DNA from: Ilex aquifolium
Taxonomy: Eukaryota > Streptophyta > Magnoliopsida > Aquifoliales > Aquifoliaceae
Direction: 5' to 3'
Assembly (NCBI GenBank): GCA_951799425.1
Contig: OX637399.1
Location: 33,019,701 to 33,083,700, forward strand
DNA length: 64,000 bases
Of the stretch, positions 1-64,000 are shown in pieces. A model generated the notes under the pieces. The model had not been told where the DNA came from, ran no database searches, and worked only from the letters and a program-made list of their open reading frames with translations. The translations under genes and the position numbers were made by a program. Position 1 is the first letter of the stretch; the number at the start of each line of letters is the position of its first letter.

Positions 1-130
1 ATTCAAATTCTAAATCTGAATCACATAAAAATCGCTGGATGTTATACAAAATTTTAACGTTTTTGAATCTTTCCAGGAAATAACCGCTGGTCTTCTTCTC
101 CATATCACACGGTTACTTCATATTGTGTTT

Positions 131-235
131 GGCAGGAGTTTCGAAGGTGATAGCAGTAGGATTTTCGAAGGTGATAGCAGTAGGAGTTTCGAAGGTGATA
201 CCATCAGCAGTTTCGAAGGGATACCAGTGGGAGTT
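131..235. repeat. 24-bp direct tandem repeat, about four units
   Basis: Four units share a TTTCGAAGG core followed by GTGATAGCAGTAGGAG-like sequence. The first two full units are nearly identical and the last two are more diverged. It lies about 400 bp upstream of the transposase start codon, so it is probably in the subterminal or promoter part of the MULE. Confidence 0.75.
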
Positions 236-469
236 CGACTTTTCCTGTGACTGCTGCCTATTCTACTAGTTCGGATTTTTCTGATGTATTTTCATTTTAA
301 TTTTATTTCTGTACATAATATGATTAACATTGATGCTTTCACAATTTACGTATAATGAAAGTTTATTGCCGGAATTTCGATATTTCTCACAGGAAGATAC
401 ATTTGAAAGTTATTTATCGGAATTATTATTAATTAATTTTCGTTTTTCCTTTGTACTTGCTGAAATACA

Positions 470-3327
470 ATGTTACTATGAATTGAATGTATTATGACGA
501 TCATCAACCTTTTTTTTTTTTTTAAAATTATGTTTTAAGTTCTTTTTCTCATGTTACTGTTCTGTTATAATGAAATTAGAATTTTTTTCATATTTTCATT
601 TTACCTTTATATTGGTTTGCTTGGTTTTAACAGATGGAGGATAACATATTGGTTTGTTGCAAGTATTGTTCTGAGACTGTTGTGCTAAGAATTACAATGA
701 ATTCCACATATGATGATGTGTTACTTGTGGTGTGTGACAATTGGAATGGGTTGAGTTCTAATTGTGTTGTACTGTCGTACGCTATTCCTGGACATCCGAA
801 TTGCGTTTTGCAAAATGATCATGATGTGAGAAACATGTTTTTAATTGCACGATCTGTACAGTTGAATTTTGTTGAAGTTACTGTTGTTGTTAAAGGGAAT
901 GTGATTCGTGATTTTGAGGGTGGGGAAGTGGTGGAAAGTTCTGAATTTATTGTTGACCCTGTTGGTTGCGAGGTTGATCTGCTCCCTCGTTTTTGTTCTC
1001 ACAATGAGAAGGTTTTGTTGACTGATGGATGGTCGATTGGAATAGTAGAGGTTGGTCAGAAGTTTGAGGGAGGAGTAGTTGAGTTTCGGAATGCTTTATG
1101 CAAATATGCAATAGAGGTTGGTTTTCAGTTTAATTATGTGAAGAATGAAAAAACAAGGGTGAAGGCTGAATGTGCCATGAAATATTCTGCTGGGTGTGAA
1201 TGGTTTGTTGTTGCTACTCTCCAGCGGATAAATGGATGGTTTTACATTAAGAAATTAAACAATCAGCACACATGTGGTGTGGCTGCACGTACGACAAATA
1301 ACAAAAGATTGACTTCTAATTTGGTTGGAGGTCTTATTGTTGATAACGTCCGACAAAAACCTGACACACGAACAGTTGATGTGAAAAGTATGTTTCATAC
1401 AGATTATGGGCTGACCATATCGTATGATCAAGCTTGGATGAGTGTTGAAAAAGTAAGGGGTATGTTGTTTGGGGATCATTCGTTGTCATACCAGCAATTA
1501 CAATGGTATGTACAGGCTGCTAATGAAAGCAATCCAGGTAGTCATTTTGTGTTGGAAGGTGATTCAGACTCACATCGTTTTAGTAGGTTGTTCATGTCAT
1601 TTAAGACATGTATACATGGATTTAACTACTGTCGACCCATATTGTTTATTGATGGTACATTTTTAAAGGGTAGGTATAAAGGCATTATTTTGTCTGCAAC
1701 TGCAAAAGATGACAACCAAGGTGAATTTTTTGTTTGGTTAATTTGGTGTTACTGATTTTATTTTACTGTTAAATTTTAATATTTTGCTTGTATGTTACTG
1801 TTTGTTGATGTTACTGTTTGTGTTGGTATATGTATTGCAGGTTTGTTCCCCTTGGCTTTTGCTGTTGTTGATTCAGAGAATGAGTGTAATTGGCGTTGGT
1901 TTTTAGAGCAATTAGCTGAGATTGTTGATAATAATAGGGAACTAACCATTATGTCTGATCACAACGTTGGCTTAATGGAAGCAATGCCAAAGGTGTTACC
2001 AACGGTGCACCATTCTTTCTGTCTACAACACCTAAAAGCAAATCTGAGAGATAAGTATAGTGGGGGTCGCTTTACACATGCGTTTCGCGAGCGTATGATT
2101 TTTTTGTTTACATTGTGTGCTTATGCTCCAACAGAGGCATTTTTCAATGAAAAGCTTGATGCGTTTCGAAGTGAAGGAGGAGCCATTGCTGATAAGTTCC
2201 TGGAAAACCTTCCGTTTGAGAAATGGACGAATGCTTTTTTTAAGGGGCGACGTTATGGGGAGATGTCTTCAAATGCGGCAGAGTCATTAAATGCTTGGAT
2301 CACAAAGTCACGTCACCTACCAGTCACAAGTATGATTGACACAATAAGGGGGCAGATCATGAACCAAATGGGGTGCCGCTTGAATGCATCGTCACAGTGG
2401 AACGACATTAATTGTCCAAATATTGAAACCAAACTTCAAGCTGCTTTCACTGAGTGTCGTTCCTGGTTTGTTAGGGTGTCATCAAGTCATGTTTACGAGG
2501 TTAATTCACATCCTTCAGTGACTGTAGACATTGAGAGTTGCACGTGCTCGTGCCACCAATGGCAAATCAACGGTTTCCCATATGCCCATGCTGTGGCTGC
2601 AATTCAAAAGAGTGGAAGAAACATCAATGAGTTTGTTGATTACTTTTATCAGGTTACTACTTACAGATTGTGTTATTCTGAGCCTATACACCCAATTCCA
2701 ACACTCGGTCGTCCTGACTTTTCAGCGGTTGACGTTGATATGTTGCCACCATTGTCAAAAAAACAACCAGGTCGTCCAAGGAAGCGTAGATTTAGGTCTA
2801 GGGGTGAGCTTGTTAGGAAAATTCATTGTGGCCGTTGTGGCCGTTGTGGTAGTCATAATAAGAAGACTTGTAACGAGCCATTGTAATATTCCTTATGTTT
2901 ATTTGGAATAAGATGTTACTTTATTTTCCATGTTATTTGAGTTTATCATGTCACACATTGGAATTATCATGGTTTATACAGTATGATTTTTTTAATAGTG
3001 TAGTGTTATCATCACATGTTCAATATGTGTTTCATGTTACTGTTAATGTTACTCCAATGTTACTAGTTAATGATCATGTGGCGATGAAATAATGTTACTT
3101 TTTAACAAGTATTTTGTGTGATTGCTTACTTTGGAGAAATTTTAATCAATTTAATACACATGTTACCTTGTTTTTGATAATTTAGCATGAATAGTTTTCA
3201 ACATTTTTACAAAGAAATTGTTCAAATTATTTCCATCCATGTGTATAACAACATTCACATTCCACTAACAACATCATTCCAGCATTCTAGAAACATATAG
3301 ACTGTCACAATTTTTATACATGTTACT
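470..3327 (+). repeat. Dispersed ATGTTACT octamer, + orientation (10 copies)
   Basis: Exact copies start at 470, 551, 1792, 1808, 2913, 3034, 3046, 3057, 3092 and 3320. All lie upstream of, in the intron of, or downstream of the transposase gene, and none is in its exons. Many continue as ATGTTACTGT. I saw no copy of the reverse complement in this half. The copies read in the same direction as transcription of the transposase. Confidence 0.85.
634..2886 (+). CDS. MURA-type MULE transposase (two exons)
   Basis: This is the DDE-type transposase of the element, expected to bind element ends and cut DNA in the nucleus. Exon 1 is 634-1720 and exon 2 is 1841-2886; the 120-bp intron (GTGAAT...TTGCAG) joins a split Gly codon in frame, giving about 710 residues. 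Order of domains: an N-terminal PB1-like segment, a MuDR DNA-binding region with a C-x-W and a distal H-x-C (about residues 150-240), the transposase core with FIDGTFLKG and TIMSDHN (first two acidic positions), the family block RRYGEMSSNAAESLN, a SWIM-type CxC motif, a basic GRPRKRR stretch and a C-terminal Cys-rich knuckle. In the SWIM motif the usual third Cys is Tyr (codon 2581-2583, reading PYAHA), so zinc binding there may be lost. No frameshift or internal stop was seen, so the gene may still be translatable. The intron carries two copies of the ATGTTACT motif. Confidence 0.88.
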
Positions 3328-3395
3328 GTTTGGGTTATTATTTCAATAAGAATGTGGACATAGTTTCCTTTGTTCGGCAAACATTCCATTAAAAT

Positions 3396-3514
3396 CAAAT
3401 ATCAACCTGTCAACAATTACAATCAATTTCTAACCAAATATCAACCACCCAACAATTACAACCACTTTCTAGGGCAAATATCAACCACCAACCAATTACA
3501 ACCAATTTATAACC
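3396..3514. repeat. 39- to 40-bp tandem repeat, three units
   Basis: Three consecutive units each start with CAAATATCAACC (3396, 3435 and 3475) and continue with CAATTACAA-like sequence. They lie between the 3' ends of the two convergent MULE genes, probably in the 3' untranslated region of the minus-strand gene. Confidence 0.7.
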
Positions 3515-3586
3515 TATCTAGCAATTAGTCTAACCAATCCTGCAATCAGCCTACAAATGAATAGCTACCACCCACAACAGAACTGC

Positions 3587-5864
3587 CTATTTGTCATGGT
3601 ATCTCTTTCTCAATCTTGATCTTGTCTTGTAGTCTTCAACAGTCCATGCATTCCTATGGTTTATGAAGGTAGACACCATATCGATCCGTAGAGCATTAAG
3701 TTGCGGTGGTTTCAATTTATCTTCTATGTGCTGTCCACGAGCAAGCTGCTGCATTAAGTAACACACGTACAATCCGCAGTCGACCCTGCATTCATGATTT
3801 TTCGTTAATGATACTAAATTTCAAGACATTAAATGTACAATATTGGACATTATTTACATACGTGTCAACTCGTTGTTGAGGACATTTCTCAAATGAAGAT
3901 ATTGGACACTTGATGTCTTGTGTACTGACAACAATGTCATCTTTGACTTCAATGACTTCATTTGTCCTTCTTTTGATGCCGACTCCACATAGTCTTTCTG
4001 CCATATAATACAATGCTGTTAATTTTGTACAACGAAAATATATCAAACAATATGGACTGTTCTAAGTGCTTCGTTCTCAACAGTCAACATTTGGATGGTT
4101 AATTTTTGAACCCCATTCTCAGCAATCAATCCAGAGTCACCTTCATTGTCATGGGAAGACTGTTGTGATTTTTTCTCTCGAGGTTCCACTTCATCTGGTT
4201 CCAAAAATGTTGATTCTCTGATGACCACATCAACAAACGCATCAAATGGTTGGTTGTTATCATTCTCCTTTTGGACATGATGATCGTTTGTTGGAACTGA
4301 AATTGCATCAGCATTTTCAGGAACATCTTCATTAACCACAAGATGTTCATCAGCAGCCACATTAGGTTCATCACCTCCAAGTTCCGATTCTGAATTTAAA
4401 CCAGTCTTGCATGGAACAGTGTTTTGTTGTGGAACCTCCACTCTATGATGTACATCCTTGCCATTTTTTCGAATTTTTTTTCGTAATTTTTTTTCAGCAA
4501 GTGTTTTCTTAAGTCTCATTTGGACAACATGACAACATCATTAGTAACATTTAAAAAATGTATTCAATAATTGTTCACATTTAATCGAATCAAATGACTG
4601 TGCATTACACAGTAACATACAAAGTAACATGCATTTTACTACAGTAACATTCACAGTAACATATATTTTTAAAATATTATCATCCATAGTAACATCAAGT
4701 TGAAATAGTAACACTGTCATGCAATTAACCAATATGTACCCAATAAAATCTCACCACTCATTTTTTAATCAAATGTCTGTGAGTTACACAGTAACTTGCA
4801 CAGTAACATTAATTACATAGTAACATTGGAGTCACATTTAGGTTTGTACTATTGACATCGACATTAACAACAATTTTTGATAGTAACATTGAACTAACAA
4901 ATTAACACTCCCATGCAATTAACAAATTGTCAAAATTATTAGAAATAAGATAACCCAAATTTTTAATAATACCTCATCATCTGTGATGTCGGCGAGTGTG
5001 TTTTGTCCGAGATACATCCATAGCTTTCTTAAATCCCATTTCATCCAACGGGGGAAAGCATCCGCATTGTCGGCCACAACAATAGATGTGTGTTCACATA
5101 TCAAATACTGCAAATTAAGTTTAGTTACATTATTCTGAACATATATTGTTTAAGGATTTTTAAAATCACTTAATAAAAAATAACAATGAAAAACTTACAG
5201 GTAACAGTACTACACAACCGGTTATTGCACTCGGTGTGTCAATCTTCAACCGTATAGAATTAATGATTGCATCAATTGTTGCTTGACACCAGTCATATCT
5301 TTTGATTTCATCTAAATTCTCAATATATGAGACATACCCCCACCCAATTGTTTGACCCATATTTGTAATCAGCAATGTCACTAAGACATATAATGAGAAT
5401 AACCTAGCAAAGTCTTCACAATCATCCTTATCATCACTCATGACAGCATCCTCCAATTTGTTTTTTATAATTGGTGCATTCAATCTTTTGGTGTTATTGA
5501 ATCTCCTTCTTACAAAATCTGACAGTTTCTTTGCACTTTGGGGGGATAAAATTGGATCCACACCATTTTCTATACCAAAAATGAGGGATACATCACTCTT
5601 CCGTATCTTTAAATGTTTCCCACCAATTCTAAATCTTGATGTGTCAACATCAAATGTGTTAATGATGTCCACAATAATTTTGTCATTCTTCTTGAACCAT
5701 TCCTTATCAACTTCATATTTTGATATTGCCTGATACAAATTCCAAAATAGGGTTCTCCTCAACTGTTCTTCGTGAACATCTTTGATGTTTAGTTCACTAA
5801 TAACCTTCACCAATGGCAGTAAGTTGGACCTGAATTGGTGAAATGATGATGTTTTTTGAGCCAT
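3587..5864 (-). CDS. Second MULE gene with C48/Ulp1-like C-terminal exon
   Basis: This minus-strand gene runs towards the transposase. The clearest model, read 5' to 3': exon 5864-5199 (start at MAQKTSS; an acceptor-like ATAG lies just before it, so an earlier exon is possible), intron, exon 5107-4973, intron, an acidic exon near 4519-4050, intron, exon from about 4004 to 3862, a 76-bp intron 3861-3786, and last exon 3785-3587. The first exon contains blocks typical of Ulp1-associated plant transposon proteins (RLFSLYVLVTLL, GWGYVSYIENLDEIKRYDW); the second has NADAFPRWMKWDLRK. The last junction joins PQQRVDT to VDCGLYVCYLM, which is the Gln/Cys box of C48 cysteine peptidases. The His and Asp of the triad, normally 70-100 residues before the Cys, are not visible, so protease activity is doubtful. 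The acceptor of the acidic exon is unresolved. Confidence 0.65.
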
Positions 5865-7106
5865 CAACCTATAATATGACAGTAACATATAAATAACTGT
5901 GTAGAATATATTAACATTACACCAATTCACTAGACTTAATGAATATACAACAATTAACCAAAGAATTTGTTCAAAATTAAAATAAAGAGTAACACTAATT
6001 TAGATTGTTTAAACACAATAACAACATCCTACGAGTGATTCTATTGCAAATTCATTGAGTACCCATTTTATATTTAAAATCAATAACAACCCCTACACTC
6101 AAATTCCATAAACTATGTAACATGTACAGTAACATACTCCAGTGTAAGATGTACAGTTCCATAAACTATGTAAAGTACTCTCACAGTAACATTAGAAAAT
6201 AAAAAAAAACCAAACCAATCAATTTCCAATGTATAACACAAAGCAAAAAAAAAAAAAAAATCATAATTCCCAAAGCTGTTATATATTAACAAAAAAATCT
6301 CAAATTGATCATAGTAACACTAATAAATAAACTGAATCATAATACAAACAAACACAATTCAGTACATTCATTTTTGAATATACGATTGATTCCATTTCAA
6401 ATTCAATGAGTTCACATTATACATTTAAAATCAAACAACAACCCCTACACTTAAATTCAATGCACATTAACATGTTTACAGTAACATCAACATGTTAGTA
6501 ACATCCACAGTATCCAAGCACATCCATACATTGAAAATATTAAGTCATTTTCTTATTTATCACACAGTAACCTGTGGAGTTTGAATGTACTCTTGAACCA
6601 GTGGTTCTTTATTTTATTGAACAACCAAGAAAGCAACAAAAAAATTCACACATCTAATTATATAACAAAATGATTAAGTAACAGTAACATGATCAAATCC
6701 ATCCCCATTGCCATATTGTGCACATTCCTCTCTCACAGTAACATTCGAAATTCCAAAGAAACCACATAAATCTATTTACAATCTATAACACAATGAAAAC
6801 AAAAATCTTAATACCAAACTCTTTTATACAGTAAAACAAAATAACAATTTTACTTTCGGAAACTTTTTAAAAAAAAAAATTCCAAAATCTTTACGATATA
6901 GGGTGTAAATGTTGTGTTAAAACCCTAAAAAAAACATCAAAGTTCATTATAAATCAAATACCTCTCAAATTTTTGAAGAATCCAAAAGATCTCTGAAGCT
7001 TTCAACAATGGCGACACCAACTGAAGCTTTTCGGCAATGGGATTTGACAACTAAAACCGATTTTCGGTTTGAATCAAGTTTGAAATTTGAATGCCAAGAG
7101 TAACAT
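4543..7106 (-). repeat. Dispersed octamer, - orientation (AGTAACAT on +, 17 copies)
   Basis: Exact + strand AGTAACAT copies start at 4543, 4611, 4623, 4643, 4655, 4688, 4802, 4819, 4882, 5881, 6128, 6185, 6480, 6497, 6683, 6737 and 7099. Near-matches such as AGTAACAC and AGTAACCT occur between them. Nine are packed into about 350 bp of one intron of the minus-strand gene (4520-4972) and most of the rest lie in its upstream region. Read on the minus strand they are the same ATGTTACT as in the left half, again in the direction of transcription. I saw no copy in the other orientation. Confidence 0.85.
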
Positions 7107-7456
7107 GAGAATTTGCCAATGGTGTCCACAGGAACCTTGAATGGTAAAACCGAGTCTTTGTTGTAGTTTAATGTAATGGGTTTTGAATTTTGAATATCAA
7201 TGGAGTCAGTTGTGATTTTGAATTATCGGTTACTGGATATTGGAGAAGGAAAAAGTTGAAGTGGAAGAGAATCGCCGGATTTGAAGCCGCTATAGAAGGG
7301 AGAGATGTCTCTGTGTAACCGTCAATGAAGAAGACAGAGAGTTTAACGACGTTAAGGGTTTTTTTAAGGGGTAGGGGTACAATGGTAAACATGGTAAAAA
7401 GTGGACTTAAAACCCTATAAGTTTTCTTGATGGACTTATCTCCAAATAAGTCCATC
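5931..7456. other. Non-coding right part of the MULE
   Basis: AT-rich DNA upstream of the minus-strand gene. It has repeated phrases (for example ACCCCTACACTCAAATTC near 6090 and a close copy near 6445) and seven copies of the oriented octamer. A short open stretch starting ATGGCGACACC at 7006 ends within about 35 codons and is not called a gene. From about 7350 the sequence resembles a transposon terminus. Confidence 0.6.
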
Positions 7457-7799
7457 TAGGGGGACCGGCCTCCAAATTTCCCAAAAAAAAATTTGCGACC
7501 CTAGTCCGGCCCGGCTTATGGACACCCTGTCCCTACCCCCACCCCACCGCACCTCACCTCACCCACCCAAACATCATAGAAAAAATATCCATTAATGTTC
7601 TAAATTAATTTTTTGAAAAAATTAAATGTAAGTAGTTACTAAAAATAATTCAAATTCAAATTTAAATGTGGGGTAGTTAACAAAAATTGTAGAAAAACGT
7701 TACATATGATGCATGTAAGAGTTAAATTAAAAATTATGAGAATTTAATATTTGAAATAGTAAGGCTTCTCAAGCACACTCTCCCGTGATTTCATTGTTA
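7457..7799. other. Intergenic AT-rich DNA
   Basis: No coding or repeat signal recognised apart from a C-rich run near 7530-7565. Confidence 0.5.
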
Positions 7800-7804
7800 T
7801 ATAT

Positions 7805-8138
7805 TGTTAGAATAAGTGGTTTATATTCAATATCTAGAGAGGTACACCAGACTCAAAAATAATGGGCCAGTTGTGCTCTGACAACTGGTCATCTAGTGGA
7901 TCTGAATTACTGCCGAAGTTGACGTTAGGAGAGCCATAAGTGCCTTCGAGATTTGCCCTAATTAGGATTATAATTTATAAATATATTAAGTTGTAATCCT
8001 GTTTCAGTATAGAATAAAAAAAATAAGGTAGCCGATCTCTCGTGGATCTAAGCAAGTTACCAAACCGCATAAAATTCTTGTATTACATCTTCTAATTTTT
8101 TTGTTTATTTAATTGTTTATCACACGCAAATCACAACA
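7805..8138 (+). repeat. Solo LTR, Ty1/copia-like
   Basis: A 334-bp sequence starts TGTTAGAATAAG and ends CACAACA, giving the TG...CA ends of an LTR. It is flanked by a perfect 5-bp target duplication TATAT (7800-7804 and 8139-8143). A TATA-like stretch lies inside. No internal region or second LTR is present, so it is a solo LTR left by LTR-LTR recombination. The copia assignment rests only on its size and TGTTAGAATAAG start. Confidence 0.75.
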
Positions 8139-8274
8139 TATATAATAGTAAGGATGCAATAGACCACAACATGATCTTTGGTGTCTAAATTTCATTTAAT
8201 ACATTTTTTTTTTAATTTCATTGAAAGGGATGTAAGACTCATTATTTATAAGCGGGTCTATCATTATAGGGAGT

Positions 8275-9110
8275 AAATATTGGGTGTAACGGTGACACCA
8301 TATCATCATTGACATGTGACATCACTATCCAATAATAAACCTACAAACAGGTAAGGTGAACCCCACTTAAGTGATTATTAAATGACATGGTAGGGTAGTT
8401 ACTGGACAGTGGTGGAGCCATAAATTTTGTTTAGAATGATCATCTTAACTATAAACTTAAATTTTTTTTCTTTCACTTGATAAAAGTAACATAACACATT
8501 TAAATTTATTATATTATATTTGTTACTCAAACATTTATTAGATACAAAATGATTCAACATCGATATGAATAACATATACAAAAAAAATAATAATAAAAAA
8601 GACTAATTATAATTATTTACAATTGATTTCGATGAGTTTTCATATTTTAAAGACGTTGTATGATGACTTCATTATTCTTACTATCGAGAATATATTTCTC
8701 TATATAAATAATTAACTCACTCGTTTGATTGTGTAACTTAATCCTCAAAATTTTTCATAACTTACAAAAATAAATTTGACATATCAAAAATTTGTCGAGA
8801 CGTGTTTGTAAAGTGTAAAATGTGTCCAAAAATTTATAGTTAATTAAGTATTTGTCTATACTACTTGATAGAACAAGAAATTGATAAATTGAACACAAAA
8901 TATATACAGTGAGCACCATAAAATATACTAAAAAGTTTTAGAAATATATAAGTAATAATTTTAAAAAAAAAAAAATTAGGGTGGGCCTGTGCCCTTTGGT
9001 CCACTATTACTAAAATATATGGGATCCATACATCCACATGTTATCTTTTCATTGGACGGTTACACCATATCAGTATGATGATATGGTGTAACGGTTACAC
9101 ATAATAATTT
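8275..9110. repeat. MITE with about 34-bp inverted ends, split by an insertion
   Basis: The left end reads AAATATTGGGTGTAACGG and continues to CACCATATCATC. The right end, reverse complemented, reads AAATTATTATGTGTAACC and also continues to CACCATATCATC. The stretch to about 8402 and the stretch from about 9006 together match the intact MITE at 56375-56604 in inverted orientation, so the element was originally about 230 bp. No clear target duplication was found. Confidence 0.6.
8403..9005. mobile_element. Insertion inside the MITE, family unknown
   Basis: About 600 bp interrupts the MITE. It begins near GGACAGTGGTGGAGCC and ends near GGTCCACTATTACT, so the ends are partly complementary (AGTGG and CCACT), and TTACT occurs at both borders. 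AT-rich, with no coding capacity seen. A non-autonomous DNA transposon is likely but its class is not certain. Confidence 0.4.
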
Positions 9111-9832
9111 TTCCACTATGAGAGGTGTATTTGAGGGAATTGTACACCGTAGAAGACCATACACATGAGTATAAAATAGAACTTTATCCAAAACCATAAA
9201 AAATAAAAAAAAGCTTGTCAACTAGTTGTTTGTATTGACTATTTGTCTAAACCCAATCTAATGATAAGAACAAAAGAAGAAAAACGAAAAACTATAAACG
9301 CGTATACCTACGACCACATGACTATTGAACTCCCAAATATGCATATTGTCATTGTGTTTTACCTTTGTAACATATTACCTCCCCAAATTTTGAAAACTTA
9401 CATATAATCCACTATAATTTTGGATCAATTCGAAACTATTACTACTTTTATTTAAATCGACGAAAAGTAATTTCAACCCCCGCCCAAAAAGTGTTTTAAA
9501 ATCAAGTAATGACATGCTTAGTAAAACTCTATACTCAGGGGGCGGCCTCTGACATTGTGGAGCCTAAAGCGACAATTAAAAAATCGATTTATTCTTCTTG
9601 TTTTTTAAAACCCCAATATTTATATTTTTTATTAAATTCTACTCCCTTAGTTTTAATATAACATCATACATAAAAATTAATTTGATTGAAGTTTGACATA
9701 TATTAGAAACAATCAACCAAAATTTTAGATAACTGCACTTATTTCTCTAAAACTTTTAAAAATATTTGAATCTTATTAAATAATTTAATTCAATGCAATG
9801 TATAACCTAGATCTCACAGTGTTGTGATGGTG
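9111..9832. other. Intergenic AT-rich DNA left of the gypsy element
   Basis: No gene, RNA or repeat recognised. The stretch ends at the target duplication ACAAT (9833-9837) of the large Ty3/gypsy insertion. Confidence 0.5.
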
Positions 9833-9837
9833 ACAAT

Positions 9838-10723
9838 TGATGATGCACAAAATCGTATGGTGCGAGATCAACAGTCACAAGAGTGATTAATGAGCAATCA
9901 ATGACAATTAAATATGAAAACAAGTAATAGAGAGTCAACACTGGAGATTTATAGTGGTTCGGTCTCAGACGACCTACGTCCACTCTTCGAACGGCGACGG
10001 TGGCCTTAGGTGTTTTATTGATCAACGGTGGTACTCCGGAGAGTTTACAATGAGTCTAGAGAGAGAGAGTAGAGAGCTTGCTGAGTGCAACTAGTGTAGT
10101 GTTTTTGTCTCAAGAGTCATCGTGAGTGTCATCGTGAGTGTCATGCCCTTTATACAGTGAGGGCTTACATTATATAGGCTTACCAAGGCGGTGACGTGAG
10201 GAAGAAGTCTACCGTGAATTTGGTAAGTACAAATATGGTAGGAGTGGACTTCTTTGGTAAGTAGAGTTATGGTAAGAGTAGGTTTCTATATCCCGCCTTT
10301 CTCTCCCTCGTGCTCCTATTCAATCGGAGGAAGACTCCTAACGAGGTAGGACTTCAATCCTTGTCTTGACCTTAGGCTTGCTTCGGAGTAGGCTTGGATG
10401 TGCATTAGTCTTGAGGTTGCACTAGGGCATGAAGAGGAGCAAAGGGGAGAAGCCAAGGGAGCAAGAGGTGAGGACCAAGGAGGGAGGCCATGGGCGGCGC
10501 CCACTTGGAGACTAGTGGGCGACGCCCACTTGGGACCTTGGTGTTGGCCTTGGCCAAATTCCTTTTATGCCCTCCGTAATTTAGACTTCTCTTTATGCCC
10601 TCCGTAATTTAGACTTCCCTTTGTGCCCTCCGTAATCTGGACTATTTAACTCCGCACGGGATTTCTTTGGGCTTTCTCGGTCCGTTCAAGTTGGGCTTAG
10701 CCCAGTCAAATTTGGACTCGTCA
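9838..10723 (-). repeat. 3' LTR of the Tat-type element
   Basis: 886 bp, TGATGATGCACA...GACTCGTCA on the + strand. It lacks an 8-bp GGCGGTGA duplication present in the other LTR. A minus-strand TATA-like GTATAAAGG lies at 10147-10155. It contains two GGGCGGCGCCC/GGGCGACGCCC motifs (about 10490-10530), a motif also abundant in the adjoining internal region. Confidence 0.9.
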
Positions 10724-10740
10724 TTTGCCCCCCATGCTCC
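10724..10740 (-). other. Polypurine tract of the Tat-type element
   Basis: Next to the 3' LTR the minus strand reads GGAGCATGGGGGGCAAA, a purine-rich tract where plus-strand DNA synthesis would start. It fixes the element's orientation. Confidence 0.7.
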
Positions 10741-10859
10741 AAGCTTCTAACTTCTGTTGGAGGAAAAGGTTGTGGGCATGTATTCTGTCTTCATTGGAGT
10801 GAGTCTGAATTTTCTTGCTTCCCCCGGTATCTTTTCATCCTCGAGGACTCACTAAATTT

Positions 10860-11620
10860 TTTTTTTTTTTGATATCAGATAAAAAATATATATAAAGAAT
10901 ATATATATTTATAAAGAATATGTATATGTAGAGATACATATTTATATATATAAATATATAGCCACCATTTTTGACTTTTCAACTCTCTTTTTTTTTTTTT
11001 TTTTTTTTTTTTATCTTTTGCTGATTGGGCGCCGCCCACTTTTTTTGACTTTTCAAAATTTTTTTTTTTTTTCTTTCCTTCTTGGGCGTTGGTTGCTTTG
11101 TCCCCTTTTTTTTTTTTTTTTTTTTTTCTTTTTTCTCTTTGGCTTGGGCGCCGCCCTCTTGGGCGTGGATCCCCTTCTCTTTTTTTTTTTTTGTTCCTCT
11201 TGCTGGTCTTGGGCGCCGCCCTTTACTTCCCTTTTTTCTTTTTTTTTTCTTTTGTTTTGTTTTTTTTTTTTCTTTGGCTTCCTACATTGGGCGCCGCCCT
11301 CTCATTCCTCTCTCTCCTCTTTTTTTTTTTTCTTCTCTTTTGGTCTGGGCTTGCTTGGGCGCCGCCCTCTCATTTCTCTCTTTTTTTTTTTTCTTCTTTC
11401 TTCCTTGCTTGGGCGCCGCCCTCTTGGGCGTGCACGGTACAAAATTTTTTTTTTTTGCTGGCTTGGGCGTCGCCCTCTTGGGCGTGCACTGTTCATCTTT
11501 TTTTTTTTTTTTTGGCTTGGGCGCCGCCCACCTGGGCGTGCATGGTACCAAAAATCTTTTTTTTTTTTTTTTGTTGCCTCCTTGGGCACTGGCCTCTTTC
11601 TCACTTTTTTCATTGTCTTG
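10860..11620. repeat. Poly(T) tracts alternating with GGGCGCCGCCC palindromes
   Basis: About eight copies of TTGGGCGCCGCCC (or the GGGCGTCGCCC form), several followed by TCTTGGGCGTG, are separated by T runs of 10-30 bases. On the element's sense (-) strand this is A-runs alternating with GGGCGGCGCCC. Several overlapping open frames rich in Phe, Lys or Arg run through it on both strands; they follow from the composition and are not genes. The motif matches one in the LTR, suggesting it spread within the element. Confidence 0.75.
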
Positions 11621-12140
11621 GGCGACGGTGGAGGCTGCTGTGTTTGGGGGATGCCATGCGTCTGAATATTGATTTGGGGACTCTATCTGCTTCTACGGTA
11701 GTGTCTTTCCCTCCTCTCCTCTCAAGAGGGCGAGGTTTGATGCCCCCAGTGCTTCTTGGTGAAGGTCCGATTGCCAAGTTACTTCCCGGGAGATGGGTCC
11801 TGGTGGTGCCCCACTCTTTTCGAGACTGAGACTTCTGTGCTAGCTTTTGTACTGCTATAGGAGTTGAGACTCCTGTGCGGTCTCCTATGGGGACTGTAAC
11901 TCCATATACTGTCCTGCTACTAGTAGTGGCTCGGTTGCAGATGACCCGAGCTTCAACAGTGTGCCTGGAAAAAGTAATGTTATTTCAACATTAAAATATC
12001 TAACATGATTACCTGGAGAGAGGGGTAGACTATTTGTATGAGAGCAACGTGAGAGCTGTGGATGTCCTGTGAGAGGGCCGCATGAGCTAAGACCGAGCTA
12101 CGTATAGTCTCGGGAGATGACTGCCGTGGCATGGGTGACT
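11621..12140. other. Non-coding internal part of the Tat-type element
   Basis: No coding signal in the element's sense direction. It contains a degenerate lead-in to the tandem repeat (GAGCTACGTATAGTCTCGGG appears near 12095). Confidence 0.5.
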
Positions 12141-12527
12141 ACTTGCGCGAGAGCAGAGTCATAGAGGCCGAGCTACGTATAGTCTCGGGACATAGACTTG
12201 CGCGAGAGCAGAGTCATAGAGGCCGAGCTACGTATAGTCTCAGAGATGGCTGCCGTGGCAGGGGTGACTACTTGCGCGAGAGCAGAGTCATAGAGGCCGA
12301 GCTACGTATAGTCTCGGGAGATAGACTTGCGCGAGAGCAGAGTCATAGAGGCCGAGCTACGTATAGTCTCGGAGATGGCTGCCGTGGCAGGGGTGACTAC
12401 TTGCGCGAGAGCAGAGTCATAGAAGCCGAGCTACGTATAGTCTCGGGAGATAGACTTGCGCGAGAGCAGAGTCATAGAGGCCGAGCTACGTATAGTCTCG
12501 GAGATGGCTGCCGTGGCAGGGGCTCAT
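12141..12527. repeat. Tandem repeat with a 129-bp higher-order unit (55 + 74 bp), three copies
   Basis: The phrase ACTTGCGCGAGAGCAGAGTC starts at 12141, 12196, 12270, 12325, 12399 and 12454, so spacings alternate 55, 74, 55, 74, 55. Each 74-bp unit has an extra GATGGCTGCCGTGGCAGGGG-type segment. Open frames across it simply translate the repeat. Confidence 0.85.
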
Positions 12528-13397
12528 TCCATTGATACGGAGATGAGGAGGGCGCTGAGGAGCTGGGCGCCTGCTGGTGCGAGGGGCGAGACCCATCGTC
12601 TAGGCGCTTGGTGGTGGGCGCATTTTATCTCTTTGTCTACCAGGTCATGTTCTGACTTTTGTAGGTTGTTTGTAAATTTTAGGAAAACAAACAAGTCAGA
12701 TATAGTAATCTTCGTAGAGTTTTATTCCGTGGAATAATAAATAAAAAAATAAATTAACTAAAACGATGAAGGATAGATAAAATCTTTAGGTGCTTGGTAT
12801 CCCATAAGTGGGCCAAGACTTCCCTGGTGGAGTCGGAGTCACCTCCTCCTAGCCCTTAGGTGATCGTCTGGATCTCCCCGAGGAGCTGTTGGCATTCTCT
12901 GTCGTCCTAGTCTCGGTCAGGTGGAGGAGCTTGTCGTCTGCCAGCAATGTACTGCCTCAACTGGCCACGCTGTATAAGCTCTTCGATCTGCCTTTTAAGA
13001 TCAAAACTGTAAAACCCGAGAAAATTTCAACCTTTGTGAAAAAAGGGCAAAACGGTAAATTGCCACTACAGTACAGGTTGTAAACCTGAATTTTTCTAGA
13101 ACTCGGATGACAAAACGGACCGCACCGTTGGATTCGTCTCGCGAAATCTAGTTACCACGTCAAATTTCGTGGAATTCCGAGATAGTCGGATTTTTCGCGT
13201 TTTACGAGACGAACGGGCCCCGGGTGACCCTGTACACGAAATTTTTATAAAGTTTCCAGGTTTGGGGAAATATTAAACACAAGTTAAAACAAAAATAATT
13301 CGAACTTGAACCGGAGCGAAATTTAATCGTTTCGGGATTAAAACGGACCCGGAATTAAATAGGACGTGTGGCGAATTGTGGGCCAAGTATTCTAAAA

Positions 13398-13405
13398 TAT
13401 AAATA
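13398..13405 (+). promoter_or_regulatory. TATA box of the chromovirus LTR
   Basis: TATAAATA followed by a G-run lies only about 390 bp into the 2.6-kb LTR. Transcription would start near 13430, leaving about 2.2 kb of the LTR as transcribed leader. The same box occurs in the other three LTRs at the same offset. Confidence 0.6.
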
Positions 13406-14997
13406 GGGGGAAAAATTAGATTTTTCCCCATTGTTCAGCCGGTTTCAGCCGATAGAGAGAAAGAGGGAGAAAAGAGAGAAAAACTCACCTTCTCTCTACG
13501 ATCTACGGCGCTACGGACCTCGAATCCACGCAAGCCAAGAATTAAAGTCGCTCTACTCATCGAGGGCTACGCGGCTATACCAAAAAGCGCAAGTTTTACC
13601 GAAGATTAAGGTACGGGATTTTCGAGAAGTGAGGGTTTTTGGCTTGAATCGGGTCTTGGAACTTCCCTTGGTCGTTCCTCACGCTTCAAGAGGTAGGGTT
13701 TCTTCCTACTAAGGTTTATTCCAAGCCTATAATGTTTTTATGGAATGGGTAGGATGATAACCTATGTGTCTCTTGCCTATTGTTGTGAAATTGGGTGAAT
13801 TGGGTATTGAAATGGGTAAAGGAAATCCTAACTTGGATGAATATTTAGAAGTTACTAATTGTGATTTCTATGAATTGGATATGTGAAATGAACCCAATGT
13901 AAATTCATGTGTTATATGAAATTGTGGGCGTGTTATGTGTTTATATATATGCCATGAAATTTTAGTATGTTGATAACATGCTTGGAATTTGTATTATGGG
14001 AATTATATGCTTTTGATATGATTTTGCCATGGAATATGAGAAATGTGTTGAGAATGTTCATATGTCACTCATATCATATCGAACATTGTATTGGTGTTGC
14101 AATGGAGCACCACATTTCATATGCACGGGAACATCGCATTTTAGGAGGTGTGTGTGCATGGTTATTTGTCTTCACCACACATGGTGGATGGCGAGTGAGC
14201 TCGGGTAATATGGGTCGATGACCTAGACGAGTCGAATGGTTTATATGTTGATAGGGTTGGGGTAGCAAGAAGGGCTAGAAAATCCCTCGGGTGAGAGACC
14301 CGGTGATTGGATACGCACTCCGTTGGTATAAGAGCCCATAAAGTGTGTCGGTGTACGCGGAACCGTTGGTGGAAGTCCATGAATTCCGTGTAGGTTGGGT
14401 GACCTTTGGTGTGAGTCCATGAACATCCACCTCTATAAAGACCCTAGAATGAGATGTCATTTGATGTGAAACATAAATGACGGATTGGTACACATTGGCA
14501 CTTGCATGTGTAGAGGAGCCGGGAAGGGCTCGGTTGATGTGCATGAGTGAGTCTCACCTCATTTCATAGCATGGCATTACATGTTTTAACATGGAATATA
14601 TTCTTGTTGTGGATTGTTGATTGATAGCATGTAACATTTCATATGCATTTAGGTTGGGGAATAGCCTCTCTAGGAGATACCCTATTGAGCGTGGCTCACC
14701 CTTTATGGGAAAAACATTTCAGGTGTGGGTTTTGCTCCGGCGGATGGCTCATTTGGAGAGCATCAAGCATGAAGGGGGCCGGCTTGTGGCCTTAGTTTAA
14801 GTTTTGTAAAACCTTTAACAAAACTCCATTTTGATGTATATATATTATGGAATGAATTGTAATAGAGATAGTATGAGTTGGGTATTATATGGAAAATCTC
14901 ATTAAACATGTATTGAATGAGTTTGGAGTGTATGGGGTAGCTTTAAGGATGGTTTGGAGGGGAAAGAAATCCATTTTTATGCTCACAGTCTGAAAAC

Positions 14998-15390
14998 CTA
15001 CCGGAAGGTGTGTGTCGGTCTTCCGGAAGGTTTTGCTAAAAACCCCAGCTTGCCTTGTTCACAGCTAATACCTTCCGGAAGGTTTTGCCCACTGGAATGA
15101 ACCTTTCGGAAGATTTTAGCTACTGGAGTAAAACCTACCGGAAGGACTTGTCTACTGGAGTGGACCTTCCGGAAGGTTTTGCCTTGGGTTTCTTTTTGAC
15201 TGCCGAATCCTTCCGGAAGGTTTTGTTTTCTGGAATGAACCTTCCGGAAGGTTTTGGCTACTGGAATGGACCTTCCGGAAGGTTTTTGCTACTGATGTCG
15301 ACCTTCCGGAAGTTCTTGAAATTGATCTTTTTCATGTAACAGTTCCTTCAGCGACCTTCCGGTAGGTGTATGTCGACCTTCCGGAAGGTT
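14998..15390. repeat. Array of ACCTTCCGGAAGGT palindromes in the LTR
   Basis: Twelve copies in about 390 bp: eight carry a perfect TTCCGGAA core and four are single-base variants. They are spaced irregularly (about 15-55 bp) and often followed by TTTTG and CTACTGGA. The core fits the TTCnnGAA pattern of heat-shock elements and can form hairpins. The array recurs in all four LTRs (22641-23033, 30284-30676, 37927-38319). Confidence 0.85.
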
Positions 15391-15617
15391 TTTCCAAAAT
15401 TTTGAAATTTTCAAAATGCTTAGCCATGCTTTTGGGCTTTGTTTTCTTTGGTTCCTATGACATAAATGGAGGTATAATTGACCTTGTGGATGGTAAATCC
15501 GATTAAAAGCATGTGAATGACGTGGTGTTGGGTTATACGACTATCACGAGTATTTCCGCTGGTTGACGGATGGTCAACGGTCAATAAAGGACACCCGGAA
15601 ATTGGGGTGTCACAGCT

Positions 15618-15629
15618 TTGTATCAGAGC
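15618..15629 (+). other. Primer binding site, copy 1 (one mismatch)
   Basis: TTGTATCAGAGC three bases after LTR 1. The canonical site complementary to initiator tRNA-Met is TGGTATCAGAGC, so the second base is G to T here. Confidence 0.8.
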
Positions 15630-15970
15630 ATAGGTATGCGATTTACCTAGGGCTTGATGGGGCATGGGTTTAGACCATTGCATTCATTGTACATTACATG
15701 TTATGTGCTTAAATTGCTACATGTTATGTGATATGTGGTATGTGTATTATATGCATGGTAAAATGTGTATGGAAATGGACACACTAGGGTTAGAGAACTT
15801 AACCTTGGGAGTGGGAAAGCAAATGAACGGGAAGGTTCAAAGCGTAAGGGTCCACTATTGGAGGCATACGCTCTACTAGTGAGACAATGAGAAAGATTTG
15901 AGCGTTTTAACTTTGATCCCTATCTAGGGATACTAAGTTGTTGTGCCATTGCCATTTGACTTGTGTGTAG

Positions 15971-16975
15971 ATGGCAAGTGGAAGAAGAGGACGTCGAGGC
16001 GGTGGGCGGAACAATAACCAACCACCACCGGTCTTCGATCAACGAGCGTTTACGGAAACCATGGGCCTGATGGCGGCTACTGTTGCACAAGCTAGTGCAA
16101 ATGCCGGACATGGAGGCGCGAGTAACCTCCAACAGTTTAAAGCACACAAACCTCCAGTCTTCATGGGAGGGGCGGACCCGATGGTGGCCGACCATTGGTT
16201 CCGGCAAGTCAACAAGATCTTAGGGGCGATGGAGGTCACCTCAGACGCTACTAAGATAAGGCTAGCTGCATTCCAGCTAGAAGGAGAAGCCCAATTGTGG
16301 TGGGATTGGGTGACGGCCTCGAAGAACTTAGAGGCCATGACATGGGGAGAGTTCAAGGAGCTCTTCATGGGTAAATATTTCCCAACGGCCGTTCGACATG
16401 CAAAGGCCCGCGAGTTTCTAGATTTGAAGCAAGGGTCAATGACAGTGATGGAGTATGTGGCTAAGTTCACCGAATTAGCCCGATTTGCTGATGATTACGT
16501 GGCCACGGATATGGCCAAGGTAAGAAGGTTTGAGGATGGGTTGAAGCTATCCATCCGGGGAAAGATTGTGGGCCTCCGCCTGCAAGACTTGGACTCTATG
16601 GTCGAGACAGCTATGGCCATTGAGAGGGAGGTGGACGATGCTCGAAGCATCCGTGAGGCGGGTGCTAAGGATAAGAAGAAGGAGGGTCAATCCTCTTCTT
16701 CTAGTTCGGGGAAGAAACAGAGGACCTCTGCTCCTCAAGGACAGGGCCGCGGCTATCAAGGCCAAGGCCAAGGTCAGCTTTCCCAAGGCGGGAGAAACTT
16801 CAGGACTACCTACCAGGCGGGCCAGAAGACATGTTTCCATTGCCACCAACCGGGGCATATGAAGCGGGATTGTCCGCAGAGGCAAGGATCCCAGAGCTAT
16901 GGGACACCTCAGTCCCAGTCATCAGTGGGGCAGTCGCAGACACGCCTTGTTCCTCCCTACCCCACCACGGGCTAG
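15971..16975 (+). CDS. Chromovirus gag, copy 1
   Basis: 334 residues. The protein would form the particle and bind element RNA. It has an RG-rich N-terminus, a gag core (HWFRQVNKILGAM, EGEAQLWWDWV, FKELFMGKYFP, AKFTELARFADDYV) and a C-terminal CCHC knuckle (CFHCHQPGHMKRDC) after a Gln/Gly-rich linker. The ATG at 15971 directly follows a TTGTGTGTAG stretch and is the first start with the right frame. Gag ends at a UAG (16973-16975), but the same frame continues open through it into the protease. Confidence 0.9.
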   Translation: MASGRRGRRGGGRNNNQPPPVFDQRAFTETMGLMAATVAQASANAGHGGASNLQQFKAHKPPVFMGGADPMVADHWFRQVNKILGAMEVTSDATKIRLAAFQLEGEAQLWWDWVTASKNLEAMTWGEFKELFMGKYFPTAVRHAKAREFLDLKQGSMTVMEYVAKFTELARFADDYVATDMAKVRRFEDGLKLSIRGKIVGLRLQDLDSMVETAMAIEREVDDARSIREAGAKDKKKEGQSSSSSSGKKQRTSAPQGQGRGYQGQGQGQLSQGGRNFRTTYQAGQKTCFHCHQPGHMKRDCPQRQGSQSYGTPQSQSSVGQSQTRLVPPYPTTG

Positions 16976-19363
16976 GGAAACCAGTATCAGTTCCAGGGCG
17001 CTACTCAGGCCCCTACCACCTTTCGAGCGGGGACTCCGCAGTCGGGCCAGATGGGCCAAGGCATGGGTCGAGGCCGAGGACAGGGCATGCAGGCCGGGAC
17101 TTCGGGGACCCAGGGGCGTGTCTACGCCATTACACCTCAGGCTGAGCCAGTGGACCAGTCAGTCATTCAGGGTACATTTCTACTTTCTCGCCTATGGACT
17201 AAAGTGTTATTTGATTCTGGTGCATCACATTCATTCATTTCTGCATCATGTGTGAGGGATTTGGGCTTAGAGGTTGATACCTTGGAGGAGCCGTTATATG
17301 TGAATTCACCCCTAGGAGCTAGGGTGTGTGTGAATCAGATATGTCGGGGTTGTGAGCTAGAGATCTCGGGGATTCTACTCACCGTGGACCTTAGGGTTAT
17401 GGACATGTCGGAATTCGATGTCATCCTTGGGATGGACTGGTTGGCGGCGTATCGGGTCGTTATTAATTGTGACAGGAAGAGGGTCACCGCCTATACACCG
17501 GACTGTGTTTGTTTCAAGTTTCAGGGGGAAAAGCATGATGCTCTACCTCAAGTCGTGTATGATTCACGATGGCATGGGAAGTTGATGGGTTGGCTTGCGA
17601 GCCTTACTCTGGAGGACGAGGCGAGACAAGAATTGGGTCTACCTCGGGTGGTGTGTGAATATGAGGACGTTTTTCCGGACGAGTTACCGGGATTACCTCC
17701 CCATAGGAATGTGGACTTTAGCATTGAGTTGCATCCGGGAACTTCGCCCATTTCTATGACTCCACATAGGATGGCGCCAGCTGAGTTGCAAGAACTCAAG
17801 GTCCAATTGCAAGAATTATTGGACAAGGGCTTTATTAGACCGAGTACCTCACCTTGGGGCGCTCCGGTGCTGTTTGCCAAGAAGAAGGATAAGACCCTTC
17901 GATTGTGTATAGACTATCGGCAGTTGAACCGGGTCACCATCAAGAATAGGTACCATTTGCCGAGGATCGATGATCTGTTTGATCAGCTGAGGGGAGCGCG
18001 GGTCTATTCAAAAATAGATCTCCGCACGGGCTACCATCAGTTGAGGATTAGGGAGTCAGATATCCCTAAGACGGCGTTCAGAACGCGGTACGGGCATTTC
18101 GAGTTCACGGTGATGCCATTTGGGTTGACTAATGCCCCGGCGGCATTTATGGATCTCATGCATAGGGTGTTCCAGCCCTATTTAGATCAGTTTGTCGTAG
18201 TGTTTGTTGATGACATCCTGATCTACTCCAAGACAGAGGAGGAGCATGAGGGTCACTTAAGGATTGTTCTCCAGACCTTGAGGGACCACCAGTTGTACGC
18301 CAAGTTCAGCAAGTGTGAATTTTGGCTTACGGAGGTGAAATTTTTGGGACACGTGGTGTCGGCTTCGGGGGTATCAGTTGATCCGGAGAAAGTCGAGGCA
18401 GTTATGAGCTGGGAGAGGCCAAGGTCAGTCTTCGAGATACGTAGTTTCTTGGGATTGGCAGGGTATTACCGGAGGTTCATCGAGGACTTCTCCCGACTAG
18501 CCGCACCTATGACTAGATTGACCCGGAAGGAGGTCAAGTTCGAGTGGAATGATTCGTGTGAGAAGGCATTCCAAGAACTGAAGAGGAGACTCACTTCAGC
18601 TCCTATCTTGATTGTTCCAGAGAGGGGGCAAAACTACACGATATATTGCGATGCCTCCAAGGACGGACTGGGTTGTGTCTTGATGCAGTCCGGGAGAGTG
18701 GTGGCTTATGGTTCTCGACAGTTGAAGAATCACGAGCAGAATTACCCTACGCATGATATGGAGTTGGCGGCCGTTGTCTTTGCCTTAAAGGCTTGGCGCC
18801 ACTATTTGTATGGTGAACGATTTGAAGTGTTTTCGGACCACAAAAGTCTGAAGTACATCTTCACTCAACGGGACCTCAACATGAGGCAGCGTAGGTGGAT
18901 GGAGTACCTAGAAGACTATGACTTCACTTTGCATTACCACCCTGGTAAGGCAAATGTGGTGGCTGACGCACTTAGTCGGAAGTCACGGGGTGTCTTAGCT
19001 AGTGTGGCTTCCCGGGAGTGGCGGATGCTTGAGGCCGTGGGCCAATTTGGGCTGCATTATCGGGGTCGGACTCAGGGTGTTTTAGGGAGTTTGGTGGCTA
19101 CGCCTTCCCTACTGAGCAGAGTGATTGAGTCACAGAGACAGGACTCAGAGTTATCATCCATCAGGGACCGAGTGCAGGCGGGTACTGGTGACGAGGGCTG
19201 GGCCATTCACTCGGATGACAGTCTTCGGTTTAGGGGAAGGGTAGTGGTTCCCCAGTCGGCGGAGCTGAGAGAGGAGATCCTCAGGGAGTTCCATTGCTCT
19301 CGTTTTGCGGTGCACCCAGGCGGCACTAAAATGTATCATGATCTTCGTCGCCAGTATTACTAG
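16976..19363 (+). CDS. Chromovirus protease-RT-RNase H segment, copy 1
   Basis: In frame with gag after the UAG; the first internal ATG is at 17051. Order: aspartic protease (FDSGASHSF and DVILGMDWL), reverse transcriptase ([32 protein letters not shown]), RNase H ([30 protein letters not shown]), then the start of the integrase zinc domain ([18 protein letters not shown]). It ends at a second UAG (19361-19363), inside the conserved YYW-type position before the integrase CxxC. Catalytic motifs are intact. Readthrough or a nonsense mutation must be invoked to reach the integrase. Confidence 0.9.
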
Positions 19364-20557
19364 AGCGGAATGAAGAGGCAAATTGGCGACTTTGTCAGTA
19401 GATGCCTCACATGTCAGCAGATTAAAGCCGAGCACCAGAGGCCAGCAGGGTTGCTCCAGCCCATGGAAGTGGCTGAGTGGAAGTGGGAGCACATCACAAT
19501 GGACTTTGTGACCCACTTGCCACGGACATCACGGGGACATGATGCGGTGTGGGTGATAGTGGACCGGCTTACGAAGTCGGCACACTTTTTGGCGGTGCGG
19601 ATGACCTTCACTCTGGAGGAATTCTGCAGGTTGTACATAAGGGAGATAGTCCGGTTGCATGGGGTACCCGTATCTATAGTATCGGATCGGGATCCCAGGT
19701 TTACGGCTCACTTTTGGGAGAGTTTCCAGCGAGCCATGGGGACTCAGTTGAGGATGAGCACAGCCTACCATCCCCAAACGGACGGTCAGTCGGAGAGGAC
19801 CATCCAGACATTAGAGGACATGCTACGGGCATGCGTCCTAGATCTCAAGAGTAGCTGGGAAGAGCATTTGCCCTTAGTGGAATTCGCCTACAATAACAGT
19901 TATCAGGCGAGCATACGGATGGCACCCTATGAGGCGCTTTATGGGAGGCCTTGTCGTTCTCCGGTTTGTTGGACTGAAGTTGGGGAAAGACCCTCTACGG
20001 GTCCAGACTTGATTAGAGACACCTCGGAGAAGGTGAACCTGATAAGGAAGCGTCTTCTCACGGCTCAGAGCCGGCAGAAGAGTTACGCCGATAGGCGGCG
20101 GCGGCCTCTGGAATTTGAGGTGGGAGACCACGTCTTCTTGAAGGTGATGCCTAAGAGAGGGGTGATCAGATTCGGCAAGCGGGGAAAACTGTCGCCGAGG
20201 TATATTGGGCCCTTTGAGGTGCTTGAGAGAGTTGGCACTGTGGCTTACAGATTGGCGTTACCGCCAACTTTATCGGGTGTTCACGCCGTATTCCATGTCT
20301 CCATGCTCCGGAAGTATACTCCAGATCCGACGCATGTTGTGGATTGGGGCGAGCTCATAGTTGATGCGGATGGGACCTTCGAGGAGGGACCAGTGCGTGT
20401 CATGGATAGCCGAGAGCAAGTTTTGCGAGGCAAGACCGTGAGGCTAGTGAAGGTGTTGTGGCAGCACCGAGGAGTGGAGGAGGCAACATGGGAGCGTGAG
20501 GACACCATACGTGCCAACTATCCTTTCTTATTTGAGGATGGAGGTACATTCTTATAG
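19364..20557 (+). CDS. Chromovirus integrase with chromodomain-like tail, copy 1
   Basis: Same frame as the two preceding segments, separated only by the UAG; the first ATG is at 19370. It holds the CLTCQQ half of the HHCC zinc finger, the DDE core (TMDFVTHLP, SDRDPRFTAHFW, TDGQSERTIQTLEDML), a GPFEVLERVG SH3-like stretch and a chromodomain-like C-terminus (VRLVKVLWQHRGVEEATWE), which in chromoviruses steers insertion to marked chromatin. Ends with TAG at 20557. Confidence 0.9.
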   Translation, partial: SGMKRQIGDFVSRCLTCQQIKAEHQRPAGLLQPMEVAEWKWEHITMDFVTHLPRTSRGHDAVWVIVDRLTKSAHFLAVRMTFTLEEFCRLYIREIVRLHGVPVSIVSDRDPRFTAHFWESFQRAMGTQLRMSTAYHPQTDGQSERTIQTLEDMLRACVLDLKSSWEEHLPLVEFAYNNSYQASIRMAPYEALYGRPCRSPVCWTEVGERPSTGPDLIRDTSEKVNLIRKRLLTAQSRQKSYADRRRRPLEFEVGDHVFLKVMPKRGVIRFGKRGKLSPRYIGPFEVLERVGTVAYRLALPPTLSGVHAVFHVSMLRKYTPDPTHVVDWGELIVDADGTFEEGPVRVMDSREQVLRGKTVRLVKVLWQHRGVEEATWEREDTIRANYPFLFEDGGTFL

Positions 20558-20638
20558 TCATTTAGTATTATATGACTGTTGCATATGCGTGTAATTGTGT
20601 GTGCATGAGTGTGTGAATTTCGGGGACGAAATTCTTTT

Positions 20639-20651
20639 AAGGGGGGAAGAA
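20639..20651 (+). other. Polypurine tract, copy 1
   Basis: AAGGGGGGAAGAA immediately before LTR 2. The same tract precedes LTR 3 (28282-28294) and LTR 4 (35925-35937). Confidence 0.85.
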
Positions 20652-23257
20652 TGTAAAACCCGAGAAAATTTCAACCTTTGTGAAAAAGGGCAAAACGGTA
20701 AATTGCCACTACAGTACAGGTTGTAAACCTGAATTTTTCTAGAACTCGGATGACGAAACGGACCTCACCGTTGGATTCGTCTCGCGAAATCTAGTTACCA
20801 CGTCAAATTTCGTGGAATTCCTAGATAGTCGGATTTTTCGCGTTTTACGAGACGAACGGGCCCCGGGTGACCCTGTACACGAAATTTTTATAAAGTTTCC
20901 AGGTTTGGGGAAATATTAAACACAAGTTAAAACAAAAATAATTCGAACTTGAACCGGAGCGAAATTTAATCGTTTCGGGATTAAAACGGACCCGGAATTA
21001 AATAGGACGTGTGGCGAATTGTGGGCCAAGTATTCTAAAATATAAATAGGGGGAAAAATTAGATTTTTCCCCATTGTTCAGCCGGTTTCAGCCGATAGAG
21101 AGAAAGAGGGAGAAAAGAGAGAAAAACTCACCTTCTCTCTACGATCTACGGCGCTACGGACCTCGAATCCACGCAAGCCAAGAATTAAAGTCGCTCTACT
21201 CATCGAGGGCTACGCGGCTATACCAAAAAGCGCAAGTTTTACCGAAGATTAAGGTACGGGATTTTCGAGAAGTGAGGGTTTTTGGCTTGAATCGGGTCTT
21301 GGAACTTCCCTTGGTCGTTCCTCACGCTTCAAGAGGTAGGGTTTCTTCCTACTAAGGTTTATTCCAAGCCTATAATGTTTTTATGGAATGGGTAGGATGA
21401 TAACCTATGTGTCTCTTGTCTATTGTTGTGAAATTGGGTGAATTGGGTATTGAAATGGGTAAAGAAAATCCTAACTTGGATGAATATTTAGAAGTTACTA
21501 ATTGTGATTTCTATGAATTGGATATGTGAAATGAACCCAATGTAAATTCATGTGTTATATGAAATTGTGGGCGTGTTATGTGTTTATATATATGCCATGA
21601 AATTTTAGTATGTTGATAACATGCTTGGAATTTGTATTATGGGAATTATATGCTTTTGATATGATTTTGCCATGGAATATGAGAAATGTGTTGAGAATGT
21701 TCATATGTCACTCATATCATATCGAACATTGTATTGGTGTTGCAATGGAGCACCACATTTCATATGCACGGGAACATCGCATTTTAGGAGGTGTGTGTGC
21801 ATGGTTATTTGTCTTCACCACACATGGTGGATGGCGAGTGAGCTCGGGTAATATGGGTCGATGACCTAGACGAGTCGAATGGTTTATATGTTGATAGGGT
21901 TGGGGTAGCAAGAAGGGCTAGAAAATCCCTCGGGTGAGAGACCCGGTGATTGGATACGCACTCCGTTGGTATAAGAGCCCATAAAGTGTGTCGGTGTACG
22001 CGGAACCGTTGGTGGAAGTCCATGAATTCCGTGTAGGTTGGGTGACCTTTGGTGTGAGTCCATGAACATCCACCTCTATAAAGACCCTAGAATGAGATGT
22101 CATTTGATGTGAAACATAAATGACGGATTGGTACACATTGGCACTTGCATGTGTAGAGGAGCCGGGAAGGGCTCGGTTGATGTGCATGAGTGAGTCTCAC
22201 CTCATTTCATAGCATGGCATTACATGTTTTAACATGGAATATATTCTTATTGTGGATTGTTGATTGATAGCATGTAACATTTCATATGCATTTAGGTTGG
22301 GGAATAGCCTCTCTAGGAGATACCCTATTGAGCGTGGCTCACCCTTTATGGGAAAAACATTTCAGGTGTGGGTTTTGCTCCGGCGGATGGCTCATTTGGA
22401 GAGCATCAAGCATGAAGGGGGCCGGCTTGTGGCCTTAGTTTAAGTTTTGTAAAACCTTTAACAAAACTCCATTTTGATGTATATATATTATGGAATGAAT
22501 TGTAATAGAGATAGTATGAGTTGGGTATTATATGGAAAATCTCATTAAACATGTATTGAATGAGTTTGGAGTGTATGGGGTAGCTTTAAGGATGGTTTGG
22601 AGGGGAAAGAAATCCATTTTTATGCTCACAGTCTGAAAACCTACCGGAAGGTGTGTGTCGGTCTTCCGGAAGGTTTTGCTAAAAACCCCAGCTTGCCTTG
22701 TTCACAGCTAATACCTTCCGGAAGGTTTTGCCCACTGGAATGAACCTTTCGGAAGATTTTAGCTACTGGAGTAAAACCTACCGGAAGGACTTGTCTACTG
22801 GAGTGGACCTTCCGGAAGGTTTTGCCTTGGGTTTCTTTTTGACTGCCGAATCCTTCCGGAAGGTTTTGTTTTCTGGAATGAACCTTCCGGAAGGTTTTGG
22901 CTACTGGAATGGACCTTCCGGAAGGTTTTTGCTACTGATGTCGACCTTCCGGAAGTTCTTGAAATTGATCTTTTTCATGTAACAGTTCCTTCAGCGACCT
23001 TCCGGTAGGTGTATGTCGACCTTCCGGAAGGTTTTTCCAAAATTTTGAAATTTTCAAAATGCTTAGCCATGCTTTTGGGCTTTGTTTTCTTTGGTTCCTA
23101 TGACATAAATGGAGGTATAATTGACCTTGTGGATGGTAAATCCGATTAAAAGCATGTGAATGACGTGGTGTTGGGTTATACGACTATCACGAGTATTTCC
23201 GCTGGTTGACGGATGGTCAACGGTCAATAAAGGACACCCGGAAATTGGGGTGTCACA
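20652..23257 (+). repeat. LTR 2 (internal)
   Basis: 2,606 bp. Near its 5' end it carries the LTR 4 alleles (GACGAAACG, GACCTCACC, TTCCTAGAT, TTGTCTATT, AAAGAAAAT), but at its extreme 3' end the LTR 1 allele (CCCGGAAATT). A private A is seen in ATTCTTATTG. Confidence 0.92.
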
Positions 23258-23260
23258 GCT

Positions 23261-23272
23261 TTGTATCAGAGC
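23261..23272 (+). other. Primer binding site, copy 2 (one mismatch)
   Basis: TTGTATCAGAGC, same G to T change as copy 1. Confidence 0.8.
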
Positions 23273-23613
23273 ATAGGTATGCGATTTACCTAGGGCTTGA
23301 TGGGGCATGGGTTTAGACCATTGCATTCATTGTACATTACATGTTATGTGCTTAAATTGCTACATGTTATGTGATATGTGGTATGTGTATTATATGCATG
23401 GTAAAATGTGTATGGAAATGGACACACTAGGGTTAGAGAACTTAACCTTGGGAGTGGGAAAGCAAATGAACGGGAAGGTTCAAAGCGTAAGGGTCCACTA
23501 TTGGAGGCATACGCTCTACTAGTGAGACAATGAGAAAGATTTGAGCGTTTTAACTTTGATCCCTATCTAGGGATACTAAGTTGTTGTGCCATTGCCATTT
23601 GACTTGTGTGTAG

Positions 23614-24618
23614 ATGGCAAGTGGAAGAAGAGGACGTCGAGGCGGTGGGCGGAACAATAACCAACCACCACCGGTCTTCGATCAACGAGCGTTTACGGAA
23701 ACCATGGGCCTGATGGCGGCTACTGTTGCACAAGCTAGTGCAAATGCCGGACATGGAGGCGCGAGTAACCTCCAACAGTTTAAAGCACACAAACCTCCAG
23801 TCTTCATGGGAGGGGCGGACCCGATGGTGGCCGACCATTGGTTCCGGCAAGTCAACAAGATCTTAGGGGCGATGGAGGTCACCTCAGACGCTACTAAGAT
23901 AAGGCTAGCTGCATTCCAGCTAGAAGGAGAAGCCCAATTGTGGTGGGATTGGGTGACGGCCTCGAAGAACTTAGAGGCCATGACATGGGGAGAGTTCAAG
24001 GAGCTCTTCATGGGTAAATATTTCCCAACGGCCGTTCGACATGCAAAGGCCCGCGAGTTTCTAGATTTGAAGCAAGGGTCAATGACAGTGATGGAGTATG
24101 TGGCTAAGTTCACCGAATTAGCCCGATTTGCTGATGATTACGTGGCCACGGATATGGCCAAGGTAAGAAGGTTTGAGGATGGGTTGAAGCTATCCATCCG
24201 GGGAAAGATTGTGGGCCTCCGCCTGCAAGACTTGGACTCTATGGTCGAGACAGCTATGGCCATTGAGAGGGAGGTGGACGATGCTCGAAGCATCCGTGAG
24301 GCGGGTGCTAAGGATAAGAAGAAGGAGGGTCAATCCTCTTCTTCTAGTTCGGGGAAGAAACAGAGGACCTCTGCTCCTCAAGGACAGGGCCGCGGCTATC
24401 AAGGCCAAGGCCAAGGTCAGCTTTCCCAAGGCGGGAGAAACTTCAGGACTACCTACCAGGCGGGCCAGAAGACATGTTTCCATTGCCACCAACCGGGGCA
24501 TATGAAGCGGGATTGTCCGCAGAGGCAAGGATCCCAGAGCTATGGGACACCTCAGTCCCAGTCATCAGTGGGGCAGTCGCAGACACGCCTTGTTCCTCCC
24601 TACCCCACCACGGGCTAG
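23614..24618 (+). CDS. Chromovirus gag, copy 2
   Basis: 334 residues, identical in sequence to copy 1, with the same CCHC knuckle and the same terminal UAG (24616-24618) followed by an open in-frame continuation. Confidence 0.9.
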   Translation: MASGRRGRRGGGRNNNQPPPVFDQRAFTETMGLMAATVAQASANAGHGGASNLQQFKAHKPPVFMGGADPMVADHWFRQVNKILGAMEVTSDATKIRLAAFQLEGEAQLWWDWVTASKNLEAMTWGEFKELFMGKYFPTAVRHAKAREFLDLKQGSMTVMEYVAKFTELARFADDYVATDMAKVRRFEDGLKLSIRGKIVGLRLQDLDSMVETAMAIEREVDDARSIREAGAKDKKKEGQSSSSSSGKKQRTSAPQGQGRGYQGQGQGQLSQGGRNFRTTYQAGQKTCFHCHQPGHMKRDCPQRQGSQSYGTPQSQSSVGQSQTRLVPPYPTTG

Positions 24619-27006
24619 GGAAACCAGTATCAGTTCCAGGGCGCTACTCAGGCCCCTACCACCTTTCGAGCGGGGACTCCGCAGTCGGGCCAGATGGGCC
24701 AAGGCATGGGTCGAGGCCGAGGACAGGGCATGCAGGCCGGGACTTCGGGGACCCAGGGGCGTGTCTACGCCATTACACCTCAGGCTGAGCCAGTGGACCA
24801 GTCAGTCATTCAGGGTACATTTCTACTTTCTCGCCTATGGACTAAAGTGTTATTTGATTCTGGTGCATCACATTCATTCATTTATGCATCATGTGTGAGG
24901 GATTTGGGCTTAGAGGTTGATACCTTGGAGGAGCCGTTATATGTGAATTCACCCCTAGGAGCTAGGGTGTGTGTGAATCAGATATGTCGGGGTTGTGAGC
25001 TAGAGATCTCGGGGATTCTACTCACCGTGGACCTTAGGGTTATGGACATGTCGGAATTCGATGTCATCCTTGGGATGGACTGGTTGGCGGCGTATCGGGT
25101 CGTTATTGATTGTGACAGGAAGAGGGTCACCGCCTATACACCGGACTGTGTTTGTTTCAAGTTTCAGGGGGAAAAGCATGATGCTCTACCTCAAGTCGTG
25201 TATGATTCACGATGGCATGGGAAGTTGATGGGTTGGCTTGCGAGCCTTACTCTGGAGGACGAGGCGAGACAAGAATTGGGTCTACCTCGGGTGGTGTGTG
25301 AATATGAGGACGTTTTTCCGGACGAGTTACCGGGATTACCTCCCCATAGGAATGTGGACTTTAGCATTGAGTTGCATCCGGGAACTTCGCCCATTTCTAT
25401 GACTCCACATAGGATGGCGCCAGCTGAGTTGCAAGAACTCAAGGTCCAATTGCAAGAATTATTGGACAAGGGCTTTATTAGACCGAGTACCTCACCTTGG
25501 GGCGCTCCGGTGCTGTTTGCCAAGAAGAAGGATAAGACCCTTCGATTGTGTATAGACTATCGGCAGTTGAACCGGGTCACCATCAAGAATAGGTACCATT
25601 TGCCGAGGATCGATGATCTGTTTGATCAGCTGAGGGGAGCGCGGGTCTATTCAAAAATAGATCTCCGCACGGGCTACCATCAGTTGAGGATTAGGGAGTC
25701 AGATATCCCTAAGACGGCGTTCAGAACGCGGTACGGGCATTTCGAGTTCACGGTGATGCCATTTGGGTTGACTAATGCCCCGGCGGCATTTATGGATCTC
25801 ATGCATAGGGTGTTCCAGCCCTATTTAGATCAGTTTGTCGTAGTGTTTGTTGATGACATCCTGATCTACTCCAAGACAGAGGAGGAGCATGAGGGTCACT
25901 TAAGGATTGTTCTCCAGACCTTGAGGGACCACCAGTTGTACGCCAAGTTCAGCAAGTGTGAATTTTGGCTTACGGAGGTGAAATTTTTGGGACACGTGGT
26001 GTCGGCTTCGGGGGTATCAGTTGATCCGGAGAAAGTCGAGGCAGTTATGAGCTGGGAGAGGCCAAGGTCAGTCTTCGAGATACGTAGTTTCTTGGGATTG
26101 GCAGGGTATTACCGGAGGTTCATCGAGGACTTCTCCCGACTAGCCGCACCTATGACTAGATTGACCCGGAAGGAGGTCAAGTTCGAGTGGAATGATTCGT
26201 GTGAGAAGGCATTCCAAGAACTGAAGAGGAGACTCACTTCAGCTCCTATCTTGATTGTTCCAGAGAGGGGGCAAAACTACACGATATATTGCGATGCCTC
26301 CAAGGACGGACTGGGTTGTGTCTTGATGCAGTCCGGGAGAGTGGTGGCTTATGGTTCTCGACAGTTGAAGAATCACGAGCAGAATTACCCTACGCATGAT
26401 ATGGAGTTGGCGGCCGTTGTCTTTGCCTTAAAGGCTTGGCGCCACTATTTGTATGGTGAACGATTTGAAGTGTTTTCGGACCACAAAAGTCTGAAGTACA
26501 TCTTCACTCAACGGGACCTCAACATGAGGCAGCGTAGGTGGATGGAGTACCTAGAAGACTATGACTTCACTTTGCATTACCACCCTGGTAAGGCAAATGT
26601 GGTGGCTGACGCACTTAGTCGGAAGTCACGGGGTGTCTTAGCTAGTGTGGCTTCCCGGGAGTGGCGGATGCTTGAGGCCGTGGGCCAATTTGGGCTGCAT
26701 TATCGGGGTCGGACTCAGGGTGTTTTAGGGAGTTTGGTGGCTACGCCTTCCCTACTGAGCAGAGTGATTGAGTCACAGAGACAGGACTCAGAGTTATCAT
26801 CCATCAGGGACCGAGTGCAGGCGGGTACTGGTGACGAGGGCTGGGCCATTCACTCGGATGACAGTCTTCGGTTTAGGGGAAGGGTAGTGGTTCCCCAGTC
26901 GGCGGAGCTGAGAGAGGAGATCCTCAGGGAGTTCCATTGCTCTCGTTTTGCGGTGCACCCAGGCGGCACTAAAATGTATCATGATCTTCGTCGCCAGTAT
27001 TACTAG
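24619..27006 (+). CDS. Chromovirus protease-RT-RNase H segment, copy 2
   Basis: First internal ATG at 24694. All protease, RT and RNase H motifs listed for copy 1 are present. It differs from copies 1 and 3 at two residues: Ser to Tyr in SFIYASC near the protease active site, and Asn to Asp in VVIDCD. Ends at the same UAG (27004-27006). Confidence 0.9.
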
Positions 27007-28200
27007 AGCGGAATGAAGAGGCAAATTGGCGACTTTGTCAGTAGATGCCTCACATGTCAGCAGATTAAAGCCGAGCACCAGAGGCCAGCAGGGTTGCTCC
27101 AGCCCATGGAAGTGGCTGAGTGGAAGTGGGAGCACATCACAATGGACTTTGTGACCCACTTGCCACGGACATCACGGGGACATGATGCGGTGTGGGTGAT
27201 AGTGGACCGGCTTACGAAGTCGGCACACTTTTTGGCGGTGCGGATGACCTTCACTCTGGAGGAATTCTGCAGGTTGTACATAAGGGAGATAGTCCGGTTG
27301 CATGGGGTACCCGTATCTATAGTATCGGATCGGGATCCCAGGTTTACGGCTCACTTTTGGGAGAGTTTCCAGCGAGCCATGGGGACTCAGTTGAGGATGA
27401 GCACAGCCTACCATCCCCAAACGGACGGTCAGTCGGAGAGGACCATCCAGACATTAGAGGACATGCTACGGGCATGCGTCCTAGATCTCAAGAGTAGCTG
27501 GGAAGAGCATTTGCCCTTAGTGGAATTCGCCTACAATAACAGTTATCAGGCGAGCATACGGATGGCACCCTATGAGGCGCTTTATGGGAGGCCTTGTCGT
27601 TCTCCGGTTTGTTGGACTGAAGTTGGGGAAAGACCCTCTACGGGTCCAGACTTGATTAGAGACACCTCGGAGAAGGTGAACCTGATAAGGAAGCGTCTTC
27701 TCACGGCTCAGAGCCGGCAGAAGAGTTACGCCGATAGGCGGCGGCGGCCTCTGGAATTTGAGGTGGGAGACCACGTCTTCTTGAAGGTGATGCCTAAGAG
27801 AGGGGTGATCAGATTCGGCAAGCGGGGAAAACTGTCGCCGAGGTATATTGGGCCCTTTGAGGTGCTTGAGAGAGTTGGCACTGTGGCTTACAGATTGGCG
27901 TTACCGCCAACTTTATCGGGTGTTCACGCCGTATTCCATGTCTCCATGCTCCGGAAGTATACTCCAGATCCGACGCATGTTGTGGATTGGGGCGAGCTCA
28001 TAGTTGATGCGGATGGGACCTTCGAGGAGGGACCAGTGCGTGTCATGGATAGCCGAGAGCAAGTTTTGCGAGGCAAGACCGTGAGGCTAGTGAAGGTGTT
28101 GTGGCAGCACCGAGGAGTGGAGGAGGCAACATGGGAGCGTGAGGACACCATACGTGCCAACTATCCTTTCTTATTTGAGGATGAAGGTACATTCTTATAG
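27007..28200 (+). CDS. Chromovirus integrase, copy 2
   Basis: First ATG at 27013. Same DDE core and chromodomain-like tail as copy 1; one private change near the C-terminus (FEDEGTFL where copies 1 and 3 have FEDGGTFL). Confidence 0.9.
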   Translation, partial: SGMKRQIGDFVSRCLTCQQIKAEHQRPAGLLQPMEVAEWKWEHITMDFVTHLPRTSRGHDAVWVIVDRLTKSAHFLAVRMTFTLEEFCRLYIREIVRLHGVPVSIVSDRDPRFTAHFWESFQRAMGTQLRMSTAYHPQTDGQSERTIQTLEDMLRACVLDLKSSWEEHLPLVEFAYNNSYQASIRMAPYEALYGRPCRSPVCWTEVGERPSTGPDLIRDTSEKVNLIRKRLLTAQSRQKSYADRRRRPLEFEVGDHVFLKVMPKRGVIRFGKRGKLSPRYIGPFEVLERVGTVAYRLALPPTLSGVHAVFHVSMLRKYTPDPTHVVDWGELIVDADGTFEEGPVRVMDSREQVLRGKTVRLVKVLWQHRGVEEATWEREDTIRANYPFLFEDEGTFL

Positions 28201-28294
28201 TCATTTAGTATTATATGACTGTTGCATATGCGTGTAATTGTGTGTGCATGAGTGTGTGAATTTCGGGGACGAAATTCTTTTAAGGGGGGAAGAA

Positions 28295-30900
28295 TGTAAA
28301 ACCCGAGAAAATTTCAACCTTTGTGAAAAAGGGCAAAACGGTAAATTGCCACTACAGTACAGGTTGTAAACCTGAATTTTTCTAGAACTCGGATGACGAA
28401 ACGGACCTCACCGTTGGATTCGTCTCGCGAAATCTAGTTACCACGTCAAATTTCGTGGAATTCCTAGATAGTCGGATTTTTCGCGTTTTACGAGACGAAC
28501 GGGCCCCGGGTGACCCTGTACACGAAATTTTTATAAAGTTTCCAGGTTTGGGGAAATATTAAACACAAGTTAAAACAAAAATAATTCGAACTTGAACCGG
28601 AGCGAAATTTAATCGTTTCGGGATTAAAACGGACCCGGAATTAAATAGGACGTGTGGCGAATTGTGGGCCAAGTATTCTAAAATATAAATAGGGGGAAAA
28701 ATTAGATTTTTCCCCATTGTTCAGCCGGTTTCAGCCGATAGAGAGAAAGAGGGAGAAAAGAGAGAAAAACTCACCTTCTCTCTACGATCTACGGCGCTAC
28801 GGACCTCGAATCCACGCAAGCCAAGAATTAAAGTCGCTCTACTCATCGAGGGCTACGCGGCTATACCAAAAAGCGCAAGTTTTACCGAAGATTAAGGTAC
28901 GGGATTTTCGAGAAGTGAGGGTTTTTGGCTTGAATCGGGTCTTGGAACTTCCCTTGGTCGTTCCTCACGCTTCAAGAGGTAGGGTTTCTTCCTACTAAGG
29001 TTTATTCCAAGCCTATAATGTTTTTATGGAATGGGTAGGATGATAGCCTATGTGTCTCTTGTCTATTGTTGTGAAATTGGGTGAATTGGGTATTGAAATG
29101 GGTAAAGAAAATCCTAACTTGGATGAATATTTAGAAGTTACTAATTGTGATTTCTATGAATTGGATATGTGAAATGAACCCAATGTAAATTCATGTGTTA
29201 TATGAAATTGTGGGCGTGTTATGTGTTTATATATATGCCATGAAATTTTAGTATGTTGATAACATGCTTGGAATTTGTATTATGGGAATTATATGCTTTT
29301 GATATGATTTTGCCATGGAATATGAGAAATGTGTTGAGAATGTTCATATGTCACTCATATCATATCGAACATTGTATTGGTGTTGCAATGGAGCACCACA
29401 TTTCATATGCACGGGAACATCGCATTTTAGGAGGTGTGTGTGCATGGTTATTTGTCTTCACCACACATGGTGGATGGCGAGTGAGCTCGGGTAATATGGG
29501 TCGATGACCTAGACGAGTCGAATGGTTTATATGTTGATAGGGTTGGGGTAGCAAGAAGGGCTAGAAAATCCCTCGGGTGAGAGACCCGGTGATTGGATAC
29601 GCACTCCGTTGGTATAAGAGCCCATAAAGTGTGTCGGTGTACGCGGAACCGTTGGTGGAAGTCCATGAATTCCGTGTAGGTTGGGTGACCTTTGGTGTGA
29701 GTCCATGAACATCCACCTCTATAAAGACCCTAGAATGAGATGTCATTTGATGTGAAACATAAATGACGGATTGGTACACATTGGCACTTGCATGTGTAGA
29801 GGAGCCGGGAAGGGCTCGGTTGATGTGCATGAGTGAGTCTCACCTCATTTCATAGCATGGCATTACATGTTTTAACATGGAATATATTCTTGTTGTGGAT
29901 TGTTGATTGATAGCATGTAACATTTCATATGCATTTAGGTTGGGGAATAGCCTCTCTAGGAGATACCCTATTGAGCGTGGCTCACCCTTTATGGGAAAAA
30001 CATTTCAGGTGTGGGTTTTGCTCCGGCGGATGGCTCATTTGGAGAGCATCAAGCATGAAGGGGGCCGGCTTGTGGCCTTAGTTTAAGTTTTGTAAAACCT
30101 TTAACAAAACTCCATTTTGATGTATATATATTATGGAATGAATTGTAATAGAGATAGTATGAGTTGGGTATTATATGGAAAATCTCATTAAACATGTATT
30201 GAATGAGTTTGGAGTGTATGGGGTAGCTTTAAGGATGGTTTGGAGGGGAAAGAAATCCATTTTTATGCTCACAGTCTGAAAACCTACCGGAAGGTGTGTG
30301 TCGGTCTTCCGGAAGGTTTTGCTAAAAACCCCAGCTTGCCTTGTTCACAGCTAATACCTTCCGGAAGGTTTTGCCCACTGGAATGAACCTTTCGGAAGAT
30401 TTTAGCTACTGGAGTAAAACCTACCGGAAGGACTTGTCTACTGGAGTGGACCTTCCGGAAGGTTTTGCCTTGGGTTTCTTTTTGACTGCCGAATCCTTCC
30501 GGAAGGTTTTGTTTTCTGGAATGAACCTTCCGGAAGGTTTTGGCTACTGGAATGGACCTTCCGGAAGGTTTTTGCTACTGATGTCGACCTTCCGGAAGTT
30601 CTTGAAATTGATCTTTTTCATGTAACAGTTCCTTCAGCGACCTTCCGGTAGGTGTATGTCGACCTTCCGGAAGGTTTTTCCAAAATTTTGAAATTTTCAA
30701 AATGCTTAGCCATGCTTTTGGGCTTTGTTTTCTTTGGTTCCTATGACATAAATGGAGGTATAATTGACCTTGTGGATGGTAAATCCGATTAAAAGCATGT
30801 GAATGACGTGGTGTTGGGTTATACGACTATCACGAGTATTTCCGCTGGTTGACGGATGGTCAACGGTCAATAAAGGACACCCGGAAATTGGGGTGTCACA
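28295..30900 (+). repeat. LTR 3 (internal)
   Basis: 2,606 bp. Like LTR 2 it combines LTR 4 alleles at the 5' side (including GATAGCC, shared with LTR 4 only) with the LTR 1 allele CCCGGAAATT at the 3' end. Confidence 0.92.
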
Positions 30901-30903
30901 GCT

Positions 30904-30915
30904 TGGTATCAGAGC
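30904..30915 (+). other. Primer binding site, copy 3 (canonical)
   Basis: TGGTATCAGAGC, a perfect match to the initiator tRNA-Met 3' end, unlike copies 1 and 2. Confidence 0.85.
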
Positions 30916-31256
30916 ATAGGTATGCGATTTACCTAGGGCTTGATGGGGCATGGGTTTAGACCATTGCATTCATTGTACATTACATGTTATGTGCTTAAAT
31001 TGCTACATGTTATGTGATATGTGGTATGTGTATTATATGCATGGTAAAATGTGTATGGAAATGGACACACTAGGGTTAGAGAACTTAACCTTGGGAGTGG
31101 GAAAGCAAATGAACGGGAAGGTTCAAAGCGTAAGGGTCCACTATTGGAGGCATACGCTCTACTAGTGAGACAATGAGAAAGATTTGAGCGTTTTAACTTT
31201 GATCCCTATCTAGGGATACTAAGTTGTTGTGCCATTGCCATTTGACTTGTGTGTAG

Positions 31257-32261
31257 ATGGCAAGTGGAAGAAGAGGACGTCGAGGCGGTGGGCGGAACAA
31301 TAACCAACCACCACCGGTCTTCGATCAACGAGCGTTTACGGAAACCATGGGCCTGATGGCGGCTACTGTTGCACAAGCTAGTGCAAATGCCGGACATGGA
31401 GGCGCGAGTAACCTCCAACAGTTTAAAGCACACAAACCTCCAGTCTTCATGGGAGGGGCGGACCCGATGGTGGCCGACCATTGGTTCCGGCAAGTCAACA
31501 AGATCTTAGGGGCGATGGAGGTCACCTCAGACGCTACTAAGATAAGGCTAGCTGCATTCCAGCTAGAAGGAGAAGCCCAATTGTGGTGGGATTGGGTGAC
31601 GGCCTCGAAGAACTTAGAGGCCATGACATGGGGAGAGTTCAAGGAGCTCTTCATGGGTAAATATTTCCCAACGGCCGTTCGACATGCAAAGGCCCGCGAG
31701 TTTCTAGATTTGAAGCAAGGGTCAATGACAGTGATGGAGTATGTGGCTAAGTTCACCGAATTAGCCCGATTTGCTGATGATTACGTGGCCACGGATATGG
31801 CCAAGGTAAGAAGGTTTGAGGATGGGTTGAAGCTATCCATCCGGGGAAAGATTGTGGGCCTCCGCCTGCAAGACTTGGACTCTATGGTCGAGACAGCTAT
31901 GGCCATTGAGAGGGAGGTGGACGATGCTCGAAGCATCCGTGAGGCGGGTGCTAAGGATAAGAAGAAGGAGGGTCAATCCTCTTCTTCTAGTTCGGGGAAG
32001 AAACAGAGGACCTCTGCTCCTCAAGGACAGGGCCGCGGCTATCAAGGCCAAGGCCAAGGTCAGCTTTCCCAAGGCGGGAGAAACTTCAGGACTACCTACC
32101 AGGCGGGCCAGAAGACATGTTTCCATTGCCACCAACCGGGGCATATGAAGCGGGATTGTCCGCAGAGGCAAGGATCCCAGAGCTATGGGACACCTCAGTC
32201 CCAGTCATCAGTGGGGCAGTCGCAGACACGCCTTGTTCCTCCCTACCCCACCACGGGCTAG
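31257..32261 (+). CDS. Chromovirus gag, copy 3
   Basis: 334 residues, same as copies 1 and 2. Terminal UAG at 32259-32261. Confidence 0.9.
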   Translation: MASGRRGRRGGGRNNNQPPPVFDQRAFTETMGLMAATVAQASANAGHGGASNLQQFKAHKPPVFMGGADPMVADHWFRQVNKILGAMEVTSDATKIRLAAFQLEGEAQLWWDWVTASKNLEAMTWGEFKELFMGKYFPTAVRHAKAREFLDLKQGSMTVMEYVAKFTELARFADDYVATDMAKVRRFEDGLKLSIRGKIVGLRLQDLDSMVETAMAIEREVDDARSIREAGAKDKKKEGQSSSSSSGKKQRTSAPQGQGRGYQGQGQGQLSQGGRNFRTTYQAGQKTCFHCHQPGHMKRDCPQRQGSQSYGTPQSQSSVGQSQTRLVPPYPTTG

Positions 32262-34649
32262 GGAAACCAGTATCAGTTCCAGGGCGCTACTCAGGCCCCT
32301 ACCACCTTTCGAGCGGGGACTCCGCAGTCGGGCCAGATGGGCCAAGGCATGGGTCGAGGCCGAGGACAGGGCATGCAGGCCGGGACTTCGGGGACCCAGG
32401 GGCGTGTCTACGCCATTACACCTCAGGCTGAGCCAGTGGACCAGTCAGTCATTCAGGGTACATTTCTACTTTCTCGCCTATGGACTAAAGTGTTATTTGA
32501 TTCTGGTGCATCACATTCATTCATTTCTGCATCATGTGTGAGGGATTTGGGCTTAGAGGTTGATACCTTGGAGGAGCCGTTATATGTGAATTCACCCCTA
32601 GGAGCTAGGGTGTGTGTGAATCAGATATGTCGGGGTTGTGAGCTAGAGATCTCGGGGATTCTACTCACCGTGGACCTTAGGGTTATGGACATGTCGGAAT
32701 TCGATGTCATCCTTGGGATGGACTGGTTGGCGGCGTATCGGGTCGTTATTAATTGTGACAGGAAGAGGGTCACCGCCTATACACCGGACTGTGTTTGTTT
32801 CAAGTTTCAGGGGGAAAAGCATGATGCTCTACCTCAAGTCGTGTATGATTCACGATGGCATGGGAAGTTGATGGGTTGGCTTGCGAGCCTTACTCTGGAG
32901 GACGAGGCGAGACAAGAATTGGGTCTACCTCGGGTGGTGTGTGAATATGAGGACGTTTTTCCGGACGAGTTACCGGGATTACCTCCCCATAGGAATGTGG
33001 ACTTTAGCATTGAGTTGCATCCGGGAACTTCGCCCATTTCTATGACTCCACATAGGATGGCGCCAGCTGAGTTGCAAGAACTCAAGGTCCAATTGCAAGA
33101 ATTATTGGACAAGGGCTTTATTAGACCGAGTACCTCACCTTGGGGCGCTCCGGTGCTGTTTGCCAAGAAGAAGGATAAGACCCTTCGATTGTGTATAGAC
33201 TATCGGCAGTTGAACCGGGTCACCATCAAGAATAGGTACCATTTGCCGAGGATCGATGATCTGTTTGATCAGCTGAGGGGAGCGCGGGTCTATTCAAAAA
33301 TAGATCTCCGCACGGGCTACCATCAGTTGAGGATTAGGGAGTCAGATATCCCTAAGACGGCGTTCAGAACGCGGTACGGGCATTTCGAGTTCACGGTGAT
33401 GCCATTTGGGTTGACTAATGCCCCGGCGGCATTTATGGATCTCATGCATAGGGTGTTCCAGCCCTATTTAGATCAGTTTGTCGTAGTGTTTGTTGATGAC
33501 ATCCTGATCTACTCCAAGACAGAGGAGGAGCATGAGGGTCACTTAAGGATTGTTCTCCAGACCTTGAGGGACCACCAGTTGTACGCCAAGTTCAGCAAGT
33601 GTGAATTTTGGCTTACGGAGGTGAAATTTTTGGGACACGTGGTGTCGGCTTCGGGGGTATCAGTTGATCCGGAGAAAGTCGAGGCAGTTATGAGCTGGGA
33701 GAGGCCAAGGTCAGTCTTCGAGATACGTAGTTTCTTGGGATTGGCAGGGTATTACCGGAGGTTCATCGAGGACTTCTCCCGACTAGCCGCACCTATGACT
33801 AGATTGACCCGGAAGGAGGTCAAGTTCGAGTGGAATGATTCGTGTGAGAAGGCATTCCAAGAACTGAAGAGGAGACTCACTTCAGCTCCTATCTTGATTG
33901 TTCCAGAGAGGGGGCAAAACTACACGATATATTGCGATGCCTCCAAGGACGGACTGGGTTGTGTCTTGATGCAGTCCGGGAGAGTGGTGGCTTATGGTTC
34001 TCGACAGTTGAAGAATCACGAGCAGAATTACCCTACGCATGATATGGAGTTGGCGGCCGTTGTCTTTGCCTTAAAGGCTTGGCGCCACTATTTGTATGGT
34101 GAACGATTTGAAGTGTTTTCGGACCACAAAAGTCTGAAGTACATCTTCACTCAACGGGACCTCAACATGAGGCAGCGTAGGTGGATGGAGTACCTAGAAG
34201 ACTATGACTTCACTTTGCATTACCACCCTGGTAAGGCAAATGTGGTGGCTGACGCACTTAGTCGGAAGTCACGGGGTGTCTTAGCTAGTGTGGCTTCCCG
34301 GGAGTGGCGGATGCTTGAGGCCGTGGGCCAATTTGGGCTGCATTATCGGGGTCGGACTCAGGGTGTTTTAGGGAGTTTGGTGGCTACGCCTTCCCTACTG
34401 AGCAGAGTGATTGAGTCACAGAGACAGGACTCAGAGTTATCATCCATCAGGGACCGAGTGCAGACGGGTACTGGTGACGAGGGCTGGGCCATTCACTCGG
34501 ATGACAGTCTTCGGTTTAGGGGAAGGGTAGTGGTTCCCCAGTCGGCGGAGCTGAGAGAGGAGATCCTCAGGGAGTTCCATTGCTCTCGTTTTGCGGTGCA
34601 CCCAGGCGGCACTAAAATGTATCATGATCTTCGTCGCCAGTATTACTAG
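32262..34649 (+). CDS. Chromovirus protease-RT-RNase H segment, copy 3
   Basis: First internal ATG at 32337. Matches copy 1 except for one private Ala to Thr change (RVQTGTG) in the linker between RNase H and integrase. Same UAG end (34647-34649). Confidence 0.9.
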
Positions 34650-35843
34650 AGCGGAATGAAGAGGCAAATTGGCGACTTTGTCAGTAGATGCCTCACATGT
34701 CAGCAGATTAAAGCCGAGCACCAGAGGCCAGCAGGGTTGCTCCAGCCCATGGAAGTGGCTGAGTGGAAGTGGGAGCACATCACAATGGACTTTGTGACCC
34801 ACTTGCCACGGACATCACGGGGACATGATGCGGTGTGGGTGATAGTGGACCGGCTTACGAAGTCGGCACACTTTTTGGCGGTGCGGATGACCTTCACTCT
34901 GGAGGAATTCTGCAGGTTGTACATAAGGGAGATAGTCCGGTTGCATGGGGTACCCGTATCTATAGTATCGGATCGGGATCCCAGGTTTACGGCTCACTTT
35001 TGGGAGAGTTTCCAGCGAGCCATGGGGACTCAGTTGAGGATGAGCACAGCCTACCATCCCCAAACGGACGGTCAGTCGGAGAGGACCATCCAGACATTAG
35101 AGGACATGCTACGGGCATGCGTCCTAGATCTCAAGAGTAGCTGGGAAGAGCATTTGCCCTTAGTGGAATTCGCCTACAATAACAGTTATCAGGCGAGCAT
35201 ACGGATGGCACCCTATGAGGCGCTTTATGGGAGGCCTTGTCGTTCTCCGGTTTGTTGGACTGAAGTTGGGGAAAGACCCTCTACGGGTCCAGACTTGATT
35301 AGAGACACCTCGGAGAAGGTGAACCTGATAAGGAAGCGTCTTCTCACGGCTCAGAGCCGGCAGAAGAGTTACGCCGATAGGCGGCGGCGGCCTCTGGAAT
35401 TTGAGGTGGGAGACCACGTCTTCTTGAAGGTGATGCCTAAGAGAGGGGTGATCAGATTCGGCAAGCGGGGAAAACTGTCGCCGAGGTATATTGGGCCCTT
35501 TGAGGTGCTTGAGAGAGTTGGCACTGTGGCTTACAGATTGGCGTTACCGCCAACTTTATCGGGTGTTCACGCCGTATTCCATGTCTCCATGCTCCGGAAG
35601 TATACTCCAGATCCGACGCATGTTGTGGATTGGGGCGAGCTCATAGTTGATGCGGATGGGACCTTCGAGGAGGGACCAGTGCGTGTCATGGATAGCCGAG
35701 AGCAAGTTTTGCGAGGCAAGACCGTGAGGCTAGTGAAGGTGTTGTGGCAGCACCGAGGAGTGGAGGAGGCAACATGGGAGCGTGAGGACACCATACGTGC
35801 CAACTATCCTTTCTTATTTGAGGATGGAGGTACATTCTTATAG
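34650..35843 (+). CDS. Chromovirus integrase, copy 3
   Basis: First ATG at 34656. The predicted protein equals that of copy 1, with intact DDE residues and chromodomain-like tail. Confidence 0.9.
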   Translation, partial: SGMKRQIGDFVSRCLTCQQIKAEHQRPAGLLQPMEVAEWKWEHITMDFVTHLPRTSRGHDAVWVIVDRLTKSAHFLAVRMTFTLEEFCRLYIREIVRLHGVPVSIVSDRDPRFTAHFWESFQRAMGTQLRMSTAYHPQTDGQSERTIQTLEDMLRACVLDLKSSWEEHLPLVEFAYNNSYQASIRMAPYEALYGRPCRSPVCWTEVGERPSTGPDLIRDTSEKVNLIRKRLLTAQSRQKSYADRRRRPLEFEVGDHVFLKVMPKRGVIRFGKRGKLSPRYIGPFEVLERVGTVAYRLALPPTLSGVHAVFHVSMLRKYTPDPTHVVDWGELIVDADGTFEEGPVRVMDSREQVLRGKTVRLVKVLWQHRGVEEATWEREDTIRANYPFLFEDGGTFL

Positions 35844-35937
35844 TCATTTAGTATTATATGACTGTTGCATATGCGTGTAATTGTGTGTGCATGAGTGTGT
35901 GAATTTCGGGGACGAAATTCTTTTAAGGGGGGAAGAA

Positions 35938-38543
35938 TGTAAAACCCGAGAAAATTTCAACCTTTGTGAAAAAGGGCAAAACGGTAAATTGCCACTACAG
36001 TACAGGTTGTAAACCTGAATTTTTCTAGAACTCGGATGACGAAACGGACCTCACCGTTGGATTCGTCTCGCGAAATCTAGTTACCACGTCAAATTTCGTG
36101 GAATTCCTAGATAGTCGGATTTTTCGCGTTTTACGAGACGAACGGGCCCCGGGTGACCCTGTACACGAAATTTTTATAAAGTTTCCAGGTTTGAGGAAAT
36201 ATTAAACACAAGTTAAAACAAAAATAATTCGAACTTGAACCGGAGCGAAATTTAATCGTTTCGGGATTAAAACGGACCCGGAATTAAATAGGACGTGTGG
36301 CGAATTGTGGGCCAAGTATTCTAAAATATAAATAGGGGGAAAAATTAGATTTTTCCCCATTGTTCAGCCGGTTTCAGCCGATAGAGAGAAAGAGGGAGAA
36401 AAGAGAGAAAAACTCACCTTCTCTCTACGATCTACGGCGCTACGGACCTCGAATCCACGCAAGCCAAGAATTAAAGTCGCTCTACTCATCGAGGGCTACG
36501 CGGCTATACCAAAAAGCGCAAGTTTTACCGAAGATTAAGGTACGGGATTTTCGAGAAGTGAGGGTTTTTGGCTTGAATCGGGTCTTGGAACTTCCCTTGG
36601 TCGTTCCTCACGCTTCAAGAGGTAGGGTTTCTTCCTACTAAGGTTTATTCCAAGCCTATAATGTTTTTATGGAATGGGTAGGATGATAGCCTATGTGTCT
36701 CTTGTCTATTGTTGTGAAATTGGGTGAATTGGGTATTGAAATGGGTAAAGAAAATCCTAACTTGGATGAATATTTAGAAGTTACTAATTGTGATTTCTAT
36801 GAATTGGATATGTGAAATGAACCCAATGTAAATTCATGTGTTATATGAAATTGTGGGCGTGTTATGTGTTTATATATATGCCATGAAATTTTAGTATGTT
36901 GATAACATGCTTGGAATTTGTATTATGGGAATTATATGCTTTTGATATGATTTTGCCATGGAATATGAGAAATGTGTTGAGAATGTTCATATGTCACTCA
37001 TATCATATCGAACATTGTATTGGTGTTGCAATGGAGCACCACATTTCATATGCACGGGAACATCGCATTTTAGGAGGTGTGTGTGCATGGTTATTTGTCT
37101 TCACCACACATGGTGGATGGCGAGTGAGCTCGGGTAATATGGGTCGATGACCTAGACGAGTCGAATGGTTTATATGTTGATAGGGTTGGGGTAGCAAGAA
37201 GGGCTAGAAAATCCCTCGGGTGAGAGACCCGGTGATTGGATACGCACTCCGTTGGTATAAGAGCCCATAAAGTGTGTCGGTGTACGCGGAACCGTTGGTG
37301 GAAGTCCATGAATTCCGTGTAGGTTGGGTGACCTTTGGTGTGAGTCCATGAACATCCACCTCTATAAAGACCCTAGAATGAGATGTCATTTGATGTGAAA
37401 CATAAATGACGGATTGGTACACATTGGCACTTGCATGTGTAGAGGAGCCGGGAAGGGCTCGGTTGATGTGCATGAGTGAGTCTCACCTCATTTCATAGCA
37501 TGGCATTACATGTTTTAACATGGAATATATTCTTGTTGTGGATTGTTGATTGATAGCATGTAACATTTCATATGCATTTAGGTTGGGGAATAGCCTCTCT
37601 AGGAGATACCCTATTGAGCGTGGCTCACCCTTTATGGGAAAAACATTTCAGGTGTGGGTTTTGCTCCGGCGGATGGCTCATTTGGAGAGCATCAAGCATG
37701 AAGGGGGCCGGCTTGTGGCCTTAGTTTAAGTTTTGTAAAACCTTTAACAAAACTCCATTTTGATGTATATATATTATGGAATGAATTGTAATAGAGATAG
37801 TATGAGTTGGGTATTATATGGAAAATCTCATTAAACATGTATTGAATGAGTTTGGAGTGTATGGGGTAGCTTTAAGGATGGTTTGGAGGGGAAAGAAATC
37901 CATTTTTATGCTCACAGTCTGAAAACCTACCGGAAGGTGTGTGTCGGTCTTCCGGAAGGTTTTGCTAAAAACCCCAGCTTGCCTTGTTCACAGCTAATAC
38001 CTTCCGGAAGGTTTTGCCCACTGGAATGAACCTTTCGGAAGATTTTAGCTACTGGAGTAAAACCTACCGGAAGGACTTGTCTACTGGAGTGGACCTTCCG
38101 GAAGGTTTTGCCTTGGGTTTCTTTTTGACTGCCGAATCCTTCCGGAAGGTTTTGTTTTCTGGAATGAACCTTCCGGAAGGTTTTGGCTACTGGAATGGAC
38201 CTTCCGGAAGGTTTTTGCTACTGATGTCGACCTTCCGGAAGTTCTTGAAATTGATCTTTTTCATGTAACAGTTCCTTCAGCGACCTTCCGGTAGGTGTAT
38301 GTCGACCTTCCGGAAGGTTTTTCCAAAATTTTGAAATTTTCAAAATGCTTAGCCATGCTTTTGGGCTTTGTTTTCTTTGGTTCCTATGACATAAATGGAG
38401 GTATAATTGACCTTGTGGATGGTAAATCCGATTAAAAGCATGTGAATGACGTGGTGTTGGGTTATACGACTATCACGAGTATTTCCGCTGGTTGACGGAT
38501 GGTCAACGGTCAATAAAGGACACCCGAAAATTGGGGTGTCACA
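35938..38543 (+). repeat. LTR 4 (3' outer LTR of the array)
   Basis: 2,606 bp, ending GTGTCACA before the TSD AAAAC. Private alleles: GGTTTGAGGAAAT near 36190 and CCCGAAAATT near 38525. Confidence 0.92.
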
Positions 38544-39987
38544 AAAACAGTCGTCCGTGTCATGGCCGTGGTCGCGGTGGAAACGACAGTACCTGCTGGG
38601 ATTTCGGCGCTTGGGGTCAGACTTCATCTTCTCGGGCCAACGGATGGCGGGGTCATCCTGTATCTGGAATAGGATGTGGTCCACCGAAGCATTGAGCGGC
38701 GTGAAGGCTTGTCGCTCTCTCAGAGGTGGGGGACCGAGGCGGTCCTTGACAGAGATTCCCTCCGTCCTATTTCTTTTGTTTTCTATCTCCCACCTGTCCT
38801 CGCGAGTGTCCTTCCTTTTCTCCCCTCCTCGGGAGGACTCTCCTCGACGGGCTTTGGTGACGTCCTCGGCATTTATATACTTTTGCGCCCTGGCCAGTAG
38901 CTCGGGCATGCCAGAGGGCGGCTTCTTGATGACTGAGAACATGAAACTGGATGTTCGAAGGCCGACGATAAAAGCAGCCATGGCTACCTTGTCATCCGAC
39001 TCATCGATCTGGAGCACCTCCTCATTGAAGCGAGCAAGGTAGTCACGAAGGCTTTCATCCCTATCCTGCTTAATGGTGAGCAGGTGGGTCATTGGCTTTT
39101 GATGACGGCGTCCCCCAATGAAGTGGGAGACGAAGGACCTGCTTAGCTCCTCGAAAGAACAGACGGAGGAAGGCCTGAGCTTGGAGAACCATTGACGAGC
39201 GGACCCCTTCAAGGTGGTGGGGAATGCTCGGCACATGATCTCCTCAGGCACATTATGGAGTTGCATGAGGGACTTGTAGGTGTCCAGATGGTCAAGGGGA
39301 TCTCTATTGCCATCGAAGGTGTCGATGTTGGGCATTTTGAATTTCGAAGGGAGTGGGTAGTTGACAATATCAGCAGTGAAAGGTGTGTCAGTGCGTCTTA
39401 CCAGGTAATCCACGGGTGTCGGCGCTTGCGCCTTGATGGCGTTGAGGGCATCACCGAGTTGGTTTTGCACCTCCTTAATCTTCTCATCCCACTGATTGGG
39501 GACATCCTGGTGATGGTACTGGCTTTCATGGTCTCCATACTGACTTTCTCCCTCGTCCTCATGCGCAGGTACGTGCGAAGGGTGAACACGCGAGCTCCCT
39601 GCGCGGTGAGGAGGGATTGGTTGACGAGGGACTCCCTGGCGTACTGCTGAAGCATTCCGATGAGGGACCTGGTGTCCAGAGAGGACAAGCAATGGTTCCT
39701 CTCCTGTCGGAGGGAGTTGGACTCCTCCAACAGGGTGATGGGTGACTCCTCCTTGAGAGAGCATCAACTGGATGATCTGCTGGTTTTGGTTCACCAGCAG
39801 CTGCATGGTCTGCAGGAGTTGTTGTTGTGACCCAACGGCGGGAGTTGCCGTAGCAGAGGGTTCTTCGGGTGCGAGGGGAGGCGGAGCCTCCTCCCGGTGC
39901 ACAGGGTTGTTGTCTTCGGGTTGATGAGACTTCGATCTGGTGGTGATTGCCATGGATTGCGGGAGAGGTAGGAAGACTACGTCGTTT

Positions 39988-40006
39988 CCCACAGACGGCG
40001 CCAAAC
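39988..40006 (-). other. Primer binding site of the Tat-type element
   Basis: Directly after the 5' LTR the minus strand reads GTTTGGCGCCGTCTGTGGG. A TGGCGCC-type site is common in plant Ty3/gypsy elements. I do not assign the tRNA. Confidence 0.7.
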
Positions 40007-40900
40007 TGATGATGCACAAAATCGTATGGTGCGAGATCAACAGTCACAAGAGTGATTAATGAGCAATCAATGACAATTAAATATGAAAACAAGTAATAGA
40101 GAGTCAACACTGGAGATTTATAGTGGTTCGGTCTCAGACGACCTACGTCCACTCTTCGAACGGCGACGGTGGCCTTAGGTGTTTTATTGATCAACGGTGG
40201 TACTCCGGAGAGTTTACAATGAGTCTAGAGAGAGAGAGTAGAGAGCTTGCTGAGTGCAACTAGTGTAGTGTTTTTGTCTCAAGAGTCATCGTGAGTGTCA
40301 TCGTGAGTGTCATGCCCTTTATACAGTGAGGGCTTACATTATATAGGCTCACCAAGGCGGTGAGGCGGTGACGTGAGGAAGAAGTCTCCCGTGAATTTGG
40401 TAAGTACAAATATGGTAGGAGTGGACTTCTTTGGTAAGTAGAGTTATGGTAAGAGTAGGTTTCTATATCCCGCCTTTCTCTCCCTCGTGCTCCTATTCAA
40501 TCGGAGGAAGACTCCTAACGAGGTAGGACTTCAATCCTTGTCTTGACCTTAGGCTTGCTTCGGAGTAGGCTTGGATGTGCATTAGTCTTGAGGTTGCACT
40601 AGGGCATGAAGAGGAGCAAAGGGGAGAAGCCAAGGGAGCAAGAGGTGAGGACCAAGGAGGGAGGCCATGGGCGGCGCCCACTTGGAGACTAGTGGGCGAC
40701 GCCCACTTGGGACCTTGGTGTTGGCCTTGGCCAAATTCCTTTTATGCCCTCCGTAATTTAGACTTCTCTTTATGCCCTCCGTAATTTAGACTTCCCTTTG
40801 TGCCCTCCGTAATCTGGACTGTTTAACTCCGCACGGGATTTCTTTGGACTTTCTCGGTCCGTTCAAGTTGGGCTTAGCCCAGTCAAATTTGGACTCGTCA
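40007..40900 (-). repeat. 5' LTR of the Tat-type element
   Basis: 894 bp. It differs from the 9838-10723 copy by an 8-bp GGCGGTGA duplication near 40360 and four substitutions by eye. A minus-strand TATA-like box lies at about 40316-40324. Confidence 0.9.
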
Positions 40901-41309
40901 ACAATGACTATATGGCTTTGTGGATTTAGGTGTGTGGGTTTATATATGTGCAGTTAGTGTGTGAAAGAGGAGAAGAAGATGAACACAAATTAGAAGGTGA
41001 GTGTTTGGTTATAAGGTTAGTTGTGGTAAGGTTAAAGTTAAGGATAAGTAAATAGGTAAAAATACAAGTTTTGTTACATTTACAAAAACTGATAGGAGAT
41101 GTCAGTAATATTTCAAACAATTGAAAGGGTTTCCTTGTAATTACATTAATTATCAGGGTTGTCGTTGTAATTTATCCTAAAAGAAAATAAATTTTGAAAA
41201 AAAGCGCGTATTGACTCTTCCAATCACTACAGTGCTCAGTCGCTATGAATCTCCGGATCCTCCCTCTCTTTCCTTCACTCTGGTCAGTGTTGCCCTAGTT
41301 TCTTCTCTA

Positions 41310-41346
41310 CTTCTGCTCCTCTCTCTCTCTCTCTCCCTTTCTCTGT
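41310..41346. repeat. CT microsatellite in the ACA-like 5' region
   Basis: A (TC)n-rich run about 60-95 bp upstream of the start codon, as is common in plant 5' untranslated regions. Confidence 0.6.
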
Positions 41347-42050
41347 GTGTGTGAGCGCGCATTTCCTATACTACGCACATATCGTCACATAGTTCTCTCC
41401 GCAATGGATGAACTACTGATGCCCTTAGATATTCTGGCGAAGAATGCTTCAGAAAAAGCGTTGGAGAGGTGGAGATCGGCTGTGACGGTCGTACTGAATC
41501 GACGAAGAAGGTTCCGTATGGTGGCCGATCTCGTCAAGCGGTATGAAGCTCGAAAACAGGAAGTGTTGAAAAGGTGGAGATCGGCTGTGAAGACCGTACT
41601 GAACCGAGGAAGAAGATTCCGTTTGGTGGTCGATCTCGTCAAGCCGTGTGAAGCTCCAAAAAAGATTCGCAATACGCAGGTACACTTTCTTACCCTCTCT
41701 TTGTTTGAGATTTACTATCGATAGAATCAATTTGAACCAATTCACAAAATTTTACCCATTTTAACAATTAATTAATCAAGCACAACGTGGTGTGAGGTAG
41801 TAAAATCTCATGTAATAAATATGGGAGTGTTCAACCCACTTGTTTGCTGTTTTTCACTCCTCTTTGCGATTCCATCATGAATTGTCCGACTCGGTTTGCT
41901 TCAATTGTGTTAAACTCAAATTACACCCATTCTATCATGTTGTATCCAATTCAATACCGGTTTGGTTGTGACTCGTGGATTTGGTGGAACATATATCTTT
42001 AACTGTTCGGTTGGGTGAGTTGTATAGGCTCTATAATTATATAATTATAT

Positions 42051-42185
42051 GAGCAATGCTATAGGGACCAAATTTGGGGACCTAATCTAGGGACTTAATG
42101 ATGTGGAGCACCCTACTAATTCAATGGTTGTATTGAATTAGGTCCCTAGATTAGGTCCCTAAATTAGTTCCAAATAGCATTTTCC
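42051..42185. repeat. 135-bp MITE with 9-bp target duplication
   Basis: Inverted ends GAGCAATGCTATAGGGACC and GGAAAATGCTATTTGGAAC, and perfect flanking TAATTATAT (42042-42050 and 42186-42194). A 9-bp duplication points to a Mutator-type non-autonomous element. It lies in intron 1 of the ACA relic. Confidence 0.8.
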
Positions 42186-42194
42186 TAATTATAT

Positions 42195-44109
42195 AAGCCT
42201 GAAGGGATGTCATTGATAGTTACTCTTCTTTTTGATTATGCACTATGGTTGGTTATTAAGGATACTTGGACCTTCGATTTCGCTTATTTTGGAGGTAAAA
42301 TTATAGGATTTTGATCCTTGACCAGATTGAAGAATTTAACAATAAAATTTCAATCAAGTTTAATCATTGTTCGTTAAGTTACTGTGTTCCTTTGATTTTT
42401 AATGCGATCAATCAAATCCGTTAATAGTGAAAGAGAAATTGTAAAATCCACCACGTTGCTTCATTGTATTGGTGTCAATATATATATCAACAAAACAATG
42501 CAATGTAAGAGCACAACTACACAAGAGATAAAGAATAAAATATCCTATCTACATAATATGTGTACCGACTTGACTAAAGATATGCACGGCCAAGTATAAG
42601 CGGTCAAGTTATATTAATAACTCGGTTAAGTCCGAGGTCGTATTCACTGTGAACTAATGTTGATATTTTAAGCAGAAGATCAATAGAGACGAGAGTGAAA
42701 GAAAACTTTTAAAATGATTGGTTGTGTTGGGAAGAGTTGTACGTTAGAGAAAATGTAAGGTTCTTCAACAATAATGAAAATCACTCTTTATCTTGGGGAT
42801 CCAGAAATGTGCACGAGTGTTTGAACGCTATATTTGTGCAATATTGATAACTCAGTTAACCCCTCGTTAACCGCAAGTTAAGCAGAAGATAATGATTGAT
42901 TTTATGTTAAAGAGCTGAGCTTCGACATTATGCATACAGTTATAAACTTTGAATATGCTAGAACTTAATCTGCCTATAACTAATCAAACAACTTTAACAA
43001 AATGTCCAGCTTAATAAGTTAATCAATCATATGATTAAGTTAAGCACAATAGAAATGAAGATTAAAAGATTGTCATGAAGACCTAGTTCGGGTACTTATA
43101 GGGAATCATAAGCATCACCTATAACAAGACTTAACTTGTCTATGGGTAATCAAATAATTATACAAAGTACTTTTAGCTTTAATAGATACATTCAATCATT
43201 CAAAAGTTAGATGAAATAATTAAGTATAATAGAAATTACACAAATATATTATCCAAACAATACATTACAAATCCATCACCATTCACTAAAGAGTGGATGA
43301 GAAAAATTACTCACTCTTCATGGCCACAAGTGAGGTAGAAAAGTGAGAGAATCTCATCCCTTTAACTAAAGAGAACTAAAATTACAAAAGATGAATACAA
43401 GCTTTTTTTTCACTAAAGAGTGAATGAAATACTACTCTTCCCTCATGTCTTATAAGGAGGCTAGAAAAGTGATAGAAGTTCATCCCTCCAAATGAAGAAA
43501 ACTAACATTACAAAGGATAAGTACAATGCTTCTTTCTTCACAAAAGAATGAATGAAATATTACTCACCCTTCATGATTACAAAGGAGCTAGAAAGGTGAG
43601 AGAAGTTCATTCCTCCAAATTAAGAAGAGAGCTTACAAGAAATGTAGAAGTTAGGAAATGTAAACACTGCAAAAACTAAAGAGAAATTGAGGGAGAAATG
43701 CTTCCAACCAACCTCTAAGCATGCCTCTCTCCTAAGGACTAGGGGGGTATTTATAGTGGAAGATGGGCAGCAAGGAGAGCCAATTCCAAAGCTTGAAATC
43801 AAAAGCAAAAACGCAGCTTTGGGGAGTAGCGTCTAGACGGTGATAGTGACGTCTGGATGGTGAAAACTCTCGGAAACAGGATTTTTTAGGCTTAATTATG
43901 CATTTAGAAAAGGGTGTCCGGATGGTGGTAGTGGGCCTAGTGGCGTCCCGATGGTGGTCACTTTCAGCTTGTCCAAATTTTTTTCCAAACTTTGCACCAG
44001 TTTTTCAGGAATCTCATATGGGCGGTGGCGTCTGGACGATGACTGTGGCATCTGGATGGTGGTAGCTTTCTAGAAACTTTTGTTTTTTCCTCCTTTATGA
44101 TGAATTTGA
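42195..44109. other. Intron 1 sequence with a three-fold repeat
   Basis: No gene recognised. A unit of about 125 bp occurs three times between 43285 and 43640 (CTAAAGAGTG...CTAGAAAAGTGA...GAAGTTCATCCCTCCAAAT...AACATTACAAA). Near 43825-44070 the phrase GTCTGGATGGTG and close variants recur about six times. It may be the remains of a retroelement terminal region, but no LTR ends were found. Confidence 0.5.
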
Positions 44110-47100
44110 TGGGTACCCCCAAGCAATATTTTTACGAACAAAATGAATATCAATTTCGATGTGCTTTGTACTTGCATATTGAACTGGGTTGGCGGTAAGA
44201 TATGTGGCACTACTATTGTCACAATGTATCACTGTTGGATTCTTGATCGAAATATGAAGGTCACATAAACGTGAGTGAAACGATATTTTGCTTTGGTGCC
44301 GGAACGAGAAACGGTGGGTTGTTTCTTAGCGGACCATGAAATGAGATTAGGACCAAGAAAGCCATAATAACATATAGTAGGTTGGCAGCAAGGTTTTTAA
44401 AATCGAGATCCTACCTTGGATCGATGGGGGTTGTTGGAGGATCGAATCGAGAATCGTAAGATCCTACTTATTAAAGAAAATAGAAATAAAAACACAGTGA
44501 TAAACAAAGATTTCAATAGACCAAACCTTGTCTCAGTACTTAATGTAAATATATGATGATAGACATATCTATAAAATGTGTACCATAAGTTAACTCAAAT
44601 AAAATTGAGAATGTAGCTCAAAAGGTAGACCTTTCACATTAGTATTGTAACATTCAAGTTATAAAACAGAGTTGAGTCAAATACAATAGGGCTATAATAG
44701 CAAAATCCAAAAATTACAATTTAAGTTAAGTTAAGGTTGTAACACGATAATAACAAAAAACAGAGGCAAAAATAATCCCAGACAATAGAGTTTCAGAAAC
44801 CCATACAAGAGGTAAACATTAAGAAGAAAAAATAGAGAAAACACAGGGATATAACATTCTGCTTCAAAATCAGTAAAATAAGAAGCCTATGTGACTGTGC
44901 AAGAGTAGGATCGTAAGATAGTAAGATCGTATTTGGGATCAGGATACTACGATTTTGAAGGATCCGGATCTTGATTCACATTGATTCTACTGAACAATGG
45001 TTTTGTATACGATCCGGATCGATTAGTTAAATTTGGATTGTAGGAGTCGGATCACAAGTTTAATAACCATGGCTGGCAGGTCTCTGGTCAACCAATGTAG
45101 AGTGCCTCTGAGATAACGGAGTATGCGTTTGACTACAATGAAATAAGAAGTACGGGGAACCTACATATGTTGACAGACTTGATTAACCGCGAAAGTGATA
45201 TTGGGCCTAGAAAAAGTGAGTTATTGAAGAGTCTCAAATAGACTACGATAATGGCTAGGATTGGTATAGGGCGGATCATGCAACATTGTAGAGGTGGACT
45301 TAGAAACAATGGGTGTTGAAATAGGTTTGGAAAAAGCGAGGGAACTACAGATAAGGAGATCTATGCATTTGGTTTGTGAAAGAAAAAGACCCTAAGAATT
45401 AAAGTGGGCAGCAAAGCCAAGAAAATAATTTAATGAATCGACTTCAGTCACAACAAACTCATGTTTCATGTAATGTATGAATTTATGTAGAAGAGTAGTC
45501 GATGACATAGTGAGAAACTGAGAAGAATGTCGTCAACATAGAGTAATAAGATAGCCATATGGGACTAAGTATGGTAGAGAAACATGGAGGTATCAGATTT
45601 ACTGCAAATAAAACTGAGTTTGAGAAGAAATTGAGCAGAGTGAGTAAAGCAAGCACGGGGACCTAAACCATAGAGGACCTTGTTCAGATGATAAACATGG
45701 TTTGAAAATTGAGGATAGATGAACCTGGGGGTTGACCCATAAAAACAACATCCTTTAAGTTGCCATGAAGGAACACATTTTTGACGTCAAGTTCGTGAAT
45801 GGGCTAATTATGGCAAAGGACAATGGAGAGAATTGTTCTAATGATGGTGGGTTTAACCACAGAGCTAAACGTTTCATCATAATCAATCCCTAGTATTTTA
45901 TGACACCCTTGTGCCACAAGTCAAGCTTTGCAACTTTCAAGAATTGGTACTTGGAGGAGAAGAGAAGGAAGCAAATTCCAAGTGTTACTTTTTATAGAAG
46001 CTTCATACCCATCACTCACAGCTTGGAACTAGTGAGGTATGGAAAGAGCTTCATGGTGTGTTTTGGGTTCATTGGGCATGTGGGTAACGAAATTAACAGA
46101 GAAGAGGGAAGGAAGGACCTTTGGACGCCTAGTGCCATCTTGTTGTTGGGTAATCATGGGATGACATTTAGTTGGTTGATGAGAAGATAATTGGTGAGTA
46201 GGATTAGGAAGAGGGGATTGCGGGTCATTCCAATTAAGACGACCAGAAGAAGTTTGGATGAGAGGGGGTGACGAAATTGTCGGTGCATGAGGGAGAGGAT
46301 TGGGTTGAGATTTAGATGAGGAGGAGTGACTGAGTGGATGAGGATTAAAGTTGGATGGGGGAGTATCGTGAGGTGAGAAAATATGCGGCAACGATGTGGG
46401 AGAGGATAACTGTGCACTTGAGATTGGAGGAGGTTTAGCGGGTGTTATAGATGTATCACAGAATGAAGAGGAATGGAATTTTAAAAGATACAACTGATTA
46501 GATAAACTTGGGAGGATAGGATGAGATGTGGGAGAGACTTTCAGTATGAAAGGGCACAAAACCATGAGGAAAAATAAGATGACATGCGGATTTGGTTAGA
46601 GTTTGATATGGGAATGGAACTTCATCAAAGACAACATGCTGTGAGATCTCAATTTTATTGGTGTGTTGATTTAAACACCGGTAGCCACTATAATCGGGTA
46701 TCCTAAAAAGATACAAAAAGTAGATTCAGGGGCCAACTTATGTGGAGTGGTGGAACTCAAATTCGGATACCAAGCGCGCCCAAACACATGGAGATAAGAG
46801 TATGTAGGTGGTTTGTTGTATATGAGCTCAAACAGAGCTTTATGTTGGAGCCTTTGTTTGGGTAGAAGATTTAGGAGATGAATGATGCCTGAAATAGAAG
46901 GGGCATATTGGAAAAGGAAGTCTAATGCCAAGTTGACATGCATGTCAAGTAGAGAGCTGGGGGACTCCATGGCTTTATTATGCAGCAAATAGGATAGAGT
47001 ATTAGTTCGCTGGTGACCAACACGTTGATGCCATAACTGAGGAGAGACCGAGGAGACAGCAAGTGCAGGCTTGAGGGATCGAACACGAAAGAGAGTGAGA

Positions 47101-47206
47101 GGAAGTGAATGAAGGGGTACGAAACTATTGCACCTGAGAAGGGATAACCTAACTTGTCATAATGCTGCATAAGTTCTTGATGGGCATACTGATATGTCAA
47201 TACCAT
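44110..47206 (-). mobile_element. Decayed Ty1/copia pol in intron 1
   Basis: Read on the minus strand: a gag-pre-integrase stretch (LWHQRVGHQRTNTLSYLL, near 47000), then directly the post-core region (LHVFGRAWYPNLSSTTPHKL, GYRCLNQHTNKIEISQHVVF), the RT with LDVKNVFLHGNLKDVV (about 45800) and LLLYVDDILLS (about 45545), and the RNase H tail (ASTKHIEIDIHFVRKNIAWG, about 44150). Frameshifts and stops are frequent. The integrase DDE core is missing between the first two blocks. No LTRs were recognised. It is antisense to the ACA relic. Confidence 0.8.
44389..45071. mobile_element. Non-autonomous hAT-like element inside the copia relic
   Basis: 683 bp with inverted ends CAAGGTTTTTAAAATCG and CATGGTTATTAAACTTG. 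It is flanked by GTTGGCAG (44381-44388) and GCTGGCAG (45072-45079), an 8-bp duplication with one mismatch, which fits hAT. Removing it restores the copia RNase H reading (TRDLPA then NLLYVIM). It has no coding capacity. Confidence 0.7.
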
Positions 47207-48660
47207 TTTTCATCCTAAGAGTGATGACAGTAGCTTTTTTTTTGGATCAACACCCACCACAGCAAGGGGTTGTTGGTCCCACTTAATTCAGTTGATCTAA
47301 TAGTGCTCCTTTTTCTTTTTTTGTTTAAAACTTACCAGGTTGGTCTACGACTTGCCTTTCATGCTTATAAGGTAGCATTCAGGTTTCTTGATGGTATGTA
47401 TTGTATTCCTTCTTTAAGTTAATGTTTGTGATCTAGTTTTTAAATCCTATATTTGATTTCCATTTTGTGTTCTACTTTAATCTGTCTGCTTGCACAGCTA
47501 TTGGACAAAGTGAAAGCAAGCTGGTGCAAGTGGCTAGAGAAGCAAGCTCTGAAGATGAGCTTTTGGAAGAGGTTGGGAGAGCAGCTTTGGAAGATGAACT
47601 CTCGGATGAAGCCAGAGAAATAGGCTTTAACATTCACCCAGATAAACTTGCATCTATGGTCTGTAACCGTGAAATCAAGTCCTTGAGATTACTCAGAGGA
47701 GTTGAAGGACTTGCAAGCAGAGTAAAAGTCTCGCTGAATGAAGGAGTCAAAACAAGTGATGTGGCTATCAGGCAGAAGTTCTATGGCTTTAACAGATACA
47801 GTGAGAAACCTTCTAGAAGTTTTTGGATGTTTGTGTGGGATGCTTTGCAGGATTTAACTCTTACTATCTTTATGGTCTGTGCTGTGGTTTCAATAGTGAT
47901 GGGACTTGCCACTAAAGGATGGCCAAAGGGAATGTATGATGGGTTGGGAATTGTGCTTAGCATATTCTTGGTGATCCTTGTTACTGCAGTCAGTGACTAC
48001 AAGCAATCCTTGCAATTTCAGGACTTGGTTAAGGAGAAGAAAAGGATAATTATTGAGGTTACCAGAGATGAGCGTAAGGAAAAGGTCTCCATATATGACT
48101 TGGTTGTTGGAGATGTCGTTCATTTGTCCATGGGAGACCAAGTTCCAGCTGATGGGATATTAATTTCAGGACACAACTTGTTGGTTGATGAGTCTAGCTT
48201 GTCAGGCGAGAGTGTGCCATTAAATAAACACAAAAAAAACCCCCCTTTTCTTCTTGCTGGAACCAAAGTGCAAGATGGGTCAGGTAAGATGCTGGTAACA
48301 ACTGTTGGTATGAGAACTGAATGGGGTAAAATGATGGTGACTCTAAGTGAAGGTGGAGAAGATGATACCCTGGGGAAGCTGAATGGTATTGCTACAAATG
48401 TTGGTAAGATTGGATTAGTTTTTGCTGTGCTGACATTTATGGTGCTAACAGTGAGATTCCTGGTAGAGAAAGCACTTCACAAAAAATTCAGAGATTGGTC
48501 TTCCAGAGATGCACTGACAATTTTAAACTACTTTACTGGTACGGTAGCCCCAGAAGGACTCCCGCTGGCAGTGACACTAACCATTGCCTTTGCAATGAAG
48601 AAAATGATGAATGAGAAGGCACTCGTTAGGCTTGTCTGTGCATCTGAGAAGATGGGTTCT

Positions 48661-49499
48661 GAATGTAGCAGACCAGAAGTTTGCAGCAAAACTCCTGAGT
48701 GCCTGAAGGAAATGATACCTACAATGTATGAAGAACAAGTACCTATTACAGACGCGACACGACACGAACAAATCGACAGAGCAAGTTCTGAAGAAGTAAG
48801 ACGAACACATCAAGGGCATGCTAAATGTTTTGATATTTTTTATATATCAACTTATAAAATCTACCACTTTACATAAATATGATTCTAGTATTATACACCA
48901 TAAGGAAATCAATACTTATGATCAATAAATCTTATATCTACTGCTTTAATTCAAAATTTTACACCAATCGGCCATAGTAGTCAATAACAATGGATTTTCT
49001 ATAGATCAAGTATGGTAAACATTTGTAAGTATTATAGTTCTTTTAATCTTCTCAACTCCTCTTTTCGGTAAAACTTTATGTATCTTTTGCTTTTATCATT
49101 AAACTTAAGTTAAACTTAAACATGATTAGTTTTTTAACAATTGATATATTTTTTGATTGTATAAGATAGTCAAATTTCAACACCTTGTTAATTACATGTC
49201 AACACGTGTTTATTTTCTATCATTGACACAATTTAACGAAGTGTCGGACATGTGGTTGAGAATGTGCGAAAAGTGCCGATGTCCAACACAAATACATCAC
49301 TTACTTAAGAGTGTACTTGCTTCTTGGCCCAGAATTAAGGTTCACATAATCACATTAGATTGCCAACATTTATATGTTTCAATGCAAGATGTTATTTGTA
49401 ACAAGCAGTTTTGTTGGTTGGTTAATTTGTCACATTTTATTCATGGAGTGCAATTTAATGGTAGATGCACTTGCTTTCTATAATGAGTAATAGATACAG
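48661..49499. other. Break region of the ACA relic
   Basis: The open frame of exon 3 continues to 48876 with sequence unlike P-type ATPases, followed by AT-rich DNA up to the next acceptor (49499). This is where about 350 residues of the phosphorylation and nucleotide-binding domains would be expected. Nothing of them was recognised on either strand. Confidence 0.7.
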
Positions 49500-51467
49500 G
49501 CAATAGCTCGGTCTTCACCTATGGACCAGCACACTTTGGTAATCCACTCGAGGAATATGTTTCAGGAAGTTGATGGAGTTACTAGTGATGGGACCAATGA
49601 TGCTCCTGCTGTGCATGAAGCAGACATTGGACTTGCAAGGGACATAGGAGGAACAGAGGTTTGTGTGTCTGCTCTTTCGCTTTGCAATTTCTGTATACTT
49701 GGTCATTTCAATGATATTTCTTGTTTTGCTTTCTCTAGTTGATGTTCTTTCTTCCATCGGGCACTGATTAGAACTTGTCGTATTAGACTCTGATAAGTTC
49801 TGTCTAATATCGTCGATTATTATTAATTTATTGGCTTGCTTTATTTCCAATTTCCTTTTGAGTCTGTCTGAGATAGGATTGGAGCTACTGTCCATACTAG
49901 TCTAGTTTTTCTTGGTTTTTTTGAAATGTGGTTTCTAATATATTCTTCTCTTTATAAACTCCCTTTTGTATTGATCAAATGATTTTCTATACTGATTCAT
50001 AATCGATGACAGGATTAGATTTATAAGTGATAACCCAAGTGTCTCGAGAGTTTGGTTTTACCTTCAGTCTCCATACTGACCCCCCATGATTTCCTCATTC
50101 GTGAAGAATATAATCCATGAAAGCTTCCTATGGGCTCGTTACTTCTGTAGTTGCAATCTACTAGACTATTGCACCATTTTGCTAATATTATTGCCTATTT
50201 TTCATTATATTTTGTCCTACTCTCACCCAACTAATATTTACAGGATGCAAAAGAAAATACTGATGTCATCAAAGTGGATGCCAATTCTACCACCATAGTG
50301 AAAGTAGGTACATGGGGACCTGCTGTATATGCAAATATTCAGAAGTTTGTGCAGTTCCAGTTAACTGTCAATGTTGTCGCTCTCATGATCAATTTTCTTT
50401 CTGCCTGCATCTCAGGTGGGTTGGTCGAGCTGGCTTTCTCGTTCCTGCAATACTTACCACCAAACATCATCATCTTCTTCTTCTTCTTCTTTGTAATTTT
50501 CAGGATCTGGACCCCTTACGGTTGTGCAGCTGCTATGGGTCAGTCTGATCATGTACACACTAGGTGCATTGGCACTGGCTACCCCACGACCGAATGAGGG
50601 ACTGATGAATAGGTCTCCTGCTAGGAGGAATGTGAGCTTTATTACCAAGGCTATGTGGAGAAATATCATTGGTCAGATCATTTATCAACTGGCTGTCCTT
50701 CTAGTTCTCAATTATGATGGGAAACAACTTTTGAGACTTAAAGGATCAAATGCTGCAGCCATTCTCAAGACTTTCATATTCAACACCTTTGTGTTTTGTC
50801 AGGTATTATTTTTTTATTTCGATCAAGAAATTTTTGCTAGTTGTGTGCCTTAACGAATCATTTTTGGTCAAGCAGTATCTTTTGTTGCCTTTTTAGTTGA
50901 ATCATTAATCTCTTAATTTGGGTGAATAGATGAAACTAAAAGAATCCGAAGAAAAATGATTAAGAATCCACATCAGTAAATGGAAAAGAGTTCCCTGAAA
51001 ATGCTTCTAACAGAACTTTGTGGTCGATTTGTCATTATTGTTTCTTAGAACGAGCCTAGGAGAGCATAGTTCGAGAAGAAAGGAATAACCTTGCATACTG
51101 GCATTTCTACTAAGTAAAAGTATTCGTTGATTAGACTTCTGGATCTGTTGGTCACAATTCTCAGGTGTTCAATGAAATAATCAGCCGTGGCATTGAGAAG
51201 ATAAACATTCTTTGTGGCATGTTCGATAGCTGGATATTTATAGGCGTCGTGGTTTCCACAGTAGTACTCCAAGTAATCATAGTCGAGTTCCTGGGCACTG
51301 TTGCGGGTACTGTACCCTTACGGTGGCAGCTATGGTTAATCAGCATTTTGATTGGAGCAGTGAGCATGCCCGTTGCAGTAGTTTTGAAATGCATCCCTGT
51401 TGACAAGATCGCTAAGCGCCATAACCGTTACCGTCCCCAGCCCTGCAGTGCTCCAGAAATTGTTTGA

Positions 51468-52079
51468 AAACGGAAAGAAGGCATATACAAACAGTAGAGA
51501 TTTATATGAAATCTCTCTTCAAAATAGCTCTTGTATAATCCTTTTGATATGCACTTGTGTATTGCACGTACACAAATTTAAATAATATTTTTTTATAAAT
51601 ATAAATTATATGTATAATTAAATTAAATAATAAATTAGGTGTCAAATAATTAATTCATTTTTTAATTATTGCTAAATTTAATTATTACTTTATTCTATAA
51701 GTTTTTGAGTACTTAATATATTTTTGTTTGGTTTGGTAACTTATTGTTTTTGTTTTCAATTTTTGTTAAAATTAAAAAAAAAATTACCTTTGGTTCATGT
51801 TTTTATCTTTTTTTGTCAAGTTGTTTTAAAAACAAAGGTAAATTTTGAAAACAATGGTGTTTTTTAGAACACAAAAACAAAAACATGCGTGGCCCCGCGC
51901 CGGGGGGGCTGGGAGATTTTTAATGAGGTCTAGCCTTCCACTTTCATTAAAAGCAAAAAATAGGATATTTTGTGGCACATATATAAAGCAAAAAAAAAAA
52001 GCTCCCTCTCTCTTTCTCTCACATCTCTGTGGATCTGTTACTGTGGGAACAGCAGCGAAGCTCTCCATTTTGCATTTTC
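51468..52079. other. 3' flank of the ACA relic
   Basis: AT-rich, with a short GC-rich patch (GGCCCCGCGCCGGGGGGGC, 51892-51910). TTTGGTAACTTATTG near 51735 and the complement of CAATAAAAACG-type sequence near 52600 are loosely inverted and could be the ends of an element enclosing the GT-rich tract; this is weak. Confidence 0.35.
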
Positions 52080-52420
52080 AGGGGTGGGTGGTGGTGGGTT
52101 TTGGGGGGCTAATGGCGGTGGATTGGATGGTGGGTTTTGCAGGGGGATTTGGTAGTTGTTTTGGGGGGTTTTGGGGTTCGGTGGTGCGTTTTGTAGGGGG
52201 ATTGGTTGATGGTTTTGGGGGGCTGGTAGTGGGATTTTAGGGGCTGGTGGTGGTGGGTTTTGGGGGCTAGTGGTGGTGGTTTTCTCGGTGGTTGGGTGGT
52301 GAGTTTTGGGGGTTGGGGGGTGGGTGTTGGGTGGTTGGTGGTGGTGGTGGTGGTGGTGGTGGTCTGTTTCAGTGTTGTTGAGTGGTGGATCCCAATTGAA
52401 TTGTATTTTGAGGAACAACT
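52080..52420. repeat. G/T-rich low-complexity tract with (GGT)n
   Basis: The + strand is almost all G and T: GGTGGTGGGTTTTGGGGG-type units and a (GGT)n run near 52338-52363. Many G-runs make G-quadruplex formation plausible. Open frames on both strands follow from the composition. Confidence 0.8.
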
Positions 52421-52799
52421 TATTTGGAATTAAAAAAATTAATCAAAATAGTCATAATACTAAATATATTTTTTATTTTTATTTTTATAACTTTTTAAAT
52501 ATAAATGACTGACAAACATATTATATATTTTTAATTTTTAATTTTTTTTATAGAAAAAATAAAAATTAGTTATATTTTTTTTATAAAAAAATATAAAAAT
52601 AAAAACGTTATCAAATGCATCTTAGAAATCTCTTTTTTATTTTGTTAAATAAATTGATTAGATCGTTTATAATATAACTAGTTATTTTTCGTGCCTGAAG
52701 GTACGGAATAATAAAAAAAAAGTCAACAATAAACATATATGTATTCACACCCAAAATCAAATTACAAAGATAGAGAAGATATAAAAGAATTTAAGCACC

Positions 52800-53490
52800 G
52801 ATTGTAATAGAGACGAGCGGTGGTTGTGGTTGTGGGTGAGAGTGGTGGTAGGGGTGAGTGGTGGTTATGGTGGTGGGCGGCAGTGGTGGTAGTAGAAAAC
52901 GGTAATAGTTGTGATTGGTGATGACGACCTATTGTGATGGTCGTAGCCGTGAGTGGCAATGGTGATGATCGTTGTGGGGTGGTGGTGGTAAGGTGGTGGT
53001 GGGGCACTGGTGGGGTGGTGGTGGTAGTGGTGATTGGGTGGCGATAGCGGTGGTGATGGTGATGATGGAGCTATGAGAGTGGTGGTAATTGTGGGGTGGT
53101 GGGTGTGGTGGTCGTGGGGGGGTGGCGATAGTGGTGGTGGTGGGGGTAGTTATGGTGGTGGGGTGACGATGATAGTTGTAGTGGTGATGGTGGTGGGGTG
53201 GTGACAGTGGTGGTAGTTGTTGTGAAAGAGGTGGTGGTGGTGGTGGGGCGATGGGGGTGGTGGTAGTGGTGATGGTGGTGGGTGGGGAGGTGGTGGGGGA
53301 GTGGCGACAATGGTAGTGGTGGTGGTGGTTGTTGTGGTAGAGGTGATAGTGTGGTAGCAGTGGCGGTAGTGGTGGTGGAGGTAGTTGTAGTGGTGGTGAT
53401 AATGGTGGTGGTGGAGGTAGTTGTGGTGGTGGGGTGACGGTGGTGGTGGTAGTAGTGATGGTGGTGGGGGTGGTGGTGGTGGTAGGATAG
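52800..53490. repeat. Second G/T-rich (GGT)n-derived tract
   Basis: About 690 bp of imperfect GGTGGTGGT/GATGGTGGT repeats. The minus-strand frames rich in His, Pro and Thr are translations of the repeat and not genes. Confidence 0.85.
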
Positions 53491-54258
53491 TTTCAAACAC
53501 TATTTTTTTTTTTAAATACTTATAAAAAGTTATAGAAACACTTTTAAAAGTCACTTAAAACACATCATTAGGGACTTATTTTCCCTATTAAATTTGGAAT
53601 GTTAATATTAGTCGTCTGATTAATTTTAAAGTAAAATTTAAAGAGATCTCAACCGCGAAAAACAAAAGTCATTTTGTTTATCTTTTGAGATTTAAATTGT
53701 GTTGTACTTTATTATATAAATAATATAATATCAAAAAAATAAAATATAACATATATTTAACTGTAGATTTCAATTTAATAACTATATGTGTATAATAATT
53801 TAACATATATAAGATTTTACTTTTTCATATAGAAAACGAGTTCAAAAGAATTTAGAAATTCTTATAAAAGAGTCTAAAACAAGTAAAAAATTAAATAGGA
53901 GTAAAAAATAAAAATTAGATGCAAGTATATAAGTGGGTATAATTGACTTTATTATAATAATGAGGGATAAAATAAAAAATTAAATTTTTTTCACAGATGC
54001 TGACATTTATAAGTAGTATAAATATAAATATAAATCAAAAAGTTCATGGTCCTGATAAATACATTAAAAGGACATAGAGGGGATGAATATGTATTTTTTT
54101 AATTTTAATAGTCAATTGAAAATAGAAGAGCTAATCTCCAATCTATGGAGCAAATTAAATGTGTATGGACAAAAATCCAATTCAAATTTAATGATCCTCA
54201 CAATCACGTATGAGTAATATATTATGATACGTTGACCTAGTATGTTTGATTCAATCTT
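53491..54258. other. Intergenic AT-rich DNA
   Basis: No gene or repeat recognised. Confidence 0.5.
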
Positions 54259-54945
54259 ACAAGTAGAGGTGTTAATTGTTAATCGAGCCGAGCCTAAGAA
54301 TAGTCAAGCTTGGAAAACTTTCGAGTTTAGGTATAAAATTTATCTGAATTTATTAATCATTACATATAATTTAATTAAGATATTGTATGAAAGTATAATT
54401 TCTTTTATTTGCCGTTGAGAATTGGAGAAGTTTTGACGTGGATTCAAAGAAAAAGAAGGATCTTTTAGTCAACATCACTTTATTCATTTTTTTCTTATAT
54501 CAATAACTCAATCAAAATGTAATTATCTTTAAGAACAAAATGTCTGTTATGCTTAATATCTTTAGTTTAGTATGTATATGCTTAGACTCGGCTTGTGTTA
54601 TTCAAGAATTGCTCGAGCTCGGCTCTCGCCTATCGAGCTCAAAATATTGTTCAAGCTCGGCTTGAGCAAAAACCAAGTCATTCAAAAAAAAAAAAAAATC
54701 AAATCTACAAATTTCAAGTACTTGATCAAAATTTTTACAAAAATGTACCCAAATCTGAGTATAAAATACCTCTAAATCACAATAAAAACATACAAACTTA
54801 AAATTTTTGTTAATTTTATCGAAATAACCTTAAGATCTATAATAATTTATATTTATATTATATACAAGTAGAAAAAATGGACCGGCTTGCGAATAGTTTG
54901 GGCTGGGCTTGAATTACATTAATCCTACTCTTGTTTTGATCTCTC
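54259..54945. mobile_element. Possible non-autonomous element with degenerate inverted ends
   Basis: Left TAGAGGTGTTAATTG...CGAGCCGAGCC and right (reverse complement) TAGGATTAATGTAATTCAAGCCCAGCCC are similar. GAGCTCGGCTTGAGC-type words recur inside (54600-54665). No target duplication was found, so the call is tentative. Confidence 0.35.
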
Positions 54946-55029
54946 CAGGTCGCATCACCGAAACTCACACAGTGAGAAAGTCCAATCTCTAAAATAGAGA
55001 TTAGTCTCTCAATAGTAGTATATTAGTAG

Positions 55030-55267
55030 AAGACTTAGGTTATGAGTTGATCCAATAAAGTCAAAACACCTTCTATCTAAAAGAAATGGTGCTCGATGAA
55101 ACTATTCAGATTCCACATTATGTTATGGGCGTTCTCCTGGTGTATATGAAAAAGAGTGACGAACTCATTTTTGTTCGGTCATAAATTGGTCCAAAAAATG
55201 AGAGTCGGCTTCCTTAAGTCTGTTGTTTCTCAGTAGCTCAGTGGTAGAGCGATCGACTTTTAACTGC
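55030..55267 (+). other. Probable plastid-derived fragment ending in a 5' half of trnN-GUU
   Basis: At 55227-55266 the sequence follows the 5' half of plastid tRNA-Asn (CTCAGTAGCTCAGTGGTAGAGC, then a D-arm and anticodon stem), but the anticodon region reads CTTTTAAC where GTT is expected, and the 3' half is missing. The upstream DNA is GC-richer than its surroundings and looks like the spacer before plastid trnN. Not a functional tRNA gene. Confidence 0.45.
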
Positions 55268-56374
55268 TATTATTTTCGATTGGATCAAAGTCACACAATT
55301 CAAAGATTGGAGACTAAATTGATACAACACACATACTTAAGGGGCTATCAATGTATTTTACCCAAAAAGTTTTCTAAAACTCAAAGCTGGTTCGAGTGAT
55401 TGCCTCGAGGATTCTGGTTGGAATTCTAAGGTAGAGAAGGTATAGAGGATTGATTCAACAGCATTCTCAGAGTTTTCAAGTTTACAATTTATCACTTTAA
55501 TCCCTAAAGTTTTCAAAGAATACACCTCAAGTGTGATCATATGAGACGCACGTAACGATCTTTATTAGTAAATTTCAACCAACTATTGTTTTCGATTAGA
55601 CCAAAATGACTAAAATTTGAGGGACCAAATTCACACAATTAAAAGATCAGAGACTAAATTGACACAAAATACATAATTTAAAGACTAAAAATATATCTTA
55701 CCCAAACTTTTTTCTTTGGAGCTTGGTGGTGACTAGGGTATGTTACTCATGAACATGCTCAAGAATTAGGTGTTTGATCAAAAGTTAGTTTGGCTAGAAG
55801 AATTCACGAGCCTAGACTCTGATATCATGTGAAAAAAGAGAATAGAAAATGAATAGTACTTGTACATTGTTTTGATGTGTTTTATCATATACATGATGAT
55901 AAGGTTTATTTATAGTACAAGAGAGTAATAAAATTTTATAGTCTAATAGACGTGAGACAAATATATAAACATATAAACATTAACATAATTGATTAGGTCC
56001 CCAAATTATGTCCTAATAGCATTTTTCATAAAACTAGAACAAGATAAATTTAGAAACCTAATTCATTACAGTTATTAGATTAGATTCAAGATTGGATGAG
56101 ACCCACTATCAATCTAATAGGTGTTAGATTGATCGGTTAGATCCGTTTAGCAAATGAATTGATACGAATTTAATCATGTAATTATAAATGAATTGAGTTG
56201 CATTAAAGAAATTTGATATGACGAAGTATATATACACATATAGTTTTGATGAATAAGTTTATTTGTATCTATTGATCATAAAAATAATAAAACTAAAATA
56301 TACATAAGAAAATTGTAGACGTGACACGTTTTCACTTGACCGAAAAAAGATAGATATTAAAAAAATTACCCAAA
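55268..56374. other. Intergenic DNA with a MITE end
   Basis: Two copies of a phrase (GATTGGAGACTAAATTGA near 55303 and GATCAGAGACTAAATTGA near 55644) suggest an old duplication. At about 55990-56025, GGTCCCCAAATTATG...TAATAGCATTTTTC matches one end of the 42051 MITE family. No gene seen. Confidence 0.4.
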
Positions 56375-56604
56375 AAATATTGGGTGTAACGGTGACATGA
56401 TCACGTTGTAATTGTCATGTAGTGTCACAATTTAATAAAAACATAACAAATAAGTAGGTCAATCCCACATATTATAGTAACCACCATGCCATGTCATTTA
56501 ATAACCACTCAAGTAGAGTTCACCGTGTCCATTTATAAACTTATTATTGGATGATAATACCACGTGTCAATAATAACGTGGTATTATCGTTACACACAAT
56601 ATTT
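56375..56604. repeat. 230-bp MITE, same family as 8275-9110
   Basis: Inverted ends AAATATTGGGTGTAACGGT and AAATATTGTGTGTAACGAT. In inverted orientation its body matches both outer parts of the interrupted element at 8275-9110 (CCAATAATAA, GTGATTATTAAATGACATGG-like). Confidence 0.7.
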
Positions 56605-57340
56605 ACTCGGCTTGTAGGCCCATAAAAGTACTAGTCCCTTTAAAAGTACAGAAAAAATATATGTGTATATATATGTAAGGAAACTCCATGGTACTGAGAA
56701 AAAAATTCGGTACGGGTACCGCAAATTACTATTTTGTATGGTAAAATTACAATTTTGAAAGGAAAAGTTACAATTTCTCAAGGGAGGTCATGATAGATCA
56801 CAAACACTCATGATTGATCATGAAAAACACGGTATCGATCGTAACATTCCATGACCAATTATGCTCTTTGAATTTGTAATTTACAACTTAAAAAAATTAT
56901 AACTTAGCCTTAAAAAATTGTAACTTTGGGTATCGATACCGCCGGCGTTAGTGTAAAAGTTCCCATGTATGTATGTGTGTTCATTGTTCCAAAATGTATA
57001 TCAGTACATATATTTAGGGAGACAAGGAAAGTATTCCAAACAACACGAATAATTCGAGAGCTTAGAGGGGGGAAATCATGTGAGTTTGCAACGTTTTACA
57101 ATGTGAAGCATGAAAGAAAAGAATAAGTCCATCCCAAAGGATACCTATACACATAACTTTTCCTCCACTCTTATGACATTGGAGAAAAAGGTAAAAAAAT
57201 TCAGACATTTTCCTAATAAGAAGGAATTCTTTTCTTGGTTTCAATTTTCCTCTCCCACCAAGGAATGTTCTTTCTGTTCCTCCCAAAGTCTCATGACTTC
57301 TAATAAAAGTTTCACATGCATGCACACACACATTTTCCCT
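56605..57340. other. Upstream region of the sucrose synthase gene
   Basis: AT-rich, with no other gene recognised. It should contain the sucrose synthase promoter. Confidence 0.5.
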
Positions 57341-57341
57341 C

Positions 57342-57349
57342 TATAAATA
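57342..57349 (+). promoter_or_regulatory. TATA box of the sucrose synthase gene
   Basis: TATAAATA 97 bp upstream of the start codon, after a CACACACA-rich stretch, giving a short 5' untranslated region of about 60-70 bases. Confidence 0.65.
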
Positions 57350-57438
57350 CACCCATATGATAATGAATCAATAGAACAAAAAACCAAAGCCAGAAATCAA
57401 TCTATTTCTGAGAAGTTTATCAGCATTTTGCAATTGTA

Positions 57439-60400
57439 ATGGCTTCTACAACAGCAGATAGCATGCCCGGTGCTTTGAAACGCAATCGGTACCATATGAA
57501 GAGGTGTTTTGCTAGGTACGAGCAAATTATTGTGATTTTTAAACTGAATTCTCTCTCTCTATTGTTATTTCTGACTTATTTCTCAAACTATTGTTATTTC
57601 TATAAAAGCGTAGTTTAAACTCACGCTTTTTTTATAGAAGCAACGACAATCAGTGAGATAACATTAGTATTTTGTTTTTGGAATATATGAAGCTTTGTTG
57701 GGATGGGGAGAAGGTTAATGAAAACCCACCATTTGAGGGAGGAAATAGAGAAAACCATACAAGACAAGCTTGAAAGAACCCAGGTTTTGGATGGTTCACT
57801 GGGTCACATCCTGAGTTCCACACAGGTGTTAGTTTACTCTCTCTCTCTCTCTCTTACACACACCCCCCTAAAACCACGCATCTACAAGTGATTTCATGTG
57901 AAAATTTGCAGGAGGCAGCTGTTGTCCCTCCATATGTGGCTTTTGCAGTAAGATACAATCCAGGTAGTTGGGATTATGTTATGGTGAAAGCTGATGATCT
58001 TGTGGTACATGCTATTACTGCTGCAGAATTCTTGAAATTCAAAGAAACGATCTACGATGACAATTGGTGGGTGTGCACTTGCAACATATTTATCATTTCT
58101 TTTGCTACATATTTATCATTTGTCTTAAATAGAAAAACACTGAAAAAATACACCCCTCATCTACCATGTTTCTCGTATTGCATCTTTAACGACAGTTTTA
58201 CTTCACATTGCTTCAATGATTAACATCCGTTGCAAATTTGATGACCAGATATCTCACTTTGCCCCCGAATTATAAAATTTTCATTTCACTTTATCTTGAT
58301 ATGTCGACATTTTACCAGATGTACGTTTCCATCTGCGTAATGTAAAATCAATTCAAATAATTAAAGGACAATGTGAGAAATCAATACTTCAAGGGGCAAA
58401 AAGAGTCAAAACCATGGGCAAATTATACTTTGACCCCCTCAACTATGATTTTTTTATATTGTCCCCTCAACAATCATATTTTTTATATTGCACCTTCAAT
58501 TAAATGATTAGTTTTACATTGCTCTAATTATTCACTTCCGTTACAAATCTAATATAAAGTTTCTTTATTTTATCCCTTGAACTATGTAATTTGTTTTCAC
58601 TTTACCTCGACACGTTAATAATTTCTATCTAGAAAGATAACTGACATTTACAATGAGAGCAGTGTGAAATAATTTAAATAGTTAAGGCAACAGTATAAAA
58701 AATTCAATAATTCAAGAAATCAAGTTAACTATAGTTCAGGGGTCAAAGTGTCATTTGTCTGCAAAACCATAGATGAGAGGGTCAACCAATAATGTACCCT
58801 TTTATGTTGGAGCACTATAAATTGTAGGAATATAAGACATCCACAACAATCTTGATTTTCTTATATATTTTTTTGGCTCAAAGAATAATAATAAAATGAT
58901 TTGATATGCAGGGCAAATGATGAAAATGCATTGGAAGTAGATTTTGGAGCTTTAGACTTCTCTATTCCGAGCCTAAACCTTTCTTCTTCAATCGGAAATG
59001 GAGTAAACTTCATCTCAAAATTCATGACTTCAAAGCTTTTTGGGAATCCTGAGAGTGCAAAGCCTTTGGTTGAGTACTTGCTTGCTCTTAATCATCGAGG
59101 GGAGGTAAGCCAACAAGAAACTTGAATTACTTTAATCCGTTCATTGTCTCACATTACCCCTTCAACTATCGGGTTTTTCACATTGTAATTCTAGCATAGT
59201 TTTAATAGTTTCATGTTGCCCTCTAAATTATATGCTTCTCATATTGAACCTCTAATTATAGTCAGTTCAAGTGATAATAGTGACAAATTGTAAACTCAGA
59301 CATCATGAGTTTGAATCTTAGCAATTTTTTGGGGTCAGACAATGAGAGATTTATCCTTTATGAATACCTTAGTTCCAACGTGGATAACCTGTCTTTGACT
59401 GAACTGAGGAGAAAATTAGTCGAGGGATGTCCAGACACCCCTAACCGTTGAACCCAAAAAACAAAAAAAAAGTCGCAAAAGTAGAAAACGCCTATTTTAC
59501 TGCACATTTCGACATTTTTCATCCAAAATAGATTGGATGTTTTGGTTTTGGGAGAAGGTGAATATAATTCAAGTAATTGAGCATAAATGTGAGAAACTCA
59601 ACAGTTGAGGGGGCCAAATGAGATCAATGCCAGGATCAAAGTGTAATATGCCCCAAACAAAACCTAAAATATTTTAAAAAAAAAAAAGAAAAAAGAAGAA
59701 GAAAAGATTATCAAACTTTGAAAAATGTATTTAGAAATTAACAGCAGCCTTTTATTCTGGTCCAACATTTGCAGAATCTAATGATCAACGAGGCCCTCAA
59801 TACAGTTGCCAAGCTTCAAGGAGCGTTGATTGCAGCTGAAGCTTTCATCTCCGCTCTGCCAAAGGACACGACTTATCAAAGCTTGGAGCAGAGGTAAACT
59901 TTTCCTTTACTTCCTTTTCTGAAAAAAAAAAAACAGTTTATATTCGCCTTGGGCTCTCAATGGGTCGGTGCGTGACCAGTTCGTGTCTTTTCAATATCTA
60001 TTCAACTTATATGCAACCTATTTATAATTGTCAATCGGGTCTATGTCATACCCAATTTATGTCTATATAAGTTGTGTTTAGCAAATCTATATAGCTAAAT
60101 TCATGTCGATTCATTTATTTGGTGGGTCTACCGAATTCATCAGTTTATTGATCATGCTTGCCAAGAATAACCACTTATGCCATGCTGATTTCATGTTGGA
60201 CTTGCTGGTTGTGTTTAGAACTACCAGCTCTACCCGATGGCTCAAGTCGGAGGGGTTCTTGGTCTATCTGAGCGAGTAGTAGCGCGCTTATGTCGCTCAG
60301 GCTCATGAATCCGAATGAATCAATGGCAAATCTCGTGTGCATGAACCAGTCCCTCAACTCATTCCTCAGTTAGACCGTATATTTTATATATTAGTATGTG

Positions 60401-63400
60401 ACTTATGTTGCTATCCTATTTTCATAATTTCAGGCTTAAAGAGTGGGGCTTTGAGAAAGGGTGGGGAGACAATGCAGAGAAAGTTAGAGAGACAATGAGT
60501 ACGCTTTCAGAGATACTTCAAGCTCCAGACCCAATAAACATGGAGTCCTTCATTAGCAGTCTTCCGGTCACATTCAATATCGTTATCTTCTCCGTTCATG
60601 GTTACTTTGGCCAATCAGATGTACTCGGCTTACCGGACACCGGAGGGCAGGTGGGTATTAAAAGCTAGTCATCAAATACTTCATAGTAATGGCAAATTAG
60701 AGTATTAAACCATCATCCAAGTAGAGTTCGACTCGAGCTAAAAAAAAAATAAATCAAATTTGATCATATTTCTAAGCTGTTTTTGTGAATGGGGCAAATA
60801 GCAATGGGTGGGTCGACTTGAGTAGGATTATGTCAATAAATAATTTTAAGAATATTTGTTAAATAACACAAATTTGAAAGATGAATAATCCCGTACATAT
60901 CACAAAGTAGCGTTAAGCCATAAACGTCTCTCTTTGTATTTATTCCGTAATAGATTAATTCTTGAGAAATTTAAACTTTTAGGTTTTATTTTATAGTCGA
61001 TTATACAAAATTTAAGGGACTTTATTGAGAATTGATTTCTTTAGATTATATTATGAATTTCGAGGGTTCAACTTTAAAATTTTTGTTCAGTCTGAGATTC
61101 ATTCACAATTGAATCGAAACTGAACATTCAAACTCGATAAACTTCGCTCAATTAACACCTCTATAGCAGCACTTGAATTTGTAGTATCTTGCTTATCTCC
61201 ATATATGTTTTGTACTAGGGATTCAGACATTTACTTGTTATATTTGAACAGGTTGTTTACATTCTAGATCAAGTAAAAGCTTTAGAAGAAGAAATGCTAT
61301 TCAGAATTAAGCAGCAAGGCTTGAATGTGAAGCCCCAGATCCTTGTGGTGAGCCACCAAAAATGCTTTTCATTGTTTTTTTATTTCAACGGTCAAGGATG
61401 TTTGGCCAGTTTACACTTACGTACACTTCGACTAATTTCCTCCATGATCCAGTCAAAGGCAGTCGGAACTAAGATATTCGGGATAAATCTCTCATGACCC
61501 AAGGGGTTACCAAGAAATACTTCTCAGTTCTCATTGTTCAACCAAATTGAAAAAGAAAATTAGGGTTTTTAAACTTTTTTTTTTTTTCTTTGTGTATATA
61601 CAGGTAACTCGTCTAATACCAGACTCTAAAGGGACAAAGTGCAATCAAGAGTTAGAGCCAATCCTCAACACTATGCACTCTCACATTCTTAGGGTCCCAT
61701 TCAGGACCGAGGAAGGGGTTTTGCTCCATTGGCTATCCCGGTTTGATGTCTACCCTTACCTGGAGAAATTTGCTCAGGCAAGTCCTTTCTTCGTTTCTCG
61801 GGTTAATTACGTTTATACTTTCTCGTGGTCTAAATGGAAATCAATTTATCTCTCTATAATTTGAAAATTTTTATTTTTACCATCTTATAATTTTGGATTA
61901 AAATGTTACTTTTATAATTTCCATTAACATTGAGGGTCAAAGATCAATAGTGAAATTCCTTTGTTGAAATAGTACTTCGACAAACAACATTTATTTTAAT
62001 TTTATATATACACTTGAAATTTAATTCCTTTATTCCTTTTGTTTTTATCATTCTTTTACTCTTTCTTTATTTATTAAACTATTAGTTATTTTTGTTCTCT
62101 CTCTAAATTAACACAACTAAACAACTTAGTGGCATTTATGTAAACACCCGTTATTAACGGCGTTAATCATAAATGCTCGGAATTAAACGCTAGTGTTTTC
62201 TTTTTTTCTTGTAGTGCAAAGTGAGATGGGTTGCATATTTTAAGGACTAATATATTTTGCTCTCTATTAATTGTTCTAGTTTTTGACTCTCTCTCTTTCT
62301 CTCTCTCTCTCATCACTAGGATGCTAGTGCCAAGGTCCTAGAGCTGATGGAGGGCAAACCAGACCTCATCATAGGAAACTACACTGATGGAAACATTGTG
62401 GCATCTTTGATGGCTAGCAAACTAGGAGTAACTCAGGTCTAACTATTGTTCATTTGTTCTCGAACAGTTCATATGGATCGCTTTCACTTTCCATTTACCA
62501 ATGATTTGTGAATGGTAAAAAAAATTCTAAGGCTTTCAATTACTATATATAAATCTGCAGGGAACCATTGCTCATGCTTTAGAGAAAACCAAGTACGAAG
62601 ATTCTGATGTAAAATGGAAGGACTTAGATCCCAAGTATCATTTTTCATGCCAATTCACAGCCGACTTAATCTCAATGACTACTGCTGATTTCATCATCAC
62701 CAGCACATATCAAGAAATTGCAGGAAGGTTGGTCTGTTCATTTGCTCATCTATATGTTCAAGTTTAACTCGAGTTCAAATTTCAGTTTCATTCGATTGGA
62801 TACAATTTTTTAAATAAAAATTTGGGTTCAAATCAAGTTCGTTCCTAGAGTTACACAAACAGACTGAAATTCCTGATCGTGCAGGTTATGTCCTGAAAAC
62901 CTAACACTTCCACCTACGATTTGCTTGAATTGTCGATGTTGAACTATACTATTTGTCGAAGGTTTTAACTTCGTCGTTCTTGACCAAAAAAAAAAACTAG
63001 AATACTATTGGATATTTCAAGTTCGCCTAAATTGGGTTCGAATAGACCCGCCCATATTACAACGTTCGACATATATATGAGGTTATTTATATGTACTGCT
63101 GACCAAAACTAATAATTTGCCTTCTTTCTCAGTAAGAGTAGGCCTGGACAATATGAGAGTCATGAGGCGTTTACAATGCCTGGACTTTGTAGAGTAGTTT
63201 CGGGCATCAATGTATTTGATCCAAAGTTCAACATTGCTGCTCCTGGTGCTGATCAATCCATCTACTTTCCACCCACGGTTAAACAGAAGCGATTCACCTC
63301 ATTTCAGCCTGCAATAGAAGAACTGCTCTACAGCAAGGAAGATAACAGTGAACACATGTAAGTCTTTCTCTTCTATTTAGCACCTGCAATGGGTCATGTT

Positions 63401-64000
63401 GTGTCGAGTCTTGTACTGCCTTGAACTGTTGAACCCGCATTGTTTAGTATTGTATGCTATGGGCTAAGCACGCGGATTTATGATGCATTGTATAATTAAG
63501 GCTCAAAGCTCACATTTATATACAACTTTACAGCAATTTACCAAGTAATGTGAGGGATGTCCAGCCTGAGATGGCCCCCACGCCTAATTGTTGTGTCGTG
63601 TTAAGATTGAATCAATCCATACCGAATCATTCATTTATAGTCGTGTATAATCGAATTCTGACAACAATACTGAACTATGCTTTGAAACAGTGGATTTCTT
63701 GCAGATAGGAAGAAACCCATCATCTTCTCAATGGCAAGACTTGACATAGTGAAGAACATAACCGGATTAGTCGAATGGTACGGAAAGAACAAAAGGCTCA
63801 GAAACTTGGCAAACCTCGTAGTAGTCGGAGGTTTTTTCGACCCATCAAAATCAAAAGACAGAGAAGAAATGTCAGAAATCAAGAAAATGCACTCTCTCAT
63901 CGAACAATACAAACTCAAAGGCCAAATCAGATGGATCGCAGCTCAAACGGACCGGTACCGGAACGGAGAACTGTACCGGTGCATTGCTGATTCAAAGGGA
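57439..64000 (+). CDS. Sucrose synthase, SUS5/6/7 clade, 5' part (12 exons, 3' end outside the window)
   Basis: Sucrose synthase reversibly converts sucrose and UDP to UDP-glucose and fructose in the cytosol or at membranes. Exons: 57439-57515, 57693-57825, 57912-58066, 58912-59104, 59775-59893, 60434-60650, 61252-61347, 61604-61777, 62320-62436, 62561-62727, 63133-63357, 63691 to the window end. They join in one frame to 661 codons of an expected 800 or more. The N-terminus ([15 protein letters not shown] then YHMKRCF) resembles the SUS5/6/7 group rather than SUS1. The sucrose synthase domain runs from RTQVLDG through [13 protein letters not shown] to [17 protein letters not shown]. The glycosyltransferase part starts at [11 protein letters not shown] and includes [48 protein letters not shown] and [20 protein letters not shown]. 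Intron 8 starts with GC (61778). No stop or frameshift was seen. Confidence 0.93.
58424..58760. repeat. Probable MITE in sucrose synthase intron 3
   Basis: Left TTATACTTTGACCCCCTCAA and right (reverse complement) AATGACACTTTGACCCCTGAA form inverted ends of about 20-25 bp. A related arrangement appears in intron 4 (about 59140-59650). No target duplication confirmed. Confidence 0.45.

Follow-up and report, generated by a model that had tools for sequence, protein, structure and literature searches.

Related Mutator-like transposons (MULEs) in the genome of Ilex aquifolium carry a short non-coding motif that changes with the lineage of the element. One of them lies in the 64,000-nucleotide stretch of DNA analysed here (the window) and is a MULE with a transposase gene on the + strand and a second gene, gene 2, on the − strand. 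By analogy with Arabidopsis, the octamer of this element and gene 2 probably form a VANC-type pair for sequence-specific anti-silencing, with each lineage having its own protein/motif pair.

By exact count, the octamer ATGTTACT is present 10 times in 1–3330 (starts at 470, 551, 1792, 1808, 2913, 3034, 3046, 3057, 3092, and 3320) and its complement AGTAACAT 17 times in 4500–7110 (starts at 4543, 4611, 4623, 4643, 4655, 4688, 4802, 4819, 4882, 5881, 6128, 6185, 6480, 6497, 6683, 6737, and 7099), with no opposite-strand copy in either half. An earlier note on this DNA had given the same counts, and its statements that the motif is far commoner than expected and avoids recognised coding exons were borne out as well. 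In 500 dinucleotide shuffles of 1–7500, the mean was 0.52 and the maximum 3, against 27 observed, and the commonest octamer with at least three different letters never exceeded 11 copies. Another 3 copies were found in the remaining 56.5 kb of the window. The exons of the gene models make up 51% of 1–7482, yet hold 0 of the 27 copies (5e-9 by simple proportion). Read as AGTAACAT on the − strand, two copies are upstream of the transposase gene (470..558), two are in its intron (1792..1815), and six lie between the two genes (2913..3327). On the + strand, nine are in an intron of gene 2 (4543..4889), some of them within a 32-bp tandem repeat (4605–4669), and eight are upstream of gene 2 exon 1 (5881..7106). 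The wider context is A-Y-AGTAACAT, with A at −2 in 23 and Y at −1 in 22 of the 27 copies.

The earlier note had proposed looking in other copies of this MULE family for co-variation of the motif with the minus-strand protein. Four further elements, L069 to L072, were picked from 81 for the divergence of their gene 2 (83, 48, 42, and 43% identity to the window copy), and their dominant words were, in turn, AGTAACAT, AGTGACAT, AGTGTAAC, and CAGTTACA. The cross-table of motifs and elements was nearly diagonal, each of the five elements having 17–27 copies of its own word and 0–3 of the others' words. Given in the order of these four words, the counts were 27/1/0/0 in the window, 25/2/2/2 in L069, 2/19/1/0 in L070, 1/1/17/0 in L071, and 0/0/3/22 in L072. 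In each element the own word exceeded all 200 shuffles of its own stretch, and no copy of it fell in a recognised exon in any of the five. In L072, ACAGTTAC is the commoner register, and one copy of it is in a transposase exon (1416). All the words share AGT. Placement across the genome agreed with the table. Among the 82 gene 2 matches listed for C1–C8 and for C9 up to 9.3 Mb, a AGTGACAT pair was near 3 of the 7 in the 46–49% identity class versus 1 of the 75 others, leaving 4 of the 7 with no such pair nearby. Also among the matches listed, CAGTTACA pairs were near 4 of the 6 in the 40–45% class versus 0 of the 11 others on C1, and genome-wide there were 1,113 CAGTTACA pairs versus 468 for the control.

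The transposase is encoded by exon 1 at 634..1730 (DBD_Tnp_Mut, E 4e-12) and exon 2 at 1840..2886 (MULE, E 5.8e-12; SWIM, 8.4e-6), both on the + strand; 116 genomic matches to exon 2 were scored. Its convergent arrangement with gene 2 recurs in 81 of the 85 transposase/gene 2 pairs found within 9 kb of each other in this genome. The element does not end at 7106, where the range given earlier stops, but at 7482, because other copies have near-identical terminal sequence and different flanks there; homology stops at 7481–7492 in 20 of the 30 gene 2 loci. Its left end, judged from L069, is about 0.33 kb beyond the window, so that the part in view is 1..7482. The right terminal region (7402..7482) is an inverted match to the opposite end of L069, forming a degenerate terminal inverted repeat (TIR), and is adjoined by a candidate 9-bp target duplication, AAAAAAAAA (7483–7491), whose other side is outside the view. 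L069 is a complete element (883–9805) with a TIR of 64 bp at 83% and a 9-bp target site duplication (TSD), TATTTGTAT. No convincing terminal repeats were found inside the 10-kb stretches of L070–L072.

Gene 2 appears, from sequence similarity, to be distantly homologous to DUF1985/PMD- and Ulp1-type proteins. On the − strand, exon 1 (5199..5864) has a DUF1985/PMD-like region (E 0.018/0.013, below the cut-offs); of 873 candidate genomic matches to this exon, 150 were scored. Exon 2 (4973..5107) has in-frame splice sites read by eye, and L069–L072 match it at 37–69% identity. Exon 3 (4046..4507) is cut by a deletion, and the reading frame stops just past it. Remains of the C-terminal exons (3590..4010, as 3864–4010 and 3590–3820) hold the end of a Peptidase_C48 domain with VDCG (E 0.061). 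DUF1985 was matched in four of the five elements (E 0.018, 0.016, 0.0046, and 0.039), always short of the Pfam cut-off, while L070 gave no DUF1985 match and PMD alone at 0.065. Pfam searches of single C-terminal exons gained little, and the joined exons of L070 matched C48 at E 3.7e-10. In L069, a Tyr replaces the Ulp1 catalytic Cys. A protein search returned the homologs P0001 and P0002, both with DUF1985/PMD and P0002 also with C48; DUF1985 in P0002 scored E 1.7e-5, below the cut-off, and the protein database lists PF09331 for it.

In the window, gene 2 is a shortened derivative in which only the terminal part of Ulp1 remains, a point missed when the minus-strand gene was first put forward as the recogniser. 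Measured against the closest relatives, the deletion (scar at 4055..4062) has taken out about 1.7 kb, which, judged from L069, holds a coil-like part and the half of the Ulp1 domain that bears HW. Homology breaks at the scar in 25 of 26 gene 2 loci (L009, L010, L011, and L013 set aside), the exception, L017, having given a stray match. The inner distance is 2,322 in the window versus 3,976–4,002 in four pairs with 96–97% gene 2 identity, and the same 1.7 kb is missing from the window copy and three siblings, so that gene 2 is cut in all of them. The deletion also bears on the flip of motif strand between the two genes, which holds for the window copy and is not absolute. L069 retains the deleted stretch with 4 opposite-facing copies inside it, and the strict split of the window copy is thus in part an effect of the loss. 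Since sister copies carry opposite-facing motifs (70 of 799 across 60 loci of the closest lineage), an absolute strand split was dropped. An outward orientation is mostly common to the five elements, with copies facing the same way within blocks except for 4 of 9 gene 2 intron copies in L069 and, in L072, 2 of 9 intergenic copies and 1 of 5 in the gene 2 intron.

As the mechanism, we propose that the second protein encoded by the element would recognise the extended A-Y-AGTAACAT as its target site. This protein would be a DUF1985-like factor of the VANC type, with an added coil-like and Ulp1 part in the fuller relatives. It would bind the dense same-facing arrays outside the coding sequence and take away or prevent DNA methylation across the element, and both genes would thereby stay transcribable. 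Each lineage in the genome would have its own such pair. DNA binding by the gene 2 protein and an anti-silencing or demethylating effect are both inferred. A point against this reading is that helical periodicity of motif spacing, which Sasaki et al. reportedly described in 2022 as a VANC feature, was weak here (R 0.20 at 10.5 bp, from 118 distinct pairs, and 0.30 at 9.5 bp).

The choice of gene 2 as the reader has to be weighed against the transposase. The VANC-like pairing of the earlier note is strongly supported by the co-variation of motif and lineage and by the homology of gene 2; its recogniser, however, stays an inference because the transposase diverges in parallel. Identity to transposase exon 2 of the window falls along with the motif change (91, 72, 68, and 66% in L069–L072). 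A transposase that reads the motif and co-evolves with it would recall maize MURA, which reportedly lowers TIR methylation, an effect cited in PMC10398659. The motifs, however, are in introns and flanks, with some 300 bases between the terminal region and the nearest copy, and in the available parts of the published accounts arrays of such kind belong to VANC proteins. We therefore regard the transposase as an unlikely reader and gene 2 as the better candidate.

It is also quite unlikely that a satellite-like word without any reader has spread neutrally through tandem duplication and slippage. The motif does occur inside tandem repeats of L071 (209 bp, 5.9 copies) and L072 (199–260 bp), those of the window being short, and arrays are abundant elsewhere. 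No motif-carrying tandem repeat was found in L070, and the tandem repeats of L069 sit away from its motif clusters. Against neutral spread, the 27 window copies have varied outer flanks around the common A-Y-AGTAACAT core, and each lineage has a different yet similar word. When motifs were masked before alignment, octamers of the motif were preserved whole more frequently than other octamers of non-coding DNA in all 18 locus comparisons (18 of the 60 loci, mutually related). Constraint at the base level was weak, the motif bases being better conserved than the 12-bp flanks (p<0.05) in just 2 of 18 comparisons and falling below them in 3.

A signal in RNA, such as a site for splicing or RNA binding, had been suggested because ATGTTACT runs with the direction of transcription of each gene in most copies (all 27 in the window, 729 of 799 across the 60 loci). 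With convergent genes, sense orientation is indistinguishable from an outward-facing orientation of DNA, and it is no argument for RNA because same-orientation arrays are also reported for the DNA targets of VANC21 (PMC5735166). Both genes also have copies upstream of them, 3′ flanks have others, the 70 opposite copies are antisense, the word varies among lineages that share one splicing machinery, and 11 copies occur in a dispersed (TA)n-flanked repeat whose examined stretch contains no gene. An RNA-level role is thus very improbable. Equally hard to credit is a host transcription factor using the motif as the element's promoter or enhancer, which would suit the copies upstream of both genes, but not those in introns and 3′ flanks, and whose site would not be expected to change with each transposon lineage.

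Repeats of about 440 bp, with (TA)n on both sides and the same extended motif, are a new observation. The one copy read, L073, has 11 same-facing AGTAACAT motifs (all preceded by Y, and 9 of them with A at −2) and no gene in the 481 bases examined. Copies of this type are 98–100% identical (40 scored of 1,932 first-look candidates), and L073 was not among the 45 listed matches to the window TIR (40 of 2,424 candidates scored). A second repeat outside the MULEs carries AGTGTAAC. Tentatively, such high-copy non-coding repeats may hitch-hike on the anti-silencing proteins, L073 having taken up the AGTAACAT target and the second repeat the AGTGTAAC target; alternatively, they may be decoys that titrate the protein. 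If they hitch-hike, the protection given by a single protein lineage would reach far more loci than its own family, and its action a much larger share of the genome.

If the protein of each element recognises that element's DNA and protects it from silencing, the system known from Arabidopsis, where VANC systems have been tested, would extend to another plant. With at least four word/protein lineages in a single genome, and AGT at the core of every word as in Arabidopsis, the code of protein–DNA recognition becomes a comparative problem; gene 2 variants are many, and the cognate word can be predicted from each element. The repeats outside the MULEs would let one ask how far transposon anti-silencing reaches other DNA.

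Like VANDAL21/VANC21 and VANDAL6/VANC6 of Arabidopsis, the Ilex elements combine a MULE transposase with a putative anti-silencing protein, and share with them a short, lineage-specific AGT word that is non-coding, same-facing, in some of the elements part of tandem repeats, and different among related elements (PMC5735166, PMC10398659). The VANC21 motif is YAGTATTAY and those of VANC6 are AGTTGTCC and AGTTGTAC, all with AGT (PMC5735166), whereas the words here are AGTAACAT, AGTGACAT, AGTGTAAC, and CAGTTACA; in the available literature on VANC-type and Ulp1-bearing MULEs, searched by the names of these systems and domains, no paper on these four was seen. Unlike VANDAL21, with VANA, VANB, and VANC, the Ilex element has two genes. 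Further differences from VANDAL21 and VANDAL6 are the Ulp1 part of gene 2 in fuller relatives and its weak DUF1985 match, the two large motif blocks that point outward from the space between the convergent genes, the short TIR of L069, the other host plant (800 Mb), and recognition that is here predicted from sequence. Also similar are the KIU-carrying (KAONASHI) MULEs, in which a Ulp1-domain gene is in reverse to the transposase gene, and for which VANC-type genes with Ulp1 and motif-specific hypomethylation within the elements have been reported (PMC13317346, PMC2528002). These KI-MULEs are described as non-TIR, unlike L069 with its TIR and 9-bp TSD, and the window copy differs from them in lacking most of the Ulp1 domain. 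The L073-type repeats, in turn, resemble the microsatellite-targeted non-autonomous MULEs SaTar and Micron in their length, (TA)n flanks, and dispersed near-identical copies (PMC5907723). AGTAACAT was not found in the available text of that source, and it is by their 11 same-facing AGTAACAT motifs that the Ilex repeats stand apart from SaTar and Micron.

The earlier note had reported one octamer, on opposite strands in the two halves of the MULE, and both of its counts were exact on recounting. Read as AGTAACAT, with A-Y-AGTAACAT as its extended context, the word occurs 27 times in 1–7500, and the comparison with shuffled sequence proposed in the note gave a mean of 0.52 and a maximum of 3 (500 dinucleotide shuffles); the commonest octamer with at least three different letters never exceeded 11 copies in these shuffles. 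The remaining 56.5 kb of the window contains only 3 copies. The absence of the word from recognised coding exons also held, as all 27 copies lie outside the modelled exons, which occupy 51% of the part of the element in the window. The observation is real and strong.

The transposase is encoded on the plus strand in two exons (634–1730 and 1840–2886) with matches to DBD_Tnp_Mut, MULE and SWIM. The convergent gene 2, on the minus strand, opens with an exon of 222 codons (5199–5864) weakly resembling DUF1985 and PMD, and its 3' end matches the profile of the final part of a C48 peptidase; splice sites of the gene models were assigned by eye. The right end of the element is at 7482, where near-identical terminal sequence joins different flanks in other copies. 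L069, a relative whose gene 2 is 83% identical, is a complete element (883–9805) bounded by a 9-bp target duplication, TATTTGTAT, its terminal inverted repeat spanning 64 bp at 83%; comparison with it would place the left end of our element approximately 0.33 kb left of the window. A 24-bp tandem repeat (AGGAGTTTCGAAGGTGATACCAGT, 4.3 copies) is present at 134–235, upstream of the transposase. Elsewhere in the window, at 15001–38317, four CCGGAAGG/CCTTCCGG arrays spaced by exactly 7,643 bases (15001, 22644, 30287, 37930) form a 7.6-kb tandem unit.

Homology to the window reached both locus ends (3705–7364) in L009, L011, L013 and the window's own locus, L010. Of the remaining 26 gene-2 loci, 25 lost it at 4055–4060, where the window copy has a deletion, and L017 was a stray match from position 1. 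The inner distance from gene 2 to the transposase is 2,322 bases in the window versus 3,976–4,002 in four pairs with a 96–97% gene 2. What the deletion removed can be seen in L069, where there is a long frame that looks coil-like by eye and another with HW, as is typical of C48. Therefore, gene 2 of the window is truncated after about 420 residues, with the DUF1985-like part open and the Ulp1 part incomplete. L069 has VDYG, with Tyr at the position of the catalytic Cys of C48, and VDCG is present in the window and L070.

In a search of the species' own genome (800 Mb, 103 contigs), 150 of 873 candidate matches were scored for gene 2, and 116 of 1,808 for the transposase. Among these, 85 gene-2 matches were at most 9 kb from a transposase match, and 81 of the 85 pairs were convergent, a few transposase matches being paired with two gene-2 matches each. 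In the 92–100% lineage (30 gene-2 and 30 transposase loci, the window's own included), every locus carried at least 8 octamers, with 729 of 799 in gene sense and none within a matched exon, although the 60 loci are not independent because many are near-identical and some have identical flanks. Eight copies of a 93% subgroup (L019–L026) have the same flanking sequence past the element end and therefore spread as part of a bigger unit, duplicated or nested. At L037 and L038 (G000:C18; gene-2 matches at 17472361, 17481423 and 17490485), tandem MULE copies are spaced by 9,062 bases, with only 7–9 bases between ends (TACTTAA or TACTTAAGT), as if one target duplication were held in common.

Co-variation of the motif with gene 2, which the note had proposed to examine, was found. 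Four 10-kb stretches, L069–L072 (gene 2 at 83, 48, 42 and 43% identity), were chosen from the 81 pairs by gene-2 divergence, before motif inspection, and the dominant word differed by gene-2 lineage. The top octamers were AGTAACAT in L069, AGTGACAT in L070, AAGTGTAA (register AGTGTAAC) in L071 and ACAGTTAC (register CAGTTACA) in L072. Counts of AGTAACAT/AGTGACAT/AGTGTAAC/CAGTTACA were 27/1/0/0 in the window element, 25/2/2/2 in L069, 2/19/1/0 in L070, 1/1/17/0 in L071 and 0/0/3/22 in L072, and the own word of each stretch exceeded all 200 shuffles of that stretch. None of these own words fell in a recognised exon of the five elements, the coding part of L070–L072 being a lower bound because gene 2 exon 3 was unmatched in L070 and L071 and matched only at chance-level similarity in L072; in the other register, one ACAGTTAC copy lies inside transposase exon 1 of L072 (1416).

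The genome-wide places of paired motifs, sought within −2.5 to +7.5 kb of gene-2 matches, agree with these lineages. Among matches listed on C1–C8 and part of C9, AGTGACAT pairs were near 3 of 7 in the 46–49% class, 1 of 16 at 92–100%, 0 of 27 at 64–89%, 0 of 31 at 40–45% and 0 of 1 at 59%; the 4 of 7 in the 46–49% class without nearby pairs may carry further words. Among those listed on C1, CAGTTACA pairs (to 54.3 Mb) were near 4 of 6 in the 40–45% class and 0 of 11 others, and AGTGTAAC pairs (to 44.6 Mb) near 1 of 4 and 0 of 8. Against the reversed control, pairs numbered 9,859 versus 297 for AGTAACAT, 183 versus 48 for AGTGACAT, 2,534 versus 218 for AGTGTAAC and only 1,113 versus 468 for CAGTTACA.

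With the transposase set on the plus strand, the five elements together had AGT on the minus strand in 17/17 copies located in the transposase intron or upstream of that gene; for gene 2, copies in introns or upstream had it on the plus strand in 51/56. Between the genes, it followed the transposase side in 28/28 copies of four elements and the gene 2 side in 7/9 of L072. The arrays therefore face outward from the middle, which, because the genes are convergent, is also the sense orientation of the complement, and the two readings are inseparable here. For retention, 18 of the 60 loci were compared with the window, the motif being masked before alignment. In all 18, motif octamers of the window were intact more often than other non-coding octamers, strongly in L028 (10/15 vs 27%) and L036 (11/13 vs 29%), weakly in L012 (12/15 vs 76%) and L043 (6/10 vs 55%). 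Motif bases were above their 12-base flanks (p<0.05) in 2 of 18 comparisons and below in 3; with retention over flanks in so few, selection on the word itself is moderately supported.

The word is also found outside these MULEs. Among the first 100 entries in the list of AGTAACAT pairs, which reach 5.36 Mb on C1, 41 were in stretches assigned to them and 59 in 15 other loci. One of the latter, L073 (G000:C1:5359500–5359980), is a repeat of ~440 bp with (TA)n tracts on both sides; it carries 11 AGTAACAT copies on one strand, preceded by Y in 11/11 and with A at −2 in 9/11; all 40 relatives scored, of 1,932 candidates, were 98–100% identical. It is similar to the SaTar/Micron elements, as portrayed in excerpts of PMC5907723. 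Among the places listed, AGTGTAAC pairs were mostly short arrays away from gene 2, many in both orientations; such arrays are abundant at places similar to G000:C1:25285–25541, where both orientations occur. According to excerpts of PMC5735166, AT9TSD1 of Arabidopsis is unrelated to VANDAL, yet has VANC6 motifs and is affected by VANC6, and is a precedent for VANC-type motifs outside their MULEs.

Eight gene-2 copies aligned over exon 1 share 54 invariant positions. The protein matched two others elsewhere: P0002 of Camellia fascicularis (DUF1985 1.7e-5, PMD 1.5e-4, C48 3.3e-4) and P0001 of Tripterygium wilfordii (LOC120007633; PMD 1.1e-5, DUF1985 0.012, complete XH domain 5.7e-54). Because of these homologs and the C48 match of the joined L070 C-terminal exons (3.7e-10), gene 2 appears to belong with plant DUF1985/PMD-Ulp1 proteins, although in the five elements tested none of its DUF1985 matches attained Pfam's cut-off. 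IDN2/FDM proteins, which act in RNA-directed DNA methylation, contain XH domains; that of P0001 may offer a clue to mechanism, or may come from a fused gene prediction.

The octamer and gene 2 are best explained as a putative VANC-type recogniser/target pair, uncharacterised until now, and this genome would hold at least four such putative pairs. By anatomy, with a weak DUF1985 match, membership in the VANC system is probable. A 2026 review (PMC13317346, in excerpt) describes VANC genes with Ulp1 (KIU) that recognise motifs within KIU-carrying elements; the element is not a KI-MULE in the strict sense, because a short TIR is present. According to PMC5735166, VANC21 binds YAGTATTAY in non-coding DNA, in vivo and in vitro, its motifs lying same-oriented in arrays, frequently within tandem repeats, and the targets of VANC6 contain AGTTGTCC and AGTTGTAC. 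The Y-AGT frame is common to the VANC21 motif and A-Y-AGTAACAT, and AGT to the VANC21 and VANC6 motifs and all four words here. By this analogy, the system in the window would strongly resemble the VANC system in the way it works.
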